This document shows positions 1 to 64,000 of a DNA stretch of 64,000 nt, piece after piece. The translations under genes and the position numbers were made by a program. Source of the DNA: Maribacter sp. BPC-D8 (lineage in GTDB: Bacteria > Bacteroidota > Bacteroidia > Flavobacteriales > Flavobacteriaceae). The DNA lies in assembly GCF_035207705.1 (NCBI RefSeq), contig NZ_CP128187.1, positions 3,348,001 to 3,412,000 of the forward strand, given 5' to 3'. Within the stretch, counting starts at the first letter, position 1, and each line of letters begins with the position of its first letter. Under the pieces are notes generated by a model. The model saw only the letters and a list, made by a program, of their open reading frames with translations. It was not told the DNA's origin and did no database searches.

Positions 1-258
1 GGCTATTTTGGTTTCATCAGAATATAAATAAGAAGCATTAATGGGTCTAAAAAGCGGGTCGTTTACGGTTACAGTAACCGTTTCTCCTTTTATATAATGT
101 TTAGCGACTTCCATGGTACCATCGCCACCATCAGCCAAAGGTCTTTTTATAATTTCAGCATCTTTAAAAACCATTTTTATACCCTCTTCTACCGCATCGC
201 AAAATTCGAATCCGGTTAAGGAACCTTTAAACTTGTCGGGAGCTATTACGAATTTCAT
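1..258 (-). CDS. Glycerate kinase, N-terminal part (cut by window edge)
   Basis: The first 86 codons of a minus-strand gene that runs off the left edge. The protein begins MKFVIAPDKFKGSLTG and continues with PLADGGDGTMEV, the N-terminal signature of the GK-II glycerate kinase family (GarK/GlxK type), which phosphorylates D-glycerate to 2-phosphoglycerate in the cytoplasm. I chose ATG at 258; an in-frame ATG two codons upstream (264) is an alternative and would add Met-Pro. The start lies only 4-10 bases after the stop of the symporter gene, so the two are almost certainly co-transcribed. Its place behind a GH63 hydrolase of the glycosylglycerate type suggests that it handles the glycerate released by that enzyme. 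Family assignment is strong; the pathway role is inferred. Confidence 0.85.
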   Translation of the reverse strand, partial: MKFVIAPDKFKGSLTGFEFCDAVEEGIKMVFKDAEIIKRPLADGGDGTMEVAKHYIKGETVTVTVNDPLFRPINASYLYSDETKIA

Positions 259-268
259 CGGCATATTT

Positions 269-1873
269 TTAATTCAAAATATTAGGTAATGAAATACTGA
301 ACAATACAATGATTACAAAATACCCTAATAATATTGCCACCTCTTTTTTACCAGAGTAATAGGTAACCTCTAAACCTTCGTTCACTTTTCTTTTTACGGT
401 ATAACTCACAGCAAGAGCAACTAGAATTGTTACCAAACAACCTAAAGCATTCCACCAGAACCAAAATATTTGTGGCACGTATAACCATAAATAAATATTG
501 AACAACACCCCTACTACGATACCGATATTGGCACCAAGTGCATGTGTTCTTTTAGTAAGAATTGCCAAAATAAAAGCTGCTAAAATAGGTCCGTAAAAGA
601 CAGAACTAATTTTATTAATTACTTCTATAACCGTACCTTCTATATTACCTGCAAAAAATGCAAAGAACAGACATACCAGACCCCAAAAAATAGATAGTAA
701 TTTTGAGTAGGTCATATATTTTTTATCGGGCATGTTTGGATTGAATCTTTTTACAAAATCTTCCATAGTTACCGCAGATAAAGAATTCACTGTAGAACTC
801 AACGTAGACATTGCTGCGGACATTATAGCGACTATCAATATACCTATCACTCCATTAGGAAGGTATTTTATGATAAAAACCGGCACCATTAAATCTGCTT
901 TTTTACCTGCTAGAGAGCCAATATTTGCTTGATACACCGTTTCCATCTGCTCTTGAAAAGTTACATCTTGCAATAATAATGTACCCAACACAAGACCCAT
1001 AATACAATAGGTCAATGTAAAAGGAAAACGAAGGAGTCCGTTCGCCATCATCAACTTTTTCAGGTTCGGCATACTACTAGATGACAACAATCGTTGCGAT
1101 TGCGTTTGATCTGTACCGTAATAAGAAGCGTAAAGAAAAAATCCACCAATGACCATAGGCCAAAATCCGAATTCATCATTTCCATCGGCATTATTGAAAC
1201 CCCATTTACTGAAATCAACCGCAGTAATTCTATCGGTATCTACATGAGCTAGAAAATTATCTACTCCGCCGAGTTCACTAAATCCGAAATACAAACAAAT
1301 GATAATACCGATAAATAGGATACTCATTTGAATGACATCTCCCCAGATTACCGCTTTCATTCCGCCTTGAAAAGAATAAACCATGGTTATAAGACCAATA
1401 ATTAGAATAGAAATCCAAAACTCTAAACCGATAGTAGCTTGTAAAATTAACGCCATGGTATAGACCATAACCCCTGTAGCTACCGATCTACTAATTTGAA
1501 AAACAAAGCTTATTAGTAATCGAGAAGAAGCATCGAATCGTGTTTCTAAGTATTCATAAACACTAACAATACCTGACTTATATAACGTTGGCAGCACTGC
1601 AATTAATAAAAATGCCATTGCCAAGGGTACACCTAATTCATAGGTAAGCCATTGCATACCACCACCTTCTTTTAGACCAACGAATGCAGGTGCAGAAATA
1701 AAGCTAATAGCAGATAATTGGGTAGCCATTGCAGACAAACTTAAAGGCAACCATGATGTTTTACGACCACCTAAAAAATAATCTCCACCTGTGTTATTAT
1801 CCTTGAACATGAAGCCCAAGCCTAAAAAACCCACTAGGTAAACGACAATAATAATATAATCAACGTAATTCAT
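269..1873 (-). CDS. SSS-family sodium:solute symporter
   Basis: A 534-residue inner-membrane protein with about 13 hydrophobic segments and the sodium:solute symporter (SSS/SLC5-like) signature near the N-terminus: GDYFLGGRKTSW at residues 30-41, followed by LSAMATQLSAISFISAPA. Members couple Na+ influx to uptake of sugars, sugar acids, amino acids or similar small solutes. The gene sits between a GH63 hydrolase (upstream) and glycerate kinase (downstream) in one minus-strand run, so its cargo is probably the glycoside itself or one of its hydrolysis products. The ATG at 1873 is three bases after the stop of a 28-codon ORF whose product resembles the first 28 residues of this transporter; the stop/start junction (tag gat atg) suggests translational coupling. 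Substrate cannot be read from the sequence. Confidence 0.9.
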   Translation of the reverse strand: MNYVDYIIIVVYLVGFLGLGFMFKDNNTGGDYFLGGRKTSWLPLSLSAMATQLSAISFISAPAFVGLKEGGGMQWLTYELGVPLAMAFLLIAVLPTLYKSGIVSVYEYLETRFDASSRLLISFVFQISRSVATGVMVYTMALILQATIGLEFWISILIIGLITMVYSFQGGMKAVIWGDVIQMSILFIGIIICLYFGFSELGGVDNFLAHVDTDRITAVDFSKWGFNNADGNDEFGFWPMVIGGFFLYASYYGTDQTQSQRLLSSSSMPNLKKLMMANGLLRFPFTLTYCIMGLVLGTLLLQDVTFQEQMETVYQANIGSLAGKKADLMVPVFIIKYLPNGVIGILIVAIMSAAMSTLSSTVNSLSAVTMEDFVKRFNPNMPDKKYMTYSKLLSIFWGLVCLFFAFFAGNIEGTVIEVINKISSVFYGPILAAFILAILTKRTHALGANIGIVVGVLFNIYLWLYVPQIFWFWWNALGCLVTILVALAVSYTVKRKVNEGLEVTYYSGKKEVAILLGYFVIIVLFSISLPNILN

Positions 1874-1876
1874 ATC

Positions 1877-1963
1877 CTAGTTTTTATTTTTTTTAATCAA
1901 GAGACCTACTCCTAAAATACCCATTATGTAAAATCCGATTAAAAAATAATCAATGTAGTTCAT
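1877..1963 (-). CDS. 28-residue membrane microprotein resembling the symporter N-terminus
   Basis: A small ORF in the gap between the hydrolase and symporter genes, same strand. It starts MNYIDYFLIGFY and ends LLIKKNKN, so it is one hydrophobic helix with a positively charged C-terminus. Aligned without gaps to residues 1-28 of the following symporter (MNYVDYIIIVVYLVGF...), 13 of 28 positions are identical. The gap to the hydrolase stop is 33 bases and the stop is 3 bases before the symporter ATG, as expected for a translated operon member. Short accessory proteins are known beside some symporters of this superfamily, so it could be a subunit; it could also be a leader or the remnant of a duplicated transporter 5' end. 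No protein-level evidence is available from sequence. Confidence 0.45.
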   Translation of the reverse strand: MNYIDYFLIGFYIMGILGVGLLIKKNKN

Positions 1964-1996
1964 TTTTAAATCTTTAAATCAATTTATAACAAAGCA

Positions 1997-3310
1997 CTAT
2001 GGCGTATTTACCATATCGATAAACAAAGCGGCACTCCAAGAAAAATTATTTCCACCATAACCAGGCGTATTATCTTCACCAGTGTCTTTTCTACAATCAA
2101 AGTATTCGTAGAAGCCATATTTCTCGATTAGCTCTATGCTATCTTGCTTCATACGTGCGGCAACATCAGTAAATCCGTAATTCTTAAGTCCTAGAAAAAG
2201 CATCCAGTTCATATTGATCCAAACGGGACCTCTCCAGTATTTTTTAGGATTAAATCGATCGTTTGTAGGATCAAAAGAAGCACATAGGTATTTATCGTCT
2301 CCACCGAATTTATCCATCATTGTTTTAACTAAAATTTCAGCTCTTTCTGGAGAAGGAATGTTTGCGAATAATGGTGAAAAAGAAGAAGATGTTATATGAC
2401 GAATAGGCTTTTCATTTCTTAAATCGTAGTGTACATAAGCACCTAATTCAGCATCAAATAACTTTTCATTAAAGCTTTTTATACTTTTAGCTTGCCATTT
2501 TAAGATGGTCTTAATTTTTTCTTCATTGCCACCAATTATTTCATATAATTCAATTAATGCTTGGTTAGATTTTATCAGCATTGCATTAAACAAGGGATCT
2601 TGAACCAAAAACGGGGAAAGCTCTGCTATTTTGGCATCATCATAATTGTTTTGCTTAGCAATATCTATGATATGTAAATAGTGATCATACTCTCTTTTAG
2701 TCGGACGCTGAGAAGCGTCTACATGGGTAGTATCTTTTCGAACAAAAGTATATTCTGGCGGATTCATGGTTTTCCAGATATCATCCCAAACAGGGGAGTT
2801 ATCTGTACCAGATTCCCAGTTGTGATAGATGTATACCAAACCTTCATTTTGAGGGTCTCTATTTTCATAGAAATACACATGATTTTCAAAAACTTTATCG
2901 ATATCCTCTTTGATGTAGTTGAGCATATCTTGCTTATCTTCTGCAATACGATACATTTCTTGTAGCACAAAACCTGTTACCGGCGGCTGGGTCATACCTG
3001 TAGACCTATATTTTTTGGAGGACAAGGGATGCAATTCAGATTGATGAAAATCTGCCCCTGGAAAATAAGAATCGTTCTCTGTATGAAAAACGATATGTGG
3101 TATAAAACCATTACCCCATTGCGCATCTAGCAAAGTTCTCATTTCAGTTTTTGCCTTTTCAACATCGTAATGAGCAAAACCTATAGCAATAAATCCAGAA
3201 TCCCACTTCCATTGAAAAGGATATAAACCTGCACTAGGTATAGTAAAACCACCTTCTTGAAAATTTGCATCTAAAACTGCAATTGCTTTTTTATATAATT
3301 CTTCGTTCAT
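1997..3310 (-). CDS. GH63-type glycoside hydrolase, probable mannosyl-/glucosylglycerate hydrolase
   Basis: About 437 residues, all one (alpha/alpha)6-barrel-type domain, without a recognisable signal peptide, so probably cytoplasmic. Landmarks are LYPFQWKWDSGF near the N-terminus, HNWESGTDNSPVWD around residue 165 (D170 a likely general acid) and GFYEYFD around residue 400 (E402 a likely base), then GYGGNNFSWSAAL at the end. This length and motif set match the small bacterial GH63 enzymes that hydrolyse mannosylglycerate or glucosylglycerate. A glycerate kinase in the same operon supports this over a trehalase or glucosidase role. I use the ATG at 3310 because the longer ORF (ATG at 3337) runs through a GC-rich hairpin at 3327-3347; the longer start cannot be excluded. 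Substrate is an inference from context. Confidence 0.8.
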   Translation of the reverse strand: MNEELYKKAIAVLDANFQEGGFTIPSAGLYPFQWKWDSGFIAIGFAHYDVEKAKTEMRTLLDAQWGNGFIPHIVFHTENDSYFPGADFHQSELHPLSSKKYRSTGMTQPPVTGFVLQEMYRIAEDKQDMLNYIKEDIDKVFENHVYFYENRDPQNEGLVYIYHNWESGTDNSPVWDDIWKTMNPPEYTFVRKDTTHVDASQRPTKREYDHYLHIIDIAKQNNYDDAKIAELSPFLVQDPLFNAMLIKSNQALIELYEIIGGNEEKIKTILKWQAKSIKSFNEKLFDAELGAYVHYDLRNEKPIRHITSSSFSPLFANIPSPERAEILVKTMMDKFGGDDKYLCASFDPTNDRFNPKKYWRGPVWINMNWMLFLGLKNYGFTDVAARMKQDSIELIEKYGFYEYFDCRKDTGEDNTPGYGGNNFSWSAALFIDMVNTP

Positions 3311-3326
3311 ATTATCTAGTAAATAA

Positions 3327-3389
3327 CCTCGGGACAAGCCCGCGAGGCATTAAATTGAAAACATAATTACTATTTCGACGCATGCGTCG
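3327..3389. other. Palindrome-rich leader upstream of the hydrolase gene
   Basis: The 180-bp gap between the receptor and hydrolase genes holds two inverted repeats in this span. One is a hairpin at 3327-3347 with arms cctcggg and cccgcgagg (one bulged base). The other is a perfect 14-bp palindrome, cgacgcatgcgtcg, at 3376-3389. Both are much more GC-rich than the surroundings. On the minus strand they lie in the 5' leader of the hydrolase gene and could act as an mRNA processing or stability element, or be small interspersed repeats. No protein site is recognised. Confidence 0.4.
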
Positions 3390-3400
3390 GAGCATTTAAT

Positions 3401-3416
3401 TCTCGATTATCGAGTA
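3401..3416. repeat. 16-bp dyad repeat, copy 1
   Basis: tctcgattatcgagta, a short dyad (ctcga...tcgag). Its exact reverse complement occurs at 10493-10508 in another intergenic gap. The copy here lies just beyond the U-tract side of the receptor terminator. It may be a small interspersed palindromic element. Confidence 0.45.
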
Positions 3417-3455
3417 AAAAAAACACATTGGCAATTCTTCAACGACCAATGTGTT
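3415..3455 (-). terminator. Rho-independent terminator of the TonB receptor gene
   Basis: On the minus strand the stem aacacattgg / ccaatgtgtt (3446-3455 with 3422-3431) closes a 14-base loop and is followed by a run of Ts at 3415-3421. It lies 35 bases past the receptor stop codon, so it would separate receptor transcription from the hydrolase-symporter-kinase genes, fully or partly. Confidence 0.75.
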
Positions 3456-3489
3456 CATCAATTAAACTTAAACTAACAACAAATACTTT

Positions 3490-6165
3490 TTAGAAATTGA
3501 AGGTTGCCGTAACAAACAATCTTCTAGGTAAAATTGGTCTACCAACAAAAAATTGAGATTCTGTTTGACCAGCTGAACCTGCTCTAGGATTACCTTCTGT
3601 GATACCATCACTATCGAATAGGTTGAAAACTGACACCCCTAAACGAACCGAATGGTTGTTATCTTCTTTTGAAAATGTATAACCTGCACCTAATCTGCCA
3701 ATTGTTATGGCATCTAATTCTATATTATTGGTATCATCTGTAAATTTTGCACCAGTGTAGTTGAATCCGAAATTTGCATCGAAAGCAGCATTATCATAAT
3801 ACAATCCTAATCCGCCTAATAAGTTTGGCTGTCTTGCCAATTCGTTACCAACATTAGCTTCTGTAGAAGTACCATTTACTAAATCGAAATCGGTATTTTT
3901 TGTAATCTCATGATCTTGATATGTTACATTACCACGAAGATTTAAGTATTGTGCAATAGAATAATCTCCAGTAGCTTCAATACCTATTGTTCTTGTATTT
4001 TGCTCTGCTCTTGTTTCATCTATTAATTGACCACCTACAATTGCTTGGCGAATAGATACACGATCTTTAAGACCTACATAGTACCCTGCAACAGATCCTG
4101 AGAATTTCTCGTTACCGAATTTGGCACCAGCTTCAAATTGAATAATATTTTCAGCATCGTAAGGACTTTCAGAAATACCAGGTACCGGAGCAAAACCTCT
4201 TAATTGTGGAAAGAAATATCCTTTAGAGAAGTTAGCATATAGGTTGGTTGTTTCAGTTAACTCATATAAACCAGCTAAAGACAATGCCCAAGCACTCGCA
4301 TTTACTTCTGTTCTTAAGAAAGAACCATCTGCAGTTTGTACATCACTAAGTTCTGTAGTAATATCTGGAGTAGAATAAACGTTTTCGCTCATAATACCAC
4401 CACGACTGTTGATACCATCTGTATGTTCCCATCTGAAACCAACATCAAAACGCCATCTGTCTAAAATCATCTCATCTGTAACATATAATGCCACTCTATT
4501 TTGAGAAAGAAAGTTATTAGCCGTCTGACCAATACGGTTATAAAGTCCGCCTTGCGAATACACTACATTATCGCCACCAGCATCGGTATAATTTAAGTTT
4601 ACCAATTGTGGGTTATTGTTGAATTCTGTCAATACTCTGTACTGATAGTTAACATCTTCAGCCTCTGTACGAGCGATATAAGAACCAACAGTAATGTTAT
4701 GGTTACCGCCGTTTGCCGTTTCAATAGATTTTGTAAGGTTGATCTCACCAGAGTAATCTGTCATTGGGCGTAAACGATCTACATGTAAATTATCGATTAC
4801 TAAATCATTACCATTAATTTGAGAACCTGATCCACTTTGGTAAGCAGCAGTATACCCTAAGTTACCAGGAGCAATACTTTCTACATAATTATCTAAAGTG
4901 ATAGGGTTTCCGTTATTACCGTTACCACCAACATATAATGCGAAATTGTGTTTGTAGTTAGCATATTTAATCTTAGAAGTCAATTTAAGATCATCGTCAA
5001 ATCTGTAATTGAAATCTCCCATAATGTAACCACCTGTAGTTGCAACACCATCTGCAATCGGACTATTATATGTTCCACCAGGAGTATTGAATGAAGTATT
5101 CGCTAAGTCACCAGATAACAATTGTTCAACTGGGTTACCATCATTACCGTTTATACGCTCTCTACCACCACCACTTAGAGGTATAGGAAGATAAAATTGT
5201 GCCTTATCGTCAATAAACTGTCCGCTTAAAGTAAAAGAACCGTTATCGAATTTCTTTTTAATATTACCTCTAAATTGAACACCTTTAGTTGGAAGACCCA
5301 CGTCTATAGGACCTCTATCATGACGTACAAAACCTGTAAAAGCATAGTACGTATTAGAATCTTCGCCACCTAGTTGACCACCAGAATAGAAATCTGTTTT
5401 AATTCTACCTTGGTTGGCAACTTCAATATTAATAATGTTACCAGGGTTTGTATCACCCGTTTTACTTGTGTAGTTGATAATACCGGCAACAGAACCAGCA
5501 CCATATAATACAGCTGCACCACCACGAACAAATTCAACACCTTTAAAACCTATATCTGGTCTTGCATACACATCATGCGCAGAAGAATTTAGTCCGAAAG
5601 AACTAATTAAAGGCATACCGTCATACTGTAAAGGGTTAAAAACATACTGACCACCAGAAGGTAAACCTCTAACGAATATGTTACTTGCCGTTTCACCACC
5701 ACCACCTTCAGCGGTAATACCAGGTACACTTCTAAGAATATCTGCCTGACTATTAGCAGAAAGCTTAGTAATTTCTTTCATTTTAACAGAGCTAATAGAT
5801 AAAGGAGCCTGCTTTTGAGAACGAAATGTACTAGAAGCTGTTAAAACAACTTCATCAAGTTGCTGACCACCTTCTTGCAACACAACATTTACAGTTTGTG
5901 CCGTACCGTTTAAATCTAATGATTTGTCAACAGATGTAAACCCTATATATGATACACGTAATATTTGAGCACCGGTAAGGTCTGTTGAAAAAGTAAAATT
6001 ACCATCAAAATCTGATGTTGTACCCGATGTACTACCTGTAATTAAAATGTTAGCACCGGGAATTGGCTCTCCTGAATTGTCTGTTACGGTTCCTGAAATA
6101 TCGGTCTGTGCAAAGGAGCCTGCACTGATAAGAAGTCCGATTACCGCAAAAATAATTTTCTTCAT
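3490..6165 (-). CDS. TonB-dependent outer-membrane receptor with carboxypeptidase-like N-terminal domain
   Basis: 891 residues. A signal peptide (MKKIIFAVIGLLISAGSFAQ) is followed by a carboxypeptidase-D regulatory-like domain (about 21-105, ISGTVTDNSGEPIPGANI), a plug domain (about 115-235, with LRSVPGITAEGG and the typical EFVRGGAAVLYGAGSVAG), and a 22-strand type barrel ending in FNF, the usual terminal aromatic. Such receptors import ligands across the outer membrane using TonB-ExbBD energy. There is no SusD partner, which suits a small ligand rather than a polysaccharide. It is divergent from the LacI regulator gene and followed on the same strand by the glycosylglycerate-type catabolic genes, so it is the likely outer-membrane entry point for their substrate. 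Family certain, ligand inferred. Confidence 0.93.
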   Translation of the reverse strand: MKKIIFAVIGLLISAGSFAQTDISGTVTDNSGEPIPGANILITGSTSGTTSDFDGNFTFSTDLTGAQILRVSYIGFTSVDKSLDLNGTAQTVNVVLQEGGQQLDEVVLTASSTFRSQKQAPLSISSVKMKEITKLSANSQADILRSVPGITAEGGGGETASNIFVRGLPSGGQYVFNPLQYDGMPLISSFGLNSSAHDVYARPDIGFKGVEFVRGGAAVLYGAGSVAGIINYTSKTGDTNPGNIINIEVANQGRIKTDFYSGGQLGGEDSNTYYAFTGFVRHDRGPIDVGLPTKGVQFRGNIKKKFDNGSFTLSGQFIDDKAQFYLPIPLSGGGRERINGNDGNPVEQLLSGDLANTSFNTPGGTYNSPIADGVATTGGYIMGDFNYRFDDDLKLTSKIKYANYKHNFALYVGGNGNNGNPITLDNYVESIAPGNLGYTAAYQSGSGSQINGNDLVIDNLHVDRLRPMTDYSGEINLTKSIETANGGNHNITVGSYIARTEAEDVNYQYRVLTEFNNNPQLVNLNYTDAGGDNVVYSQGGLYNRIGQTANNFLSQNRVALYVTDEMILDRWRFDVGFRWEHTDGINSRGGIMSENVYSTPDITTELSDVQTADGSFLRTEVNASAWALSLAGLYELTETTNLYANFSKGYFFPQLRGFAPVPGISESPYDAENIIQFEAGAKFGNEKFSGSVAGYYVGLKDRVSIRQAIVGGQLIDETRAEQNTRTIGIEATGDYSIAQYLNLRGNVTYQDHEITKNTDFDLVNGTSTEANVGNELARQPNLLGGLGLYYDNAAFDANFGFNYTGAKFTDDTNNIELDAITIGRLGAGYTFSKEDNNHSVRLGVSVFNLFDSDGITEGNPRAGSAGQTESQFFVGRPILPRRLFVTATFNF

Positions 6166-6225
6166 AATGTTTGAGTTTTTTTTAAGTTGAGTCGATTTAA
6201 ATTATCAAATCGTTGATTATGAGAC

Positions 6226-6258
6226 CAAATTATATGAATATAGCATTCTGTTAACCAA
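6226..6258 (-). promoter_or_regulatory. Candidate promoter of the TonB receptor gene
   Basis: On the minus strand a TTTG (6255-6258) is followed after 20 bases by tataatttg (6226-6234), close to the Bacteroidota TTTG/TAnnTTTG pattern but with one extra base. The LacI-type operators lie upstream of this -33 element. Tentative. Confidence 0.3.
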
Positions 6259-6276
6259 ATATTAACGAATTTTCTA

Positions 6277-6302
6277 TGCAAACGTTTGCACAAACGTTTG
6301 CA
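6277..6302. promoter_or_regulatory. Tandem LacI-type operator
   Basis: Two copies of the palindromic core caaacgtttg (6279-6288 and 6291-6300), centres 12 bp apart. The first extends to a perfect 14-bp palindrome, tgcaaacgtttgca. This core, with a central CG, is the classic LacI/GalR-family site. It lies between the divergent receptor and LacI genes, so it is the expected binding site of the regulator at 6361. Confidence 0.8.
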
Positions 6303-6328
6303 ATTTATTTTGTAGTATTGTATTTCTG
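6298..6328 (+). promoter_or_regulatory. Candidate promoter of the LacI regulator gene
   Basis: TTG at 6298-6300, 20 bases, then tatttctg at 6321-6328, one mismatch from TAnnTTTG. The -33 element is inside the second LacI operator, which suggests autoregulation by occlusion. Confidence 0.4.
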
Positions 6329-6360
6329 ATAAAATCATCATAATTCACTGATTTTCAATT

Positions 6361-7386
6361 ATGAGCAAAAAGAGAAATACCACATTAAAAGAGTTATCTA
6401 AAGAATTGAGTCTATCAATTTCCACAGTTTCTAGGGCACTCAACGATCACCCCGATATTAGCCAAGGCACTAAAGAGCGGGTTAGAAAGCTCGCTAAGCA
6501 AATGAATTATGTACCCAATTTATTTGCTAGAGGCTTTCGCTCGCGTGAAACTCATATACTTGGTGTAATTGTACCGAACATATCTCATTTGTTTACCTCA
6601 ACTATTTTGAAGGGAATTTTAGAGGAAGCCGAGCTACGCGGATATCGTGTTATTATTTCAGAATCTAACAATAATGAAGTAAAACAGGTGGAGATGCTGA
6701 ATACCATGACCCAATTTGGTGTAGATGGTGTATTGATGTCTTTGTCTAGAAAGACAACCAATGTTGAAGAAATATTAAAAATATTAAATCGCATACCAAT
6801 CGTGTTGTTCGATAAGGTCTCTAGTAAAATACCCTGTACACAAGTTGTAATAAATGAAGAGGAAGCTGCATTTAATGCCGTTGAGCATTTAATTGAACTG
6901 GGTAAACAGCGTATTGCTATCATTAAGGAAACAGAGAATTCTTATAATTCTGAAAAAAGGTATGCTGGTTATTTAAGAGCCTTAAACCAATATGGTATAC
7001 CCGTGCGTGATAAACTTATTTTAAGCACAGAGGATATTTCTTTAGGAAACGGAAGACGATTGACCAATATTCTATTAAGCATGAAGAAGCGCCCTGATGC
7101 TATTTTCGCAATAACAGATAATGCTGCCATCGGCGCAATAAAGGCACTACATAAGTTCAAGGTAAAAATACCCGAAGAAATAGCTGTAGTAGGTTTTAGC
7201 AACTCCATTAACTCCACCATCGTGAGTCCCGCTTTAACCACAGTAGATCAACCAGGTGATAAAATAGGTAGAACGGCAGTACGTTTTTTAATTCAAGAAC
7301 TTGAAAACCCTACCAATGATGTAATCACAAAAACCGTTGAGATCAAAACCAGCCTTATCGTTAGGGATTCTTCTTTTATGGTGTAA
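6361..7386 (+). CDS. LacI-family transcriptional regulator
   Basis: 341 residues. Residues 8-56 are a LacI-type helix-turn-helix with hinge (TLKELSKELSLSISTVSRAL, then NYVPNLFARGF). Residues 66-338 are the periplasmic-binding-protein-like ligand domain (ILGVIVPNISHLF, VVGFSNS, LTTVDQPG). Family members bind CG-centred palindromes and respond to a sugar or sugar-like effector. The gene is divergent from the TonB receptor, and a tandem palindrome of the right kind lies between them 60-80 bases before this start. It is therefore the probable local regulator of the receptor-hydrolase-symporter-kinase genes, with a glycosylglycerate or hydrolysis product as effector; the effector is not deducible from sequence. 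Confidence 0.92.
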   Translation: MSKKRNTTLKELSKELSLSISTVSRALNDHPDISQGTKERVRKLAKQMNYVPNLFARGFRSRETHILGVIVPNISHLFTSTILKGILEEAELRGYRVIISESNNNEVKQVEMLNTMTQFGVDGVLMSLSRKTTNVEEILKILNRIPIVLFDKVSSKIPCTQVVINEEEAAFNAVEHLIELGKQRIAIIKETENSYNSEKRYAGYLRALNQYGIPVRDKLILSTEDISLGNGRRLTNILLSMKKRPDAIFAITDNAAIGAIKALHKFKVKIPEEIAVVGFSNSINSTIVSPALTTVDQPGDKIGRTAVRFLIQELENPTNDVITKTVEIKTSLIVRDSSFMV

Positions 7387-7437
7387 CGTTGCGGGACTTC
7401 TTAAAATAAATAGGTATGCGCTTTTAAAAGTCGAACA

Positions 7438-8979
7438 TTACAACGGAATATTACCATGCTTCTTCTTTGGTAAAGTAGCTACTTTATTCTCGAGCATTGT
7501 ATATGCTTTTATAAGTTTTCTTCTGGTGTCTTTTGGTTGAATTACTTCATCTATAAACCCTCTTTGTGCAGCGCTATATGGGTTAGCAAATAATTCTGCA
7601 TATTCTGCTTCTTTTTCAGCCAATTTCGCCACAGGATCATCAGCTGCACTTATTTCTTTCTTAAAAATAATTTCACTTGCTCCCTTTGCTCCCATCACTG
7701 CAATTTCTGCACCTGGCCAAGCATAATTTAAATCCGCTCCAATATGTTTAGAGTTCATTACATCATAAGCACCACCGTACGCTTTTCTAGTAATTACGGT
7801 TACTTTAGGCACCGTTGCTTCACTAAGAGCATATAATAATTTTGCGCCGTTAGTTATAATCCCGTTCCATTCTTGATCAGTACCGGGTAAAAATCCTGGA
7901 ACATCTACCAAAACTAAAAGCGGAATATTGAAACAATCGCAAAAACGAGTAAAACGTGCTGCCTTTTTAGAACTATCAACATCTAAAACACCAGCCAAAC
8001 TAATAGGCTGATTGGCAACAATGCCAATACTTTTACCTCCAAGTCTTGCAAAACCTACAACGATGTTGTCGGCATATGCTTCATGAATTTCAAAGAAGGT
8101 ATCTTCATCGATAATTCCGTTGATTACGTGACGCATATCGTAAGGCTGATTTGCATTCTCAGGAACAATATCTTCTAATACATCGCGAACCTCATTACCT
8201 AACTCAAATGGCAAATCTGATGGTTTATCTTCGCAGTTTTGAGGTATATAGATAATCATCTGTTTAATCTGATTGATACATTGAATATCGTTAGCAGCCG
8301 TTAAATGTGTAACTCCAGACTTGGTCGCATGGGTCAACGCACCACCAAGCTCTTCTGACGTCACCTCTTCATTGGTTACCGTTTTTACCACATTCGGACC
8401 TGTAACAAACATATAACTAGAGTTCTCTACCATTAAGGTAAAATCGGTCATTGCAGGCGAGTAAACTGCACCACCGGCACAAGGTCCCATTATAGCAGAA
8501 ATCTGCGGAATTACTCCCGATGCCATTACGTTCTTATGAAAAATATCAGCGTAGCCGCCTAATGAACGAACCCCTTCTTGAATTCGAGCACCACCACTAT
8601 CATTTAAACCAATCATAGGCACACCTATTTTCATAGCCATATCCATTATTTTACAAATTTTTTCGGCATGGGTTTCAGAAAGCGCACCACCAAAAACTGT
8701 GAAATCTTGTGCAAAAACGCAAACTTGTCTTCCGTTAATAGTTCCGTAACCTGTTATCACTCCGTCACCATAGAAAACTTGTTTTTCCATACCGAAATCT
8801 TTGGTACGGTGTGTAACCAAAGCGCCCATTTCTTCAAATGAGCCATCATCTAACAAAAAATGAACACGTTCACGAGCAGTCAACTTTCCTTTGGCGTGCT
8901 GTTTATCAATACGTGCTTGACCACCACCTAATTTAGCCAATGCCAGTTTCTCTGCTAGTATCTGTTTATTATCTTTCAT
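7438..8979 (-). CDS. Acyl-CoA carboxylase carboxyltransferase (propionyl-CoA carboxylase beta type)
   Basis: 513 residues, the usual length for the fused-lobe carboxyltransferase of acyl-CoA/propionyl-CoA carboxylase (PccB type), with N- and C-terminal crotonase-like lobes. Visible signatures are [18 protein letters not shown] and [16 protein letters not shown], glycine-rich loops that form the oxyanion holes, and [14 protein letters not shown] and [11 protein letters not shown] in the C-terminal lobe. It moves the carboxyl group from carboxybiotin to an acyl-CoA in the cytoplasm. It is the last gene of a minus-strand operon (biotin carrier, biotin carboxylase, this gene), 27 bases after the biotin carboxylase stop. 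The whole set makes a complete three-polypeptide enzyme. Propionyl-CoA is the most likely substrate; acetyl- or methylcrotonyl-CoA cannot be excluded from sequence alone. Confidence 0.9.
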
Positions 8980-9006
8980 TCTAATTTTTCAAATCAATTT
9001 GCAATT

Positions 9007-10479
9007 TTAAGCTCTACTCTTCTTCCAATTCGAAGAAACCTTAGTCGGAATTTTTACTATTTTATCATTTTCTAAATACAGCTTTAAGGCTACTAATGCT
9101 GCTATTCTTCTTTCTTCAGCATATTGCTTTTCTAAATGCTCTGGAGAATAGTAGTTTTTGACAAAATGTGTATCGAAATTTCCTGATGTAAAAGCTTCAT
9201 GTTCACATACAAATTTGCCAAAAGACAAAGTTGTGGCAACACCTTCTACTTTATAACCATCAATTGCCTTTATCATTAATTGTATGGCTTCCTCCCTATT
9301 TTTCCCATAGGTAATCAACTTAGAAATCATGGGGTCATAATAAATAGGAACTTCCATACCTTCTTCGAAACCATCATCAACACGAATACCTTCTCCAATG
9401 GGAGTTTTATAAGTAGTTAACCTACCGATACTCGGCATAAAGTTAGCTAACGGGTCTTCTGCATATACACGAACTTCAAGCGCATGACCTGTTATTTTTA
9501 AATCCGCTTGGGTAAAAGCCAACTTTTCGCCACGAGCTACTTTTATTTGTTGTTCTACTAAATCAATACCAGATATTAACTCAGACACCGGATGCTCAAC
9601 TTGCAGCCTAGTATTCATTTCTAAGAAGTAGAAATTCTTTTTTTCGTCCAGTAAAAATTCCACCGTACCTGCGCCAACATAATCGCAAGCTCTTGCTACC
9701 TTAATAGCAGCTTCACCCATAACTTTTCTAATTTCTGGGGTAAGCACTGCTGAAGGAGCTTCTTCAACTACTTTTTGATGCCTTCTTTGCACACTACATT
9801 CACGTTCAAATAAATGAACAATATTACCATGTGTATCGGCAAGTACTTGAATTTCTATATGTCTGGGAGAGCCTACGTACTTTTCTATAAAAACAGAACC
9901 ATCACCAAATGCAGCTAGTGCTTCACTGATAGCTCTGTCCATTTGTTCTGGTAGATCTTTCAAGTTTTCAACCACACGCATGCCTTTACCGCCACCACCT
10001 GCAGAAGCTTTTATTAAAATTGGGAAACCTATTTGCATAGCTACTTTTTCAGCTAATGCAACATCGGTTATAGCTTCTTCAATACCTGGCACCATAGGAA
10101 TATCATAATCGCGAACTGCTTCTTTGGCGGCTAGCTTATTCCCCATCACCTTAATAGCATGAGGTTTGGGTCCTATAAATACGATGCCATTATCCTCAAC
10201 CATTTGCGCGAACACTGCATTTTCACTTAAGAATCCGTAACCCGGGTGAATACCTTCTGCTCCGGTTACTTTAGCTGCATTAATAATTTTCTCCATTACC
10301 AGATAAGATTCTGATGATGGTGCAGGACCTAGTAAAACCGCTTCATCGGCAAATTTTACGTGTGGCGAATGACGATCAACTTCTGAATAAACGGCAACTG
10401 TTTTAATACCCATTTTCTGGGCAGTCTTCATTATTCGCAAAGCTATTTCACCTCTATTGCCTATTAATATTTTTTTCAT
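9007..10479 (-). CDS. Biotin carboxylase subunit of acyl-CoA carboxylase
   Basis: 490 residues with the three biotin-carboxylase domains: N-terminal fold (KKILIGNRGEIALRI), ATP-grasp with GGGGKGMR at 161-168 and the conserved EMNTRLQVEHP at 287-297, and the C-terminal domain (HALEVRVYAEDP). It carboxylates the biotin of the carrier protein using ATP and bicarbonate. The C-terminus is about 40 residues longer than Escherichia coli AccC and has no biotinyl domain; the carrier is a separate gene just upstream. Position in the operon, next to a PccB-type carboxyltransferase rather than accA/accD, indicates a degradative or anaplerotic acyl-CoA carboxylase, probably for propionyl-CoA. Confidence 0.92.
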   Translation of the reverse strand: MKKILIGNRGEIALRIMKTAQKMGIKTVAVYSEVDRHSPHVKFADEAVLLGPAPSSESYLVMEKIINAAKVTGAEGIHPGYGFLSENAVFAQMVEDNGIVFIGPKPHAIKVMGNKLAAKEAVRDYDIPMVPGIEEAITDVALAEKVAMQIGFPILIKASAGGGGKGMRVVENLKDLPEQMDRAISEALAAFGDGSVFIEKYVGSPRHIEIQVLADTHGNIVHLFERECSVQRRHQKVVEEAPSAVLTPEIRKVMGEAAIKVARACDYVGAGTVEFLLDEKKNFYFLEMNTRLQVEHPVSELISGIDLVEQQIKVARGEKLAFTQADLKITGHALEVRVYAEDPLANFMPSIGRLTTYKTPIGEGIRVDDGFEEGMEVPIYYDPMISKLITYGKNREEAIQLMIKAIDGYKVEGVATTLSFGKFVCEHEAFTSGNFDTHFVKNYYSPEHLEKQYAEERRIAALVALKLYLENDKIVKIPTKVSSNWKKSRA

Positions 10480-10492
10480 TTAAAACTTAATT

Positions 10493-10508
10493 TACTCGAT
10501 AATCGAGA
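10493..10508. repeat. 16-bp dyad repeat, copy 2
   Basis: tactcgataatcgaga, the exact reverse complement of 3401-3416. It lies in the 107-bp gap between the biotin carrier and biotin carboxylase genes, 14 bases upstream of the latter's start on the minus strand. Confidence 0.45.
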
Positions 10509-10586
10509 TTTAACTAATGGGAACTTTTCTCGAATATTTAAGATATTCATATTCTAAAAACCCATAAGGATGCCTTAATATATTTT

Positions 10587-11066
10587 CTATTCCATTTCAA
10601 TAATCACCTGTCCTTTCTCTACAGCGTCGTCTTTCTTAATCTCAATAGATTTAATAATTCCCTCACCTTGGGCAAGAATAATATTTTCCATTTTCATGGC
10701 AGACAAAACTAATAAGGGAGTACCCTCTACAATCTCTTGACCTACCTTAACCATTACATCAACAATTAACCCGGGCATTGGAGCTTTTACCTCATTCAAT
10801 TTCTGAGTCGTTACTGCTAGTAATCCCATTTTTTTGACCTGCTGATCGTACTCATCTTCAAGTTTAACTTCGTAAATATTTCCATTGATAGACAATGACA
10901 TCGTCTTGTTCATAAAATCTGAATGCACTATCTCCACCTCAAAAGCAGTATTATTATCTAAAACATGAAGGGTTTGTGCATTAACATTTATGCTATCTAA
11001 AGAATCAACATCGCTACTATTGTAGTCTAGCTCTTCTTCGTTTACGGTAATTAAATAGTTTGGCAT
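10587..11066 (-). CDS. Biotin/lipoyl carrier protein of acyl-CoA carboxylase
   Basis: 159 residues. The C-terminal half (about 90-159) is a biotinyl domain with APMPGLIVDV and the biotinylation motif AMKMEN, with lysine 125 as the attachment site. The N-terminal half is low-complexity and acidic and probably packs on the partner subunits. It is the first gene of the three-gene carboxylase operon and shuttles carboxybiotin between the biotin carboxylase and the carboxyltransferase. The 107-bp gap to the next gene is larger than the 27 bp that follows it, and holds a 16-bp dyad repeat, but same strand and function make co-transcription likely. Confidence 0.9.
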   Translation of the reverse strand: MPNYLITVNEEELDYNSSDVDSLDSINVNAQTLHVLDNNTAFEVEIVHSDFMNKTMSLSINGNIYEVKLEDEYDQQVKKMGLLAVTTQKLNEVKAPMPGLIVDVMVKVGQEIVEGTPLLVLSAMKMENIILAQGEGIIKSIEIKKDDAVEKGQVIIEME

Positions 11067-11293
11067 ATTTTATATTATAAAACGACTTATAGTGTGTACC
11101 AAAGATATTGAAAAAGTTTGGCGATGATTTTCACCTTGTAAAAATGACCAACTCTTTTATGACTTATAAAATTATCAAGTTCGCTCCTAGCACATTTATA
11201 CTATTAAGAAAGACAAAAAAATACTGACTTAACTAATGTAATTGTACTACCCTTAGTATCTTTCACCCCAGTTTTCATTTAAATACTTTTATT

Positions 11294-12799
11294 ATGACTT
11301 CAGCCAACTCTGTAAAAGATGCAAAGCAATCTTCTCTTGAACATCATTTCGCCAAATTTAAATCTCACGTAGTAGGTGAAAATGCAGTATTTGAGACGGT
11401 TTACGGCACTCAAAATCTACTTTATGCAGACTGGATCGCTAGTGGTAGACTATATGGACCCATTGAAGATACCATGAGAAACAAAATAGGCCCGATGATT
11501 GCCAATACGCATTCATTTTCAAGCGAAACCGGAAAAGCCTCTACCTATGCCTACAGACATGCCAGAGAAATAATTAAAAAGCATGTACATGCAAATGAAA
11601 ACGATGTATTAGTAACGGCTGGTACAGGTATGACTGGGGTACTCTCTAGACTTCAGCGTATTATGGGACTCAGGTGGCCAGACGCTATCAAAAACAACAT
11701 AAAGTTACCAGAAAACGAACGCCCTGTTGTTTTTATTTCTCACATGGAACACCACTCCAACCAAGTCCCTTGGATGGAAACCATTGCAGATGTAGTGATT
11801 GTACCTTCGGATGAAAACAACCTTATTTGTCCTGAAAAATTGAGGATTGAGGTTGAAAAATACGCAGATAGACCTCAAAAAATAGGAGCTTTTACAGCCT
11901 GTTCTAATGTTACCGGAATAATTTCTAGATACCATGAACTAGCAAAAGTAATGCACCAAAATAAAGGTATTTGTATTATGGACTTTGCCGCTTCTGCGCC
12001 ATACGTAGAAATAGATATGCACCCTAGAGATCCAGAGGCATATTTAGATGCTGTTTTGTTTTCGCCACATAAATTTTTAGGAGGGCCTGGTACTTGTGGG
12101 GTATTAGTTTTTAATAAAAATCTTTATAATACCGATTGCCCAGATGTACCTGGCGGTGGAAATGTAAAATGGACCAACCCATGGGGTGCATACAGCTACC
12201 ATACAGACATTGAAACTAAAGAAGATGGCGGAACTCCAGGTTTTCTTCAAGTAATGCGTACAGCGCTTGTTATACGTCTTAAAGAAAAAATGGGAACTAC
12301 CAACATTGAAAAACGCGAAGAAGAATTATTAGCGCAATGTTTTACAGCTTTTAACAAAATTGAAGGCTTGTTTATCTTAGGAGAAAATGATGCAAAACGT
12401 ATAGGGGTTATTTCTTTCGGAATAAAAGGGGCGCATTACAACTTAGTAGTCCGCTTACTAAATGACAGATTCGGAGTTCAAGTTAGAGGAGGCTGGTCGT
12501 GTGCAAGTACCTATTGCCATTATTTATTTGGCATGGATACTAACTCGTCTACTACTATGACCAAAGATATTGAGAATAGCAATTTGACAGACAAACCAGG
12601 TTGGGTTCGCTTATCGCTACACCCGATCACTTCTAACAAAGAATTAGTCTATATCTGTGACGCAATAAATCAAGTTGCCCAAAACTTTAAAAAATGGGGC
12701 GAAGATTACGTCTACAATCCAAAAAGCAATGAATTTGATTTTAAAAATAGCGGTGACCAGAAGATTATTGAAGAAGTAACAGATTGGTTTACCATGTAG
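11294..12799 (+). CDS. Class V aminotransferase / cysteine desulfurase-like PLP enzyme
   Basis: 501 residues, longer than SufS/IscS (about 400). PLP-site residues are visible: THSFSSETG, EHHSNQVPW, MDFAASAP with D230 for the pyridine nitrogen, and SPHKFLGGPG with K260 as the Schiff-base lysine. A cysteine-bearing loop RGGWSCASTYCHYLF (C403, C408) corresponds to the catalytic-cysteine region of desulfurases, though its form differs from SufS. Such stand-alone proteins are usually annotated as aminotransferase class V or selenocysteine-lyase/cysteine-desulfurase-like and have no settled substrate. No Suf or Isc genes are nearby. The gene is monocistronic, divergent from the carboxylase operon and followed by a strong hairpin terminator. 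Confidence 0.85.
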   Translation: MTSANSVKDAKQSSLEHHFAKFKSHVVGENAVFETVYGTQNLLYADWIASGRLYGPIEDTMRNKIGPMIANTHSFSSETGKASTYAYRHAREIIKKHVHANENDVLVTAGTGMTGVLSRLQRIMGLRWPDAIKNNIKLPENERPVVFISHMEHHSNQVPWMETIADVVIVPSDENNLICPEKLRIEVEKYADRPQKIGAFTACSNVTGIISRYHELAKVMHQNKGICIMDFAASAPYVEIDMHPRDPEAYLDAVLFSPHKFLGGPGTCGVLVFNKNLYNTDCPDVPGGGNVKWTNPWGAYSYHTDIETKEDGGTPGFLQVMRTALVIRLKEKMGTTNIEKREEELLAQCFTAFNKIEGLFILGENDAKRIGVISFGIKGAHYNLVVRLLNDRFGVQVRGGWSCASTYCHYLFGMDTNSSTTMTKDIENSNLTDKPGWVRLSLHPITSNKELVYICDAINQVAQNFKKWGEDYVYNPKSNEFDFKNSGDQKIIEEVTDWFTM

Positions 12800-12825
12800 T
12801 TCAATCAAAACACTATCTATAAAAT

Positions 12826-12865
12826 AATAAAGAAGGCTACTTATAATTAAGTAGCCTTCTTTATT
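12826..12865. terminator. Strong terminator after the aminotransferase gene
   Basis: Perfect 16-bp stem aataaagaaggctact / agtagccttctttatt (12826-12841, 12850-12865) with an 8-base loop; A-rich on one flank and T-rich on the other. It starts 26 bases after the stop codon. Confidence 0.85.
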
Positions 12866-13062
12866 ATGTGCTATTTCTTCTATTTAAAAATTCCCTAACC
12901 TAGATAATTACCTTATTTTAATAATCAAGAGAAACAATTATTTTAAATTCTGATTTAAATAATAAGATACCCGCAAGTTTTAGTGGAATACCGAATAGTA
13001 CACCGAATTTCTAATAATTACTTTGAAAGAGATCCTTGTATTGGAAAGTAGTATTTCAGACT

Positions 13063-13166
13063 AAACAGTGCGAAGCCGCACCAGCATTGACTGAAAACAA
13101 AAAATCCAACCTAAATAAATAGATTGGATTTCGCTTTTTGCTCCCCCTCTTGGACTCGAACCAAGG
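13063..13166. repeat. Left direct repeat of the tRNA-Asn island (truncated tRNA 3' end plus terminator)
   Basis: These 104 bases match 17252-17355 without gaps and with 5 mismatches, and 13094-13166 (73 bases) are identical. The repeat contains the 3'-terminal 26 bases of tRNA-Asn as seen on the minus strand (discriminator, acceptor arm and T arm, 13141-13166) and the downstream hairpin (13102-13131). It stops inside the T stem, so it is not a functional tRNA. This is the arrangement left when an element integrates at the 3' end of a tRNA gene. The stretch 12866-13062 before it shows no gene. Confidence 0.85.
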
Positions 13167-13269
13167 TGAATAACTACTTATTTTCCAAATATTTATCAAC
13201 TCACCCACAAAATGGGTATCCGAATTGTATGCCTAATTTTAATTTATTTTATATAAAAGTAATATTAAA

Positions 13270-15417
13270 TTATTTCTTAAGTATTTCAATTAAAGAACTT
13301 ACATAATCAATTCTTACTTGTTCAATTTTCGTATTTTCAAAATACTTGATATAACTTCTTTTTGATTTTTTTAATTTATCAATCCAGTATCCATCGCATT
13401 CTCTTTCGTTTTTCAATATATAAATACTAACAGAATTACATTCGCCAATTAATATATCTAAAATCCATTCTTTAGGTCTCTTGTCAAAAAGTTCAAGATA
13501 ATATTCAATAGATTCATTACTGTATTTTAAAGCTTCATCATATTCCTTAATTTTTAAATAAAAAACAGAACGTTGTCTATTTAATAAAGCCATATATTCC
13601 AACTGTTCATAAACAGATAACTCATTGGCTATCATTTTTTCAAGTTCCGAATAGTTTTTTTCAATTCCTATTCTATCGTAAGTGCCCGACCTAAACTGAA
13701 ATAATGTATTGTCTAATACAACTGGAATCAGCAATTTGAAATATGCTACTGGGGAATTCTCCTTATAATAATCTAATATCATATATATGGCGCCATAAAG
13801 CTCCAGAATATATTCCTCATCCCTTTCTGGATTTAAAGTTCTAATAGCATTTTTATAAAGAAATATCAATTTACTATTAATATGGCCTTTAAAATTTTTA
13901 CTGTTTTGAAAGAAGATATCTAATTCTTTTGTATCTATATAGAGATTAATAGCAGTACCAAAAATATTTCTTGCTTTATTAATATCTTTAACTTGATCTC
14001 TCAAAAAAATACCATAGCTATTAAGAAAATCTATCCTTTCATTAATATTATTTTTTTTACCATGAGTTTCATATAAAAATTCAATTTTCTCATAGTAATC
14101 ATTAATTTCCGTTATACTTAAATTTACTCTTGAAATTTTAATGTAGCTTAGAATAGCACCTATATATGTGTCATAATAATTTTCATTGTTTGAATTAAAT
14201 AGGTCTTCAGATATATCTAATGCTTGTTTTATATATTGACCCGCCACCTCAGGATTGTAATCTTTGTTATAATAATATAATACTGACAGATTTATAAGAG
14301 TATGTATATAATTGCCTTTTGCTTCATTTTTATAATAAAGGTCTGCCCGAATATTCTTTGCTTCCAACAAGAAACTTTCCGCTTTCTTGATTTCCCAAAT
14401 TGTAGCGTAATAAGCCCCAAGATTATTTAGAGCACAGCTTTTAAAAAACAAGTCACTCTCATTTTGATACACATCAGTATAAAGACCAATTAATTTTTTA
14501 TTATTTAAAATTTGATAAACAGAAGCAAGTTCAAGTTTAAAAGTTAAGTTATCTGGGCTGAATTTTATCCCAGATTCATAATCTGCTATAGAGCCGTTAA
14601 TATCATTTTTCAATAATTTTAATCTTGCTTTCTCAAGTAATATTAATAAGTCCTCTTCAAACTGTTTAGAAGCCTCATTTTTAATTTTGTTTTGATTGGA
14701 TATATTATTCTTAGTGATTTGAATTGTTACTTGGTTTTTTCTTAATCTTGATTCTACATCAAGTTTTTCAAATTCCTCAAGCGCTAAAGCAAAGTCACCA
14801 TTTTTTATAAATTCAAAACCTTCTCGATAAGAAGATGACTTATCATCCAATATGGTTCTTGCCCATTTATTAGCAATTAAAGATATAAGATTATTTTTAT
14901 TGGACAACTGAGTTTCTAATTCTCTGTTTTCTAATGATTCATCTATAAACAAATCACTTAATGCTGTAATAACACTATCTTTAATTTTTATAGATTTTTT
15001 ATGGTATTCTTTTGAAATATAGTTTTGAAGATTATTTTCATATTTCAATCGGTTTCTTTCTAATTGAGCTTCTGTAGAAAGAGTTATTAAAACTTCATCT
15101 TTTTGTCCTAAAATGAGATTTAATTGGCTTTCATCAACTATAGAATATCCCGGTTTCGTAACTTTTAATTTAACTTTTGAAAACAACGGTTTGTCAGAAA
15201 CAATAAGATGAAATTTACCATCTGAATCGGTAAGTTGAGATTTGCAATTACCGCTAGGACAATCAATTTCTATTAGAGAACTTTCTATAAATTCGTAATT
15301 TCCGCTTTCATATTTGCTATTCATTACTACTACCCTTCCAAAAATAGATGTATCCTCTTGTGAGTTCATCCTTGTTATAACAAAGGTGAATAGAATTAAT
15401 AGTAATGTTAATCTCAT
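13270..15417 (-). CDS. Secreted TPR protein with N-terminal carboxypeptidase-like domain (island cargo)
   Basis: 715 residues. A hydrophobic signal segment (MRLTLLLILFTFVIT) precedes a carboxypeptidase regulatory-like beta domain (about 22-115; DSDGKFHLIVSDKP, VTKPGYSI). Residues about 120-250 are charged and helical, and about 250-690 are degenerate tetratricopeptide-like repeats (for example NDINGSIADYESGIKFSPDN, then ALNNLGAYYATIW). It is therefore probably a periplasmic or surface-exposed scaffold rather than an enzyme; I see no catalytic motif. Its start overlaps the stop of the upstream membrane-protein gene by 4 bases (15414-15417), so the two are translationally coupled. The gene is very AT-rich. 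It lies within the tRNA-Asn island and its function is unknown. Confidence 0.75.
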   Translation of the reverse strand: MRLTLLLILFTFVITRMNSQEDTSIFGRVVVMNSKYESGNYEFIESSLIEIDCPSGNCKSQLTDSDGKFHLIVSDKPLFSKVKLKVTKPGYSIVDESQLNLILGQKDEVLITLSTEAQLERNRLKYENNLQNYISKEYHKKSIKIKDSVITALSDLFIDESLENRELETQLSNKNNLISLIANKWARTILDDKSSSYREGFEFIKNGDFALALEEFEKLDVESRLRKNQVTIQITKNNISNQNKIKNEASKQFEEDLLILLEKARLKLLKNDINGSIADYESGIKFSPDNLTFKLELASVYQILNNKKLIGLYTDVYQNESDLFFKSCALNNLGAYYATIWEIKKAESFLLEAKNIRADLYYKNEAKGNYIHTLINLSVLYYYNKDYNPEVAGQYIKQALDISEDLFNSNNENYYDTYIGAILSYIKISRVNLSITEINDYYEKIEFLYETHGKKNNINERIDFLNSYGIFLRDQVKDINKARNIFGTAINLYIDTKELDIFFQNSKNFKGHINSKLIFLYKNAIRTLNPERDEEYILELYGAIYMILDYYKENSPVAYFKLLIPVVLDNTLFQFRSGTYDRIGIEKNYSELEKMIANELSVYEQLEYMALLNRQRSVFYLKIKEYDEALKYSNESIEYYLELFDKRPKEWILDILIGECNSVSIYILKNERECDGYWIDKLKKSKRSYIKYFENTKIEQVRIDYVSSLIEILKK

Positions 15418-16340
15418 TCTTTAATTAATAAAATGTCCAAACCTTGTTTTGTATGTACAGGAACATTTCCTTTTACAATTGCTTTATATCCATTTTTCTC
15501 AAAGCGAACATCTTGAAATTTTTTCCGATATTTATTTGGGATTTTTAACTCATAATATCCAAATTTATCAGAATAAGTTGAAACATTTCTGATACTTACC
15601 CTAACACTATCTAGACCCTTATTGTTTTTAGAATCAAAAATGCTTCCGTAAATCGAATCAGTTTCATATAATTTAACCTCTAAATAAATAGAAGATTTAT
15701 CATTAATTGTATATAAACTGTCTAGTTTGGTCGGTCTATATGGTTGTTTATGATTTATAATAATATTCACTTTTTTATCCTTAAAAACTGATGGTATTTC
15801 CTTAAAGGTAGCTTCTCCTTTTTCATTTATGGTAGCCTCTCTTTTATCTGATTTAAGCAGTAAAACAACTTTACCTTCATTTTTTAAAATTAAGTCGTCT
15901 AATCCTTTTTGACCATGAACAAAAACTGTAAAATCAATTGAATTTGTAGCTTGAAAATTAAAACCTGAAAAGAATAAATTAATTGAAAGCGCTATTATTA
16001 TCATGGGTATCGCAACAAATAATCGGGTTTTCCAATCATACCTTAATTTTTCAACAAAAGTTGGATGGGTCTTCAAGTATGATTTTCCTTCTACAGTTAT
16101 TTTTGCATGAATACTTAAGTTACGTAAATCTACTGGGATTGACGTTTCTGGAATTGAAGTAAATTTTAATTCGTTACTGTAATTAAGTAAAGCAAGATTA
16201 TTATCCTCAAAATACTTTATTAATTGTTTAGCCTGATGTCTATCAAAACCTTTTTTCAAGAGAAAAGGAACAATATCAACATAGTCAAGTTCATTTAACT
16301 TCCTTAATATATGATTTATCTTATTGTCAATTTTAGTCAT
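15414..16340 (-). CDS. Single-pass membrane protein with N-terminal winged-helix-like domain (island cargo)
   Basis: 308 residues. Residues 1-95 are soluble and look like a winged helix (repeated helices, then KITVEGKSYL as a possible wing strand). A single transmembrane helix follows at about 107-124 (FVAIPMIIIALSINLFF). The rest is extracytoplasmic with two beta domains; the second (about 225-308, IYGSIFDSKNNKGLDSVRV, SDKFGYYELKIP) is carboxypeptidase-regulatory-like. The layout (cytoplasmic putative DNA- or protein-binding head, one helix, outer sensor) recalls ToxR/CadC-type transmembrane regulators, but no close family is recognised. It is co-transcribed with and overlaps the secreted TPR gene. 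Both probably form one cell-envelope system; whether this is sensing, defence or something else is open. Confidence 0.7.
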   Translation of the reverse strand: MTKIDNKINHILRKLNELDYVDIVPFLLKKGFDRHQAKQLIKYFEDNNLALLNYSNELKFTSIPETSIPVDLRNLSIHAKITVEGKSYLKTHPTFVEKLRYDWKTRLFVAIPMIIIALSINLFFSGFNFQATNSIDFTVFVHGQKGLDDLILKNEGKVVLLLKSDKREATINEKGEATFKEIPSVFKDKKVNIIINHKQPYRPTKLDSLYTINDKSSIYLEVKLYETDSIYGSIFDSKNNKGLDSVRVSIRNVSTYSDKFGYYELKIPNKYRKKFQDVRFEKNGYKAIVKGNVPVHTKQGLDILLIKE

Positions 16341-16425
16341 AAAGGTTTACAAATAAAAATTACCTAAAGATAAAGCTAACAAAATAAAAGTGTGATTTTA
16401 AAAACACCCTCTTTATATTTTTTAT

Positions 16426-17060
16426 TCACTTTTTATATTTCCATAAATACCCGCCACTTTGTTTTCGTTCACCTCTACAACATCGAGAAATACAAGTTTT
16501 GGATATTCCTGTAATCTTTGATGCTTCAACTATTGATAGATAAGTATAAATCAAAATATTTTCTAGATTATATTGACAAACTGTTTTAATTCTATCATCT
16601 GTTTTAGCATCTAAATTATTAACCTCTTCATAACTCCAATAATATCCTTTATAGGTTTTATTATAACCAAGACACGCATTTGAAATTGAGGTTGAATTAC
16701 CTAGAACTGTTAAAGCAGCCCAAGATAGAGAAGGCCATTCACCAATATTACAACCCCAATCTGTATACTGATATACTTTCTTTCTAAAACCCCCTCCAAC
16801 GTCTTTATTATAGCCAATATCAATGGTGTTATATGCATAGATTCTTTTAACGCTAACTCATTTAAATCAGTAGCAGTATCAATAATCTCCCATTGGAAAA
16901 CTTCGGGACCATATGTCCCGATTGCTTGATGAAAAAAACTCCCAGTACCTATATTTAATTTAGAAATATGGTCAGCCCTTCTTTCTTCAATATTCTGAGT
17001 CGTGGAACAAATGTAGAGCTTGCGGTACTCGATATTCATCACTTTGTATATTAAACCTGT
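16426..17060 (-). pseudogene. Decayed GIY-YIG endonuclease with NUMOD-type DNA-binding tail
   Basis: The remnant reads in two frames on the minus strand. The 5' part contains GLIYKV (GIY motif) and KLYICSTTQNIEERR, where the YIG motif has become YIC, followed by a typical nuclease helix and LNELALKE. It is preceded directly by an in-frame TAA (17061-17063), so no start codon is available before the GIY motif; a GTG at 17042 would begin after it. Near 16845 the frame shifts, and the other frame continues with YAYNTIDIGYNKDVGGG, a KVYQYTDWG repeat and a tail (ITGISKTCISRCCRGERKQ, GGYLWKYKK) like the NUMOD modules of homing endonucleases, ending at 16426. The gene is thus inactivated at least twice. 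It probably marks mobile DNA in the island. Confidence 0.75.
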
Positions 17061-17251
17061 TTATTTCAATTTTTCAAACTTCATTTTAATTAACTTATGT
17101 ATAAACACCTTGTTCAATTACCACTAGATCCATTACCTCTTTAACCTGTTTTCGGTATTTGATTTCTTTCAATAGAGAGTATCGTATACGTATAGCACAT
17201 AAAAAAACCTAATAAGTTGACTTTTTTATTGGAAAAAGAAGAATCAAAATA

Positions 17252-17355
17252 AAACAGTGCGAAGCCACGCCAAGATTGACTAAAAACAAAAAATCCAACC
17301 TAAATAAATAGATTGGATTTCGCTTTTTGCTCCCCCTCTTGGACTCGAACCAAGG
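17252..17355. repeat. Right direct repeat of the tRNA-Asn island
   Basis: The second copy of the 104-base repeat, offset exactly 4189 bases from 13063-13166. It includes the tRNA terminator hairpin and the 3' end of the intact tRNA-Asn. The five mismatches all lie in the distal part, outside the 73-base identical core at 17283-17355. Confidence 0.85.
17283..17320 (-). terminator. Terminator of tRNA-Asn
   Basis: On the minus strand, stem aaatccaa / ttggattt (17313-17320 with 17291-17298) is followed by a T-rich tract, 10 bases past the tRNA 3' end. The same hairpin is duplicated at 13102-13131. Confidence 0.65.
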
Positions 17356-17403
17356 ACCCTCTGATTAACAGTCAGATGCTCTAACCAACTGAGCTAAGGA
17401 GGA
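17330..17403 (-). tRNA. tRNA-Asn (anticodon GTT)
   Basis: 74 bases, 5' end at 17403. The acceptor stem tcctcct pairs with aggggga. The D arm is gctcagttggttagagc, the anticodon arm is tctga-ctgttaa-tcaga with anticodon GTT, and the T arm is cttgg-ttcgagt-ccaag. The discriminator is G and CCA is not encoded. The 3' 26 bases are duplicated at 13141-13166, the other end of a 4.2-kb island. Confidence 0.97.
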
Positions 17404-17484
17404 AAATAACCCGTTTTAGTTTCCTAAAGCGGCTGCAAATATAGTAGTTTTTTGAAACTCCCCAAAAAAAGAATTAAGTTTTTT

Positions 17485-18837
17485 TTATTTAAATATCAAT
17501 TTATAGACATCATTACCATTTGCGAACAGCAAAAGCGCTATTAAAATAAAGAATCCTGTTACTTGAGCGTACTCTAAAAATTTATCGCTTGGCTTTCTAC
17601 CTGTAATAATTTCATAAAGCAAAAACATTACGTGTCCGCCATCTAATGCAGGTATTGGTAGTATATTCATAAATGCTAGAATAATCGATATAAACGCAGT
17701 TGTACCCCAAAATTGAGGCCAGTTCCAAGTATCTGGGAACATACCACCAATAGCTGCAAAACCACCAACCTCTTTATAAGCACCTGTATCAGGGTTGAAG
17801 ATCTTCTTCATCCCTTTAATATAATCTGTAAGAGTCTTAACACCTTTGTTCCAGCCCGCTGGGATAGATTCTATGAAAGTGTATTTTAATGTTTCTACTT
17901 TGAAATAGCCTTTTTCAGCATAATCCTCTTCATTATCCAAACCAAGTGAAACTCCCATCTTACCTTCTTCGGATATTTTAGCCTTTAATGGTACATCAAC
18001 TCCATCACGTTTCACGATAACATTAATGGTATTACCCTTATTACTTTCTAACAAAGGTCTTACTTGATCTAAATATTCTACAGGAGCTCCTTCAACAGCT
18101 ACTAAAGCATCGCCTTTTAGAAATCCTGAATTTACATTTGGAGAATCTTCAGGAATAGTATTTATAATAAAAGGATTTCTTGGACTAATAAACCTTACGC
18201 TTTCCTTATTCTCAGAAATTGTTTCAATAAAATCAACCGGAATTTCTTTTTCTATAGTATTACCGTCGCGTTCAATAGTTATGTTTTCACCATACACGAT
18301 TTCAGGAACAATACTATTTATCGAAACAATTTTCTTGTCATCTACAGCAATAATTTTATCACCTGTTTTGACTCCCAATGCATCACCCAAAGTAGTATCA
18401 GTAATCCAAACTCCGTCTTTTAAACTGTCATTCGCAATATATTTTTCTCCATAAGCATATGCCAGACCAATGAAAATAACAACGGCCAAAATGAAATTTA
18501 CCGTTACGCCGCCCAACATTATAATTAAACGTTGCCAAGCCGGCTTACTTCTAAACTCCCACTCCTTAGGCTCTTCTGCCATGGCTTCTTTATCCATGCT
18601 TTCATCAATCATTCCAGATATTTTTACATATCCGCCCAATGGCAACCAACCGATTCCGTATTCGGTTTCCCCTATTTTCTTTTTGAAAAGCGAAAACTTC
18701 ACATCAAAGAACAAGTAGAATTTCTCTACTCTTGTTTTAAAATATTTTGCTGGTATAAAATGCCCTAACTCGTGTAGTACTATAAGTATAGAAAGGCTTA
18801 AAAAAAATTGTATTGTCTTTATTATAATAGGGCTCAT
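17485..18837 (-). CDS. rseP: RseP-type site-2 zinc metalloprotease
   Basis: 450 residues with the M50 zinc motif HELGH at 22-26 in the first membrane helix, a PDZ region in the middle (about 120-310, probably two PDZ copies) and the third zinc ligand in PIPALDGGH near residue 400, followed by a last helix. The enzyme cleaves transmembrane substrates such as anti-sigma factors inside the membrane. I set the start at 18837 (MSPIIIKTIQFF) rather than at the upstream in-frame start at 18951. A ribosome-site-like aggaaaaaag precedes it, and a -7 promoter element (18865-18872) lies inside the longer reading frame. The gene is divergent from the SCO-family gene and starts about 80 bases upstream of tRNA-Asn on the same strand. 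Confidence 0.92.
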   Translation of the reverse strand: MSPIIIKTIQFFLSLSILIVLHELGHFIPAKYFKTRVEKFYLFFDVKFSLFKKKIGETEYGIGWLPLGGYVKISGMIDESMDKEAMAEEPKEWEFRSKPAWQRLIIMLGGVTVNFILAVVIFIGLAYAYGEKYIANDSLKDGVWITDTTLGDALGVKTGDKIIAVDDKKIVSINSIVPEIVYGENITIERDGNTIEKEIPVDFIETISENKESVRFISPRNPFIINTIPEDSPNVNSGFLKGDALVAVEGAPVEYLDQVRPLLESNKGNTINVIVKRDGVDVPLKAKISEEGKMGVSLGLDNEEDYAEKGYFKVETLKYTFIESIPAGWNKGVKTLTDYIKGMKKIFNPDTGAYKEVGGFAAIGGMFPDTWNWPQFWGTTAFISIILAFMNILPIPALDGGHVMFLLYEIITGRKPSDKFLEYAQVTGFFILIALLLFANGNDVYKLIFK

Positions 18838-18864
18838 TCTTTTTTCCTGAAAATTAAAATCGCA

Positions 18865-18872
18865 CAAAAGTA
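18865..18872 (-). promoter_or_regulatory. -7 promoter element of rseP
   Basis: The minus strand reads TACTTTTG, a full match to TAnnTTTG, 28 bases before the chosen rseP ATG. No clear TTG lies at the -33 distance. Confidence 0.45.
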
Positions 18873-18956
18873 CATTTTTACAACCGCTAAAAAAAAGAAA
18901 CACTCTGAGGTAGTGGTATTTTATGAATAATTTATCAGCTGACAGGGTCAATTCAC

Positions 18957-18987
18957 TTGAAAAGTAAATAGCCCTAGCGTACCTTTG
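18957..18987 (+). promoter_or_regulatory. Promoter of the SCO-family gene
   Basis: TTG at 18957-18959, 20 bases, TACCTTTG at 18980-18987, a full fit to the Bacteroidota consensus. The ATG follows 12 bases later, so the leader is very short. Confidence 0.6.
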
Positions 18988-18999
18988 TAAAAAATTCTT

Positions 19000-19674
19000 A
19001 TGCGGTCTTTTTTCGCTAAATTCAAATTATTTGGCCTAGTACTGATACCTATTTCTGCAGTTATCATGTATCTTTTTTACAACGCCCTGCAACCTGTAAA
19101 GCTGCTACCGGTATATTCGCCTGCTATGGTAAATGCAGAATTGGTTTCTGAAGAAATACAGCATGTTAGAAAATACCATACGATCGCAGATTTCTCTTTA
19201 ACGAACCAAAATGGAGAAACTATTACCCAAGATAACTACGAAGGTAAAATTTATGTTGCCGATTTCTTCTTTACTACCTGCCCTACTATTTGCCCAATAA
19301 TGACCAAAAACATGGTAGATCTACAACAATCGCTTGGTAATGATTCTGATGTAATGTTATTATCGCATTCGGTAACGCCAGAAATTGATTCTGTTGCTCA
19401 ATTAAAAAAATATGCCCTTGAGAAAGGGGTTGACGATAGCAACTGGAATTTAGTTACTGGTGATAAGAAACAAATCTATGACCTTGCCCGTAAATCGTAT
19501 TTAGCCGTAAAGACCGATGGTGATGGCGGACCATTTGATATGATCCATACCGAAAACTTTATTTTAGTAGATGAAAAAAAGAGAATTCGGGGTTTTTACG
19601 ATGGTACCAAAAAAGAGGATATTGAGAAATTAATGGAGGATATTAAAATACTTCAAGAATCTCATAAAAAGTAA
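19000..19674 (+). CDS. SCO1/SenC-family thioredoxin-fold protein
   Basis: 224 residues. An N-terminal membrane anchor (about 8-28, KLFGLVLIPISAVIMYLF) precedes a thioredoxin-like domain facing the periplasm. The copper-binding/redox motif is FFTTCPTICPIM with C94 and C98, and the partner histidine is in DMIHTENFILVD near residue 183. SCO proteins deliver copper to the CuA site of cytochrome oxidase or maintain its cysteines. No oxidase genes are in view. The gene is divergent from rseP, has its own promoter, and is convergent with the following gene. Confidence 0.92.
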   Translation: MRSFFAKFKLFGLVLIPISAVIMYLFYNALQPVKLLPVYSPAMVNAELVSEEIQHVRKYHTIADFSLTNQNGETITQDNYEGKIYVADFFFTTCPTICPIMTKNMVDLQQSLGNDSDVMLLSHSVTPEIDSVAQLKKYALEKGVDDSNWNLVTGDKKQIYDLARKSYLAVKTDGDGGPFDMIHTENFILVDEKKRIRGFYDGTKKEDIEKLMEDIKILQESHKK

Positions 19675-19675
19675 A

Positions 19676-19716
19676 AATCCCCCATACACATAGTACAGGG
19701 GACTTTATAAGTATAA
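19676..19716. terminator. Weak hairpin between convergent genes
   Basis: aatcccc ... ggggact around 19676-19703 can form a short GC stem (tcccc/gggga) with a long loop between the SCO gene and the convergent gene that ends at 19727. Tentative. Confidence 0.3.
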
Positions 19717-19726
19717 CTATTCGAAC

Positions 19727-21376
19727 TTATTTACACTCGTTTGAATAAGCCTTTGCAATTTTTATCTGATCTTCTTCAGATACTGAAAACTCACCACCTT
19801 CAATACGGCTTGCAAGTGCCGGACAACTAGCAAAAAATTCTGCACTAGCTGTTTCAGCCTTTTTAACGCCATCTATAGCAAAGTAATACGTATCAACACC
19901 AGTAAGGTCTTTAAATAGCGTTATACCTGTACCACTGTGAACACGTTCCATAAAAACGGTAGTGTTCAAATTAAAACCAGACAAGCCAGCGTCAGAGGTT
20001 TTAAGAACACCTTTTTTAGGGTTTACAGGCTCAAAAACTCTGTCTTCAATAACGATTTCAGATACCTCTTTACACTTCAATGAAGCGTTTTTGGTTTTAC
20101 CTTTTGCATTTACATAAGTAACTGTTACCCTTTTTGCAGTAGTATCGCCACTTATGTCCATAATATTACCGCCTTCTTGTTCTTGAGGTGAAAAACGCAT
20201 AGAAATTTTACCTTCCATCTTTTCACCATCATCTTTTATTACATACCCTACTGCCTTATCTACATTATTGCCTTGAATAGCTTCTTTTTTGGCGATTTTT
20301 GCTAATATTGGATCAACAGTATACCCTTCAGAATAGATACGCTCTCCAGAATCTTTATCATAATTTAAAACATACCTTTCGTAATGTTTATTAAAATCAT
20401 TTCGTTTCCCTTTTGTTATCCATTTCTTTTCTTCGGTCTCCAAAGCCATATCTATATACTTAGATGCAGCTTCAAAATCTTCTTGCATCAAAGCAACATT
20501 GTATAGGTTCATAATTAAACCCCATCCAGCTTTTTTACCTGCTTTACTTGACAAATCGTAAACAGCTAATTTTTCTTCCCAATACGTTCTATAAGATTGT
20601 AATTGTTCTTTACCTGCTCTTAATTGTTCTAAATTGGTAAAAGCAGTAGACATTTCTTCAAAGTCTGCAACCTTGGCTTTTGTTTCATCTTCTAGACCTT
20701 CGGTCTTCTTATCTTTTATAAAATAGAATTTTTCAAAATCTGTATTCGATCTAATATCATAATCCTCATAAAGTACAGGCGCCAATTTTTCGGTCAAAAA
20801 ATTATCACCAAGGTTTACTCTTAAATATTCTTCAACCAAATAGGGTGTACCCTTTGCCTGTTCATCATTTGCAAAAGTCAAATATTTCTCTTCTTCATCG
20901 AACGTAAAATCAAGAACTACAGGAATAACTTTTCCTTGCGAATCTGCCTTTGGAAGAACCGCAATACGATTGTAATGCACACTTTCACCATTTAACATGG
21001 TCAATATCCCTATTGCAGCATCCGCTTTAGGTACAATAGACACACTATAAGTTTCATTCGCCTTGCTTCGAGATATTGTTAAGTTTAAATCTTTTATCGA
21101 CAATCCGTTCAAGGCAAATAGAAAATCTGGCGTTCCGTTCTCATCTGTCAATTTTGTGAAATCTTGAAATTTCAAAGCATTTTTAAAAGCTTCTTCAGTA
21201 AAAGGTAAAGCAGCATTCTTTGAGTTTGCAAACCCACCCATATACGTATTTACATTCTGGGGAACAGGTTTTTTTGCATAACTAGGAATTGCCACTTTAA
21301 TATTCTTGCTTTTGGTTGATTGCCCAAAAATGGACACCGTTCCAAAAAGGAATAGCACTAATAATGGTTTTTTCAT
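19727..21376 (-). CDS. Secreted protein of unknown function
   Basis: 549 residues with a signal peptide (MKKPLLVLFLFGTVSIFGQ). The mature part has about 20 N-terminal basic residues and a mixed beta region to about 230. A helical segment follows (about 235-345, KAKVADFEEMSTAFTNLEQLRAG, MQEDFEAASKYIDMALE) that resembles a few TPR helices. The C-terminus is beta-rich (about 370-545; VIKDDGEKMEGKISMRF) and may contain a repeat of the kind found in outer-membrane-associated proteins. I recognise no family and no catalytic motif. The gene stands alone, convergent with the SCO gene, with a 333-bp gap before feoA. Probably periplasmic or outer-membrane associated. Confidence 0.75.
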   Translation of the reverse strand: MKKPLLVLFLFGTVSIFGQSTKSKNIKVAIPSYAKKPVPQNVNTYMGGFANSKNAALPFTEEAFKNALKFQDFTKLTDENGTPDFLFALNGLSIKDLNLTISRSKANETYSVSIVPKADAAIGILTMLNGESVHYNRIAVLPKADSQGKVIPVVLDFTFDEEEKYLTFANDEQAKGTPYLVEEYLRVNLGDNFLTEKLAPVLYEDYDIRSNTDFEKFYFIKDKKTEGLEDETKAKVADFEEMSTAFTNLEQLRAGKEQLQSYRTYWEEKLAVYDLSSKAGKKAGWGLIMNLYNVALMQEDFEAASKYIDMALETEEKKWITKGKRNDFNKHYERYVLNYDKDSGERIYSEGYTVDPILAKIAKKEAIQGNNVDKAVGYVIKDDGEKMEGKISMRFSPQEQEGGNIMDISGDTTAKRVTVTYVNAKGKTKNASLKCKEVSEIVIEDRVFEPVNPKKGVLKTSDAGLSGFNLNTTVFMERVHSGTGITLFKDLTGVDTYYFAIDGVKKAETASAEFFASCPALASRIEGGEFSVSEEDQIKIAKAYSNECK

Positions 21377-21570
21377 AATTGGTTATTTATGTATTTAATT
21401 AAGTTGATTACTCTTTTTTGGTCTTTTAAGGTATTTGGATTGCGCTTTTTTTTAAAAGCACAGACATGTATAACCACAAGGCAATTCCGAATATCTCATT
21501 AAATCAATCGTATAATATTAATATGTAAATAAAATACACATTATCAACGGTATAGTTAAGATAATATTTC

Positions 21571-21645
21571 ACAGATTTTAATCTGTAACGACATCGGTTT
21601 GCAAAACCATTGATTAGCCTAAACATTAGCCGTTAATTATGCTAA
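21571..21645. promoter_or_regulatory. Inverted repeats in the feoA upstream region
   Basis: The 333-bp gap 21377-21709 holds several dyads. acagatt-tt-aatctgt at 21571-21586 is perfect. ttag-c-ctaa is at 21614-21622, and ttagc-N10-gctaa at 21626-21645. TTAG/CTAA half-sites recall DtxR/IdeR-type iron boxes, so these may control feoAB. Bases 21377-21570 show nothing specific. Confidence 0.35.
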
Positions 21646-21673
21646 AAAGTATAGGGAATAATATTATTTCCAT

Positions 21674-21681
21674 TACTTTTG
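21674..21681 (+). promoter_or_regulatory. -7 promoter element of feoAB
   Basis: TACTTTTG, a full match to TAnnTTTG, 28 bases before the feoA start and just downstream of the TTAG/CTAA dyads. No clear -33 TTG. Confidence 0.45.
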
Positions 21682-21709
21682 CCTTACTTATAATGAATCT
21701 AAATAAAGA

Positions 21710-21955
21710 TTGGAAACTACAGTCGCACATTTAAAAAGAGGTCAAAAGGGGATTATAAAAGAATTCACTGAAAACCTACTACCTATTAAACTGCTAGAAC
21801 TAGGTTGTTTACCTGGCAACGTTGTAGAATTGGTGCAAGTAGCTCCACTAAACGACCCTATCTATATCAATGTTAACGGATCACATATTGCCATTAGAAG
21901 AGAAATGGCTTTACATATAGCACTTGATATTATTGAAGATAATACGGTTATATGA
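21710..21955 (+). CDS. feoA: FeoA-family protein (SH3-like)
   Basis: 81 residues, the usual FeoA length, with the family pattern AHLKRGQKGIIKEF, LLELGCLPGNVVELV and GSHIAIRREMA. FeoA is a small cytoplasmic SH3-like protein that assists FeoB in ferrous iron uptake. The start appears to be TTG at 21710, giving METTVAHL. The nearby ATG at 21693 is in another frame and no in-frame ATG exists before the conserved core. Its stop overlaps the feoB start by 4 bases (atga), so the genes are translationally coupled. Confidence 0.9.
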   Translation: METTVAHLKRGQKGIIKEFTENLLPIKLLELGCLPGNVVELVQVAPLNDPIYINVNGSHIAIRREMALHIALDIIEDNTVI

Positions 21956-24138
21956 GCAAACAAATTAATGTAGCCCTTATCGGGAACCCGAACACCGGTA
22001 AAACTTCGGTTTTTAATCAACTTACCGGGTTAAACCAGAAAGTAGGTAACTACCCAGGTATTACGGTTGAGAAAAAAGAAGGAATCTGTAAACTGCCCAG
22101 AGGTGTAAAAGCCCATATTTTAGATTTACCAGGTACATATAGTTTAAACACGACTTCGTTAGATGAAAGTGTTGCCGTCGAGTTGCTTCTTAATAAAAAT
22201 GACAAGGATCACCCAGATGTCGCTATTGTAGTTTCTGATGTAGAGAACCTAAAAAGAAACCTACTACTTTTTACGCAAATAAAAGATTTAAAAATACCCA
22301 CCATACTAGTCATTAACATGGCAGATCGTATGTCGCGCAAGGGTATTACTATTGATATAGAATTATTAGAAAAGAAATTAAACTCAAAAATTGCATTAGT
22401 TAGTACCCGTAAAGAAACTGGTATCGACAAGCTTAGAGAGTTAATTGCCGATCACAAGAATTTACCAAAAACTCAAAATGTAGATATTTCTGTAATTGCA
22501 CCAGAGTATTTTGAAAAACTTGCTACCGCATTCCCAAAAGAAGATGTGTACAAATTGTGGCTGGTAATAACACAAGATGTCAATTTCATGCCTCTTGAAA
22601 AGACGTTATTTAAAGACGCCTCTTCGTTTGCCACTAAATCTAAATCTGAATTAAAACGTCTTCAACAAAAAGAAACGATTTTAAGATACCAGTTTATTAA
22701 TGGCATTTTAAAAGAGACTTATAAGGTCGACGTTAATGCTGCCAAAGGTTTTAGAGCGACGCTAGACAAGGTTTTAACGCATAAAGTATTTGGCTACCTT
22801 ATATTCTTTCTAATACTGTTGACCATATTTCAAGCGATTTATGGGTGGAGTGAATACCCGATGGATTTAATTGACGGATTCTTTGCATCAGCTACAGAAT
22901 GGGTAAAAGACACATTGCCACCAGGAGTATTTACAAATCTGATTGCCGAAGGTATTTTAGCCGGTATTGGTGGTATTGTAATTTTTATTCCGCAGATCGC
23001 TTTCTTATTTCTATTTATAGCCTTGTTAGAAGAAACAGGCTACATGAGTAGGGTTGTATTTTTGATGGATAGGATAATGCGTCCGTTTGGTTTAAGCGGT
23101 AAAAGTGTTGTTCCGTTAATTTCGGGTACCGCTTGTGCCATACCAGCTGTAATGGCTACCAGAACCATTGAAAATTGGAAGGAAAGATTAATTACTATTC
23201 TTGTTACTCCGTTTACTACCTGTTCTGCAAGATTACCAGTATACCTAATTATCATCGCCTTAGTCATACCCGAGGGTAGCTTTTTGGGTTTGAGCTATAA
23301 AGCACTAACCTTAATGTCATTGTACTTAATGGGCTTTGGAGCTGCTATTTTATCGGCAGTAATCTTAAATAAAATACTTAAGATTAAGAGCAAATCTTTC
23401 TTCGTGGTAGAAATGCCGAATTACAAATTACCATTACTTAAAAACGTTGGCTACACCGTTCTTGAAAAGACAAAAAGTTTTGTTTTCGGAGCAGGTAAGA
23501 TCATCTTGGCAATTTCAATAATCCTATGGTTTTTAGGTTCTAACGGATCTTCTGACGAATTTAAAAACGCAGAGACCATTGTAAACAACCGCGTAGAACA
23601 AGAAGGTTTCAGTACTAGTAGTGAAATTTATTTTGAGACCCATCAAGATGGTTTAGATATAAATGCCCCTAATGCTTCAGACCAACAAAAAGAACTTGAA
23701 GAACGCGCATTAGCACAAGAAATAGCAGGGTATAAATTAGAGCATTCTTATATGGGTCATATGGGCAAAGCAATAGAACCAATTGTTAGACCACTAGGTT
23801 ATGATTGGAAAATTGGTATTGCCGTCATCACCTCATTTGCAGCTAGAGAAGTTTTTGTCGGTACATTGGCAACTATTTACAGCGTGGGTAATGATGAAGA
23901 AGAAACCATAAAAAACAGAATGGCTGCAGAAGTAAACCCTAGAACTCAAAAACCACTATTTAATTTGGCTTCTGGTGTTTCATTACTTCTATTTTATGCA
24001 TTTGCTATGCAATGCATGAGTACACTTGCCGTGGTAAAAAGAGAAACAAATTCTTGGAAATGGCCTGCAGGTCAGCTAGTAATTATGAGCCTATTTGCTT
24101 ATATTGTAGCTTTAATAGCATATCAATTATTAAAATAA
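21952..24138 (+). CDS. feoB: Ferrous iron transporter FeoB
   Basis: 728 residues. The N-terminal GTPase domain has G1 GNPNTGKTS at 11-19, G3 DLPG at 58-61 and G4 NMAD at 122-125. A helical GDI-like linker follows, then about eight membrane segments with the two Gate-type repeats (for example SGTACAIPAVMATR and TPFTTCSARLPVYL), whose cysteines are typical of FeoB. It moves Fe2+ across the inner membrane. It is coupled to feoA by a 4-base overlap and followed 7 bases later by a short Cys-rich membrane protein gene. The C-terminal loop about 535-590 is hydrophilic and acidic, common in Bacteroidota FeoB. Confidence 0.95.
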   Translation: MSKQINVALIGNPNTGKTSVFNQLTGLNQKVGNYPGITVEKKEGICKLPRGVKAHILDLPGTYSLNTTSLDESVAVELLLNKNDKDHPDVAIVVSDVENLKRNLLLFTQIKDLKIPTILVINMADRMSRKGITIDIELLEKKLNSKIALVSTRKETGIDKLRELIADHKNLPKTQNVDISVIAPEYFEKLATAFPKEDVYKLWLVITQDVNFMPLEKTLFKDASSFATKSKSELKRLQQKETILRYQFINGILKETYKVDVNAAKGFRATLDKVLTHKVFGYLIFFLILLTIFQAIYGWSEYPMDLIDGFFASATEWVKDTLPPGVFTNLIAEGILAGIGGIVIFIPQIAFLFLFIALLEETGYMSRVVFLMDRIMRPFGLSGKSVVPLISGTACAIPAVMATRTIENWKERLITILVTPFTTCSARLPVYLIIIALVIPEGSFLGLSYKALTLMSLYLMGFGAAILSAVILNKILKIKSKSFFVVEMPNYKLPLLKNVGYTVLEKTKSFVFGAGKIILAISIILWFLGSNGSSDEFKNAETIVNNRVEQEGFSTSSEIYFETHQDGLDINAPNASDQQKELEERALAQEIAGYKLEHSYMGHMGKAIEPIVRPLGYDWKIGIAVITSFAAREVFVGTLATIYSVGNDEEETIKNRMAAEVNPRTQKPLFNLASGVSLLLFYAFAMQCMSTLAVVKRETNSWKWPAGQLVIMSLFAYIVALIAYQLLK

Positions 24139-24145
24139 AAAACAC

Positions 24146-24289
24146 ATGATACAACACATCTTAGTTTACATCACTTTAGCTATTTCTGTTGGTTATATAG
24201 TTACTAAATTTTTTATTCCAAAATCTATTTGGTCTAGCAAAAAAGAGAGTTCAAAGGCTTGCGGGCAAGATGGTTGCGGCTGTCATTAA
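24146..24289 (+). CDS. FeoB-associated Cys-rich membrane protein
   Basis: 47 residues: one membrane helix (about 3-25, HILVYITLAISVGYIVTKFF) and a short tail ending KACGQDGCGCH with three cysteines and a final histidine. This matches the FeoB-associated Cys-rich membrane protein family, usually the last gene of feo operons in Bacteroidota and Firmicutes. The tail may bind iron or take part in redox handling; its exact role is not established. The start is 7 bases after the feoB stop. Confidence 0.85.
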   Translation: MIQHILVYITLAISVGYIVTKFFIPKSIWSSKKESSKACGQDGCGCH

Positions 24290-24343
24290 GCTTTAGATTT
24301 TTGTTAAAATTTATTTAAAACGTTCACAACAGTTTCTAAAATT

Positions 24344-24353
24344 GTAACGTTAC
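24344..24353. promoter_or_regulatory. Short perfect palindrome
   Basis: gtaacgttac, 42 bases before the next gene's ATG. It could be an operator, but ten bases can arise by chance. Confidence 0.2.
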
Positions 24354-24394
24354 TTACATTGGTTCGTCTAGATTGCGTAAGAATAATCGAATCT

Positions 24395-25933
24395 ATGAAC
24401 ACTAAATTACCTCTTCTAGCTTTTTTCACATTTCTAATTTTCAACCTATTTAACGCCAATGCACAGAGCTTAAGTGCAACTGTCATAGACAGTGTTAGCC
24501 AACAACCTATACCTTTTGCTTCAGTGCAATTAAAAGATAAGTGGGCTATTTCGAATGAAGAAGGTAGTTTCAATTTGGTATTCGGTGATGTCATAAAAGA
24601 ATCTGACTCTCTTATTATATCTATAATGGGGTACGAGACCTTGTCTAAACCCATTTCTGAATTTACTACAACCAAAATTGCACTTGTACCTAAAGCTATA
24701 GAGTTAAGAGAAGTTATCGTCTCTAACAAGAATTATACTGCAGATGAGATTATGGATTTCGTTGAGGATAATCTAGAAAAGAACTATTCTAATGATCTCT
24801 CGAAAAAAAGACTTTTTCACCGAACATCAAATTTTGATCGTTGGACGAAAAGTGATTTTAAGGTCAAAAAATCTTCTATCGATGTATTGAATCAACAATT
24901 TATAGATAGCATCATTACTACGGTTCCAAAAAATGATAGTTATTATTCTGAAATCGTAGGAGACCTATATGGCAATCATGACGAAGAACTACAAAAATTT
25001 AATTTACTGAAAGCCTCAAAATTATATGACGAAAGCACAGAATTTGATTATGAAAAAATCGAAGAAAGATTAAACGACATTTTAATAGAAAACGTAAAAC
25101 CTGGCTCTTATTTTAAAATTAAATCTGGCTTATTATCCTTCAAGATAGATTCTGATGAAGTAAGCACACTCTTTGAAGAAGATGTGGATTCTACCGATGT
25201 AGCAGCTGTTAATAAAAAGCTTGAAGAGAAAAAGAAAAGTAAAGAAGAGCAGCAAAAAAATTATGGTAATTGGAAAAGAGGTCAATTAGCAAAAATATTT
25301 AGTGGTTTACCAACACAAGAAGGTACAAAACTTAATTTTATTGAGAAGCAAAGAAAATACGATTATACACTTCAAGAATTTACCTTTTTAGGCGATAACC
25401 CGGTCTATGTAATTTCTTTTAAACCAGACGGATCAGCAGACTACGAAGGGACTTTATATGTAAATGCAGATGACTTTGCAGTAATACAAGTGGACTACTC
25501 TAATGTTAAACCTACTAGTAAATTTAGTCTACTGGGTATTTCAACTAACAACTACCTATCCAAGGGGAAAATAATTTACAACAAGGGTAAAGATGGCTTT
25601 TATGGTGTACGTTACTATGAATCTGAAAATGGTATGCGGGTCGGCGTTAGAAGACCACTAAAAATTATTGAAAAGAACAAAATCGTTAAAGGTCGAAATA
25701 AGCAAAACGAATTAGCTGGAGATATGGATTTTGTTATTATTAGTACAGAAAAGAACGAAATGATTGTATTTGAGTCCGAAAATATTAATCAGGCTACCTT
25801 TGACGGTTTTACCGAAAACAACACCATATCGCCTACTTATATGCCTAAATACGACCCAACTTTCTGGGAAGGGTATGCTATTATGGAACCGAATACAGCA
25901 ATTAAAGAATTTACAGCTGCCTCTGCAGAGTAA
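24395..25933 (+). CDS. Outer-membrane-associated protein with carboxypeptidase-like regulatory domain
   Basis: 512 residues from ATG at 24395; a longer in-frame start at 24359 would place 12 residues before the signal peptide and is unlikely. After the signal peptide (MNTKLPLLAFFTFLIFNLFNANAQ) comes a carboxypeptidase regulatory-like domain (about 25-105; ATVIDSVSQQPIPFASVQL, ELREVIV). A long region follows with no catalytic motif, including a lysine/glutamate-rich stretch around 270-290, then beta segments such as YTLQEFTFLGDNPVYVISF and YEGTLYVNADDFAVI. This resembles the DUF5686-like group of Bacteroidota envelope proteins. Function unknown. It follows the feo operon on the same strand with a 105-bp gap and is probably a separate unit. 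Confidence 0.8.
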   Translation: MNTKLPLLAFFTFLIFNLFNANAQSLSATVIDSVSQQPIPFASVQLKDKWAISNEEGSFNLVFGDVIKESDSLIISIMGYETLSKPISEFTTTKIALVPKAIELREVIVSNKNYTADEIMDFVEDNLEKNYSNDLSKKRLFHRTSNFDRWTKSDFKVKKSSIDVLNQQFIDSIITTVPKNDSYYSEIVGDLYGNHDEELQKFNLLKASKLYDESTEFDYEKIEERLNDILIENVKPGSYFKIKSGLLSFKIDSDEVSTLFEEDVDSTDVAAVNKKLEEKKKSKEEQQKNYGNWKRGQLAKIFSGLPTQEGTKLNFIEKQRKYDYTLQEFTFLGDNPVYVISFKPDGSADYEGTLYVNADDFAVIQVDYSNVKPTSKFSLLGISTNNYLSKGKIIYNKGKDGFYGVRYYESENGMRVGVRRPLKIIEKNKIVKGRNKQNELAGDMDFVIISTEKNEMIVFESENINQATFDGFTENNTISPTYMPKYDPTFWEGYAIMEPNTAIKEFTAASAE

Positions 25934-25934
25934 G

Positions 25935-26321
25935 TTAAATCAAGTTTTTAATAAAACTATAGAATAATAACCCCCAGCCTACTACTAAAAAGAGTCCGCC
26001 AAGAGGGGTTATAGGACCCAATATTTTTATTTTATTTCCTTTGGATGCAGAAATGCATAATCCGTAGATACTGAAAGAAAATAGGATGGTTCCAATAATA
26101 AGACAATAGATAATAGCTTTTTCAAGACCCGTTTCTAGATTAAGGTTAAAGCTCAGCATTAATATTAATAGCGCGTGATACATTTGATATTTTACTCCCG
26201 TTTCAAAACTATTCAATTGATCAGCTGTAAATGTTTTCTTAAGTAAGTGTGCACCAAAAGCACCAAATACTATAGCTAACAAACCCAACAAAGCTCCTAC
26301 CAATTGCGCTACTAAAACCAT
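25935..26321 (-). CDS. DUF423-family small membrane protein
   Basis: 128 residues with four hydrophobic helices and the DUF423 (YgdD) pattern: GALLGLLAIVFGAFGAHLLK, YQMYHALLIL in the middle and PITPLGGLFLVVGW near the end. The family is widespread and its role in the inner membrane is unknown. It ends one base after the convergent gene's stop. No partner genes suggest a pathway. Confidence 0.9.
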   Translation of the reverse strand: MVLVAQLVGALLGLLAIVFGAFGAHLLKKTFTADQLNSFETGVKYQMYHALLILMLSFNLNLETGLEKAIIYCLIIGTILFSFSIYGLCISASKGNKIKILGPITPLGGLFLVVGWGLLFYSFIKNLI

Positions 26322-26391
26322 ATTTTTTTATTTCAAAGATACTGTCATCTCCTTTTAATTCATAAATTACAGAAACCATTATCCAACAAAA

Positions 26392-26790
26392 ATGAAAACC
26401 TATCTATCTCTTTGCTTAATAGCCGTACTACTATGTTGTAGTTGCGGACCTACAAAGAGTACAACCAAAGACAAATCATCATTAGATACTGAATTAAGAG
26501 AAAAGAATAGAGCCAATATTTCGCTATTACAACGTATAAGACAAAAACCAGGAATAGTGCTACAAAACAATGTTCCCATTTTAAATAAAACTTCTAACTC
26601 GTTCGATTCTGGCGGAAATCAAGAACCATTATACGTTTTAAATAATCAAGTAATCGGAAATTCGTTTCATTCTGTAAACGAACTGATAGATAGTTACAAC
26701 GTAAAGAAGATAGTAATTCTATCTGGCGCAGATGCTGCAGGTTATGGCACCCAGGCTTCTAATGGCGTAATTAAAATAACGAGTTATTAA
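26392..26790 (+). CDS. Lipoprotein carrying an isolated TonB-plug-like domain
   Basis: 132 residues. The signal peptide ends at a cysteine-rich lipobox (LLCCSC, C18 likely acylated). Residues 20-70 are a flexible linker. The C-terminal part, PLYVLNNQVIGNSF ... VKKIVILSGADAAGYG, then NGVIKITS, reproduces the end of a TonB-receptor plug domain (the segment normally reading LYVIDG ... ILKGASAAIYG ... GVIxITT). There is no barrel. It could be a free-standing plug that modulates a receptor or part of a protein-protein module. It is followed 26 bases later by another small lipoprotein gene on the same strand. Confidence 0.75.
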   Translation: MKTYLSLCLIAVLLCCSCGPTKSTTKDKSSLDTELREKNRANISLLQRIRQKPGIVLQNNVPILNKTSNSFDSGGNQEPLYVLNNQVIGNSFHSVNELIDSYNVKKIVILSGADAAGYGTQASNGVIKITSY

Positions 26791-26816
26791 TTCAAACTAA
26801 TATTCTCCAATTAAAA

Positions 26817-27113
26817 ATGAAAACACGTTTTAAAATATTAGCAATAGTTTTATTTCTGTTTATGTACAGCTGTACTTTTAAAGACGAGAAGGAAGAACAT
26901 GCCTATATATTAATTCAAAAGGTCGAAAGATTTAAAAAGGAAAATGGAAGATTGCCAAAAAACATATCAGAAATTGGTTTGAAAGAAGCTATGGACAGTC
27001 CTGCTTTTTATCAGATAGAAAATGACTCAACTTATATTGTTTGGTATGGATTAGGTCTTGGGGAATCCAATACTTACAGCTCATCAACAAATAGTTGGAC
27101 TATTGGAGGATAA
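26817..27113 (+). CDS. Small lipoprotein of unknown function
   Basis: 98 residues. The lipobox is FMYSC with C19. The mature part begins with a helix of alternating charges (EEHAYILIQKVERFKKENGRL) and continues PKNISEIGL, a pattern like the pilin-type LPxxLxEIG segment of type II secretion pseudopilin-like proteins, then YIVWYGLGLG. Otherwise unrecognised. It is just downstream of the plug-like lipoprotein gene and may be co-transcribed. Confidence 0.65.
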   Translation: MKTRFKILAIVLFLFMYSCTFKDEKEEHAYILIQKVERFKKENGRLPKNISEIGLKEAMDSPAFYQIENDSTYIVWYGLGLGESNTYSSSTNSWTIGG

Positions 27114-27213
27114 ATATAAATTCTAGTTTAAATTTCCTGATTTATTTCGACTCAAATCAATAAAAAATTAAGTAACTTAATGGGAAGGAAATATTTGATA
27201 AGATTTGAAAGCT

Positions 27214-27636
27214 CTATTGCAAACTAATATTCATCTCCATATTAGAATTTACGGTAAAGACGCATTCCTTATATTTTGGCGGACCGAACATTTTCATTTT
27301 CCCTTTTGAAAAAGCAATTTGCTCTTTTGGAATGCCTAGCATATTAGTGTCTAAGTTTTTATTTCCATTGGCATCATGAAAAATAGCAATAGCATAATCA
27401 CCTTCTGGTAAATCTGTAATATCAAAAGATGTTTTTCCCTTAAGTGCTTTCTCCGACCCAGATTTGTAGACTTTATCGAACTTCAAAAAAGAACCTTCAT
27501 CATTATATACCGCAAAACAGATATTCCCTTTCTCAGAGGCTACTCCGTCAATATTTAAACTAACATTATGTTGTGCGAAAAGTCCGGTAGACATTAATGA
27601 TATGATAAATAATACAAATAGATTCTTTTTAATCAT
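27214..27636 (-). CDS. DUF2141-family secreted protein
   Basis: 140 residues with a signal peptide (MIKKNLFVLFIISLMSTGLFAQ). The mature domain is a beta-sandwich with the DUF2141 pattern: GNICFAVYNDEGSFL, FDITDLPEGDYAIAIFHDANGN and NKNLDTNMLGIPKE. Members are periplasmic or secreted and of unknown function. It is a separate minus-strand gene, about 90 bases upstream (in genome order) of the next minus-strand gene. Confidence 0.88.
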   Translation of the reverse strand: MIKKNLFVLFIISLMSTGLFAQHNVSLNIDGVASEKGNICFAVYNDEGSFLKFDKVYKSGSEKALKGKTSFDITDLPEGDYAIAIFHDANGNKNLDTNMLGIPKEQIAFSKGKMKMFGPPKYKECVFTVNSNMEMNISLQ

Positions 27637-27728
27637 GGGTGCTATTTAAAATCAAAAATAGTTTCAATAGTTATACCAAAAAGGATTGAATACATTAAGG
27701 TTGTTTTTAAATTTTAGTTTATTCTCAC

Positions 27729-28169
27729 CTAATTAGGTACACTTAAAGCTCCTGTTTTAGCGCTAAGTTTTTGAAACAATTGAACAGTTTCAACGGAATC
27801 TTTTAGGTTAAAGTATACATAGCTAGAATCTTTATAAACCAACTTTACTTTATTCTGATTGATGTTATCTACAAACACATGCACCTTCTTGTCGGTCAAA
27901 GAATCTTTAAACTCCCTAAAGACACCCTTCTCCTTTTCTAAAGCAGAAAAACCATGTAAACGCTGCATTGGCGGAATTCTTTCTACGAATACCACACTAT
28001 CTAATTCACTTAAAGGGATTTCAACGTTATAAAAGCCCGAGCGTAGACCAAGACTAGTATTATCACTAGTAACCCAGTTCTTTACGTGAAGCATTAAAAC
28101 AGCTGCACAAAAAATAATCGTTAAAATCAACGTAATTGTCCAGATCCAATTTTTCTTAGAAGAATGCAT
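27729..28169 (-). CDS. Membrane-anchored protein of unknown function
   Basis: 146 residues: a short cytoplasmic head, one helix (about 9-30, WTITLILTIIFCAAVLMLHV) and an extracytoplasmic domain of about 110 residues rich in short beta strands (FYNVEIPLSELDSVVFVERI, VHVFVDN, VKLVYKDSSYVYF). The domain resembles a PH-like fold but no family is recognised. It stands alone, 87 bases from the ZIP transporter gene on the same strand; co-transcription is possible. Confidence 0.65.
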   Translation of the reverse strand: MHSSKKNWIWTITLILTIIFCAAVLMLHVKNWVTSDNTSLGLRSGFYNVEIPLSELDSVVFVERIPPMQRLHGFSALEKEKGVFREFKDSLTDKKVHVFVDNINQNKVKLVYKDSSYVYFNLKDSVETVQLFQKLSAKTGALSVPN

Positions 28170-28256
28170 AAAAATTTAAAGTATCAAGTTAACAATACTA
28201 TTGCCTTAAACGCTAAAATTGGGATTAAATTATTACATCACAAAAACACTTCAATT

Positions 28257-29078
28257 CTAACCTAAACCAACGTCTAAGGTCATCATAATTATGAAACCGC
28301 CAATGAAGCCCATTGTAGCTATATCGGTGTATTTATCTTGTTGTGTTTCTGGTATTACTTCCTCTACCACAACAAATATCATTGCGCCAGCAGCAAATGA
28401 AAGCGCATAAGGTAAAATAGGTTGAAAAGTCATGACTGCCCATGCACCTAAAACAGCAGCAACAGGTTCTACAAGTGCAGATGCCTGACCGAACATAAAA
28501 CTCTTCGTTCTACTTAAACCATGTCTTCGTAACGGCATAGCTACAGCGAAACCTTCTGGAAAATTCTGTAAACCTATACCTAGTGCCAATGCAACAGCAC
28601 CACCAATAGATGCACCGTCAAAACCAGCGGCTACACCACCAAAAAGAACACCTACGGCTAAACCTTCTGGTATATTATGCAATGTAATCGCTAAGGTTAA
28701 CAAAGTGGTTCTGTGCCAAGGCGTCTTTACCCCTTCTGCTTCACTTTCCTTAAAATTAATATGTAAATGCGGTAAAATTTTATCCAATCCGAAAATAAAC
28801 ATGGCTCCTAGAAAGAAACCAATCGCTGCAGGTATCACTTTTACGAATCCTTCACCTGGGCTCATTTCAATACCAGGTGCCAATAAGCTCCAAAAACTAG
28901 CCGCAACCATCACTCCACCAGTAAAACCTAACATACCATCTAAAACAGCACGGTTCATTGTTTTAAAGAGAAAAACCAAAGCAGCACCGGCTGCAGTTAG
29001 TCCCCAAGTAAATAATGTCGCATAAAACGCAGCCAACACTGGGTCTATCGATTCAAAATACGCTATAATTTCATCCAT
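28257..29078 (-). CDS. ZIP-family metal transporter
   Basis: 273 residues and about eight membrane helices. Metal-site motifs are visible in helices 4 and 5: HNIPEGLAVGVLFGG and GIGLQNFPEGFAVAMPLRRHG, as in ZupT/GufA-type ZIP proteins. The loop between helices 3 and 4 contains HLHINF. These proteins import Zn2+, Fe2+ or Mn2+ across the inner membrane. It lies 26 bases downstream of a DtxR-family metal-dependent repressor gene on the same strand, so the two form an operon. A TonB receptor is divergent from them. The set is probably a metal-uptake unit; which metal is not deducible. Confidence 0.92.
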   Translation of the reverse strand: MDEIIAYFESIDPVLAAFYATLFTWGLTAAGAALVFLFKTMNRAVLDGMLGFTGGVMVAASFWSLLAPGIEMSPGEGFVKVIPAAIGFFLGAMFIFGLDKILPHLHINFKESEAEGVKTPWHRTTLLTLAITLHNIPEGLAVGVLFGGVAAGFDGASIGGAVALALGIGLQNFPEGFAVAMPLRRHGLSRTKSFMFGQASALVEPVAAVLGAWAVMTFQPILPYALSFAAGAMIFVVVEEVIPETQQDKYTDIATMGFIGGFIIMMTLDVGLG

Positions 29079-29104
29079 AATTTTAAAAATTAATCAGTTA
29101 AAAA

Positions 29105-29767
29105 CTACTCTTCATCTACTATCTCTAAAAATAAATTTGTTGCAATTTGTTTGGATATTCTGATAGACCCTGACCGCGTAGAAATAGTTACGGAACCATC
29201 AAACTCTTCAATTTCCAATATTTTAAAAGTATCGCCCAAGGCAATTTTATTCTTATCTAAAAACTTCAAAAAAGCTGCCGAAGAATCATTGACCCCAACA
29301 CAAACCCCTTGACTACCAACAGGTAATTCGCTAATTAATTTCTTTACAGATTTAGTAAATACTCCGTCTTTATTAGGTATCGGGTCTCCGTGCGGATCCA
29401 CTTTTGGAAATCCTAAATGGGCATCTAATTTATCTATTAAAGCATCGCTCTTTATATGTTCTAATTGTTCAGCCACTACATGCACCTCATCCCAAGAAAA
29501 ATTTAATTTATCTACTAAAAATACTTCCCATAAACGATGTTTCCTAATGATAGAGAGTGCTACCAACCTACCTTCTTCTGAAAGCGATACACCTTGGTAC
29601 TTTTTATAGTTCACCAAAGACTTTTCAGCCAGCTTTTTAATCATGTCGGTAACCGACGACGGCTTCGTTTTCATCTGCTCGGCTATTGCATTGGTAGCAA
29701 CAGAGGTACTATTGAACTCGCTTAAATGATAAATAGCTTTTATGTAATCTTCTTCAGATAATGTCAT
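29105..29767 (-). CDS. DtxR/MntR-family metal-dependent transcriptional regulator
   Basis: 220 residues: a winged-helix domain (SEEDYIKAIYHL, MKTKPSSVTDMIKKLAEKSLVNY), a metal-binding and dimerisation domain (HRLWEVFLVDKLNFSWDEVHVVAEQLEHI, DALIDKLDAHLG) and a C-terminal FeoA/SH3-like domain. It has the DtxR/IdeR three-domain plan and senses Mn2+ or Fe2+. I set the start at 29767 because a well-formed promoter (29786-29814) lies inside the longer reading frame that would begin at 29806. The gene precedes a ZIP transporter and is divergent from a TonB receptor; a palindrome over the receptor promoter is a likely target. Confidence 0.92.
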   Translation of the reverse strand: MTLSEEDYIKAIYHLSEFNSTSVATNAIAEQMKTKPSSVTDMIKKLAEKSLVNYKKYQGVSLSEEGRLVALSIIRKHRLWEVFLVDKLNFSWDEVHVVAEQLEHIKSDALIDKLDAHLGFPKVDPHGDPIPNKDGVFTKSVKKLISELPVGSQGVCVGVNDSSAAFLKFLDKNKIALGDTFKILEIEEFDGSVTISTRSGSIRISKQIATNLFLEIVDEE

Positions 29768-29785
29768 GTTAAAACAATATAAACA

Positions 29786-29814
29786 CAAAAATACATTTTT
29801 ATACATAAAAACAA
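29786..29814 (-). promoter_or_regulatory. Promoter of the DtxR-family regulator/ZIP operon
   Basis: The minus strand reads TTG (29812-29814), 18 bases, TATTTTTG (29786-29793), a full consensus fit, 18 bases before the ATG at 29767. Confidence 0.6.
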
Positions 29815-29817
29815 TTA

Positions 29818-29833
29818 TTTAGATTTGTCTAAA
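29818..29833 (+). promoter_or_regulatory. Palindrome overlapping the -7 element of the TonB receptor promoter
   Basis: tttaga-tttg-tctaaa is a perfect 6-bp-arm dyad. It contains TAGATTTG (29820-29827), a full TAnnTTTG match, 17 bases before the receptor ATG. A repressor bound here would block transcription; the adjacent DtxR-family protein is the obvious candidate. Confidence 0.55.
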
Positions 29834-29844
29834 ATTAAATTTAG

Positions 29845-32121
29845 ATGATTAAAATAATATTTTTCGCTTGCTCTATTTTATCTTTCGGTATCATAAGCGC
29901 GCAAAATTCTACGATATCTGGCACTGCTTCATCAAAAGACGGTTCAGAAGCCTATGTAAATATTTACTTGAAGGGAACCGAAATAGGTACTGCTTCAGAT
30001 GAAAATGGGCAGTACACTTTAAAAAACATTCCATCAGGAAAATACACACTTATAGCTTCTAACATTGGCTTTGAGAAATATTACAAAACAATTACAATTG
30101 CCGAAGGCGAAGACAAAATTGTTAATATCAGCTTATCACCCTCTACCGAATCGTTAGATGAAATGGTCGTTACCGGTACATTAAAACCTGTAAGTAGATT
30201 AGAGAGTCCAGTTCCTGTAGAAGTATACAAACCCACATTCTTTAAGAAAAACCCAACGGCTAGTATTTTTGAAGCTTTGCAAAATGTAAACGGTGTTCGC
30301 CCACAAATAAATTGCAATGTCTGTAATACAGGTGATATTCATATTAATGGTTTAGAAGGTCCGTACACATTGGTGCTTATTGACGGTATGCCTATTGTAA
30401 GTGGCCTAGGTACTGTTTATGGATTATCTGGTATACCAAATTCGCTTATTGAACAAATTGAGGTAGTGAAAGGTCCTGCCTCTACACTTTATGGAAGTGA
30501 AGCCGTTGGCGGACTCATTAATATCATCACAAAAAATAACCTGTCTGCACCTGATTTTTTCGCGGATAGTTTTGTTACCTCTTGGGGAGAATTCAACCTT
30601 GATGTTGGCACTAAATTCAATATTGGCAAAAAGACTAATGTGCTCTTAGGAGTAAACTATTTTAAATTTGATAACCCAATAGATAATAATGGAGATAATT
30701 TTACCGACCTAACCTTACAAGACCGAATTTCAGTCTTTCAAAAATGGAATTTTACTAGAAAAAACTCACGTATTCTTTCTTTAGCCGGGCGCTTTTTTTA
30801 CGAAGATAGATGGGGTGGCGAAATGCAATGGACTCCCGACTTTAGAGGTGGAGATGAAATTTATGGAGAAAGTATTTACACCCGTAGATGGGAAGTTTTA
30901 GGTAAATATCAATTACCGGTAGAAGAGCAATTAATGCTTTCATTTTCATATAATGATCATAAACAAAATTCTGTTTACGGCGATGTTCCCTATTTAGCTG
31001 ATCAACGTATAGGGTTTACTCAATTAACATGGGACAAAACTGTTGGTAAGCACAGTCTTTTAGCAGGTACTGCCTTACGTTACAATTACTACGATGACAA
31101 TACACCAGCTACGTTGAGTACTGATGGTAATCAGCCAGACGAAGTTTTAATACCGAGTATTTTTGTACAAGATGAAATAGCCTTAAATAAAAAGCACTCT
31201 TTATTATTAGGTGGTCGATACGACTATGACGACCGCCACGGTAACATTTTTACGCCCAGAGGAGCATATCGTTTTAAATTCACTGACAATGATATTATTC
31301 GTTTAAACGCTGGTACTGGGTTTAGAGTAGTAAACTTATTTACAGAAGAACATGCGGCTCTTACTGGCTCGCGAGATGTTATTATTGCCGAAGAATTAAA
31401 ACCAGAACGTTCATTTAATGTAAACCTAAATTATTTGAAGAAAATTTATGGTGACAATGGCACTTTTGTAAGTTTAGATGCCTCTGTATTTTATACAAAT
31501 TTTCAGAATGTAATTATCCCTGATTACGATACAAACCCAAATCAGATTATATATGATAATTTAAACGGCACCTCTATTTCAAAAGGAGTGAGCGCTAATG
31601 TAGATGTTTCATTTTACAACGGTTTAAAATTCATGCTAGGTGGTACTTTACAGAATGTGAGCAATACTGAAGACGGAGTAAAAGAAAGGCAAATTCTTAC
31701 AGAAAGTTATTCTGCAAACTGGAGTGTTAGTTATGATATTCGCACTTGGGATGTAAACATTGATTATACAGGAAATTTATACGGACCAATGCGTTTACCT
31801 ACTTTAGGCGAAAACGACCCTAGAAGCGATTTTTCACCGGCATGGAGTATTCAAAACATTCAATTCACTTATGATGGTTTAAAGAATTTTGAATTCTATG
31901 GCGGAGTGAAAAACTTATTAGATTGGACCCCAAATAGAGGAAATCCGTTTATAATAGCACGTGCAAACGATCCATTTGATAAAGAAGTTACTTTTGATAC
32001 TAATGGCAATGCTGTAGCCACACCAAACAACCCAAATGGGTTGACTTTTGACCCTTCATATGTATATGGACCAAACCAAGGTATAAGATCATTTTTTGGG
32101 TTACGTTACACCTTGAATTAA
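29845..32121 (+). CDS. TonB-dependent receptor, probably for a metal or metallophore
   Basis: 758 residues: signal peptide (to about 20), carboxypeptidase-like domain (about 22-100), plug (about 110-235, with LVLIDGMPIVSGLG and GPASTLYGSEAVGGLINIIT), and a barrel ending GLRYTLN. A cysteine pair, CNVC at 157-160, lies in the plug just before the ligand-facing loop and could bind a metal or form a disulfide. The receptor is divergent from a DtxR-type regulator and ZIP transporter with a shared 77-bp intergenic region. Import of iron, manganese or zinc in free or chelated form is therefore likely. The size and plug signature are those of FepA/colicin-receptor-like rather than SusC-like proteins. 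Confidence 0.92.
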   Translation: MIKIIFFACSILSFGIISAQNSTISGTASSKDGSEAYVNIYLKGTEIGTASDENGQYTLKNIPSGKYTLIASNIGFEKYYKTITIAEGEDKIVNISLSPSTESLDEMVVTGTLKPVSRLESPVPVEVYKPTFFKKNPTASIFEALQNVNGVRPQINCNVCNTGDIHINGLEGPYTLVLIDGMPIVSGLGTVYGLSGIPNSLIEQIEVVKGPASTLYGSEAVGGLINIITKNNLSAPDFFADSFVTSWGEFNLDVGTKFNIGKKTNVLLGVNYFKFDNPIDNNGDNFTDLTLQDRISVFQKWNFTRKNSRILSLAGRFFYEDRWGGEMQWTPDFRGGDEIYGESIYTRRWEVLGKYQLPVEEQLMLSFSYNDHKQNSVYGDVPYLADQRIGFTQLTWDKTVGKHSLLAGTALRYNYYDDNTPATLSTDGNQPDEVLIPSIFVQDEIALNKKHSLLLGGRYDYDDRHGNIFTPRGAYRFKFTDNDIIRLNAGTGFRVVNLFTEEHAALTGSRDVIIAEELKPERSFNVNLNYLKKIYGDNGTFVSLDASVFYTNFQNVIIPDYDTNPNQIIYDNLNGTSISKGVSANVDVSFYNGLKFMLGGTLQNVSNTEDGVKERQILTESYSANWSVSYDIRTWDVNIDYTGNLYGPMRLPTLGENDPRSDFSPAWSIQNIQFTYDGLKNFEFYGGVKNLLDWTPNRGNPFIIARANDPFDKEVTFDTNGNAVATPNNPNGLTFDPSYVYGPNQGIRSFFGLRYTLN

Positions 32122-32145
32122 GCACAAAAGACAATTGCTATTTCG

Positions 32146-32153
32146 TATTTTTG
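32146..32153 (+). promoter_or_regulatory. -7 promoter element of the lycopene cyclase gene
   Basis: TATTTTTG, a full match to TAnnTTTG, 42 bases before the ATG. No TTG at the right -33 distance. Confidence 0.4.
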
Positions 32154-32195
32154 AGATTCTCAGCATTTGTACACTGAGCAAAGTTTCAAAAAATC

Positions 32196-33338
32196 ATGAA
32201 CGAATACGATTATATCATTATTGGAGCAGGTGCATCTGGTTTATTACTAGCTGATGCCATGCTTAATGATTCGTTTTTTGATCATAAAAAGATATTGATT
32301 CTTGACAAAGATCCCAAAAATAGTAATGATAGAACATGGTGTTTTTGGGAAGAGGGCGATGGTCAGTTTGAAGCTATTATCCATAAAAGATGGCATTCTA
32401 TTCACTTTCAAGGTGAAGACATTCTAAAAAGAACAGATATCAATCCGTATTCTTATAAAATGATTCGCAGTATTGATTTTTACAATCATTACCTAGGTCG
32501 AATAAAAGAATCATCGAACATCACTTTTGTTCAAGAAGGTATGGTAGACTTAAATGAGTCCGCCACCGAGGTTACTGTAAAAACTACGAATAACACGTAT
32601 TCTGGCAAGTACATATTCAATAGCCTTTTTGACTATAAAATGGCAACTGGGCAAAAAAAATATCCGGTATTGCAGCAGCATTTTGTGGGATGGGTGATTA
32701 AAACTGAAAAGCCTATTTTCAATGCCAATGAAGTTACTTACATGGATTTTTCCATCCCTCAAAAAGGAAATACCCGTTTTATGTATGTACTACCCTATTC
32801 AAATGACACCGCGTTAATTGAATACACCTTGTTCTCAGAACAATTATTACGAAAAGCTGAATATGAAGCTGCTATAACAGCATATATAAAAGATCGTTTT
32901 AAATGCGAAACTTATGAGATTATTGAAAAAGAAGCGGGTAGCATACCAATGACAGCGTATGACTTTCGAGAACACCACACCAAAAGAATTAGATATATAG
33001 GTACCGCAGGCGGATGGGCAAAACCAAGCACAGGCTACACTTTAATGAGTACTGCAAATAAGATTCCGAAATTAATTGAACTTATAAAACAAGGTAAGCC
33101 GCTTCAAAAACTGAATTTAAAAAATAAGTTCTGGTTTTATGATATGCTCTTTTTAGATGTTTTACATCATAATAATGGTAACGGACATGCCATTTTCGAA
33201 TCTATTTTTAAATCTTTAAAACCGCAAATGGTATTTAAATTTCTTGATGAAAAAACAAGTTTAAAAGAAGATATCATTTACATAAATTCTTGTCCGAAAG
33301 CTCCATTTATAAAAGCGTTGTTTAGAAGGTTATTTTAA
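32196..33338 (+). CDS. crtY: Lycopene beta-cyclase
   Basis: 380 residues. The N-terminal dinucleotide-binding motif is YIIIGAGASGLLLADAM, then the lycopene-cyclase signature NDRTWCFWEEG (about 44-54), MDFSIPQKG with FMYVLPYSNDTALIEYT, and the C-terminal GTAGGWAKPSTGYT. This flavin-dependent enzyme closes the ends of lycopene to beta-rings, giving beta-carotene, which in marine Flavobacteriaceae leads on to zeaxanthin. It is convergent with the polyprenyl synthase gene, and the two stop codons overlap by 4 bases. No other carotenoid genes are in the window. Confidence 0.93.
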   Translation: MNEYDYIIIGAGASGLLLADAMLNDSFFDHKKILILDKDPKNSNDRTWCFWEEGDGQFEAIIHKRWHSIHFQGEDILKRTDINPYSYKMIRSIDFYNHYLGRIKESSNITFVQEGMVDLNESATEVTVKTTNNTYSGKYIFNSLFDYKMATGQKKYPVLQQHFVGWVIKTEKPIFNANEVTYMDFSIPQKGNTRFMYVLPYSNDTALIEYTLFSEQLLRKAEYEAAITAYIKDRFKCETYEIIEKEAGSIPMTAYDFREHHTKRIRYIGTAGGWAKPSTGYTLMSTANKIPKLIELIKQGKPLQKLNLKNKFWFYDMLFLDVLHHNNGNGHAIFESIFKSLKPQMVFKFLDEKTSLKEDIIYINSCPKAPFIKALFRRLF

Positions 33339-34309
33339 ACCGTTCTATTCATAAGGTTTTCGCCGAATTGTTTTAACAAATCTTTGTTTTCCTGCTCTAT
33401 CTCCATTTCATCCAATACTTCAAATGCCTTGGCGGTATAGTCTGAAATAGCAACTTTAGTCGCCCTATCGGCTTCTGTTTTCTCAAAAATTGAGCGTACA
33501 GCCTTAATCTTAGATTCTGATTCTTTTGGCTGAATAGAGTATAAATGCTCTAATTCTTGCTTCATTATTTCAGAACCAGAATTCAAAGCTTTTAGATATA
33601 AATACGTTTTCTTATTCTCAATAATATCGCCACCTACTTGTTTACCGAACGTTTCTGGATCCCCGAATACATCTAAATAATCATCTTGCAATTGAAAGGC
33701 AATACCAAGATTTAATCCGAAATTATACATTTGTTCTTGCGCAGTATCTGAAGCACCGGCAACAATAGCTCCCATTTTAAGAGCTGCAGCAACAAGAACA
33801 GCAGTTTTGTACTCGATCATTTTTAAATATTCAGGTAACATTACATCGTCTCTTGTTTCAAAATCGACATCGTATTGTTGACCCTCGCAAACTTCTAATG
33901 CTGTTTTACTAAACAATTTGGCAAGATCTCTAAATACATTAGGCTCATAGTTTTCAAAAAGCTGATACGCCATAATTAACATCGCATCACCAGATAGAAT
34001 ACCAGTATTTATATCCCATTTTTCATGAACGGTAGTTTGCCCTCTACGAACAGGAGCATCATCCATAATATCATCATGTACTAAAGAAAAATTATGAAAA
34101 ACCTCAATAGCTACTGCAGCATCTAAAGCTTTTTTAAAGTCACCTTTAAAAATCTCAGCAGTCATTAATACTAGAACCGGTCTTAAGCGCTTTCCACCTA
34201 AACCAAGAATATAAGTAATGGGCTCATAAAGGTTTCTAGGTTCCTTTGTAATTTTCATTGAGTCCAAATACGCAATAAACTCTTCTCTATATTCAGTAAT
34301 AGTATGCAT
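33335..34309 (-). CDS. Polyprenyl (geranylgeranyl/farnesyl-type) diphosphate synthase
   Basis: 324 residues from the ATG at 34309; the reading frame extends three codons to a TTG that I do not use. Family landmarks are GGKRLRPVLVLM, the first aspartate-rich motif DDIMDDAPVRRG (FARM), and the second, QLQDDYLDVFG (SARM). The enzyme condenses isopentenyl diphosphate with allylic diphosphates in the cytoplasm. It could supply C20 units for the carotenoid pathway (the lycopene cyclase gene is its convergent neighbour) or another chain length; product length is not certain from sequence. The C-terminus is rich in charged helices as usual. Confidence 0.9.
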   Translation of the reverse strand: MHTITEYREEFIAYLDSMKITKEPRNLYEPITYILGLGGKRLRPVLVLMTAEIFKGDFKKALDAAVAIEVFHNFSLVHDDIMDDAPVRRGQTTVHEKWDINTGILSGDAMLIMAYQLFENYEPNVFRDLAKLFSKTALEVCEGQQYDVDFETRDDVMLPEYLKMIEYKTAVLVAAALKMGAIVAGASDTAQEQMYNFGLNLGIAFQLQDDYLDVFGDPETFGKQVGGDIIENKKTYLYLKALNSGSEIMKQELEHLYSIQPKESESKIKAVRSIFEKTEADRATKVAISDYTAKAFEVLDEMEIEQENKDLLKQFGENLMNRTV

Positions 34310-34449
34310 TCCTCGCAATTTTTTTCAAAAATAGAACAAATAAGATTGAATTACCCCCTTTTTACTCTCGAAGGAACAAATCTCTAAACCCTATTATAAT
34401 CAAGAAAATTAAGATTCTAACCTCAGCGTTAAATTGAAGTAGAATAATG

Positions 34450-35466
34450 TTATAAAGAAGCGCGTTTAATTAACCTTGATGGCATAATTACCTGAGTAAC
34501 ACTTTCATTTTTTATATGTCTAGCTGCTGCCTTGGCCATTTCATTAAAATCTGTAGAAATAGTAGTAATACCACCAAAAACAATCTCTTTCGAAACATTA
34601 TCATTCTGTGAAAGTATACCGATATCCTCTCCGATCACTAACTTTTTACGCACAGAATCACGTAAAATATGCCATAGAATAGTATCACCTAATGCAAAAT
34701 AAAGGTTGCCCTTAGTAGCAGAACCGATAGTATAGTTCTCTTTAACTACACCATCGATTGAAAACTCCTTTAAAAATTTCTCAAAAGCTTTTTTAATGGT
34801 TAAGGGAGAATAATCACTCTCTTCATTAAAATAAAGTATAATCTTATTATATTTTTTGATTTCAGGAAGCAATTGCACCAAAGAAGAATAAATAACATCT
34901 TCGAATTCTTGAGAAATATAAGAAAAAGACTTTCCTAAATTCAAATAACGATCTACTAGCAGTAATTTTTTAGGCTCAATATTCTGCAGTAACTGAGCAG
35001 TTTTTTGATTTTGAATAGGCGCGACAACATACATTCCATATTTACCGTTAATATTGGTCATAATAGTCTCGAAAACGGTCGGATTATTATGATGAAAAAA
35101 AACATCGATTTGAAAACGTTTACCCATCTCTTTTCGAAAGGTTTTGTAAAATTCTTCTTGATAACTTTGAAAAGCGAACAACAACAACGCCATTCTTTTA
35201 GTAATGTTAGTTGCTTGGCTAATAACAAAATACCCTTTTAATTGTCTAGACTCAATTAAGCCCCTATTTTTAAGTTCTTCATAGGCTTTAAAAATAGTTT
35301 TTCGAGCATAACCAATTTCTTCGACCATAATATTTATAGAAGGTAAGCGGTCACCGACGGTCAATTCTCCTCCTTCAATTGATTCAATAACTCCCTGAAC
35401 CAATTGCTCGTGTTTTGTAAGGTTATTATTGTGGGTTAGATTTAAAATTCTACTAATAACCGGCAT
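34450..35466 (-). CDS. GntR-type regulator with LacI-like ligand-binding domain
   Basis: 338 residues. Residues 15-85 form a GntR winged helix (LVQGVIESIEGGELTVGDRLPS, then RKTIFKAYEELKNRGLIESR). Residues about 95-335 resemble a periplasmic-binding-protein ligand domain (YGMYVVAPIQNQ, KKLLLVDRYL, IVFGGITTISTDFNEMAKAA) as in LacI proteins. This hybrid is common beside SusC/SusD loci in Bacteroidota. It is divergent from the susC-like gene across a 444-bp gap and is the likely local regulator of that locus, responding to a small saccharide-like ligand. The C-terminal end (VIMPSRLIKRASL) is as in other members. Confidence 0.9.
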   Translation of the reverse strand: MPVISRILNLTHNNNLTKHEQLVQGVIESIEGGELTVGDRLPSINIMVEEIGYARKTIFKAYEELKNRGLIESRQLKGYFVISQATNITKRMALLLFAFQSYQEEFYKTFRKEMGKRFQIDVFFHHNNPTVFETIMTNINGKYGMYVVAPIQNQKTAQLLQNIEPKKLLLVDRYLNLGKSFSYISQEFEDVIYSSLVQLLPEIKKYNKIILYFNEESDYSPLTIKKAFEKFLKEFSIDGVVKENYTIGSATKGNLYFALGDTILWHILRDSVRKKLVIGEDIGILSQNDNVSKEIVFGGITTISTDFNEMAKAAARHIKNESVTQVIMPSRLIKRASL

Positions 35467-35910
35467 AAATTATAATCAAATTAAGAGCCGTCAATATACA
35501 ATTTAATAAAATATACCAAAATTTTACCATTTTCAACTTCACTCTCAAACGGTAATTCAGCAAAGAAGAATTAATAATAAATCTGTGATTAGGCGTAATT
35601 AAAAATGAAGTTAAGCTTTCAAGCGAAACTTTTTTAAAAATTTTTTTTGATTGAAAAAAAATCATATCCAAACGAAAACCCCTACAAATAGGGACTCCTA
35701 ATAAAATGTTAACGATAACAGATCCTTAATATTTTGTATTTCAAATATCATATTCTAAATATATACAAGCAAAATTTATTAAATTAACATTAATTTATAT
35801 ATTTGTCTATAGTAGCATAGTGTATCATAGTCTTTTTATCTCAAAATGCTTCCATGAGATTATGATTCCAATGCCAACAACAATAACTAACAACTGTAAC
35901 AACTAACTTT
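35467..35910. promoter_or_regulatory. Intergenic region between the GntR regulator and susC-like genes
   Basis: 444 bases, very AT-rich. A TATATTTG -7 element lies at 35798-35805, and an A/T-only dyad (eight Ts, gattg, eight As) at 35641-35661. The leader before the ATG is CAAC-rich (35875-35905). I see no clear palindromic operator for the GntR protein. Confidence 0.5.
35798..35805 (+). promoter_or_regulatory. -7 promoter element of the susC-like gene
   Basis: TATATTTG, a full consensus match, 105 bases before the ATG at 35911, leaving a leader of about 100 bases. The -33 position has no TTG. Confidence 0.45.
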
Positions 35911-38900
35911 ATGAATTATCAAAAAAACTTTCCTAAGTTTTCCATGATTCGAAATCATGTAGGCTTAACGATGATTTTATTTTTTAGTGGATTTCTCTTG
36001 ACCAGTCTCCACGCACAAACAACTGTTTCAGGTACTATTACATCAGCCTCAGACAACATGCCGTTACCGGGTGTATCTGTCATTGATGCAAATAACCCAA
36101 CAACGGGAGTACAAGCAGATTTTGACGGTAATTTTACCATCACCATCGATGATGGCAATTCTAGTTTACGATTTAGCTATATTGGTTTTAAAGCTGTTGT
36201 AGTACCCGTAAATAACAAAAGTACCATCAACGTTTCTCTAGAAGAAGACGTTGCCAACCTAGACGAAGTAGTTGTCGTTGGTTATGGTACACAGAAAAAA
36301 GCAACTGTAACAGGTGCAGTTACTGCGGTACAAGGTCCCGTTCTAGAAAGTTCGCCCGCAATTAGTGTATCGAACTCGCTGGCAGGTAGACTACCTGGGG
36401 TAGTAATCGTACAAACCAGTGGTGAGCCTGGTAATGACGAATCTACTATTAGCATTCGTGGTACAAACACTTTGGGTAACAACCAACCATTAATTGTAAT
36501 TGATGGTATACCAGATAGAGATGGTGGTATAGGTCGTATTAATGCAGATGACATTGCTAATATTTCTGTACTTAAAGATGCTTCGGCTGCAATATATGGA
36601 GCAAGAGCTGCAAACGGTGCAATTATAGTTACCACTAAAACTGGTAAAGTTGGCAAAATGCAAATAAACTACAAAGCCGATTTCGGACTTACAAGACCGA
36701 CAAGAACTCCAGAAATGGCTAGTGCTGTAGAGTACCAAACCATAATGAACGAACTGGCAATTTACAATAGTAACATACCAGCATCGCAATGGGGTACAGC
36801 AAATACTGCATTTCAAAATTCTGGTAGCTATACAATACCTGGCAGCAGCCCTGCAGAAACTGTAAATGCAGCTTTTAGTCCAGAGACAATTAACAACTAT
36901 AGAACTAGTGCAGATCCATGGTTATACCCAGACACAGATTGGTTCGGTGCAACTTTTAAAGATTGGGCAGAACAACAAAGACACAATCTATCTATTAGTG
37001 GTGGTAATGAAGATTTAAAATATTATGCTTCTTTAGGCTATTCTGATCAAGGTGCTATCTATAAGAATTCTGCTAACAGGTATCAGCAATATAATTTTAG
37101 ATTAAATACCGATGCTAGAATTAACGACTACATTTCTACAAAGTTGAGCATGTCATACAGGAAGGAAGATAGAACTTTCCCTACTGAAGGTGCAGGTGCT
37201 ATTTTTAGAATGTTAATGAGAGGTAGACCAAATGAACCTGCAATATGGCCAAACGGATTACCAGGACCTGATATTGAAAATGGTCAACAACCAGTTGTTG
37301 TTACAACCAATGCTACTGGTTATGACAAACAACCTACAGATTACCTACAATTTACTGGTTCGGTTGATATTACGAACCCATGGGTTGAAGGTCTTAAATT
37401 AAATTTAACCGCAGGTGTAGATCAAAGCCAGTTACGTAGAAAATTATGGCAAACACCATGGACACTTTATTCATTAGACCGTGCAAACTACATTGCAACA
37501 GGAACTCCTGAACTAAGCGGATCTATTCGTTCAAATTTTACAGACGCAAGATTATTACAATCATCTAATAATGTACTAAACACTAACCTTACTGGTATAT
37601 TAACTTATGATAGAACCATTGGTGAAGATCATAACATTGGTCTTTTAGCAGGTATTACACGTGAAAATTTTCAAGGTGAGTTTTTCTCAGCATTTAGAAG
37701 AAATTATCTTTCTACGGCAGTTGATCAACTTGGCGTTGGTGGTGAAATTGCACAAGAAACAGATGGTTATGGATATAACCGAACTCGTTTAGGCTACTAT
37801 GGTCGTGCTCAGTACAACTACAAAGAAAAATATTTGGCTGAATTTATTTGGAGAGTTGATGGTTCTTACATCTTCCCAGGTGATGATCGTTTCGGTTTCT
37901 TCCCAGGTTTATTACTTGGTTGGAACATTAATAACGAAGATTGGTTCAATGTAGATTCAATCAGTTACTTAAAACTTAGAGCTTCTTACGGTGAAATGGG
38001 TAACGATCAAGTTTCTTTTGACTCCAATGGTGATGGCGAGATTACAGATGACGAATTACAGGAATATGCATATCAGTCTATTTATGAGTTCGGACAGTAC
38101 CCTGTAAATGGTCAAGTACAAACTACATTATTCGAAAACTTATTGGCTAACCCAAGCTTTACTTGGGAGCGTGCTAAAAACTATAACATTGGTTTAGATG
38201 GTATAGTGCTTGATGGCAAATTGAGTTTCACCTTAGAATACTTTTTAAACAAACGTGATCAAATTCTAATTCAGAAAACAGGTTCTACACCAGGTTCTTC
38301 AGGTATTTCTGCCCTTTTACCTCCAGTTAATGCTGGTAAGGTAAATAATGAAGGTTTTGAATTTGCTTTAAACTATTTCGGCGGTAGTGTTGATGGTTTT
38401 AAGTGGGATGTAGGTGTAAATGGTGGTTATGCTCAAAACAGTGTTGAATTTTTAGATGAAATTCCTGGAGCTCCAGACTATCAATTACAAGAAGGAAAGC
38501 CAATTGGTTCGTACTTAGTATATGAGTCAGATGGTGTGTTCATTGATGAAGCAGCCGTAAGCGCAAATACATTAGACTATAGTGCTGTTAAGCCTCAATT
38601 AGAACCAGGTGACATGAAATTTAAAGATGTTAATGGTGATGGTGCTATTAATGATTTAGATCAAGTAAGACTAACAAACAGCATCAATCCTAATTTCAAC
38701 TTTGGTGTTACCTTCAATGCTTCTTATAAGAATTTTGACCTTTCACTTTTATTACAAGGTGCAACAGGTGCCAAATTATTCATTCAAACAGAATCTGGAG
38801 ATATCGGTAACTTCTTAAAGTATAGCTACGATAATAGATGGAGTCCAGATAACCCAAGTAGTGTACACCCAAGACTAGCAAGTCGAGGAGATACGTATTA

Positions 38901-39162
38901 TACAGGTGGTGATTATGGAAATAATACATATAACCTTTTTAGTAAAGATTATATAAGACTTAAGAATGTTCAACTAGCATATAATTTCCCGTCAGAAATG
39001 ATTAGTCAGTTCGGACTTTCTAAATTCAAGGTATACATGAGCGGCCTTAACTTGGCTACATGGGCAGCTCAAGATATCTATGACCCTGAGTCGACTAGTA
39101 ATAGTGGTCAGTTCTACCCACAACAGTCAATTATTAACACAGGTTTTAGTTTAACATTTTAA
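35911..39162 (+). CDS. SusC/RagA-family TonB-linked outer-membrane protein
   Basis: 1083 residues, the SusC length. A long signal region (GLTMILFFSGFLLTSLHAQ) precedes a carboxypeptidase-like domain (about 40-125), the SusC signature VVVGYGTQKKATVTGAV (about 130-146), a plug with SIRGTNTLGNNQPLIVIDG and LKDASAAIYGARAANGAI, and a barrel ending TGFSLTF. SusC proteins import oligosaccharides or other bulky ligands together with a SusD lipoprotein lid, encoded here 9 bases downstream. There are no glycoside hydrolases in the operon. The following genes encode FG-GAP/UnbV proteins and a haloperoxidase-type enzyme, so the ligand is not obviously a simple polysaccharide. Confidence 0.95.
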   Translation: MNYQKNFPKFSMIRNHVGLTMILFFSGFLLTSLHAQTTVSGTITSASDNMPLPGVSVIDANNPTTGVQADFDGNFTITIDDGNSSLRFSYIGFKAVVVPVNNKSTINVSLEEDVANLDEVVVVGYGTQKKATVTGAVTAVQGPVLESSPAISVSNSLAGRLPGVVIVQTSGEPGNDESTISIRGTNTLGNNQPLIVIDGIPDRDGGIGRINADDIANISVLKDASAAIYGARAANGAIIVTTKTGKVGKMQINYKADFGLTRPTRTPEMASAVEYQTIMNELAIYNSNIPASQWGTANTAFQNSGSYTIPGSSPAETVNAAFSPETINNYRTSADPWLYPDTDWFGATFKDWAEQQRHNLSISGGNEDLKYYASLGYSDQGAIYKNSANRYQQYNFRLNTDARINDYISTKLSMSYRKEDRTFPTEGAGAIFRMLMRGRPNEPAIWPNGLPGPDIENGQQPVVVTTNATGYDKQPTDYLQFTGSVDITNPWVEGLKLNLTAGVDQSQLRRKLWQTPWTLYSLDRANYIATGTPELSGSIRSNFTDARLLQSSNNVLNTNLTGILTYDRTIGEDHNIGLLAGITRENFQGEFFSAFRRNYLSTAVDQLGVGGEIAQETDGYGYNRTRLGYYGRAQYNYKEKYLAEFIWRVDGSYIFPGDDRFGFFPGLLLGWNINNEDWFNVDSISYLKLRASYGEMGNDQVSFDSNGDGEITDDELQEYAYQSIYEFGQYPVNGQVQTTLFENLLANPSFTWERAKNYNIGLDGIVLDGKLSFTLEYFLNKRDQILIQKTGSTPGSSGISALLPPVNAGKVNNEGFEFALNYFGGSVDGFKWDVGVNGGYAQNSVEFLDEIPGAPDYQLQEGKPIGSYLVYESDGVFIDEAAVSANTLDYSAVKPQLEPGDMKFKDVNGDGAINDLDQVRLTNSINPNFNFGVTFNASYKNFDLSLLLQGATGAKLFIQTESGDIGNFLKYSYDNRWSPDNPSSVHPRLASRGDTYYTGGDYGNNTYNLFSKDYIRLKNVQLAYNFPSEMISQFGLSKFKVYMSGLNLATWAAQDIYDPESTSNSGQFYPQQSIINTGFSLTF

Positions 39163-39171
39163 AAAAAAATC

Positions 39172-41049
39172 ATGAAAAAAAGAAAATTAGTACTCTTAGG
39201 CTTACTAACGCTAGCGTTAGTACCTATTTCGTGTAATGAAGATTTTTTAGAAACTTCACCATTAGATGCAATTTCCGCAGATGCTACTTGGGCAGATGGG
39301 GCTTTATCAGAAGCTTTTGTATTTAATGTGTACTCATCTCTAGGCTATGGAGGATTTGAGGAAGAGGGTTTATCTTCATTAACGGACGAAGCAATGTTTA
39401 CCCACTCTGGTAGAGGGGTTAATGTAATTAACGAAGGTTCACTTTCACCGTCAGGTACGGGGAATGTAAATATCATTCCGCAATGGAACGAGTTGTATTT
39501 AGCTATTCGTAAAGCGAATATCGCAATACAAGAATTACCAAATGCTGCTTTTGATGACCAAGCACTAAAAGATAGATTACTAGGTGAGTCTCATTTTTTA
39601 AGAGCTTATTACTATCATCAACTAATGCGCTTTTATGGTGGTGCACCATTAATAGATGCTCCTTATGGTCTTGACGACGACTATACAATAGCTAGAGGAA
39701 CATACGCTGAGAACGTAACTTTCGTAACTGATGATTTAGACAAAGCAATTTCATTGTTAGACGGTAAAGACGTTACACCTGGTAGAGCATCAATGTTAAG
39801 TGCTATGGGTTTAAAATCTAGAGTACTTACATATGCAGCAAGTGATTTACGCGACGGCCCTACAGCTAGCGCAAAATCGGCAACATTGGGTGGTTACTCA
39901 AATCTAGAATTAGTTGCTTACACTTCTGGCGATAGAGATGCTAGATGGACGTTAGCTAAAACTGCAGCCAAGGCAGTATTAGATGCAACAACTGGTTACA
40001 AATTAGATTTAGCAGCGCCTGCATCTGCAGAAGAAGCTGAACAGACTTATATCTCCATTGCTATGGGAGGTGGAAGTGCTGTTGGTGATGCTGCTGCAAG
40101 ATCTGAACTTTTATTTGAAAGAACACACTCACCATTATTTACAGCTGAGAGTAACTGGCCTTTAGGTGGTATTCACCAAGGGATTAATAACGGTCCAAAC
40201 GGTTACCATAACTGGGCAGGTAATACACCTATTCAACAATTGGTAGATGATTACCAAATGATGGATGGTTCTGATTTCGATTGGAGCAATCCTGAGCACG
40301 CTGCTGCTCCTTATGACAACAGAGACCCAAGATTGACTGCAACTGTTCTTTACGACGGTGCTGCTTGGAAACCAAGACCAGATGATGTAGCTGCTATTGA
40401 TCCTTACAATGAAATTCAAACAGGTACTTATGCAGATGGTAGTGGCGGAATTATTGCAGGTGTTGACATGCGTGATTCTCCAATTGAAAACTGGAATGGA
40501 AGTAGAACAGGATATTACGTTCGTAAATTTATTGATTCAGATCCATCATTAGTAGACAATCAATCAAGTGCACAGGTAGTGCCATGGCCGTTTATTCGTT
40601 ATACTGAAGTTATATTGAATTATGTAGAAGCATCGATTGCACTTGGTGATGAAGGTGAAGCTAGAAATTGGCTGAACAAGATTCGTTATAGAGCAGGTAT
40701 GCCAGCAATTGAATCATCAGGCACTGAGCTTTTAGAAGACTATATCAACGAAAGAAGGGTTGAATTAGCTTATGAAGAGCATAGATACCATGATGCCAGA
40801 AGATGGATGATCGCTGACCAAACATTGGGTAGAGGTATTAAAGTAATGAAAGTTACCGCAGCCCTTAAAGCAGGTGCTACACCAAGAGCTCCTTATCAAT
40901 ATGACACAACAGTATATGATTACACCTATACCGTTGTTGATAATAATGATAATGAAACTAGAACTTGGGATGACAAAATGTATTTCATGCCTATTAGTAG
41001 AGATGAAATCAACAGAAATAACCTATTGATTCAGAATCCGGGTTATTAG
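39172..41049 (+). CDS. SusD/RagB-family surface lipoprotein
   Basis: 625 residues. The lipobox is VPISCNEDFLETSP with C21. The SusD plan is visible: N-terminal helices with TPR-like folds (WNELYLAIRKANIAIQ, ESHFLRAYYYHQLMRFYGGAPL), the insert about 180-370, and the C-terminal helix region (RYTEVILNYVEASIALGDEGEARNWLNKIR, LAYEEHRYHDARRW). It forms the lid of the SusC channel at the cell surface. Longer than average SusD (about 500-550), with extra sequence around 235-340. It follows the susC-like gene after 9 bases, and a stem-loop follows 24 bases after its stop. Confidence 0.94.
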   Translation: MKKRKLVLLGLLTLALVPISCNEDFLETSPLDAISADATWADGALSEAFVFNVYSSLGYGGFEEEGLSSLTDEAMFTHSGRGVNVINEGSLSPSGTGNVNIIPQWNELYLAIRKANIAIQELPNAAFDDQALKDRLLGESHFLRAYYYHQLMRFYGGAPLIDAPYGLDDDYTIARGTYAENVTFVTDDLDKAISLLDGKDVTPGRASMLSAMGLKSRVLTYAASDLRDGPTASAKSATLGGYSNLELVAYTSGDRDARWTLAKTAAKAVLDATTGYKLDLAAPASAEEAEQTYISIAMGGGSAVGDAAARSELLFERTHSPLFTAESNWPLGGIHQGINNGPNGYHNWAGNTPIQQLVDDYQMMDGSDFDWSNPEHAAAPYDNRDPRLTATVLYDGAAWKPRPDDVAAIDPYNEIQTGTYADGSGGIIAGVDMRDSPIENWNGSRTGYYVRKFIDSDPSLVDNQSSAQVVPWPFIRYTEVILNYVEASIALGDEGEARNWLNKIRYRAGMPAIESSGTELLEDYINERRVELAYEEHRYHDARRWMIADQTLGRGIKVMKVTAALKAGATPRAPYQYDTTVYDYTYTVVDNNDNETRTWDDKMYFMPISRDEINRNNLLIQNPGY

Positions 41050-41072
41050 TTAAGTTTAAATTGAGTTAATTT

Positions 41073-41107
41073 AAAGATCTATCCCCTTTTGGGATAGATC
41101 TTTTACT
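41073..41107 (+). terminator. Intra-operon terminator or attenuator after the susD-like gene
   Basis: A 13-bp stem aaagatctatccc / gggatagatcttt (41073-41085, 41091-41103) with a 5-base loop and T-rich tail (ttttacttttaag), only 10 bases before the next ATG. It probably terminates part of the transcripts, giving more SusCD than downstream protein. Confidence 0.65.
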
Positions 41108-41116
41108 TTTAAGCAA

Positions 41117-44100
41117 ATGACAAAAAATCTAACTCTCTATTTTCTTATTATATGTACACTTCTTCAAAGCTGTACAGAAAAGTCTAAAAAAGATGAAGTA
41201 ACGGCTACTATAGATAAGCCAGAAAAACCATCTTTATTTACACTGTTATCTGACAGTGAAACGAACGTAACTTTTCAGAACACATTAAAAGAGGGGCTAA
41301 ATGCTAATGTATTGGTATATGAATACTTATATAATGGTGGTGGCGTAGCTACAGGAGACTTTAATAATGACGGATTACAAGATTTATATTTCACCTCTAA
41401 TATGGCTGAAAATAAGTTCTATTTAAATGAAGGCGATTTTACTTTTAAAGACGTAACCGCAATTTCAAAAGTCAATGGCAGACCAGGACCCTGGAAAACA
41501 GGCATTACTTCTGCAGATGTAAATGGTGATGGTAAATTAGACCTATACCTATGTTATTCAGGAGCATTACCAGATGCTAAGCGTAAAAATCAACTTTTTA
41601 TCAATCAAGGTAACGACGATAATAACATTCCTATTTTCAAAGAGCAAGCTGAAGAATATGGTTTGGCAAGTGCTGCATTCAGCAACCAAGGTTATTTTTT
41701 TGATTATGATAAAGATGGCGATTTAGACATGCTGTTACTAAACCATAATCCGAAATCATTACCAGTATTAAATGAAGTTAGTACAAAAGCATTTTTAAAA
41801 AAAGACGACCCGTTTCAAGGTACTCGCCTATTTGAACAAAGAGATAATAAATTTTACGACATTACCGAAAAAGCAGGCGTTAGCGGTTCTGCTTTAACCT
41901 ACGGATTAGGTATTGCAATAAGTGACATCAATAACGACGGATGGCAAGATTTCTACATTTCTAATGACTACACCGTGCCAGATTACTTGTACATTAATAA
42001 TCAAAACGGAACATTTACAGACCAATTGGGCAGCCAAATGGGACATATAAGTCACTTCTCTATGGGAAATAATGTGGCGGATATTAATAATGACGGCCTA
42101 CAAGATATTTTCACTTTAGATATGTTGCCAAAAGATAACAAACGCCAAAAGCTACTTTTATCTCCGGATAATTATGAAAAATTCGATTTAAATATAAGAA
42201 GCGGATTTCATCATCAGTATATGCGAAACATGCTACAATTGAACAATGGCGATGATACCTTTAGTGAAATTGGACAACTTTCAGGTATCTCAAATACAGA
42301 TTGGAGTTGGGCTCCTCTATTTGCAGATTTTGATAATGACGGATTTAAAGATTTGTTTATTTCTAACGGATATTTTAGAGATTACACCAATTTAGATTTC
42401 ATCAACTACATGGATAGTTACGTTCAATCTAAAGGCAGGTTACAACGACAAGATGTTCTTGAACTCATAAAAGAAATGCCAGCCTCTAACCTAACCAATT
42501 TCTTTTACAGCAATAAAGACGGCGTAAATTTTACAGACAATACTAAAAGTGCTGGAATAGATCAACCCGCAAATAGTAACGGAGCCATATATACCGATTT
42601 AGATAATGATGGTGATTTGGATTTGGTGGTAAATAACATTAATAAACCCGCTTTTATTTACAGAAACGATTCGCCAAATGAAACCAATAATTATTTGAGT
42701 ATAGAACTTAAAGGAAGTGATAAAAATACAAATGGTATTGGTTCTAAAGTAAGTATTTTCAGTAATGAAGAAACACAAATAATTGAACAGATGCCTACTC
42801 AAGGTTATCTATCAACTGTTTCGCCCATTTTACATTTTGGATTGGCTGATAATACTACAATAGATTCCCTAGTAATTAATTGGAATTCGGGTAACACAGA
42901 AACCCTCACACAAGTTTCTACAAATCAATTATTGGTACTTGAAGAAGGTAATGCGAAAAAATCAGTTTTAGTAAAAGACAAATCAGAAGTCTTATTTTCA
43001 AAGGTCGCAAGTGCTATTAATTACCAGCACCGATCATCATCAGTAAATGACTTTAAAAGGCAATCACTTTTATTAAAACAAGTATCTCATGACGGTCCGC
43101 CAATGGCGAAGGGAGATATTAATAATGACGGATTAGAAGATATTATCATTGGTGGTGGCATTGGGCAAGCAACAACCATATTTTTTCAGACCAACCCTAA
43201 GAAATTTACTAAAAAAGTCAATGCTAGTTTTGATGTAGACAAAGAAAGCTTCGATTCAGACTTCGCACTTTTTGATGTAAATAATGATGGTAATTTAGAT
43301 ATTTACATTGCTAGTGGCGGCTACCATAACTTTGCCCAAAATGACCCTTTATTACAAGACCGAATTTATTTAGGTGATGGCAAAGGTAATTTTGTAAAAT
43401 CTGAATCTGCCTTACCAAGTATACCAACAAACACAGGTTCAGTTGCTTTTTCAGATGTGAACGATGATACCTTTTTAGATATATTCGTTGGTGGATCTAT
43501 TACTCCCGGCCGTTTTCCTGAATCATCTAGAAGCTATATTCTAATAAATGATGGCAAAGGAAATTTTACGGACAAGACCGATGCTATTCAGCCAGAACTG
43601 AAAAATTTAGGGATGACCACCGATGCCGTATGGGCAGACATGGACGGTGACCAAATCGATGATTTAATAGTTGTTGGTGAATGGATGCCTATTTCTATTT
43701 ACCTCAATAAAAATGGTAAATTAATTAATGAAACCAATCAGTTTTTTGAAGAGCCTTTATCTGGATTATGGACAAGTCTGCAGATAACTGACCTTAATAA
43801 AGATGGCAAACCAGATATAATTGCAGGTAATATAGGTAGCAATACTCAATTTAAATTGAGCAACGATACTCCCGCTGAATTGTATTATTCAGATTTTGAC
43901 AATAATGGTTCTGTAGATCCTATTTTGAATTTTTATATGGATGGTACTAGTTACCCCTATATCACAAGAGATGAGTTGCTAGGTCAACTTTCAGGTAAAC
44001 GACAACAGTTTAATAGTTATGAAAAATACGCCAATGCAACTTTAAAAGACATTTTCACTGAAACCGAATTGCAGAAGGCCAATAAACTAACCATAACACA

Positions 44101-44458
44101 TCAAAAAACTACCGTTTTAATGAGCAACTCAAATGGCAAATACCAAAACATACCATTACCTGTTGAATCGCAATACGCCCCCGTTTCAGAAATTATAAGT
44201 TCAGATTTCAACAATGACGGGATTGTAGATTTGCTACTTTTAGGCAACAATGATTTTTATAAACTTAGAATAGGGAAGTTTGATGCCAACTACGGCACAG
44301 TACTTTTAGGTGTCGGCGACGGTACTTTTAAATATGTATCGCAACCAAAATCTGGACTATCAATAAAAGGAAGCAATACCCATGCAATATTGATAAATGA
44401 TGAACTTATATTGACTAGTTACGGCGCAGCAACTGAAACCTATAAACTTTTAAAATAG
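41117..44458 (+). CDS. FG-GAP/VCBS-repeat lipoprotein with ASPIC/UnbV domains
   Basis: 1113 residues, lipobox LLQSCTEK (C19). Many calcium-binding-type repeats of the form DFNNDGLQDLY, DVNGDGKLDLY, DINNDGWQDFY and DFDNDGFKDLF occur from about residue 70 to 490 and again from 640 to 1080, probably two beta-propellers. An ASPIC/UnbV domain lies at about 520-615 (NGIGSKVSIFSN, STVSPILHFGLADN, VINWNSG). Proteins of this CRTAC1-like type are often encoded beside SusCD pairs; their role is unknown, possibly binding or cross-linking at the surface. It is the third gene of the locus, immediately after a stem-loop, and is followed 14 bases later by the haloperoxidase-type gene. Confidence 0.88.
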   Translation: MTKNLTLYFLIICTLLQSCTEKSKKDEVTATIDKPEKPSLFTLLSDSETNVTFQNTLKEGLNANVLVYEYLYNGGGVATGDFNNDGLQDLYFTSNMAENKFYLNEGDFTFKDVTAISKVNGRPGPWKTGITSADVNGDGKLDLYLCYSGALPDAKRKNQLFINQGNDDNNIPIFKEQAEEYGLASAAFSNQGYFFDYDKDGDLDMLLLNHNPKSLPVLNEVSTKAFLKKDDPFQGTRLFEQRDNKFYDITEKAGVSGSALTYGLGIAISDINNDGWQDFYISNDYTVPDYLYINNQNGTFTDQLGSQMGHISHFSMGNNVADINNDGLQDIFTLDMLPKDNKRQKLLLSPDNYEKFDLNIRSGFHHQYMRNMLQLNNGDDTFSEIGQLSGISNTDWSWAPLFADFDNDGFKDLFISNGYFRDYTNLDFINYMDSYVQSKGRLQRQDVLELIKEMPASNLTNFFYSNKDGVNFTDNTKSAGIDQPANSNGAIYTDLDNDGDLDLVVNNINKPAFIYRNDSPNETNNYLSIELKGSDKNTNGIGSKVSIFSNEETQIIEQMPTQGYLSTVSPILHFGLADNTTIDSLVINWNSGNTETLTQVSTNQLLVLEEGNAKKSVLVKDKSEVLFSKVASAINYQHRSSSVNDFKRQSLLLKQVSHDGPPMAKGDINNDGLEDIIIGGGIGQATTIFFQTNPKKFTKKVNASFDVDKESFDSDFALFDVNNDGNLDIYIASGGYHNFAQNDPLLQDRIYLGDGKGNFVKSESALPSIPTNTGSVAFSDVNDDTFLDIFVGGSITPGRFPESSRSYILINDGKGNFTDKTDAIQPELKNLGMTTDAVWADMDGDQIDDLIVVGEWMPISIYLNKNGKLINETNQFFEEPLSGLWTSLQITDLNKDGKPDIIAGNIGSNTQFKLSNDTPAELYYSDFDNNGSVDPILNFYMDGTSYPYITRDELLGQLSGKRQQFNSYEKYANATLKDIFTETELQKANKLTITHQKTTVLMSNSNGKYQNIPLPVESQYAPVSEIISSDFNNDGIVDLLLLGNNDFYKLRIGKFDANYGTVLLGVGDGTFKYVSQPKSGLSIKGSNTHAILINDELILTSYGAATETYKLLK

Positions 44459-44472
44459 CTCTTAATTTAACG

Positions 44473-45837
44473 ATGACTAGTACCATAAATAAAACACTTA
44501 TAAGAATTTCTACCATACTGTTGTTGCTACTGCTTATAATGGCATGTTCTACAAAAGAGCAGTCAAAAATGAGTGATAAAGAAGTTGCTTTAGAATGGGC
44601 AAATATGACCTTGTTCATTACCAGATATACACCCTCGAATTCCCCCACTTTTGCATCTAGAGCATTTGGCTATACCGGTCTTACCATGTATGAGGCTATT
44701 GTACCAGGTTTTTCTGATTATAATTCAATGAATGGGCAATTAAAGGATTTAGATAAGCTTCCTATTGCAGATGATTCAAAAGAATATAATTGGGTACTAG
44801 CATTAAATGCCGGGCAATCAGAAATTTTAAAGAATATTTACGTTCAAACATCCGAAGAAAATATTCAAAAAATTGACTCCCTTGAACAAGTAATATTTAC
44901 ACAATTTCAAAACGGATTAGATAAAGAAACCGTTTCCCGTTCTGTGGCTTTTGGTAAATCTGTAGCACAAACTATCTTCGAATGGTCAAAAACAGATGGC
45001 GGACATAGAGGGTATTTGAAAAATTTTGACAAAACTATGGTACACCCAGAACGACCAGGTTCTTGGAAACCTCCATTATTCGCTCAATCGTTCAGCCACC
45101 ATCCATTACACCCACATTGGGGAGAAAATAGAACTTTTGCGTCCACAAATAAAGAACTCGAAGACCCAAAGATGATTCCGTATGATACAACTGTTGGTTC
45201 TCCATATTACAAGCAGTTTGAAAATGTATATCTGAAAGATTTAGAATTGACACAGCTAGAAAAAGAAGCTGCTATTTGGTGGGGCGATGATCCAGATGTT
45301 AGTTTTACGCCACCAGGGCATTCTTATTATTTTGCCACCTTAGCTATAGATGGGCATGATATCTCACTTATCGAAAGTGCCAAAATCTATGCTCAAGTAG
45401 GGATGGCAGTATCAGATGCTTTCGTGAATTGCTGGAAATGGAAATATCAGTTTTTTACAGAACGACCAAACACATTTGTACCAAAATATATTGATGAAGA
45501 ATGGGAATCTTTCTGGCCTGACCCACCTTTTCCTTCCTTTCCATCTGGGCACGCGATTCAAGCGGCAGCAGCCGCCACAGTATTAGAGCATAACTTCGGA
45601 AAAGAATTTACATTTACAGATAAAGCTCATGAAGGCAGAGAACGCGACGAACTCAAAGAAACCGATTTTGTAATTCGGTCATTCGATACCTTTTGGGATG
45701 CCGCATTAGAAACTGCAGATTCTAGATTTTATGGCGGTATACACACACAATTAGACAACGAAGTAGGTTTAGAAAAAGGAGTGGAAATTGCAAAAAACGT
45801 TTATGCTCTTGAATGGAAGAACAATGATAAAAAATAA
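44473..45837 (+). CDS. Vanadium-haloperoxidase-type PAP2-superfamily lipoprotein
   Basis: 454 residues, lipobox LIMACS (C25). The complete vanadate/phosphate site is present: KYQFFTERP (K324, R331; K-x6-R-P), FPSFPSGHA (PSGH at 357-360) and SRFYGGIH (R418, H424; S-R-x5-H). The spacings of 24 and 56 residues are close to those of vanadium-dependent haloperoxidases; acid phosphatases of the same fold share these residues. It may therefore oxidise halides with H2O2 or hydrolyse phosphate esters. It lies between two UnbV proteins downstream of SusCD, and its stop is inside the next gene (14-base overlap). Export to the envelope is indicated by the lipobox. Confidence 0.85.
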   Translation: MTSTINKTLIRISTILLLLLLIMACSTKEQSKMSDKEVALEWANMTLFITRYTPSNSPTFASRAFGYTGLTMYEAIVPGFSDYNSMNGQLKDLDKLPIADDSKEYNWVLALNAGQSEILKNIYVQTSEENIQKIDSLEQVIFTQFQNGLDKETVSRSVAFGKSVAQTIFEWSKTDGGHRGYLKNFDKTMVHPERPGSWKPPLFAQSFSHHPLHPHWGENRTFASTNKELEDPKMIPYDTTVGSPYYKQFENVYLKDLELTQLEKEAAIWWGDDPDVSFTPPGHSYYFATLAIDGHDISLIESAKIYAQVGMAVSDAFVNCWKWKYQFFTERPNTFVPKYIDEEWESFWPDPPFPSFPSGHAIQAAAAATVLEHNFGKEFTFTDKAHEGRERDELKETDFVIRSFDTFWDAALETADSRFYGGIHTQLDNEVGLEKGVEIAKNVYALEWKNNDKK

Positions 45838-47521
45838 TTCAGCCCTTATTAAAATAAGCAGTAGCATTTTCTTTCTGGTATTCGGATTGATGAGCTATGC
45901 GCAACAAACCTTTACCGATGTATCAGAAGCTGCTGGTATCGCTCACCAATACGAAGTCTATGAAGGTACGTTTGGCGGTGGTGTTACCGTTTTTGATGTC
46001 AATAATGACGGTTACGAAGATTTATATATAACGAGTGGTATAAAATCTGACCGACTATACCTTAACAATGGTGACGGTACTTTCAAAGATATTTTTGATG
46101 GTTCTGGTTTACAAATTACCAATGAATATGTTACCCAAGGTGTCGTAAGTGCCGATATTAATAAAGATGGATATAGAGATTTGTTCATCACGACCATTAC
46201 TACTACCGATGGTAAAAGCGTTATACCAAGGGCAAAAAATTTACTCTTCTTAAATAATGGAGATTCCACCTTTAAAGATGTTACGAATGAATATGGCTTA
46301 GAGGACTTAAACTCCTTCAGTACAGGACCAAGTTTTGGTGATTTTAATGCAGATGGATATCCTGATTTATTTGTAGGTAATTATTTTCAAGAATTTACAG
46401 GCAAATTGGGTATTATAAAAGATGCTACCATAGTTAGCGCAAACCAAACAGCTAGAAGTTATTTACTAGAAAATAAAGGAGGTAAAAGTTTCCAAAACGT
46501 GTATGATGAATATGGCTTAGGGCATAAAGGTTTTGGTTTTGGTGGGGTTTTTACCGATTATGATAATGATAATGACCAAGATCTATTGGTAAATCAAGAT
46601 TTTGGTTATAAAGCTGTTCCTAATTTTCTATACCGAAATGAGTATCCTGATGACCATTTTGATGATGCCAGCAAGGAAACCGAGATGGACTTGAAAATTA
46701 ACGCCATGGGTGCGGCTGTTGGCGATTATAACGGTGATGGGTGGATGGATTATTATATTACCAACATCAAGTTCAATATGCTAATGGAGAACCAAGGTAT
46801 TGGTAAACCGTTTGTTGACAAGGCAAAAGAATTAGGTACTTATAACTTAGCGATTAGTTGGGGTGCGAATTTTGCAGATTTTGATCATGATGAAGATTTA
46901 GATCTGTTTGTTTCTAACGGAGACCTGAATCCGAATTGTACACCTATGGGCAATTTCTATTTTGAAAATAACAACAATACTTTTACTGAAAAAGGAAGGG
47001 AATTAGCCATTAACGATTATGGAATTGGTAGAGGATCAGTAATATTTGACATGGATAATGATGGTGATATGGATTTACTAGTGGTAAATCAACAACCTAT
47101 TTTAAATTACCCCATAGCATCTACCACGCGACTTTTTAGAAATGATCTAGAAAAAGGTAATTGGTTAAAAGTTGCTCTTAAGGGTTTGGATTCTGAAGCA
47201 AATGGCATTGGCTCTCGCGTAACTGTAGTTGCTAATGGAAAAAGAATTATAAGAGAAATTGATGGTGGTGGATCTAGTCATTTATCACAAAATTCGGTGA
47301 TCGCACACTTTGGTTTGGGAGCTAATACTGCTGTTGATTCGGTAATTGTAAACTGGACAGGCGGTAATACTCAAATTCTAACCAATATAAAGGCGAACCA
47401 ACAGTTAGAAATTGTCGAAATCAATCAACCGAAAAAGGAAACTTCTAATATATGGTACTTAATTGGTGCTTTATTATCACTTGTTGTTCTCTATTTTGTA
47501 GCAAAAAGGAAAAGGCAATAA
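45824..47521 (+). CDS. FG-GAP/VCBS-repeat ASPIC/UnbV protein with C-terminal membrane anchor
   Basis: 565 residues from ATG at 45824 (MIKNNSALIKISSSIFF); a start at 45788 would add 12 residues before the signal peptide. After the signal peptide come FG-GAP-like repeats (DVNNDGYEDLY, DINKDGYRDLF, DFNADGYPDLF, DYDNDNDQDLL, DFDHDEDLDLF, DMDNDGDMDLL) and an ASPIC/UnbV domain at about 440-530 (NGIGSRVTVVANG, VIAHFGLGANT). It ends with a hydrophobic helix and basic tail (YLIGALLSLVVLYFVAKRKRQ), so it is probably membrane-tethered. It shares architecture with the larger 41117 protein but is half its length. It overlaps the haloperoxidase gene by 14 bases. Confidence 0.86.
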   Translation: MIKNNSALIKISSSIFFLVFGLMSYAQQTFTDVSEAAGIAHQYEVYEGTFGGGVTVFDVNNDGYEDLYITSGIKSDRLYLNNGDGTFKDIFDGSGLQITNEYVTQGVVSADINKDGYRDLFITTITTTDGKSVIPRAKNLLFLNNGDSTFKDVTNEYGLEDLNSFSTGPSFGDFNADGYPDLFVGNYFQEFTGKLGIIKDATIVSANQTARSYLLENKGGKSFQNVYDEYGLGHKGFGFGGVFTDYDNDNDQDLLVNQDFGYKAVPNFLYRNEYPDDHFDDASKETEMDLKINAMGAAVGDYNGDGWMDYYITNIKFNMLMENQGIGKPFVDKAKELGTYNLAISWGANFADFDHDEDLDLFVSNGDLNPNCTPMGNFYFENNNNTFTEKGRELAINDYGIGRGSVIFDMDNDGDMDLLVVNQQPILNYPIASTTRLFRNDLEKGNWLKVALKGLDSEANGIGSRVTVVANGKRIIREIDGGGSSHLSQNSVIAHFGLGANTAVDSVIVNWTGGNTQILTNIKANQQLEIVEINQPKKETSNIWYLIGALLSLVVLYFVAKRKRQ

Positions 47522-47781
47522 GCTTATTTTACTTTACTAAAGGCCATTACAATCTATTTGTTTTAGAATACCTACTTCAAAATACATCAGTATTCAATAC
47601 CTCACCTTTTCTAATTAATACATTTTAAAACGCTTTTATACCCTCTATGTATAATAGCGCAACCTGGTTTTTTCAAAAAACCATAGTTCTAGCTACAAGT
47701 CATTAAAGCTATATATAGTTAGTTACGAATCCTCAAAAATTCGTTGAATAACCACCGAACATTAAAAAATTGTAAAACTTT
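47522..47781. other. Intergenic stretch, no gene seen
   Basis: No coding signal. It contains a short dyad, tggtttttt-c-aaaaaacca (47665-47683), without a following T-run, so a terminator role is doubtful. Confidence 0.5.
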
Positions 47782-47809
47782 GGAAACTTTTTTAGTTTCT
47801 AAAGTTTCC
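47782..47809. promoter_or_regulatory. Probable TetR-family operator
   Basis: Perfect 9-bp arms ggaaacttt / aaagtttcc separated by 10 bases, immediately upstream of the -7 element and 21 bases before the TetR gene. It covers the -33 region, which fits autorepression. Confidence 0.65.
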
Positions 47810-47814
47810 TGATG

Positions 47815-47822
47815 TATATTTG
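47815..47822 (+). promoter_or_regulatory. -7 promoter element of the efflux operon
   Basis: TATATTTG, a full consensus match 8 bases before the ATG at 47831, giving an extremely short leader. It directly follows the inverted repeat. Confidence 0.5.
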
Positions 47823-47830
47823 CAGCCGTT

Positions 47831-48436
47831 ATGAAAGAAAAAATTAGGGATACAGCTTCACAGCTTTTCTTAGAGCGTGGTTTTAAGAGTATTACCATGG
47901 ACGATATTGCCAATGAAATCGGCATGTCTAAAAAAACCATATACAGCGAGTACAGTAATAAGACTTCGTTAGTGGAAGATTGCGTAATGAATAAGTTCTG
48001 CGATTTAAGCAATGGTATTGACTTAATTATAGCGATGAAGAAAAACGCTATTGAAGAATTGTATGAGATTAAAAAGTATGTAATGTCTCATTTAAATGAT
48101 GAAAAGAGCTCTCCGCAGTACCAATTAATGAAATACTATCCGAAAATTCATAAGAATCTTAAGCTAATGCAATTCGATAAAATGCATAAGTGCATATTAT
48201 TAAATGTTGAAGGTGGTTTAAAACAAGGCTTGTTTAGAGATAACATAAATCCGGAGTTTGTTGCTCGTATTTATTTTACCGGTCTAAATAGTGTAAAAGA
48301 CCAAAACATGTTTCCGTTAGAACAATTTCCGATAGGGAAACTAATGGACTCATTTTTAGAATATCATATTAGAGGTATTGTAACACCAAAAGGGAAAACC
48401 ATATTAAATAATATCATCAATTCAAATCAAGAATAA
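47831..48436 (+). CDS. TetR-family transcriptional regulator
   Basis: 201 residues. The N-terminal helix-turn-helix is typical (IRDTASQLFLERGFKSITMDDIANEIGMSKKTIYSEY, residues 4-40); the C-terminal ligand domain is all-helical and divergent as usual. It is the first gene of a four-gene run with TolC-, MFP- and RND-type proteins, and a 28-bp inverted repeat precedes it. The stop (taa) directly abuts the ATG of the TolC-like gene. It probably represses the operon until a toxic ligand binds. Confidence 0.92.
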   Translation: MKEKIRDTASQLFLERGFKSITMDDIANEIGMSKKTIYSEYSNKTSLVEDCVMNKFCDLSNGIDLIIAMKKNAIEELYEIKKYVMSHLNDEKSSPQYQLMKYYPKIHKNLKLMQFDKMHKCILLNVEGGLKQGLFRDNINPEFVARIYFTGLNSVKDQNMFPLEQFPIGKLMDSFLEYHIRGIVTPKGKTILNNIINSNQE

Positions 48437-49777
48437 ATGCGAAATCAATTAGTAATCTTAATCACTATTCTAAGTATTAGTTTAGGATATTCACAAGAGC
48501 AAACCTATTCGTTTACGTTAGAAGAAGCGATTCAATTTGCATTAGAAAACAACTATTCGGCGATTAATGCGAATAGAGATATCATAGATGCCCAAAAGCA
48601 AAAATGGGAAACTATAGCAGACGGACTTCCACAAATTAACGGATCTATTGGGTATTCTAATCAATTAAAACAACCTGTAACACTATTACCAGCAGAATTG
48701 GTAGGTGGTGCAGCAGGCGAATTTATACCTGTAGTTTTCTCTCAACCACAATCAGCAACTGCAACTGCAACATTGACCCAACAAATATTTGATGGTTCAT
48801 ACATTGTTGGTGTGCAAGCAACAAAAACATTTTTAAGCTATAGCGCAAACAACAAAGAGAAAACAGAACTAGACGTGAGAAAACAAGTAGTTGAAGCTTA
48901 CGGCAATGTACTTTTAGCAGAAGAAAGTATAGAAATATTAGAAAAGAATAAAAGCACACTCGAAAAAAATCTTTTTGAGACTTCTAAGTTATTTGAAAAC
49001 GGCCTTGGAGAAGAAGAAAGTGTTGACCAACTTCAAATTACCCTATCATCTGTAGAAAATCAATTACAAAGTGCTCTTAGACTAAAGGATATTACATTAC
49101 AAATGTTGAATGTAAGTATGGGTCTAGACTTAAATGCACCAACACAATTACAAGAAAACCTAGAAGATCTTACCATGTCAAAAATGGACTTAGGTATTCT
49201 TGGTATCGACTTCAATATTAATGATAATGTAGATTACAAGCTTGCCGAAAATTTAAACGAACAACGTTATTTTGAATGGAAACTAGCAAGAAGTCGTGCG
49301 CTACCTACTTTGAATGCTTATGTAAACTATGGTAGTTCGGCTTACTCAGAAAGCTTCGATTTTTTCAGCGGAGATCAACAATGGTTCGATTCTTCTATTT
49401 TAGGTTTTGACCTAAATATTCCCATTTTCAGTTCATTTAAAAGAAGTGCCAGCACCCAACGCGCTAAAATTGCTTTAGAAAAAGCAAAAACACAATTAAC
49501 CGAAGCTGAACAACAAATTAGATTACAGTTAGAGAATGCTAAAAATAATTATACACTAGCTATAGATAATTACGAAACTGCGAAGCAGAACCTAACACTA
49601 TCTGAACGTATTGAAAATAAAAACCAAATCAAGTACAAAGAAGGTCTTGCCACTAGTTTTGAGCTAAGACAGGCACAAACACAATTGTATAGCACCCAAC
49701 AAGAGTACTTACAATCAATGGTAGAGGTAATTAATAACAAGACCGAATTGGAAATCATTCTAAATACAAAAAACTAA
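48437..49777 (+). CDS. TolC-family outer-membrane efflux protein
   Basis: 446 residues with a signal peptide (QLVILITILSISLGYS). Two internal OEP repeats of coiled-coil helices can be seen (LEEAIQFALENNYS; then QLQITLSSVENQLQSA, and KIALEKAKTQLTEAEQQIRLQLENAKNNYTLA split by short strands), as in TolC. It forms the outer-membrane exit duct of a tripartite pump. The gene starts right after the TetR stop and is followed after 25 bases by the adaptor gene. Confidence 0.93.
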   Translation: MRNQLVILITILSISLGYSQEQTYSFTLEEAIQFALENNYSAINANRDIIDAQKQKWETIADGLPQINGSIGYSNQLKQPVTLLPAELVGGAAGEFIPVVFSQPQSATATATLTQQIFDGSYIVGVQATKTFLSYSANNKEKTELDVRKQVVEAYGNVLLAEESIEILEKNKSTLEKNLFETSKLFENGLGEEESVDQLQITLSSVENQLQSALRLKDITLQMLNVSMGLDLNAPTQLQENLEDLTMSKMDLGILGIDFNINDNVDYKLAENLNEQRYFEWKLARSRALPTLNAYVNYGSSAYSESFDFFSGDQQWFDSSILGFDLNIPIFSSFKRSASTQRAKIALEKAKTQLTEAEQQIRLQLENAKNNYTLAIDNYETAKQNLTLSERIENKNQIKYKEGLATSFELRQAQTQLYSTQQEYLQSMVEVINNKTELEIILNTKN

Positions 49778-49802
49778 ATAATCAATCATTAAAAATACAA
49801 TC

Positions 49803-50969
49803 ATGAAAAAAATACTAATTTTATTAATTGCGACCATTGGCATATACTCATGTGGCGGTGGTGAGCAATCGGTAGCAGATATTATAGCGCAGCAAAATCT
49901 AGAGGCAATAAGAGCTAAGAAAAATGATATTACCTCACAACAAAAACTGATTGATGCACAACTAAAATCTTTAGATTCTGCAATAGCCGTTTTGGGTAAT
50001 GAAGAGAAATTACCATTGGTAAATACATTGACAGCTAAAAAAGAGCTATTTAATCACTACTTAGAATTACAGGGTGATGTATCTACTAAACAAAATGTAT
50101 TGATATACCCAGAAATGGCAGGTACCCTACAAAGAGTATATGTTAAAGAAGGTGACAAGGTTTCTAGAGGGCAGGTATTAGCAACCATTGACGATGGCGG
50201 TATGTCTAGCCAAGTAAGTCAAATGAAATCTCAAGCTGCTTTGGCAAAAACTACTTTTGAGCGTCAAGAGCGTTTATGGAACCAGAATATAGGTTCAGAA
50301 ATTCAATATTTACAAGCTAAAACCAATTATGAAGCTGCAGAAAATATGGTTTCTCAAACGCAGAGCCAGTTGGGAAAATCAACCATAAGAGCACCTTTCT
50401 CTGGTATTATTGACAATGTAATTAAAGATCAAGGTACTGTAGTTGCCCCTGGTCCAGGTTCAGAGGTATTTCGTATCGTAAATCTATCTGATATGTATAT
50501 TGAGGTAGAAGTACCAGAATCATATTTAGGTAGTGTCGCAAAAGGTAAAGAGGCTTTGGTATATTTTCCAGTATTAGGTGATAGCATCATTACTAAAATT
50601 AGACAAACAGGCAACTTTATCAATCCTTCGAATAGATCTTTCGAAGTTGAAATACCTGTACCAAATAAAGAAGGTAAGATTAAACCGAATCTTTCTGCTA
50701 AAGTCGCTATTAACGACTATACAAGTGAAGATGCTATATTAATACCAACTAGTATAATTTCAGAAAATGCAGATGGCGAGCAGTATGTATTCGTTGCAGA
50801 AGAGCCGAATGCAGATGGTGAGGCTTTGGTAAAAAGAAGCGTAATTATTACTGGTAAAACACAAGGTGCGAATATTGAAGTATTATCTGGTTTAGCAGAT
50901 GGCAACCAAATTATTAAAGAAGGTGCTAGAAGTGTAAAAGATGGTCAAAAAGTAAAAATCAAAAAATAA
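49803..50969 (+). CDS. RND efflux periplasmic adaptor (membrane fusion protein)
   Basis: 388 residues. Lipobox-like IGIYSCGG with C17 suggests an inner-membrane lipoprotein. A helical hairpin region (about 25-70 and 120-185) frames a lipoyl-type half motif (VKEGDKVSRGQVLATID; then STIRAPFSGIIDNVIKDQGTVV), followed by beta-barrel and membrane-proximal domains. It links the inner-membrane RND permease to the TolC-like duct. Operon position, 6 bases before the permease gene, agrees. Confidence 0.93.
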   Translation: MKKILILLIATIGIYSCGGGEQSVADIIAQQNLEAIRAKKNDITSQQKLIDAQLKSLDSAIAVLGNEEKLPLVNTLTAKKELFNHYLELQGDVSTKQNVLIYPEMAGTLQRVYVKEGDKVSRGQVLATIDDGGMSSQVSQMKSQAALAKTTFERQERLWNQNIGSEIQYLQAKTNYEAAENMVSQTQSQLGKSTIRAPFSGIIDNVIKDQGTVVAPGPGSEVFRIVNLSDMYIEVEVPESYLGSVAKGKEALVYFPVLGDSIITKIRQTGNFINPSNRSFEVEIPVPNKEGKIKPNLSAKVAINDYTSEDAILIPTSIISENADGEQYVFVAEEPNADGEALVKRSVIITGKTQGANIEVLSGLADGNQIIKEGARSVKDGQKVKIKK

Positions 50970-50975
50970 AGAGCG

Positions 50976-53900
50976 ATGAGCAAAGTACAAAAGAACGCCG
51001 ATAAGGAATTCGGTTTATCGTCTTGGTCCATTGATAACCCCTCGGTTATTTATGTGATGATTGCCATTTTTCTTTGGTTGGGATTCAGCGCCTATATGGC
51101 GATGCCAAGAGAAGATTTTCCTGAAATTATAGAGACCAAAATCTACATTAGCACACCCTACCCAGGTAACACTGCTGAAGATATTGAAAAACTGATTACA
51201 GATCCTTTAGAGGATCGGTTAAAGAACATTAGTAACGTAGTAGAAGTTACCTCAACTTCTCAAGAAGATTACGCTATTTTAACCGTTGAGTTCGATGAAG
51301 AAATTACTGTAGAACAGGCAAAGCAAAAAGTAAAAGATGAAGTAGATAGTGAAAAAGCGAGTGAAGACTGGCCTACTTTTAACGGTGCTAAAGTAGAACC
51401 GAATGTGTTCGACCTGAATTTCTCAGAAGAAGTGCCTATTATGAATATCAATTTTACAGGAGATTACCCTGTAGAAAAGTTGAAAGAGTTTGCTGAATAT
51501 TTACAAGATGAAGTAGAAGACTTACCAGAAATTAAACAAGCAGATATACGTGGTGCACAAGATTTAGAAGTTGAAGTCGGTGTCGACATTTACAAAATGA
51601 TGGCTGCAAAAATTAGCTTTCAAGATGTGATCAGTGCTATTAGTAATGGTAATATGACGATGTCTGCCGGTAACTTAAAAACTGTTGGACAAAGACGTAC
51701 CATTCGTATTCTAGGCGAAGTAGAAGATCCTAAAGAACTGAACAATTTTGTGGTTAAGTCTGAAAACGGTGCTGTTTACTTAAAGGATATTGCTACGGTT
51801 AACTTTCAAGCAAAAGACAAAACTACCTATGCTCGAGAATTCGGGAATAATGTAGTAATGCTCGATGTTAAAAAGAGAGCCGGTAGAAACTCCATTTCTG
51901 CAGCAGATAAAATAAAGGAATTGGTAAAAAAGGAGAAAGCCGATTACTTTCCGCCAGACTTAAATATTTCTATTGCAAATGATTCTTCTACTAGAACACT
52001 GAATCAGGTTGATGACTTAGTAAACAACATCATCTTCGGTATTATACTCGTAGTAACTGTTTTAATGTTCTTCTTAGGCTTTAGAAATGCATTATTTGTA
52101 GGTTTCGCGATACCAATGTCTATGTTTATGTCATTTGTAATATTATCATGGCTAGGTTATACCTTAAATACGATGATCCTTTTCGGAATGATTATGGGGC
52201 TTGGTATGTTAGTAGATAACGGTATTGTAGTAGTTGAAAATGTATACCGATTAATGGATGAAGGTTTGTCAAGAACCGAAGCTGCTAAAAAAGGTATTGG
52301 TGAAATTGCCTACCCTATCATTATATCAACCGCTACTACTGTAGCAGCGTTTGTACCATTAGGACTTTGGCCTGGTATTTTTGGGCAGTTTATGATCTAC
52401 TTCCCTATTACACTTTCTGTAGTATTGGGCTCGTCATTATTCGTGGCAATTTTCATGAACTCTATGTTGGTTTCTAAATTTATGAGCACCGATGAAAAAG
52501 AACTGACCTTAAAACAATTAATTAGAATGAGTGTTATTCTAGGTGGTCTAGGAGCATTAATACTAGTTTTTGGTGGCGCTATGCGTGGTTTAGGTTCTGT
52601 ATTAATATTAACCGGAATAATGTTCTGGGCTTATAAATACATTATTAAAGGCTCAGCTATTAGATTTCAAAAGAGAACCATGGCTCGTTTTGAAAATTGG
52701 TATGAGCGTCGTTTAAAACATGCCTTAAAAGGTGGCAATGTATACTGGTATTTTGGTATCACTTTTTTAATGTTGATCGGTGTATTCATGCTATTTGGTA
52801 TGTCTGTTGGTAGTGGTAGAACTAAAATTGAATTCTTCCCTGATAACAAACCAAATGAAATCTATGTGTATGTAGAATACCCAGAAGGTACTTCTATTGA
52901 AAAGACCAACGAGATTACCAAAGAGGTAGAAAACCAAGTGTACGCTATCATGAATGATGATATGTACAAGAATGAAAAGGGTGAAAACTTTATGATGGCA
53001 TCTGCTGTATCAGTAGTTGGTGAAGGCGCAGGTAATCCGCTTACCGACGGTGGTTCGTCTGCCGAAATGCCTCACAAGGGTAAGGTAACCGTAAACTTTA
53101 GCGAGTATAAATTTCGTAATGGTTTAAATACCGAAGATATTCGTGGTCGTGTACAAGCCGCATTACAGGGTATTTATCCTGGTGTTGCCATATCGGTAGA
53201 GAAAGATGCCAATGGTCCGCCAGCAGGTTTTCCTATTAATATTGAACTTGAGGGTAATGATTATGATGAACTGATCAATACTGCTGAAGACATTAAAAAC
53301 TTCATCAATACTAAAAACATTGCTGGTATTGAAGAATTGAAAATTGATGTAAACAAAGGCAAACCAGCTATGCAAGTAATTGTGGATCGCGAAAAAGCGG
53401 GTGAATTAGGTGTTGCCGTTGGTCAAGTCGGTAATCAGTTAAGACGTTCTATTTTTGGTGAAAAAGCAGGTGTTTATAAAGAAGACGGTGAAGATTATGA
53501 TATCAACATCCGATTCAATGAAGATTTGAGATACAATAAAAGTGCGCTATTCAATCAGAATATCATTTTTAGAGACCCTTCTAACGGACAGATTAAGGAG
53601 ATTCCGATTTCTGCTGTAGCAACCGAGAAAAACACATCAGGCTTTAGTGCTATTAAACACCGCGATGGTAAACGTGTAGTTACTATTTATTCGGGATTAA
53701 AACCTGGCTTTACAGATGCAGGTGCAATTGTTGCTGAAATTCAAAATGAGATGGGAAGTTTTGACGGAGCTCCCGCAACCGTAAAAATTGATTATACAGG
53801 TCAATTAGAAGAGCAAGCAAAGCAACAAACTTTCTTAGTAGGTGCTTTTTTCTCTGGATTAGGATTGATTATGCTTATTCTAATCTTCCAATTTGGTGGT

Positions 53901-54479
53901 ATTTCGAAACCATTAATTATTATGATTGCAATTTTCTTAAGCTTTATCGGTGTATTTGGAGGAATAATGATCACCGGATGGTCTTTCGTAATTATGATGA
54001 CTATGATGGGTATTATCTCACTTGCAGGTATTGTGGTGAATAACGGAGTGGTACTCCTCGATTACACCCAAATTCTGGTCGACCGTAAAAAGATAAGACT
54101 TGGTATGGAAGACAGTGATTTGTTGACAATTGAAGATGCGACCGATTCTATGATTGTTGGTGGTAAGGCAAGATTACGACCGGTAATATTAACTGCCATT
54201 ACAACCGTATTAGGATTGATTCCGCTAGCGATCGGATTAAACATTGATTTCTTTGCGCTATTCTCAGAGTTTAATCCACATATTTATATTGGTGGTGATA
54301 ACGTGATTTTCTGGGGACCATTAGCATGGACGGTAATCTTCGGATTAATCGTTGCGACCTTCTTAACCCTAATAATTGTACCGGTACTATTCAATATAGT
54401 ATACCGTATAAAAATAAAGTTTAGCAGTTTTGGCGGAAATAGTAATGAAGAAAATAAAGAATTAGAACATGTAGCTTAA
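50976..54479 (+). CDS. RND-family efflux permease (HAE-1 type)
   Basis: 1167 residues, longer than AcrB (1049). N-terminal porter loops (ETKIYISTPYPGNTAEDIEKLI) precede a membrane bundle with GLGMLVDNGIVVVENVYR, where the proton-relay pair reads D-N instead of D-D, a frequent variant. The second half repeats the plan (GIVVNNGVVLLDYTQIL; RLRPVILTAITTVLGLIPLA). Two extra hydrophobic segments around residues 515-560 explain part of the extra length, as in many Bacteroidota homologues. It exports amphiphilic toxicants by proton exchange. Last gene of the operon, with a strong terminator 20 bases past its stop. Confidence 0.94.
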   Translation: MSKVQKNADKEFGLSSWSIDNPSVIYVMIAIFLWLGFSAYMAMPREDFPEIIETKIYISTPYPGNTAEDIEKLITDPLEDRLKNISNVVEVTSTSQEDYAILTVEFDEEITVEQAKQKVKDEVDSEKASEDWPTFNGAKVEPNVFDLNFSEEVPIMNINFTGDYPVEKLKEFAEYLQDEVEDLPEIKQADIRGAQDLEVEVGVDIYKMMAAKISFQDVISAISNGNMTMSAGNLKTVGQRRTIRILGEVEDPKELNNFVVKSENGAVYLKDIATVNFQAKDKTTYAREFGNNVVMLDVKKRAGRNSISAADKIKELVKKEKADYFPPDLNISIANDSSTRTLNQVDDLVNNIIFGIILVVTVLMFFLGFRNALFVGFAIPMSMFMSFVILSWLGYTLNTMILFGMIMGLGMLVDNGIVVVENVYRLMDEGLSRTEAAKKGIGEIAYPIIISTATTVAAFVPLGLWPGIFGQFMIYFPITLSVVLGSSLFVAIFMNSMLVSKFMSTDEKELTLKQLIRMSVILGGLGALILVFGGAMRGLGSVLILTGIMFWAYKYIIKGSAIRFQKRTMARFENWYERRLKHALKGGNVYWYFGITFLMLIGVFMLFGMSVGSGRTKIEFFPDNKPNEIYVYVEYPEGTSIEKTNEITKEVENQVYAIMNDDMYKNEKGENFMMASAVSVVGEGAGNPLTDGGSSAEMPHKGKVTVNFSEYKFRNGLNTEDIRGRVQAALQGIYPGVAISVEKDANGPPAGFPINIELEGNDYDELINTAEDIKNFINTKNIAGIEELKIDVNKGKPAMQVIVDREKAGELGVAVGQVGNQLRRSIFGEKAGVYKEDGEDYDINIRFNEDLRYNKSALFNQNIIFRDPSNGQIKEIPISAVATEKNTSGFSAIKHRDGKRVVTIYSGLKPGFTDAGAIVAEIQNEMGSFDGAPATVKIDYTGQLEEQAKQQTFLVGAFFSGLGLIMLILIFQFGGISKPLIIMIAIFLSFIGVFGGIMITGWSFVIMMTMMGIISLAGIVVNNGVVLLDYTQILVDRKKIRLGMEDSDLLTIEDATDSMIVGGKARLRPVILTAITTVLGLIPLAIGLNIDFFALFSEFNPHIYIGGDNVIFWGPLAWTVIFGLIVATFLTLIIVPVLFNIVYRIKIKFSSFGGNSNEENKELEHVA

Positions 54480-54496
54480 TCTAAAAAAAACTGAAA

Positions 54497-54534
54497 TAAA
54501 AAAGCCCCGTATCAAATGATACGGGGCTTTTTTT
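54497..54534. terminator. Bidirectional terminator after the efflux operon
   Basis: Stem aaagccccgtatc / gatacggggcttt (54501-54513, 54518-54530) with a 4-base loop, A-run before and T-run after, between convergent genes. Confidence 0.88.
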
Positions 54535-54557
54535 ATTATTGTTGTATTTGATTGAGA

Positions 54558-54905
54558 TTATTTATTCGTTACAACAGGATCTTTAGCTTTTGCTTTAGAA
54601 ACACTAGCGATTCTGTTATTGTCAAAACTTACTTCACTTTTTACATCACCTTCCCAAAATAACCACTTACCGGTTCTTACACCCTTATCATAATTACCCA
54701 TAGCAATTTTATCTCCTTTTTCATTGAACATTTTCCACTCCCCTTCTAACTTCTCATTTAAAAAGAAACCTTCTTGAGACTTTTCTCCGTTTGCATGAAA
54801 GTAGGTTGCTTTTACTTTCTCACCATCTTTTTCAAAAGTAGGATCAACTTGAGCGTAAGCTCCGAAAGACAATGCCATTACGGCTATAATTAGTATTTTT
54901 TTCAT
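54558..54905 (-). CDS. Small secreted MORN-variant repeat protein
   Basis: 115 residues with a signal peptide (MKKILIIAVMALSFGAYAQ). The mature part has about three MORN-variant (YwqK-like) repeats of the form YFHANGEKSQEG, FFLNEKLEGEWKMFNEKG, NYDKGVRTGKWLFWEG. Such proteins are sometimes labelled toxin-antitoxin YwqK antitoxin, but that name is inherited from one case and no toxin gene is adjacent. Probably a periplasmic or surface protein of unknown function. It is convergent with the efflux operon. Confidence 0.8.
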   Translation of the reverse strand: MKKILIIAVMALSFGAYAQVDPTFEKDGEKVKATYFHANGEKSQEGFFLNEKLEGEWKMFNEKGDKIAMGNYDKGVRTGKWLFWEGDVKSEVSFDNNRIASVSKAKAKDPVVTNK

Positions 54906-55132
54906 GGAGTATATTTTTTAAATTAATTTTCTACTTAACAGTAACGCTACAAAAATACATTTATTTCTTAATTAATCAATGATTTGGTAACTTTTAGTTT
55001 ACATTAACTTTACATTGTGACTATAACTAGCTATATATTAATAATTTAACATTTTTAGATATATATCATTGACTAAACCGGTCAGCGCATAAAAGCTACC
55101 TGTTATATAGAACTATAATGAAATAGACTTCT

Positions 55133-55140
55133 TAAATTTG
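55133..55140 (+). promoter_or_regulatory. -7 promoter element of aspS
   Basis: TAAATTTG, a full match to TAnnTTTG, 22 bases before the ATG at 55163. Confidence 0.45.
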
Positions 55141-55162
55141 CCAATTCATTAAAGCAAGTACT

Positions 55163-56920
55163 ATGTATAGAAGCCATTCCTGCGGGGAGTTAAGAGAATC
55201 ACATATTGGCCAAACGGTTACCCTATCTGGTTGGGTAGCAAAAACAAGAGATAAAGGTTTCGTAGTTTGGGTAGATTTAAGGGATCGCTATGGTATTACA
55301 CAACTAGTACTTGATGAAGACCGCACAAATGCCGAGCTATTAGAGCAGGCAAGAAATTTAGGTAGAGAATTTGTTATTCAAATAAAGGGTGAGGTTATTG
55401 AAAGATCTTCTAAAAACGCCAACATCCCAACCGGTAATATAGAAGTTTTAGTTTCTGAACTTACTATTTTGAACGAATCTAAGACTCCGCCTTTCACAAT
55501 CGAGAACGAAACAGATGGTGGTGAAGATCTTCGTATGAAATACAGGTATTTAGACATCCGTAGAAACCCTGTAAAAAACAATCTTATTTTTAGAAGTAAG
55601 GTAACTATGGAGGTTCGTAAGTTTTTATCGGGCGAAGGCTTTATAGAGGTGGAGACTCCGTATTTAATAAAATCTACACCTGAAGGTGCTAGAGATTTCG
55701 TTGTACCAAGTCGTATGAACGAAGGGCAGTTTTATGCCTTACCACAATCGCCACAAACATTTAAGCAGTTGCTTATGGTTGGTGGTATGGACAAATACTT
55801 TCAGATTGTAAAGTGTTTTAGAGATGAAGATTTACGTGCCGACAGACAGCCAGAATTTACACAGATAGATTGTGAAATGGCTTTTGTTGAGCAAGAAGAT
55901 ATACTTAACGTATTCGAAAACTTAACCAAGTACCTTTTAAAAGAAGTGAACGGTGTTGAGATCGATTCGTTCCCTAGAATGACTTATGATGATGCCATGT
56001 CTAAATATGGTAACGATAAGCCAGATATTCGTTTTGGAATGGAATTCGCTGAATTAAATAGTGTTACCCAGCATAAAGAATTCGGAGTATTTAATTCGGC
56101 AGAGCTAGTAGTAGGTATTGCCGTACCAGATACTGCCTCATATACTAGAAAAGAATTAGATGCTTTAGTAAACTGGGTGAAACGCCCGCAAGTTGGTGCT
56201 AACGGAATGGTTTACGTAAAATGTAATGAAGACGGAAGCTTTAAATCTACCGTAGATAAATTCTACGACCAAGACGATTTAGCAAAATGGGCAGCAGCAA
56301 CTGGTGCCAAACCAGGTGATCTTATCTGTGTACTTTCTGGTGATGCCAATAAAACAAGAACACAATTAAGTGCCTTGAGAATGGAAATGGCAACGAGATT
56401 AGGTTTAAGAAAACCAAATGAATTTGCACCATTATGGGTTGTTGATTTCCCATTATTAGAGCTTGATGAAGAAACTGGGCATTATCATGCCATGCACCAC
56501 CCATTTACTTCTCCAAAACCAGGTCAGTTAGAATTATTAGATACTGATCCAGGTGCAGTACGTGCAAATGCATACGATTTGGTATTGAACGGAAACGAAA
56601 TAGGCGGTGGATCTATTCGTATTCACGATAAAGATATGCAAGCAACAATGTTTAAGCATTTAGGTTTTACACCTGAAGAGGCAAAAGCACAATTCGGATT
56701 TCTAATGGATGCTTTCCAATACGGCGCACCACCACATGGCGGATTAGCATTTGGTTTGGATAGACTTGTAGCTATTTTAGGCGGACAAGAAACCATCAGA
56801 GATTTTATTGCATTCCCTAAAAACAACAGTGGTCGCGATGTAATGATTGATGCACCTGCACCGATTGATAATGCTCAATTGAAAGAATTGAGTTTGAAGT
56901 TGGATATAGATTTGAAATAA
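55163..56920 (+). CDS. aspS: Aspartate--tRNA ligase
   Basis: 585 residues, the bacterial AspRS length. An OB-fold anticodon domain ([34 protein letters not shown]) is followed by the class II core with motif 2 ([20 protein letters not shown]) and motif 3 ([13 protein letters not shown]), and the bacterial GAD insertion lies between. It charges tRNA-Asp, and perhaps tRNA-Asn in organisms using transamidation; which applies here cannot be decided from this window. Monocistronic, with its own -7 element and terminator. Confidence 0.97.
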
Positions 56921-56943
56921 AATCTTTTTGATATAAAAGTAAA

Positions 56944-56964
56944 AATCCCGCCTAGTGCGGGATT
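56944..56964 (+). terminator. Terminator of aspS
   Basis: Stem aatcccgc / gcgggatt (56944-56951, 56957-56964) with a 5-base loop and a short T-rich tail, 24 bases after the aspS stop. Confidence 0.75.
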
Positions 56965-56986
56965 ATCTTTAGCAAATCTCTTTTTA

Positions 56987-57118
56987 TCATTTAATAAAAC
57001 TTTCTAAAGTTTGGTTATGTTTTATTTTCTCGAGGAAGAATCTACTATCCTCGCCGCCTATTCTTAAAGTACTATCAGACAAAATAGTCAAAGAACCCTT
57101 TCTACTAGTTTGTCTTGC
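56987..57118 (-). pseudogene. Possible C-terminal gene fragment
   Basis: The minus-strand reading frame from 57118 down to a TGA at 56987-56989 has 43 sense codons without an ATG. It reads like real protein: GSLTILSDSTLRIGG, then DSRFFLEKIKHNQ and ESFIK. It could be the tail of a decayed gene, for instance a DNA-binding or receiver-type protein, but I do not recognise the family. The rest of the 276-bp gap holds only the aspS terminator. Confidence 0.25.
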
Positions 57119-57196
57119 TTAAAGTTTTCCGGAAATCAAAAATTCTTACTTTACAACCTTAGAGGGAATTAAATGGTTTTAAAATAAAAATCACAA

Positions 57197-57658
57197 ATGG
57201 GCATAAAAAAAATTTACTGTTTTTTAATAACAATAATTTTTCTCTCTTGTACAAGCCAAGATTCAATAAAATCTAAAATTCAAGGTAACTGGTATTTAAC
57301 TTATGAAAGCGTATCAGACCATTATGGTGAATTTTTTATAGATAGCAACCGTATTTGCTATTATCACGAGTTTAAAGAAAAATACGAATGTAACGGGTAT
57401 ATAATAAAAGAAAACAAGCTTTATTTAAAAAGAAAAACAAAAAATGACAGCTTGGATTATATGGGTTTAATATCAATCAAAAACAATCTTTTAGTTATTG
57501 ACAATACTGATGGGGGCGGTAAGTTTTCAAAACAACTTTTAAAACCTAATCTTGAAGATTTAATACATCAAAAAATTAAACTTTCAGTTTTTTACGAGGG
57601 TTATACAATTAGAGCAGCTAATTGGGAAGAAAGCAAATTGAAATCACTGAACCAATAA
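57197..57658 (+). CDS. Lipoprotein of unknown function
   Basis: 153 residues. Lipobox IIFLSC with C18. The mature part starts KIQGNWYLTYESVSDHYGEFF and continues with short beta strands (GYIIKENKLYLKRKTK, GLISIKNNLLVID), a pattern like lipocalin-type or DUF4923-like small lipoproteins. No catalytic motif. The gene is low in GC and rich in lysine and asparagine codons, but not strongly different from its surroundings. It stands alone between aspS and the ClC gene. Confidence 0.65.
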   Translation: MGIKKIYCFLITIIFLSCTSQDSIKSKIQGNWYLTYESVSDHYGEFFIDSNRICYYHEFKEKYECNGYIIKENKLYLKRKTKNDSLDYMGLISIKNNLLVIDNTDGGGKFSKQLLKPNLEDLIHQKIKLSVFYEGYTIRAANWEESKLKSLNQ

Positions 57659-57803
57659 CTAAGTTCTTTTATTTATTACAGCAATGACTATTTTAATAAT
57701 AAGGGATACACGAAATTTATCTTGAAGATTTAGAGGAACTTAAATTCAAAATCATAGCAAGTAATTAAATACCTTTGATGCCTATCATTGATTTGGCTCA
57801 ACC

Positions 57804-59588
57804 ATGCCCATCCAAAGGAATAACATTTTAAAAAGCATTTACAAATGGAGATATAAACATATCTCTCAAAAAACCTTCATTTACATCTTAAGTGTAATCG
57901 TTGGTCTATTGGCTGGTTTGGCATCTGTTACCCTAAAAAACATCACTTATTTTATTGAAGCATCTCTTGAAAAAGGGATTATTTTCTCAAGCAATCAGCT
58001 CTATTTCATTCTGCCTATTATTGGTCTTACGTTGGTATATCTTTATGTAAAATTCATTCATAAAGAGAAATTAAAGCATGCTGTTTCTTCTATTCTATTT
58101 TCCTTATCAAGAAACAAGGCAAATATTGATGCCAAGCAGATGTACACCCAACTTATTATTGCGCCGTTAACCGTAGGGTTTGGTGGATCTGTAGGGCTAT
58201 TAGGTCCGGCAGTGGCAACAGGCGCAGCATTAAGCTCTAATTTAGGTAAGCTTTTTCATATAAATTCTAAAACGCGGTCTTTACTAATTGCCTGTGCATC
58301 GGCAGGTGCGATTTCTTCTATATTTCAATCTCCGATTGCCGCTATCATTTTTGCTGTAGAAGTATTTAGTTTAGACTTGACCATGATATCGATGTTACCC
58401 TTATTACTGGCTTCGATAAGCGGTGTACTTACCTCCTACTTTTTTATGGGGAACGAGAATCTTTTCAATTTCTCGATTACAGAACCATTTGAGGTTAAAG
58501 ACACCTTGTTTTACATTCTATTAGGGGTAGGCACGGCTATAGCCTCAATTTACTTTACAAAAATGTACTTTGGTATTATTAATCTTTTTAAGCCCTTAAA
58601 GAGTCCTAAATATCGATTACTCGTTGGTGGTCTTGCTATAGGTATAATGCTATATACGATTCCTCCACTGTATGGTGAAGGTTTTTCCTTTATCAACGAC
58701 CTTTTAATTGGTGATCATATTAAAGCTTTGGGTAAAACGCCTTTTGATGCTTATATTGGTAATATTTGGGTTGTAATTGCACTTTTGGTCGGCATTACTA
58801 TTTTCAAAGCGGTTGCGATGACCACTACTTTGGCTGCCGGTGGTGCTGGTGGTATTTTCATACCAACAATGGTAATGGGTAGTGCCTTGGGCAACGTAGT
58901 AGCAAAACTGATCAATAATTCCGGATTAGGATTTTCGGTATCCGAAAGTAACTTCACCCTTATAGGCATGGCGGGTCTTATTGCGGGTGTGCAACATGCA
59001 CCGTTGACCGCAATTTTCCTTATTGCTGAAATAACAGGAGGCTACGCACTTTTTGTCCCACTAATGATTACCGCTTCCATATCATACATCATCACCAAAA
59101 ACACCGTAGATTATACAATTTACACTAGAGAATTAGCAGAAAGTGGCGATTTATTGACACACAATAAAGATCACGCTGTACTTACCATTATGAATATTGA
59201 TATGGTTATAGAAACCAACTTTAAAATCGTACACCCAGATATGACTTTGGGTGAAATGCTACACGATTCGGTTGCTAAATCAACACGAAATATTTTTCCT
59301 GTAGTAGATGTAAATCACATGTTTTTGGGTATTATTTTATTAGATGATATAAGGGAATTCATGTTCGACACCAAATTGTACGACACTACAAAAGTGGAAA
59401 CATTTACCCATAAAGCACCCGATCACATTTATTATGGCCTGGACAGCATGCAAATTGTAATGCAAAAATTTCAAGATAGCGGTGCTTGGAATTTACCCGT
59501 AGTTAAAAACGGAAAATACATGGGGTTTGTTTCTAAATCAAAACTATTAACCGCTTATAGAAGAGAGCTTATAAAATTTACCAAGTAA
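57804..59588 (+). CDS. ClC-family chloride channel with C-terminal CBS domains, lacking the usual gating glutamate
   Basis: 594 residues: a ClC membrane domain (about 20-440) and two CBS domains (about 455-590, FPVVDVNHMFLGIIL and AWNLPVVKNGKYMGFV). Selectivity-filter regions are GGSVGLLGPAVATGA (127-141) and AAGGAGGIFIPTMVMG. In ClC proteins of the usual type the first reads G-x-E-G/A-P, with the glutamate acting as gate and proton relay; here the position (133) is leucine. The first GSGIP loop is also degenerate (KHAVSSILF), common in Bacteroidota. The protein may thus be a channel rather than a proton/chloride exchanger. A small membrane protein gene follows after 11 bases. Confidence 0.88.
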   Translation: MPIQRNNILKSIYKWRYKHISQKTFIYILSVIVGLLAGLASVTLKNITYFIEASLEKGIIFSSNQLYFILPIIGLTLVYLYVKFIHKEKLKHAVSSILFSLSRNKANIDAKQMYTQLIIAPLTVGFGGSVGLLGPAVATGAALSSNLGKLFHINSKTRSLLIACASAGAISSIFQSPIAAIIFAVEVFSLDLTMISMLPLLLASISGVLTSYFFMGNENLFNFSITEPFEVKDTLFYILLGVGTAIASIYFTKMYFGIINLFKPLKSPKYRLLVGGLAIGIMLYTIPPLYGEGFSFINDLLIGDHIKALGKTPFDAYIGNIWVVIALLVGITIFKAVAMTTTLAAGGAGGIFIPTMVMGSALGNVVAKLINNSGLGFSVSESNFTLIGMAGLIAGVQHAPLTAIFLIAEITGGYALFVPLMITASISYIITKNTVDYTIYTRELAESGDLLTHNKDHAVLTIMNIDMVIETNFKIVHPDMTLGEMLHDSVAKSTRNIFPVVDVNHMFLGIILLDDIREFMFDTKLYDTTKVETFTHKAPDHIYYGLDSMQIVMQKFQDSGAWNLPVVKNGKYMGFVSKSKLLTAYRRELIKFTK

Positions 59589-59599
59589 AAAATAAAGAC

Positions 59600-59860
59600 A
59601 TGAAATATGTAATAATCGCCATAGTTTTAATCTCAATCGGACTAATTATCTACGGATTCAATTTAGATGCTAGTGAAGTTGCGCTATCTCACAAATATAT
59701 AGGCTCAGGCACTTTATTACTATTTTTAGTTGCTATGCCGCTTTTTCTAATCAAAGAGAGCAAGGGTAAAAAATTCAATGATTACATGCTTACCGATGAA
59801 AATGTGCGAAAAATGCAAGGCAAAGAGCCTAGAAAGACTGATAATCAAGACACTCCGTAA
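59600..59860 (+). CDS. Small two-helix membrane protein
   Basis: 86 residues: helix 1 about 3-22 (YVIIAIVLISIGLIIYGF), helix 2 about 35-54 (YIGSGTLLLFLVAMPLFLI) and a hydrophilic, charged C-terminus (KESKGKKFNDYML, then RKMQGKEPRK). It follows the ClC gene by 11 bases on the same strand and is probably co-transcribed. Function unknown. Confidence 0.7.
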   Translation: MKYVIIAIVLISIGLIIYGFNLDASEVALSHKYIGSGTLLLFLVAMPLFLIKESKGKKFNDYMLTDENVRKMQGKEPRKTDNQDTP

Positions 59861-59936
59861 AATTAATAATTGAATTCTCTACCAATGAATCGTAAAATAT
59901 TGTAAATTAGAATGTTAACATTAAAATTTCAATACA

Positions 59937-60128
59937 ATGATTGGTACCGTCAAATTTTACAATGAATCTAAGGGTTATGGATTTATAACCAATGAAGAAA
60001 CTGGGAAAGATATTTTTGTTCACGCCACCTCTTTACACGGCACCGAACTTAGAGAAGGTGATAAAGTGAGCTATGAGGAGGAAGAAGGAAAAAAAGGTAC
60101 AGTTGCCGGACAAGTACAGGTACTTTAA
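59937..60128 (+). CDS. Cold-shock domain protein
   Basis: 63 residues, one cold-shock OB-fold with RNP1 (ESKGYGFIT) and RNP2 (DIFVHATSL). It binds single-stranded RNA or DNA and acts as an RNA chaperone. Slightly shorter than CspA (70). Monocistronic, followed by a strong hairpin shared with the convergent tadA gene. The sequence alone does not tell whether it is cold-inducible. Confidence 0.95.
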   Translation: MIGTVKFYNESKGYGFITNEETGKDIFVHATSLHGTELREGDKVSYEEEEGKKGTVAGQVQVL

Positions 60129-60151
60129 CAATGTTCTCTTTTTAAAAATAA

Positions 60152-60183
60152 TTAGATAACCACGCTCTTGCGTGGTTATCTAA
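60152..60183. terminator. Hairpin between convergent csp and tadA genes
   Basis: Perfect 14-bp stem ttagataaccacgc / gcgtggttatctaa (60152-60165, 60170-60183) with loop tctt. A T-rich tract follows on the minus-strand side. Likely bidirectional terminator. Confidence 0.8.
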
Positions 60184-60197
60184 TGATACGCAATATC

Positions 60198-60641
60198 CTA
60201 TTTTCTTTTCTTTGCAAAAAACTGAAGCAATAAACTAGAAGCTTCATCTGCGAGAATACCACCAGATATTTTAGTTTTAGGGTGAAGTGTAGTTCCCATA
60301 ACTCCGCAACCTCGCTGTTCATCTGTAGCGCCATATACAATCTTCCCAATCTGGCTCCAATACAACGCGCCAGCACACATTTGACACGGCTCTAAAGTTA
60401 CATACAACGTACAATCTTTTAAATACTTACCACCTAGAAAATTAGCTGCAGAAGTAATAGCCTGCATTTCGGCATGTGCCGTAACATCATTCAATTTTTC
60501 GGTTAAATTATGAGTTCTTGCAATAATCCTGTCTTGCACTACAATAACTGCACCTACAGGCACTTCACCAGCTTCAAGTGCATATTCTGCTTCTTGAAGT
60601 GCCTTTTTCATAAAATAAGTATCATCGTAAGGTAAAACCAT
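60198..60641 (-). CDS. tadA: tRNA-adenosine/nucleoside deaminase (TadA type)
   Basis: 147 residues with the cytidine-deaminase zinc site: HAEMQAI (H56, E58) and PCQMCAGAL (C86, C89). Length and context fit TadA, which converts the wobble adenosine of tRNA-Arg(ACG) to inosine; a guanine-deaminase-like role is the main alternative. It is divergent from dxs with a 63-bp gap and convergent with the cold-shock gene. Confidence 0.88.
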   Translation of the reverse strand: MVLPYDDTYFMKKALQEAEYALEAGEVPVGAVIVVQDRIIARTHNLTEKLNDVTAHAEMQAITSAANFLGGKYLKDCTLYVTLEPCQMCAGALYWSQIGKIVYGATDEQRGCGVMGTTLHPKTKISGGILADEASSLLLQFFAKKRK

Positions 60642-60677
60642 AGCCTCAAAAATACGATAGTTTCATTTTTAAAAAAG

Positions 60678-60685
60678 TATTTTTG
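60678..60685 (+). promoter_or_regulatory. -7 promoter element of dxs
   Basis: TATTTTTG, a full match to TAnnTTTG, 19 bases before the TTG start at 60705. It leaves no room for a much earlier start. Confidence 0.45.
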
Positions 60686-60704
60686 TGCCCATTATAGAGA
60701 CAAT

Positions 60705-62471
60705 TTGAAATCAATTCTAGAACATATCAAATCACCTAACGATTTAAAAACTTTAACTGTAAAGGATTTAGAGCAACTAGCTGTTGAATTACGTGAGTTC
60801 ATTATTGATATTGTATCGGTCAAAGAAGGGCATTTAGGTGCTAGTTTAGGTGTAGTAGAATTGACCATAGCATTACACTATGTATTCAATACACCCATAG
60901 ACAAGCTAATATGGGATGTAGGACACCAAGCATACGGACATAAAATACTGACCGGCAGAAAAGAGGTTTTTGAAACCAATAGACAATTAGGCGGCATAAG
61001 TGGTTTTCCAAAAATGGAAGAAAGCGAATACGATGCTTTTGGCACGGGGCATAGCTCTACCTCTATTTCAGCTTTGTTAGGCATGGCTTTGGCTGCACAA
61101 TTACAAGAAAAATTACAACGACAACACATTGCCGTTATTGGCGATGCATCAATAGCCAGCGGTATGGCATTTGAAGGCTTAAACCATGCTGGTGTCACCA
61201 ATGCAAATATTCTTGTCGTACTCAACGATAATGCTATGGGTATAGACCCAAGTGTTGGCGCATTAAAAAAATACTTGACCAATGTAAAAACAGGTACCGC
61301 AAAAGAAGAAAATATCTTCGAGTGCCTAAATTTTAATTATACTGGCCCTATAGATGGTCATGACTTGCCTGCTTTAGTAAAAGAATTAGAACGTTTAAAG
61401 CATATTGAAGGCCCTAAATTATTACACGTAATCACCACGAAAGGTAAAGGCTTACAAAAGGCAGAAGAAAATCAGGTTACTTACCATGCACCTGGTAAGT
61501 TTGATAAACAAACTGGTGAGCTACAAAAGAAAACTAACACCATTGAACCTCCTAAATTTCAAGATGTATTTGGTAAAACTTTAGTAGAACTTGCGCTAAA
61601 AAATGAAAAAATAGTAGGGATTACACCGGCAATGCCAACGGGTAGTTCTTTAAAATTTATGATGGAGGCTATCCCAGATCGGGCTTTCGATGTTGGTATT
61701 GCCGAACAGCATGCGGTAACCATGGCAGCAGGTATGGCAACCGATGGTTTAGTGGTATTTTGTAATATTTACTCCACTTTTTTACAACGGGCATATGATC
61801 AAGTTATACACGATGTAGCCATACAAAACCTACCCGTAATTTTCTGTTTAGATCGTGCAGGTTTGGTTGGTGAAGACGGACCAACACATCATGGTGTTTT
61901 TGATATTTCATACTTAAGATGCATTCCTAACTTGATTATTTTTTCTCCAATGAATGAAATAGAGTTAAGAAATATCATGTACACGGCACAATTAGGTTTA
62001 GACCATCCTATTGCTATAAGATATCCTCGTGGTCGTGGAAAAGAAGTGAACTGGCAAGTACCGATGAAAAAACTCAATATCGGAGAAGCACAGCTTTTAA
62101 AAGAAGGAACCAAAATTGCCATTTTAAGCACAGGACCCATCGGCAAAATGGTTTCTGAACTAATAAATGAATTGGATAGCAACCCCGCAATCGCCCATTA
62201 TAACTTCCCGTTTATAAAACCTTTAGATTCAACTTTATTAAAAGAAATCTTACAGAAATTCGAGCATATTATTACAATTGAAGATGGTGCTGCTACTGGC
62301 GGATTTGGAAGTGGTTTGTTAGAATTTGCAAATAATATTGGAATCCATAAAATAATTAAGATATTTGGCATTCCTGATGCCTTTATTACACACGGTGCTA
62401 CCGAAAAACTGTATATAAAAGCAGGGATAGATAAGATGTCCGTAAAACAATATGTACAACAATTTCTATGA
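60705..62471 (+). CDS. dxs: 1-deoxy-D-xylulose-5-phosphate synthase
   Basis: 588 residues, the shorter form common in Bacteroidota. Transketolase-type domains are visible: HLGASLGVVELTIALHYVF, DVGHQAYGHKILTGR, the thiamine-diphosphate motif GDASIASGMAFEGLNHAG ... LNDNAMGID, DVGIAEQHAVTMAAGMA and GLVGEDGPTHHGVFD. It makes DXP from pyruvate and glyceraldehyde 3-phosphate, the first step of the MEP isoprenoid route, which also feeds the polyprenyl and carotenoid enzymes at 32-34 kb. The start seems to be TTG (60705, MKSILEHIKSPNDLK); there is no in-frame ATG near. Its stop overlaps the next start by 4 bases. Confidence 0.95.
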   Translation: MKSILEHIKSPNDLKTLTVKDLEQLAVELREFIIDIVSVKEGHLGASLGVVELTIALHYVFNTPIDKLIWDVGHQAYGHKILTGRKEVFETNRQLGGISGFPKMEESEYDAFGTGHSSTSISALLGMALAAQLQEKLQRQHIAVIGDASIASGMAFEGLNHAGVTNANILVVLNDNAMGIDPSVGALKKYLTNVKTGTAKEENIFECLNFNYTGPIDGHDLPALVKELERLKHIEGPKLLHVITTKGKGLQKAEENQVTYHAPGKFDKQTGELQKKTNTIEPPKFQDVFGKTLVELALKNEKIVGITPAMPTGSSLKFMMEAIPDRAFDVGIAEQHAVTMAAGMATDGLVVFCNIYSTFLQRAYDQVIHDVAIQNLPVIFCLDRAGLVGEDGPTHHGVFDISYLRCIPNLIIFSPMNEIELRNIMYTAQLGLDHPIAIRYPRGRGKEVNWQVPMKKLNIGEAQLLKEGTKIAILSTGPIGKMVSELINELDSNPAIAHYNFPFIKPLDSTLLKEILQKFEHIITIEDGAATGGFGSGLLEFANNIGIHKIIKIFGIPDAFITHGATEKLYIKAGIDKMSVKQYVQQFL

Positions 62472-63595
62472 AAATAATGGCTTCAAAATCGCTTAAATTC
62501 TTACTTCCGTTACTACTTTTGGTAATGTCATTAACGTTTGGTCAAGATACCATACCGGCACCTATTATTTTAGATAGCGTTACTGTAGACAGTGTCGCAG
62601 TAGACACTATTGTAATTCGTAGAACAGTAGATAAAATTTATTCCCCTAGAAAAGACGTAAACCTGCAAATACCCAAAATTGACTTCAAAAAAACAAAAAC
62701 CCTTCAAAAAGGTTTTCAACGTTTTAGAGTACCATCATTTTGGGAAAACGAAAATAGTTTTGGTATCAATATTAGTGAAGTTGCCTTTGTAAATTGGAAT
62801 GCGGGTGGTGATAATGCTATTAGTGGCTTGGGGTTTTTAAAATTTGCACGAAAATATAAGTTCAGTAGTTTTCAATGGGATAATAATCTAGAATTACGTT
62901 ACGGATTAAATGCTCAAGAAGGTCAAAAACTAAGAAAAACGGAAGATGTAATTCGTTTAAGTTCTAACTTAGGTTTTAAGAAAGACAATGATAGTAGGTG
63001 GTTTTATTCCGTACAATTAAACTTTAACACCCAATTCTCTAACGGTTACAAATACCCAGATAGAGATACGCCAATTTCAAGGTTTATGGCACCTGGCTAT
63101 TTATTATTCGGTGCGGGTACATCGTATATCAGTAAAGATGAAAAATTCAATCTTTACCTATCTCCACTGACCCAGAAATCAACATTTGTACTAGATCAAG
63201 ATTTAGCTGATAATGGATCTTTTGGTGTTCAAGAAGCCATTTTAGATGCAGATGGTAACGTTATTACTCCTGGAGAGAATCATTTATTGGAGATTGGCAT
63301 ACTTATTACTAATAATTTCAACTATACCGTTGCAGATAACATAGAATTAAAAAGTAGACTTAATCTTTATTCTGATTATATAAAAAGCTTTGGTAACATT
63401 GATGTTGATTGGGAACTGACCATTAACATGAAGGTCAATAAATTTATTAGTACAAGTTTAGGTACACAAATGATTTATGATGACGATATTCTTTTTGATA
63501 TCGTTAAAAACGATAACGGCACCATTGTAAACCCTGGTATACCAAAAATACAGTTCAAGCAAGTACTAGGCGTAGGTATTCTTTACGGCTTCTAA
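62468..63595 (+). CDS. DUF3078-family outer-membrane-associated protein
   Basis: 375 residues with a signal peptide (KSLKFLLPLLLLVMSLTFGQ). The mature protein has the DUF3078 pattern FGINISEVAFVNWNAGGDNAISGL, then strands with alternating aromatic residues (FQWDNNLELRYGLN, FYSVQLNFNTQF, NLYLSPLTQKSTFV, NYTVADNIELKSRLNLYSDY) and ends VGILYGF, consistent with a beta-barrel. Function unknown. It is translationally coupled to dxs (atga overlap), an arrangement also common in other Bacteroidota, and its stop overlaps the convergent dgt stop by 4 bases. Confidence 0.88.
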   Translation: MKIMASKSLKFLLPLLLLVMSLTFGQDTIPAPIILDSVTVDSVAVDTIVIRRTVDKIYSPRKDVNLQIPKIDFKKTKTLQKGFQRFRVPSFWENENSFGINISEVAFVNWNAGGDNAISGLGFLKFARKYKFSSFQWDNNLELRYGLNAQEGQKLRKTEDVIRLSSNLGFKKDNDSRWFYSVQLNFNTQFSNGYKYPDRDTPISRFMAPGYLLFGAGTSYISKDEKFNLYLSPLTQKSTFVLDQDLADNGSFGVQEAILDADGNVITPGENHLLEIGILITNNFNYTVADNIELKSRLNLYSDYIKSFGNIDVDWELTINMKVNKFISTSLGTQMIYDDDILFDIVKNDNGTIVNPGIPKIQFKQVLGVGILYGF

Positions 63596-64000
63596 AGCGT
63601 TTTTCCTTTTATCTTATTGTGAATATGTACTGCAGCACTATCAGAAAGGCTTGCTACGTAACAACACGTATTCAATACAATTTGATAAAGCGATGCATTT
63701 GTATCTTGATAAAACCCTGGTAAGGTTCTTAAAATAAGTTTATGATAATTAGAAGCTTTGTTATTCTTCTTACCGATCAAGGCATCGATGTAAACATCTA
63801 AAATATCAGAAATAATAGTATAACCCGCTATCTCTTTTTCTACCACTTCTTGAGATTGATAAATTTTCTGAACACTTAGACTAATGATATCTTCGATTTG
63901 AGCTTTAAATCCGCTTTTATCTAATAAGGAGACTTCAAAAGTGCCATTTAAGATACTTTCCTCGTTCTCGACGAATATAGAAACTGCATCTTGTATAAGT
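63592..64000 (-). CDS. dgt: dGTPase (dNTP triphosphohydrolase), C-terminal part (cut by window edge)
   Basis: The last 135 codons of a minus-strand gene whose start lies beyond the right edge. The reading frame is open from 64000 to the TAG at 63592. The tail ISDILDVYIDALIG, NYHKLILRTLPGFYQD, and DSAAVHIHNKIKG matches the helical C-terminus of dGTPase (Dgt, HD superfamily), which hydrolyses dGTP to deoxyguanosine and triphosphate. The HD metal motifs would be outside the window. A shorter internal start near 63846 is not used. Identity is fairly sure from the C-terminal pattern but would be settled by the missing part. Confidence 0.75.
   Translation of the reverse strand, partial: LIQDAVSIFVENEESILNGTFEVSLLDKSGFKAQIEDIISLSVQKIYQSQEVVEKEIAGYTIISDILDVYIDALIGKKNNKASNYHKLILRTLPGFYQDTNASLYQIVLNTCCYVASLSDSAAVHIHNKIKGKTL

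Follow-up and report, generated by a model that had tools for sequence, protein, structure and literature searches.

Genes for the degradation of digeneaside (alpha-mannosylglycerate, MG) have already been predicted in relatives of Maribacter sp. BPC-D8, of which a stretch of 64,000 nucleotides (the window) was analyzed here. According to the available text of PMC8072126, citing Barbeyron et al. 2016b, such genes occur in Zobellia galactanivorans and, as homologues of the Zobellia genes, in Maribacter, namely Maribacter dokdonensis 62-1; they thus represent the same and a sister genus and resemble the present locus in predicted function. Moreover, the accessible part of PMC6298971 names digeneaside among possible substrates of flavobacterial polysaccharide utilization loci (PUL). 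As far as these texts extend, the kind of locus is not new, which corrects the original prediction on this point, and the published Zobellia and Maribacter genes are likely identical to the operon in the window. Additions made by the present study are the full operon, a linked isomerase, a conserved 24-bp composite operator and a module of variable occurrence next to a resident glycerate kinase (GK).

The solved structure nearest to the hydrolase of the window is that of the Thermus thermophilus mannosylglycerate hydrolase MgH (2z07, 4wva-4wvc; E 3e-93 for 2z07/4wva), which is 42% identical (173/408 aligned positions) and has the catalytic pair and contacts in common. To our knowledge, no operon of this kind with TonB receptor, SSS symporter and LacI regulator has been described for the Thermus enzyme. 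The glucosylglycerate hydrolase (GgH) of Mycolicibacterium hassiacum (MhGgH; 5ohc and others) is 34% identical (140/408 aligned) and shares catalytic and glycerate-contact residues, whereas the hydrolase of the window has no Gln at the loop-E position and did not reach the GgH cut-off of NCBIfam. For MhGgH, a role in recovery from nitrogen starvation is given in the available text of PMC6608630. Flavobacterial SusC/SusD PULs likewise feature a TonB-dependent receptor beside a glycoside hydrolase and a local regulator. In contrast to these, the receptor analyzed here reached only 108.8 bits against the SusC model TIGR04056 (cut-off 368), is flanked by LacI and GH63 genes with no SusD among its neighbours, and belongs to a locus whose proposed substrate is a small glycoside. 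Assignment to the SusC/D type of PUL was ruled out based on this score and the flanking genes.

Gene content and organization of the locus

The minus strand encodes, in this order, a TonB-dependent receptor, a GH63 hydrolase, an SSS symporter and GK; at the head of the operon lie a double palindromic operator and, in divergent orientation, a LacI gene (Table 1). All parts of this arrangement, as originally predicted, were confirmed by open reading frames (ORFs), Pfam matches and the operator site. Intergenic gaps amount to 179 bases (receptor-GH63), 123 bases (GH63-symporter), 4 bases (symporter-kinase) and 195 bases (LacI-receptor). The complete GK gene, encoding 376 amino acids, corresponds to L002:9134-10264(-), where the window position + 10000 equals the L002 coordinate.

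Table 1. Features of the operon in the window.
Feature	Position	Strand	Basis
GK, 5' part of gene	1..264	-	Pfam PF02595, TIGR00045; remainder left of window
Sodium:solute symporter (SSS family)	269..1873	-	Pfam SSF, TIGR00813
GH63 (MGH1-like) glycosylglycerate hydrolase (predicted), 437 aa	1997..3310	-	PF22422, solved relatives, conserved residues
TonB-dependent receptor, CarboxypepD_reg N-terminal domain	3490..6165	-	Pfam; below NCBIfam SusC cut-off
Double operator	6278..6301	.	Two CG-centred 12-bp sites
Divergent LacI-family regulator	6361..7386	+	Pfam LacI + Peripla_BP

In addition to its N-terminal domain, the receptor carries the Pfam domains Plug and TonB barrel. The symporter matched SSF with 1.9e-45 and TIGR00813 with 254 bits (cut-off 184); its best solved relatives are sodium/iodide, multivitamin and monocarboxylate cotransporters, 5nv9 and SGLT, and it is proposed to be the inner-membrane importer of the intact glycoside. 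GK was identified over its full length by PF02595 (Gly_kinase; 1.2e-136, 456 bits) and TIGR00045 (428 bits, cut-off 168), and has relatives of solved structure (3cwc, 1to6). The predicted identity of the kinase was thereby established. 2-Phosphoglycerate, named as product in the original prediction, is one possible product: of the two E. coli models, that for glycerate 2-kinase and that for glycerate 3-kinase both scored below their cut-offs.

Conservation of the operon and its operator

The operon was traced in two overlapping sets of loci. The family set derives from 43 GH63 hits, of which 41 loci, including the window's own, were examined (G205 and the partial G281 were left out); the named set comprises the best 80 of 571 confirmed loci and is therefore biased towards close relatives. 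ORF calls were crude (longest ORFs of at least 90 aa with little overlap), and labels were assigned by blastp against five, later eight, reference proteins. The symporter was linked to GH63 in all 41 family loci and GK in 36 of them; in L056, L058, L059 and L060, GK is not linked and is present elsewhere in the genome. Among the named loci (best 80 of 571), 78/80 contained the symporter and 75/80 GK, and the co-occurrence of GH63, GK and SSS genes, proposed earlier as a check, was apparent from those flanked by 5 kb or more at either end (symporter 68/68, GK 67/68). Many hosts of the named loci (best 80 of 571) belong to Maribacter, Zobellia, Algibacter and similar algae-associated genera. The operon recurs in many marine flavobacteria.

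The order LacI-receptor-GH63-SSS-GK was found in the Zobellia/Maribacter relatives L075-L079, L081-L083 and L085-L087, the last three representing Zobellia uliginosa, amurskyensis and barbeyronii with a gene order identical to that of the window. The receptor is split over two ORFs in L075, L080 has no receptor label, and L084 contains an additional GNAT gene.

Single scans of further genes that lie within the operon or follow it identified GH97 (L139), GH13 (L150), an aldo/keto reductase (L124), a MocA-type oxidoreductase (L106) and an LD-carboxypeptidase (L143). The latter may recur in the Allomuricauda group, since genes of similar size occupy the matching position in L149, L151 and L153.

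The operator consists of two CG-centred 12-bp sites, GCAAACGTTTGC-ACAAACGTTTGC, 12 bp apart, forming the 24-bp composite GCAAACGTTNNNNNNAACGTTTGC. The genome (4.78 Mb) contains a single exact copy of the 12-mer GCAAACGTTTGC. With up to two mismatches, the operator was detected in 93 of 95 LacI-bearing loci (24 family loci and 71 named loci, the latter from the best 80 of 571) as compared to 0.3% in shuffles, and 75 of 82 distinct sites matched the composite with up to four mismatches. A sigma-70 promoter scan yielded fewer sites than shuffles and was set aside.

On the genome level, GK was present in 43/43 GH63-positive and 93/256 GH63-less genomes (299 genomes; Fisher p 3e-17, shared descent ignored), and the own genome encodes a second GK elsewhere. 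As controls, 40 loci from the 93 GH63-less GK-positive genomes, chosen largely among the highest scores, and the own second GK were inspected. In these 41 GK loci unlinked to GH63, one symporter label (26% identity) and no LacI, GH63 or mannose-6-phosphate isomerase (ManA) label were found; uppP and ftsX adjoin GK in 18 of the 40 GH63-less loci and are absent as neighbours from the Maribacter and Zobellia loci. Furthermore, distant GH63 loci from within the phylum were inspected. Of these 15 loci (38-43% identity; 7 kb per side in most cases), none carried a GK label and only three a symporter label, so that linkage to GK characterizes the nearer relatives. As evidence for the aglycone, GK on its own carries less weight, because it is common in the family without GH63, lies next to uppP/ftsX in 18 of 40 GH63-less loci and is unlabelled near the 15 distant GH63 genes.

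The GH63 hydrolase and its substrate

The hydrolase matched the Pfam model MGH1-like_GH (PF22422) over its full length (profile 1-356 of 356, E 7e-92) and, more weakly, the Trehalase and Glyco_hydro_63 (C-terminal) models. Its start was placed at the ATG at 3310; a longer TTG-initiated form, beginning at 3337, is unmatched among aligned relatives. For GgH, the available text of PMC6608630 specifies D182 as acid, E419 as base and Y36, W40, Y88, R216 and Y375 as polar glycerate contacts, and all seven are kept when the hydrolase is aligned to MhGgH. Besides the catalytic Asp/Glu pair of the hydrolase (D170, E402), 17 of the 18 further positions that could be mapped are identical to MhGgH, the exception being Gln433 in loop E; around Gln433/434 of MhGgH, the hydrolase has Asn and Thermus MgH Gly. 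Judged by its sequence, the enzyme is accordingly of the GH63 glycosylglycerate type, with catalytic pair and glycerate contacts conserved. Searching phages with the hydrolase sequence returned a single match (25%). Enzyme family, aglycone-binding residues, linked GK and conserved synteny support the originally predicted use of a glycosylglycerate.

The nature of the hexose is less well defined. MhGgH cleaves both glucosylglycerate (GG) and MG, GG being the better substrate (PMC6608630, available text), so the sequence is compatible with either hexose, and so is the non-conserved loop-E position. GG as main substrate of the same operon, e.g. supplied by marine picocyanobacteria, is a less probable alternative that deserves consideration: apart from the preference of MhGgH, the NCBIfam model matching the hydrolase best is the GgH equivalog NF047898, although the hydrolase scored 329.8 bits (cut-off 550), and sucrose and GG are given as major compatible solutes of Prochlorococcus NATL2A in the accessible text of PMC11631117. 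However, the hydrolase is nearer to Thermus MgH, and in several relatives the companion following GK is ManA. This gene was found after GK in 8/80 named loci (best 80 of 571; gaps -20 to 11), and directly 3' on the same strand in 8/75 named (from the best 80 of 571) and 5/36 family GK-bearing loci, which are overlapping sets (gaps across both, -20 to 15 bases), versus 0/41 GK loci without a GH63 link (Fisher tests ignoring shared descent, p 0.05 and 0.02). The linkage is rare and statistically modest, with at least six changes on a quick GH63 tree (change counts), and the own locus lacks ManA, ManA-like genes being located elsewhere in the genome. Moreover, many named hosts (best 80 of 571) belong to the algae-associated genera mentioned above. 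The ManA linkage in some relatives favours MG over GG without proving it.

Hydrolysis of another alpha-glycoside (trehalose-like, kojibiose, short glucans), with GK as an unrelated neighbour, appears improbable. The weaker Trehalase and GH63 C-terminal matches, GK occurring without GH63 in many family members (near uppP-ftsX in 18/40 such loci) and the missing GK label near the 15 distant GH63 genes are in line with it, but the MGH1-like model scored far higher, the glycerate contacts are kept, and GK follows the symporter gene after 4 bases, is linked in 67/68 named loci (5 kb or more per side, from the best 80 of 571) and is free of uppP-ftsX neighbours in Maribacter and Zobellia. A trehalase-like or disaccharide hydrolase was rejected on the profile scores and kept contacts. 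Turnover of a self-made solute, as for the mycobacterial relative recycling its own solute after nitrogen starvation (PMC6608630, available text), is very improbable given the TonB receptor, symporter and LacI control of the operon and the lack of a match to the MPG synthase TIGR02460, the only synthase family searched, in the own genome, whereas a control Thermus genome matched.

Proposed route and implications for marine flavobacteria

Based on the computed protein families, active-site conservation, gene order, synteny and operator conservation, the locus is probably a LacI-controlled operon for scavenging an alpha-glycosyl-D-glycerate, most likely MG; substrate, transport steps, inducer, hexose kinase and direction of regulation are inferred. 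The TonB receptor would pass the glycoside across the outer membrane, and the symporter would import the intact glycoside into the cytoplasm together with Na+. There, the GH63 enzyme is predicted to release mannose and glycerate by inversion. Glycerate would be converted to phosphoglycerate by GK, and mannose may enter metabolism via hexokinase and mannose-6-phosphate isomerase as fructose-6-phosphate. LacI presumably occupies the double operator and would be released in response to the glycoside or a product.

A wider joint reading is possible, though we regard it as rather doubtful in full: the operon would be the main flavobacterial route for red-algal MG, its TonB-dependent receptor serving specifically a glycerate glycoside of 268 Da, its LacI repressor bound as two dimers to the 24-bp composite operator, and its LacI-receptor-GH63-SSS module moving between genomes, in some lineages beside a resident GK near uppP and ftsX. 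Under this reading, a GNAT gene recurring between hydrolase and symporter would point to a further step not yet described.

Most Ceramiales red algae form digeneaside in place of floridoside, as stated in the available text of PMC8523428. Within the searchable literature, bacterial digeneaside uptake in the sea has been predicted only. The compact operon, found across many flavobacterial genera, represents a marker gene set for the use of red-algal exudates, and offers a candidate small-solute TonB receptor as well as a clear enzyme test, MG versus GG.

Gene content and hydrolase family

Open reading frames were found for the originally predicted gene set, including the divergent LacI gene, and the family assignments of these genes are firm. 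The minus-strand genes of the operon span positions 1–6165; 4 bases separate the symporter and kinase genes, and the other gaps measure 123 and 179 bases. Adjacent to this locus, at 7438–11066, three minus-strand genes resemble, by eye, a biotin-dependent acyl-CoA carboxylase (carboxyltransferase, biotin carboxylase and biotin carrier).

Features of the locus (window coordinates; L002 is the window's own locus, offset by 10,000)
Feature	Position	Strand	Remark
LacI-family gene	6361-7386	plus	divergent from receptor gene
Palindromes GCAAACGTTTGC and ACAAACGTTTGC	6278-6301		head to tail
TonB-dependent receptor	3490-6165	minus	
GH63 enzyme	1997-3310	minus	437 aa
SSS symporter	269-1873	minus	
Glycerate kinase (GK)	L002:9134-10264	minus	376 aa; start within window, complete gene read from genome

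Among the best 80 of 571 named relatives, those closest to the hydrolase belong to Maribacter, with M. spongiicola at 98% identity. Of the solved enzymes, the Thermus mannosylglycerate hydrolase matches the window's hydrolase best (E 3e-93), followed by the Mycolicibacterium glucosylglycerate hydrolase (E 3e-63). Twenty positions of the mycobacterial enzyme were mapped: the acid/base pair, position 434 and a further 17 that passages of PMC6608630 name. All but one are identical in the Maribacter enzyme, the exception being Gln433 of loop E, which is Asn here and Gly in the Thermus enzyme. A passage of PMC6608630 gives the sugar contact as Gln434; by our own count residue 433 of the chain is Gln and residue 434 is Phe, and the numbering of Gln434 is uncertain. 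The sequence supports a glycerate glycoside as the probable substrate and leaves the hexose unfixed, because the mycobacterial enzyme splits glucosylglycerate and mannosylglycerate (MG) alike, as stated in the same source. The hydrolase is predicted to be cytoplasmic and supplied by the symporter, which fits the absence, by eye, of a conspicuous N-terminal hydrophobic stretch.

Conservation and evolution of the operon

The hydrolase was detected in 43 of 299 genomes drawn from the family; GK is encoded in all 43, versus 93 of the 256 hydrolase-less genomes. At all 41 fetched family loci the hydrolase gene is followed, no more than two genes on and in the same orientation, by one for a symporter; GK is linked in 36 and a divergent LacI gene is present in 24. 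The five GK-less loci comprise one at a contig edge (L052) and four with GK elsewhere in the genome (L056, L058, L059 and L060). Moreover, 68 named loci (from the best 80 of 571) with at least 5 kb on either side carry the symporter (68), GK (67), receptor (63) and LacI (64). Across the phylum, 19 of 395 sampled genomes encode the hydrolase, 7 of them in the same family. At the 15 distant loci, it occurs with receptor and symporter in L174 and L176, with the symporter in L175, and near GK in none; these data thus establish linkage to GK in nearer relatives only.

Several variants were observed. Three consecutive ORFs match the symporter at L055 and two match the receptor at L075 (broken genes, repeats or sequencing errors). 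A GNAT acetyltransferase gene, not present between hydrolase and symporter genes in the window, lies there in 19 of the best 80 of 571 named loci (L112, L084, L093, L111 and L117 among them). It was also seen at L041 (7880-8488) and at one distant locus, L174, and shows at least 11 changes on a quick hydrolase tree. Among 11 loci of lower identity lacking LacI and a receptor label (L062-L072), eight (L062, L064, L065, L067-L071) carry a divergent gene of 271–290 aa ahead of GH63; the single one scanned (L065:7610-8425) encodes a MurNAc-6-phosphate etherase.

Genes read by us as uppP-like and ftsX-like flank the operon in 7 of 41 loci from the family (L039-L044 and L046) and in 13 named ones out of the best 80 of 571, the LacI-receptor-GH63-SSS module lying between uppP and GK. 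The same neighbours surround GK without the module in 18 of 40 hydrolase-less GK loci (controls L204-L232), and neither occurs at Maribacter and Zobellia loci. In some Flavobacteriaceae lineages the module therefore appears to have been acquired or lost next to a kinase already in place, and in others to travel with the kinase. A second glycerate kinase of this genome (G000:C1:4106110-4107210, locus L189; 43% identity) has neighbours similar in size to those in a same-genus genome (G075, locus L233), which has no hydrolase match.

Putative LacI operator

An exact match to the first 12-mer, GCAAACGTTTGC, occurs once in the genome, at this locus, and control is therefore probably local. Within two mismatches, the 12-mer was found in 93 of 95 LacI-bearing loci versus 0.3% of shuffles, with at least two copies in 64 of the 95, spaced 12 bases among those listed. 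In the 24-mer alignment variation is confined largely to four inner positions, the outer halves being near-invariant; of 82 distinct sites, 70 have at most two mismatches over 18 specified bases. In at least three loci (L136, L138 and L146), manual reading shows the 24 bp to form a perfect inverted repeat. The 24-mer reads as two adjacent putative sites that LacI dimers would bind.

Identity of the sugar and related systems

A class I mannose-6-phosphate isomerase gene (manA) directly follows GK in five loci of the family set and in eight of the named set (the best 80 of 571), which overlaps with it, at gaps of -20 to 15 bases; the three scanned all pass the TIGR00218 profile. Where GK is not linked to the hydrolase (41 loci), manA follows it in no case, and the gene is not present in the window's own operon. 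At least one further manA lies elsewhere in four of five tested genomes, the operon copy being alone in G218, and the linkage involves at least six changes on the hydrolase tree. This distribution, with modest p values, points to mannose as the hexose and hence to MG. Enzyme family and residues, GK linkage and synteny lend good support to the original reading of glycosylglycerate utilisation: a glycerate glycoside is predicted as substrate with high confidence, and MG is likely to be the main one.

Passages of PMC8072126 report that Maribacter dokdonensis 62-1 has homologues of the Zobellia galactanivorans digeneaside (MG) degradation genes, taken from the trait list of Barbeyron et al. 2016b, and a passage of PMC6298971 names digeneaside among further possible flavobacterial PUL substrates. 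By title or abstract opening, no paper testing such an operon was found in the literature searched, which lies mostly outside subscription journals. The operon is therefore assigned to a kind already known by prediction.
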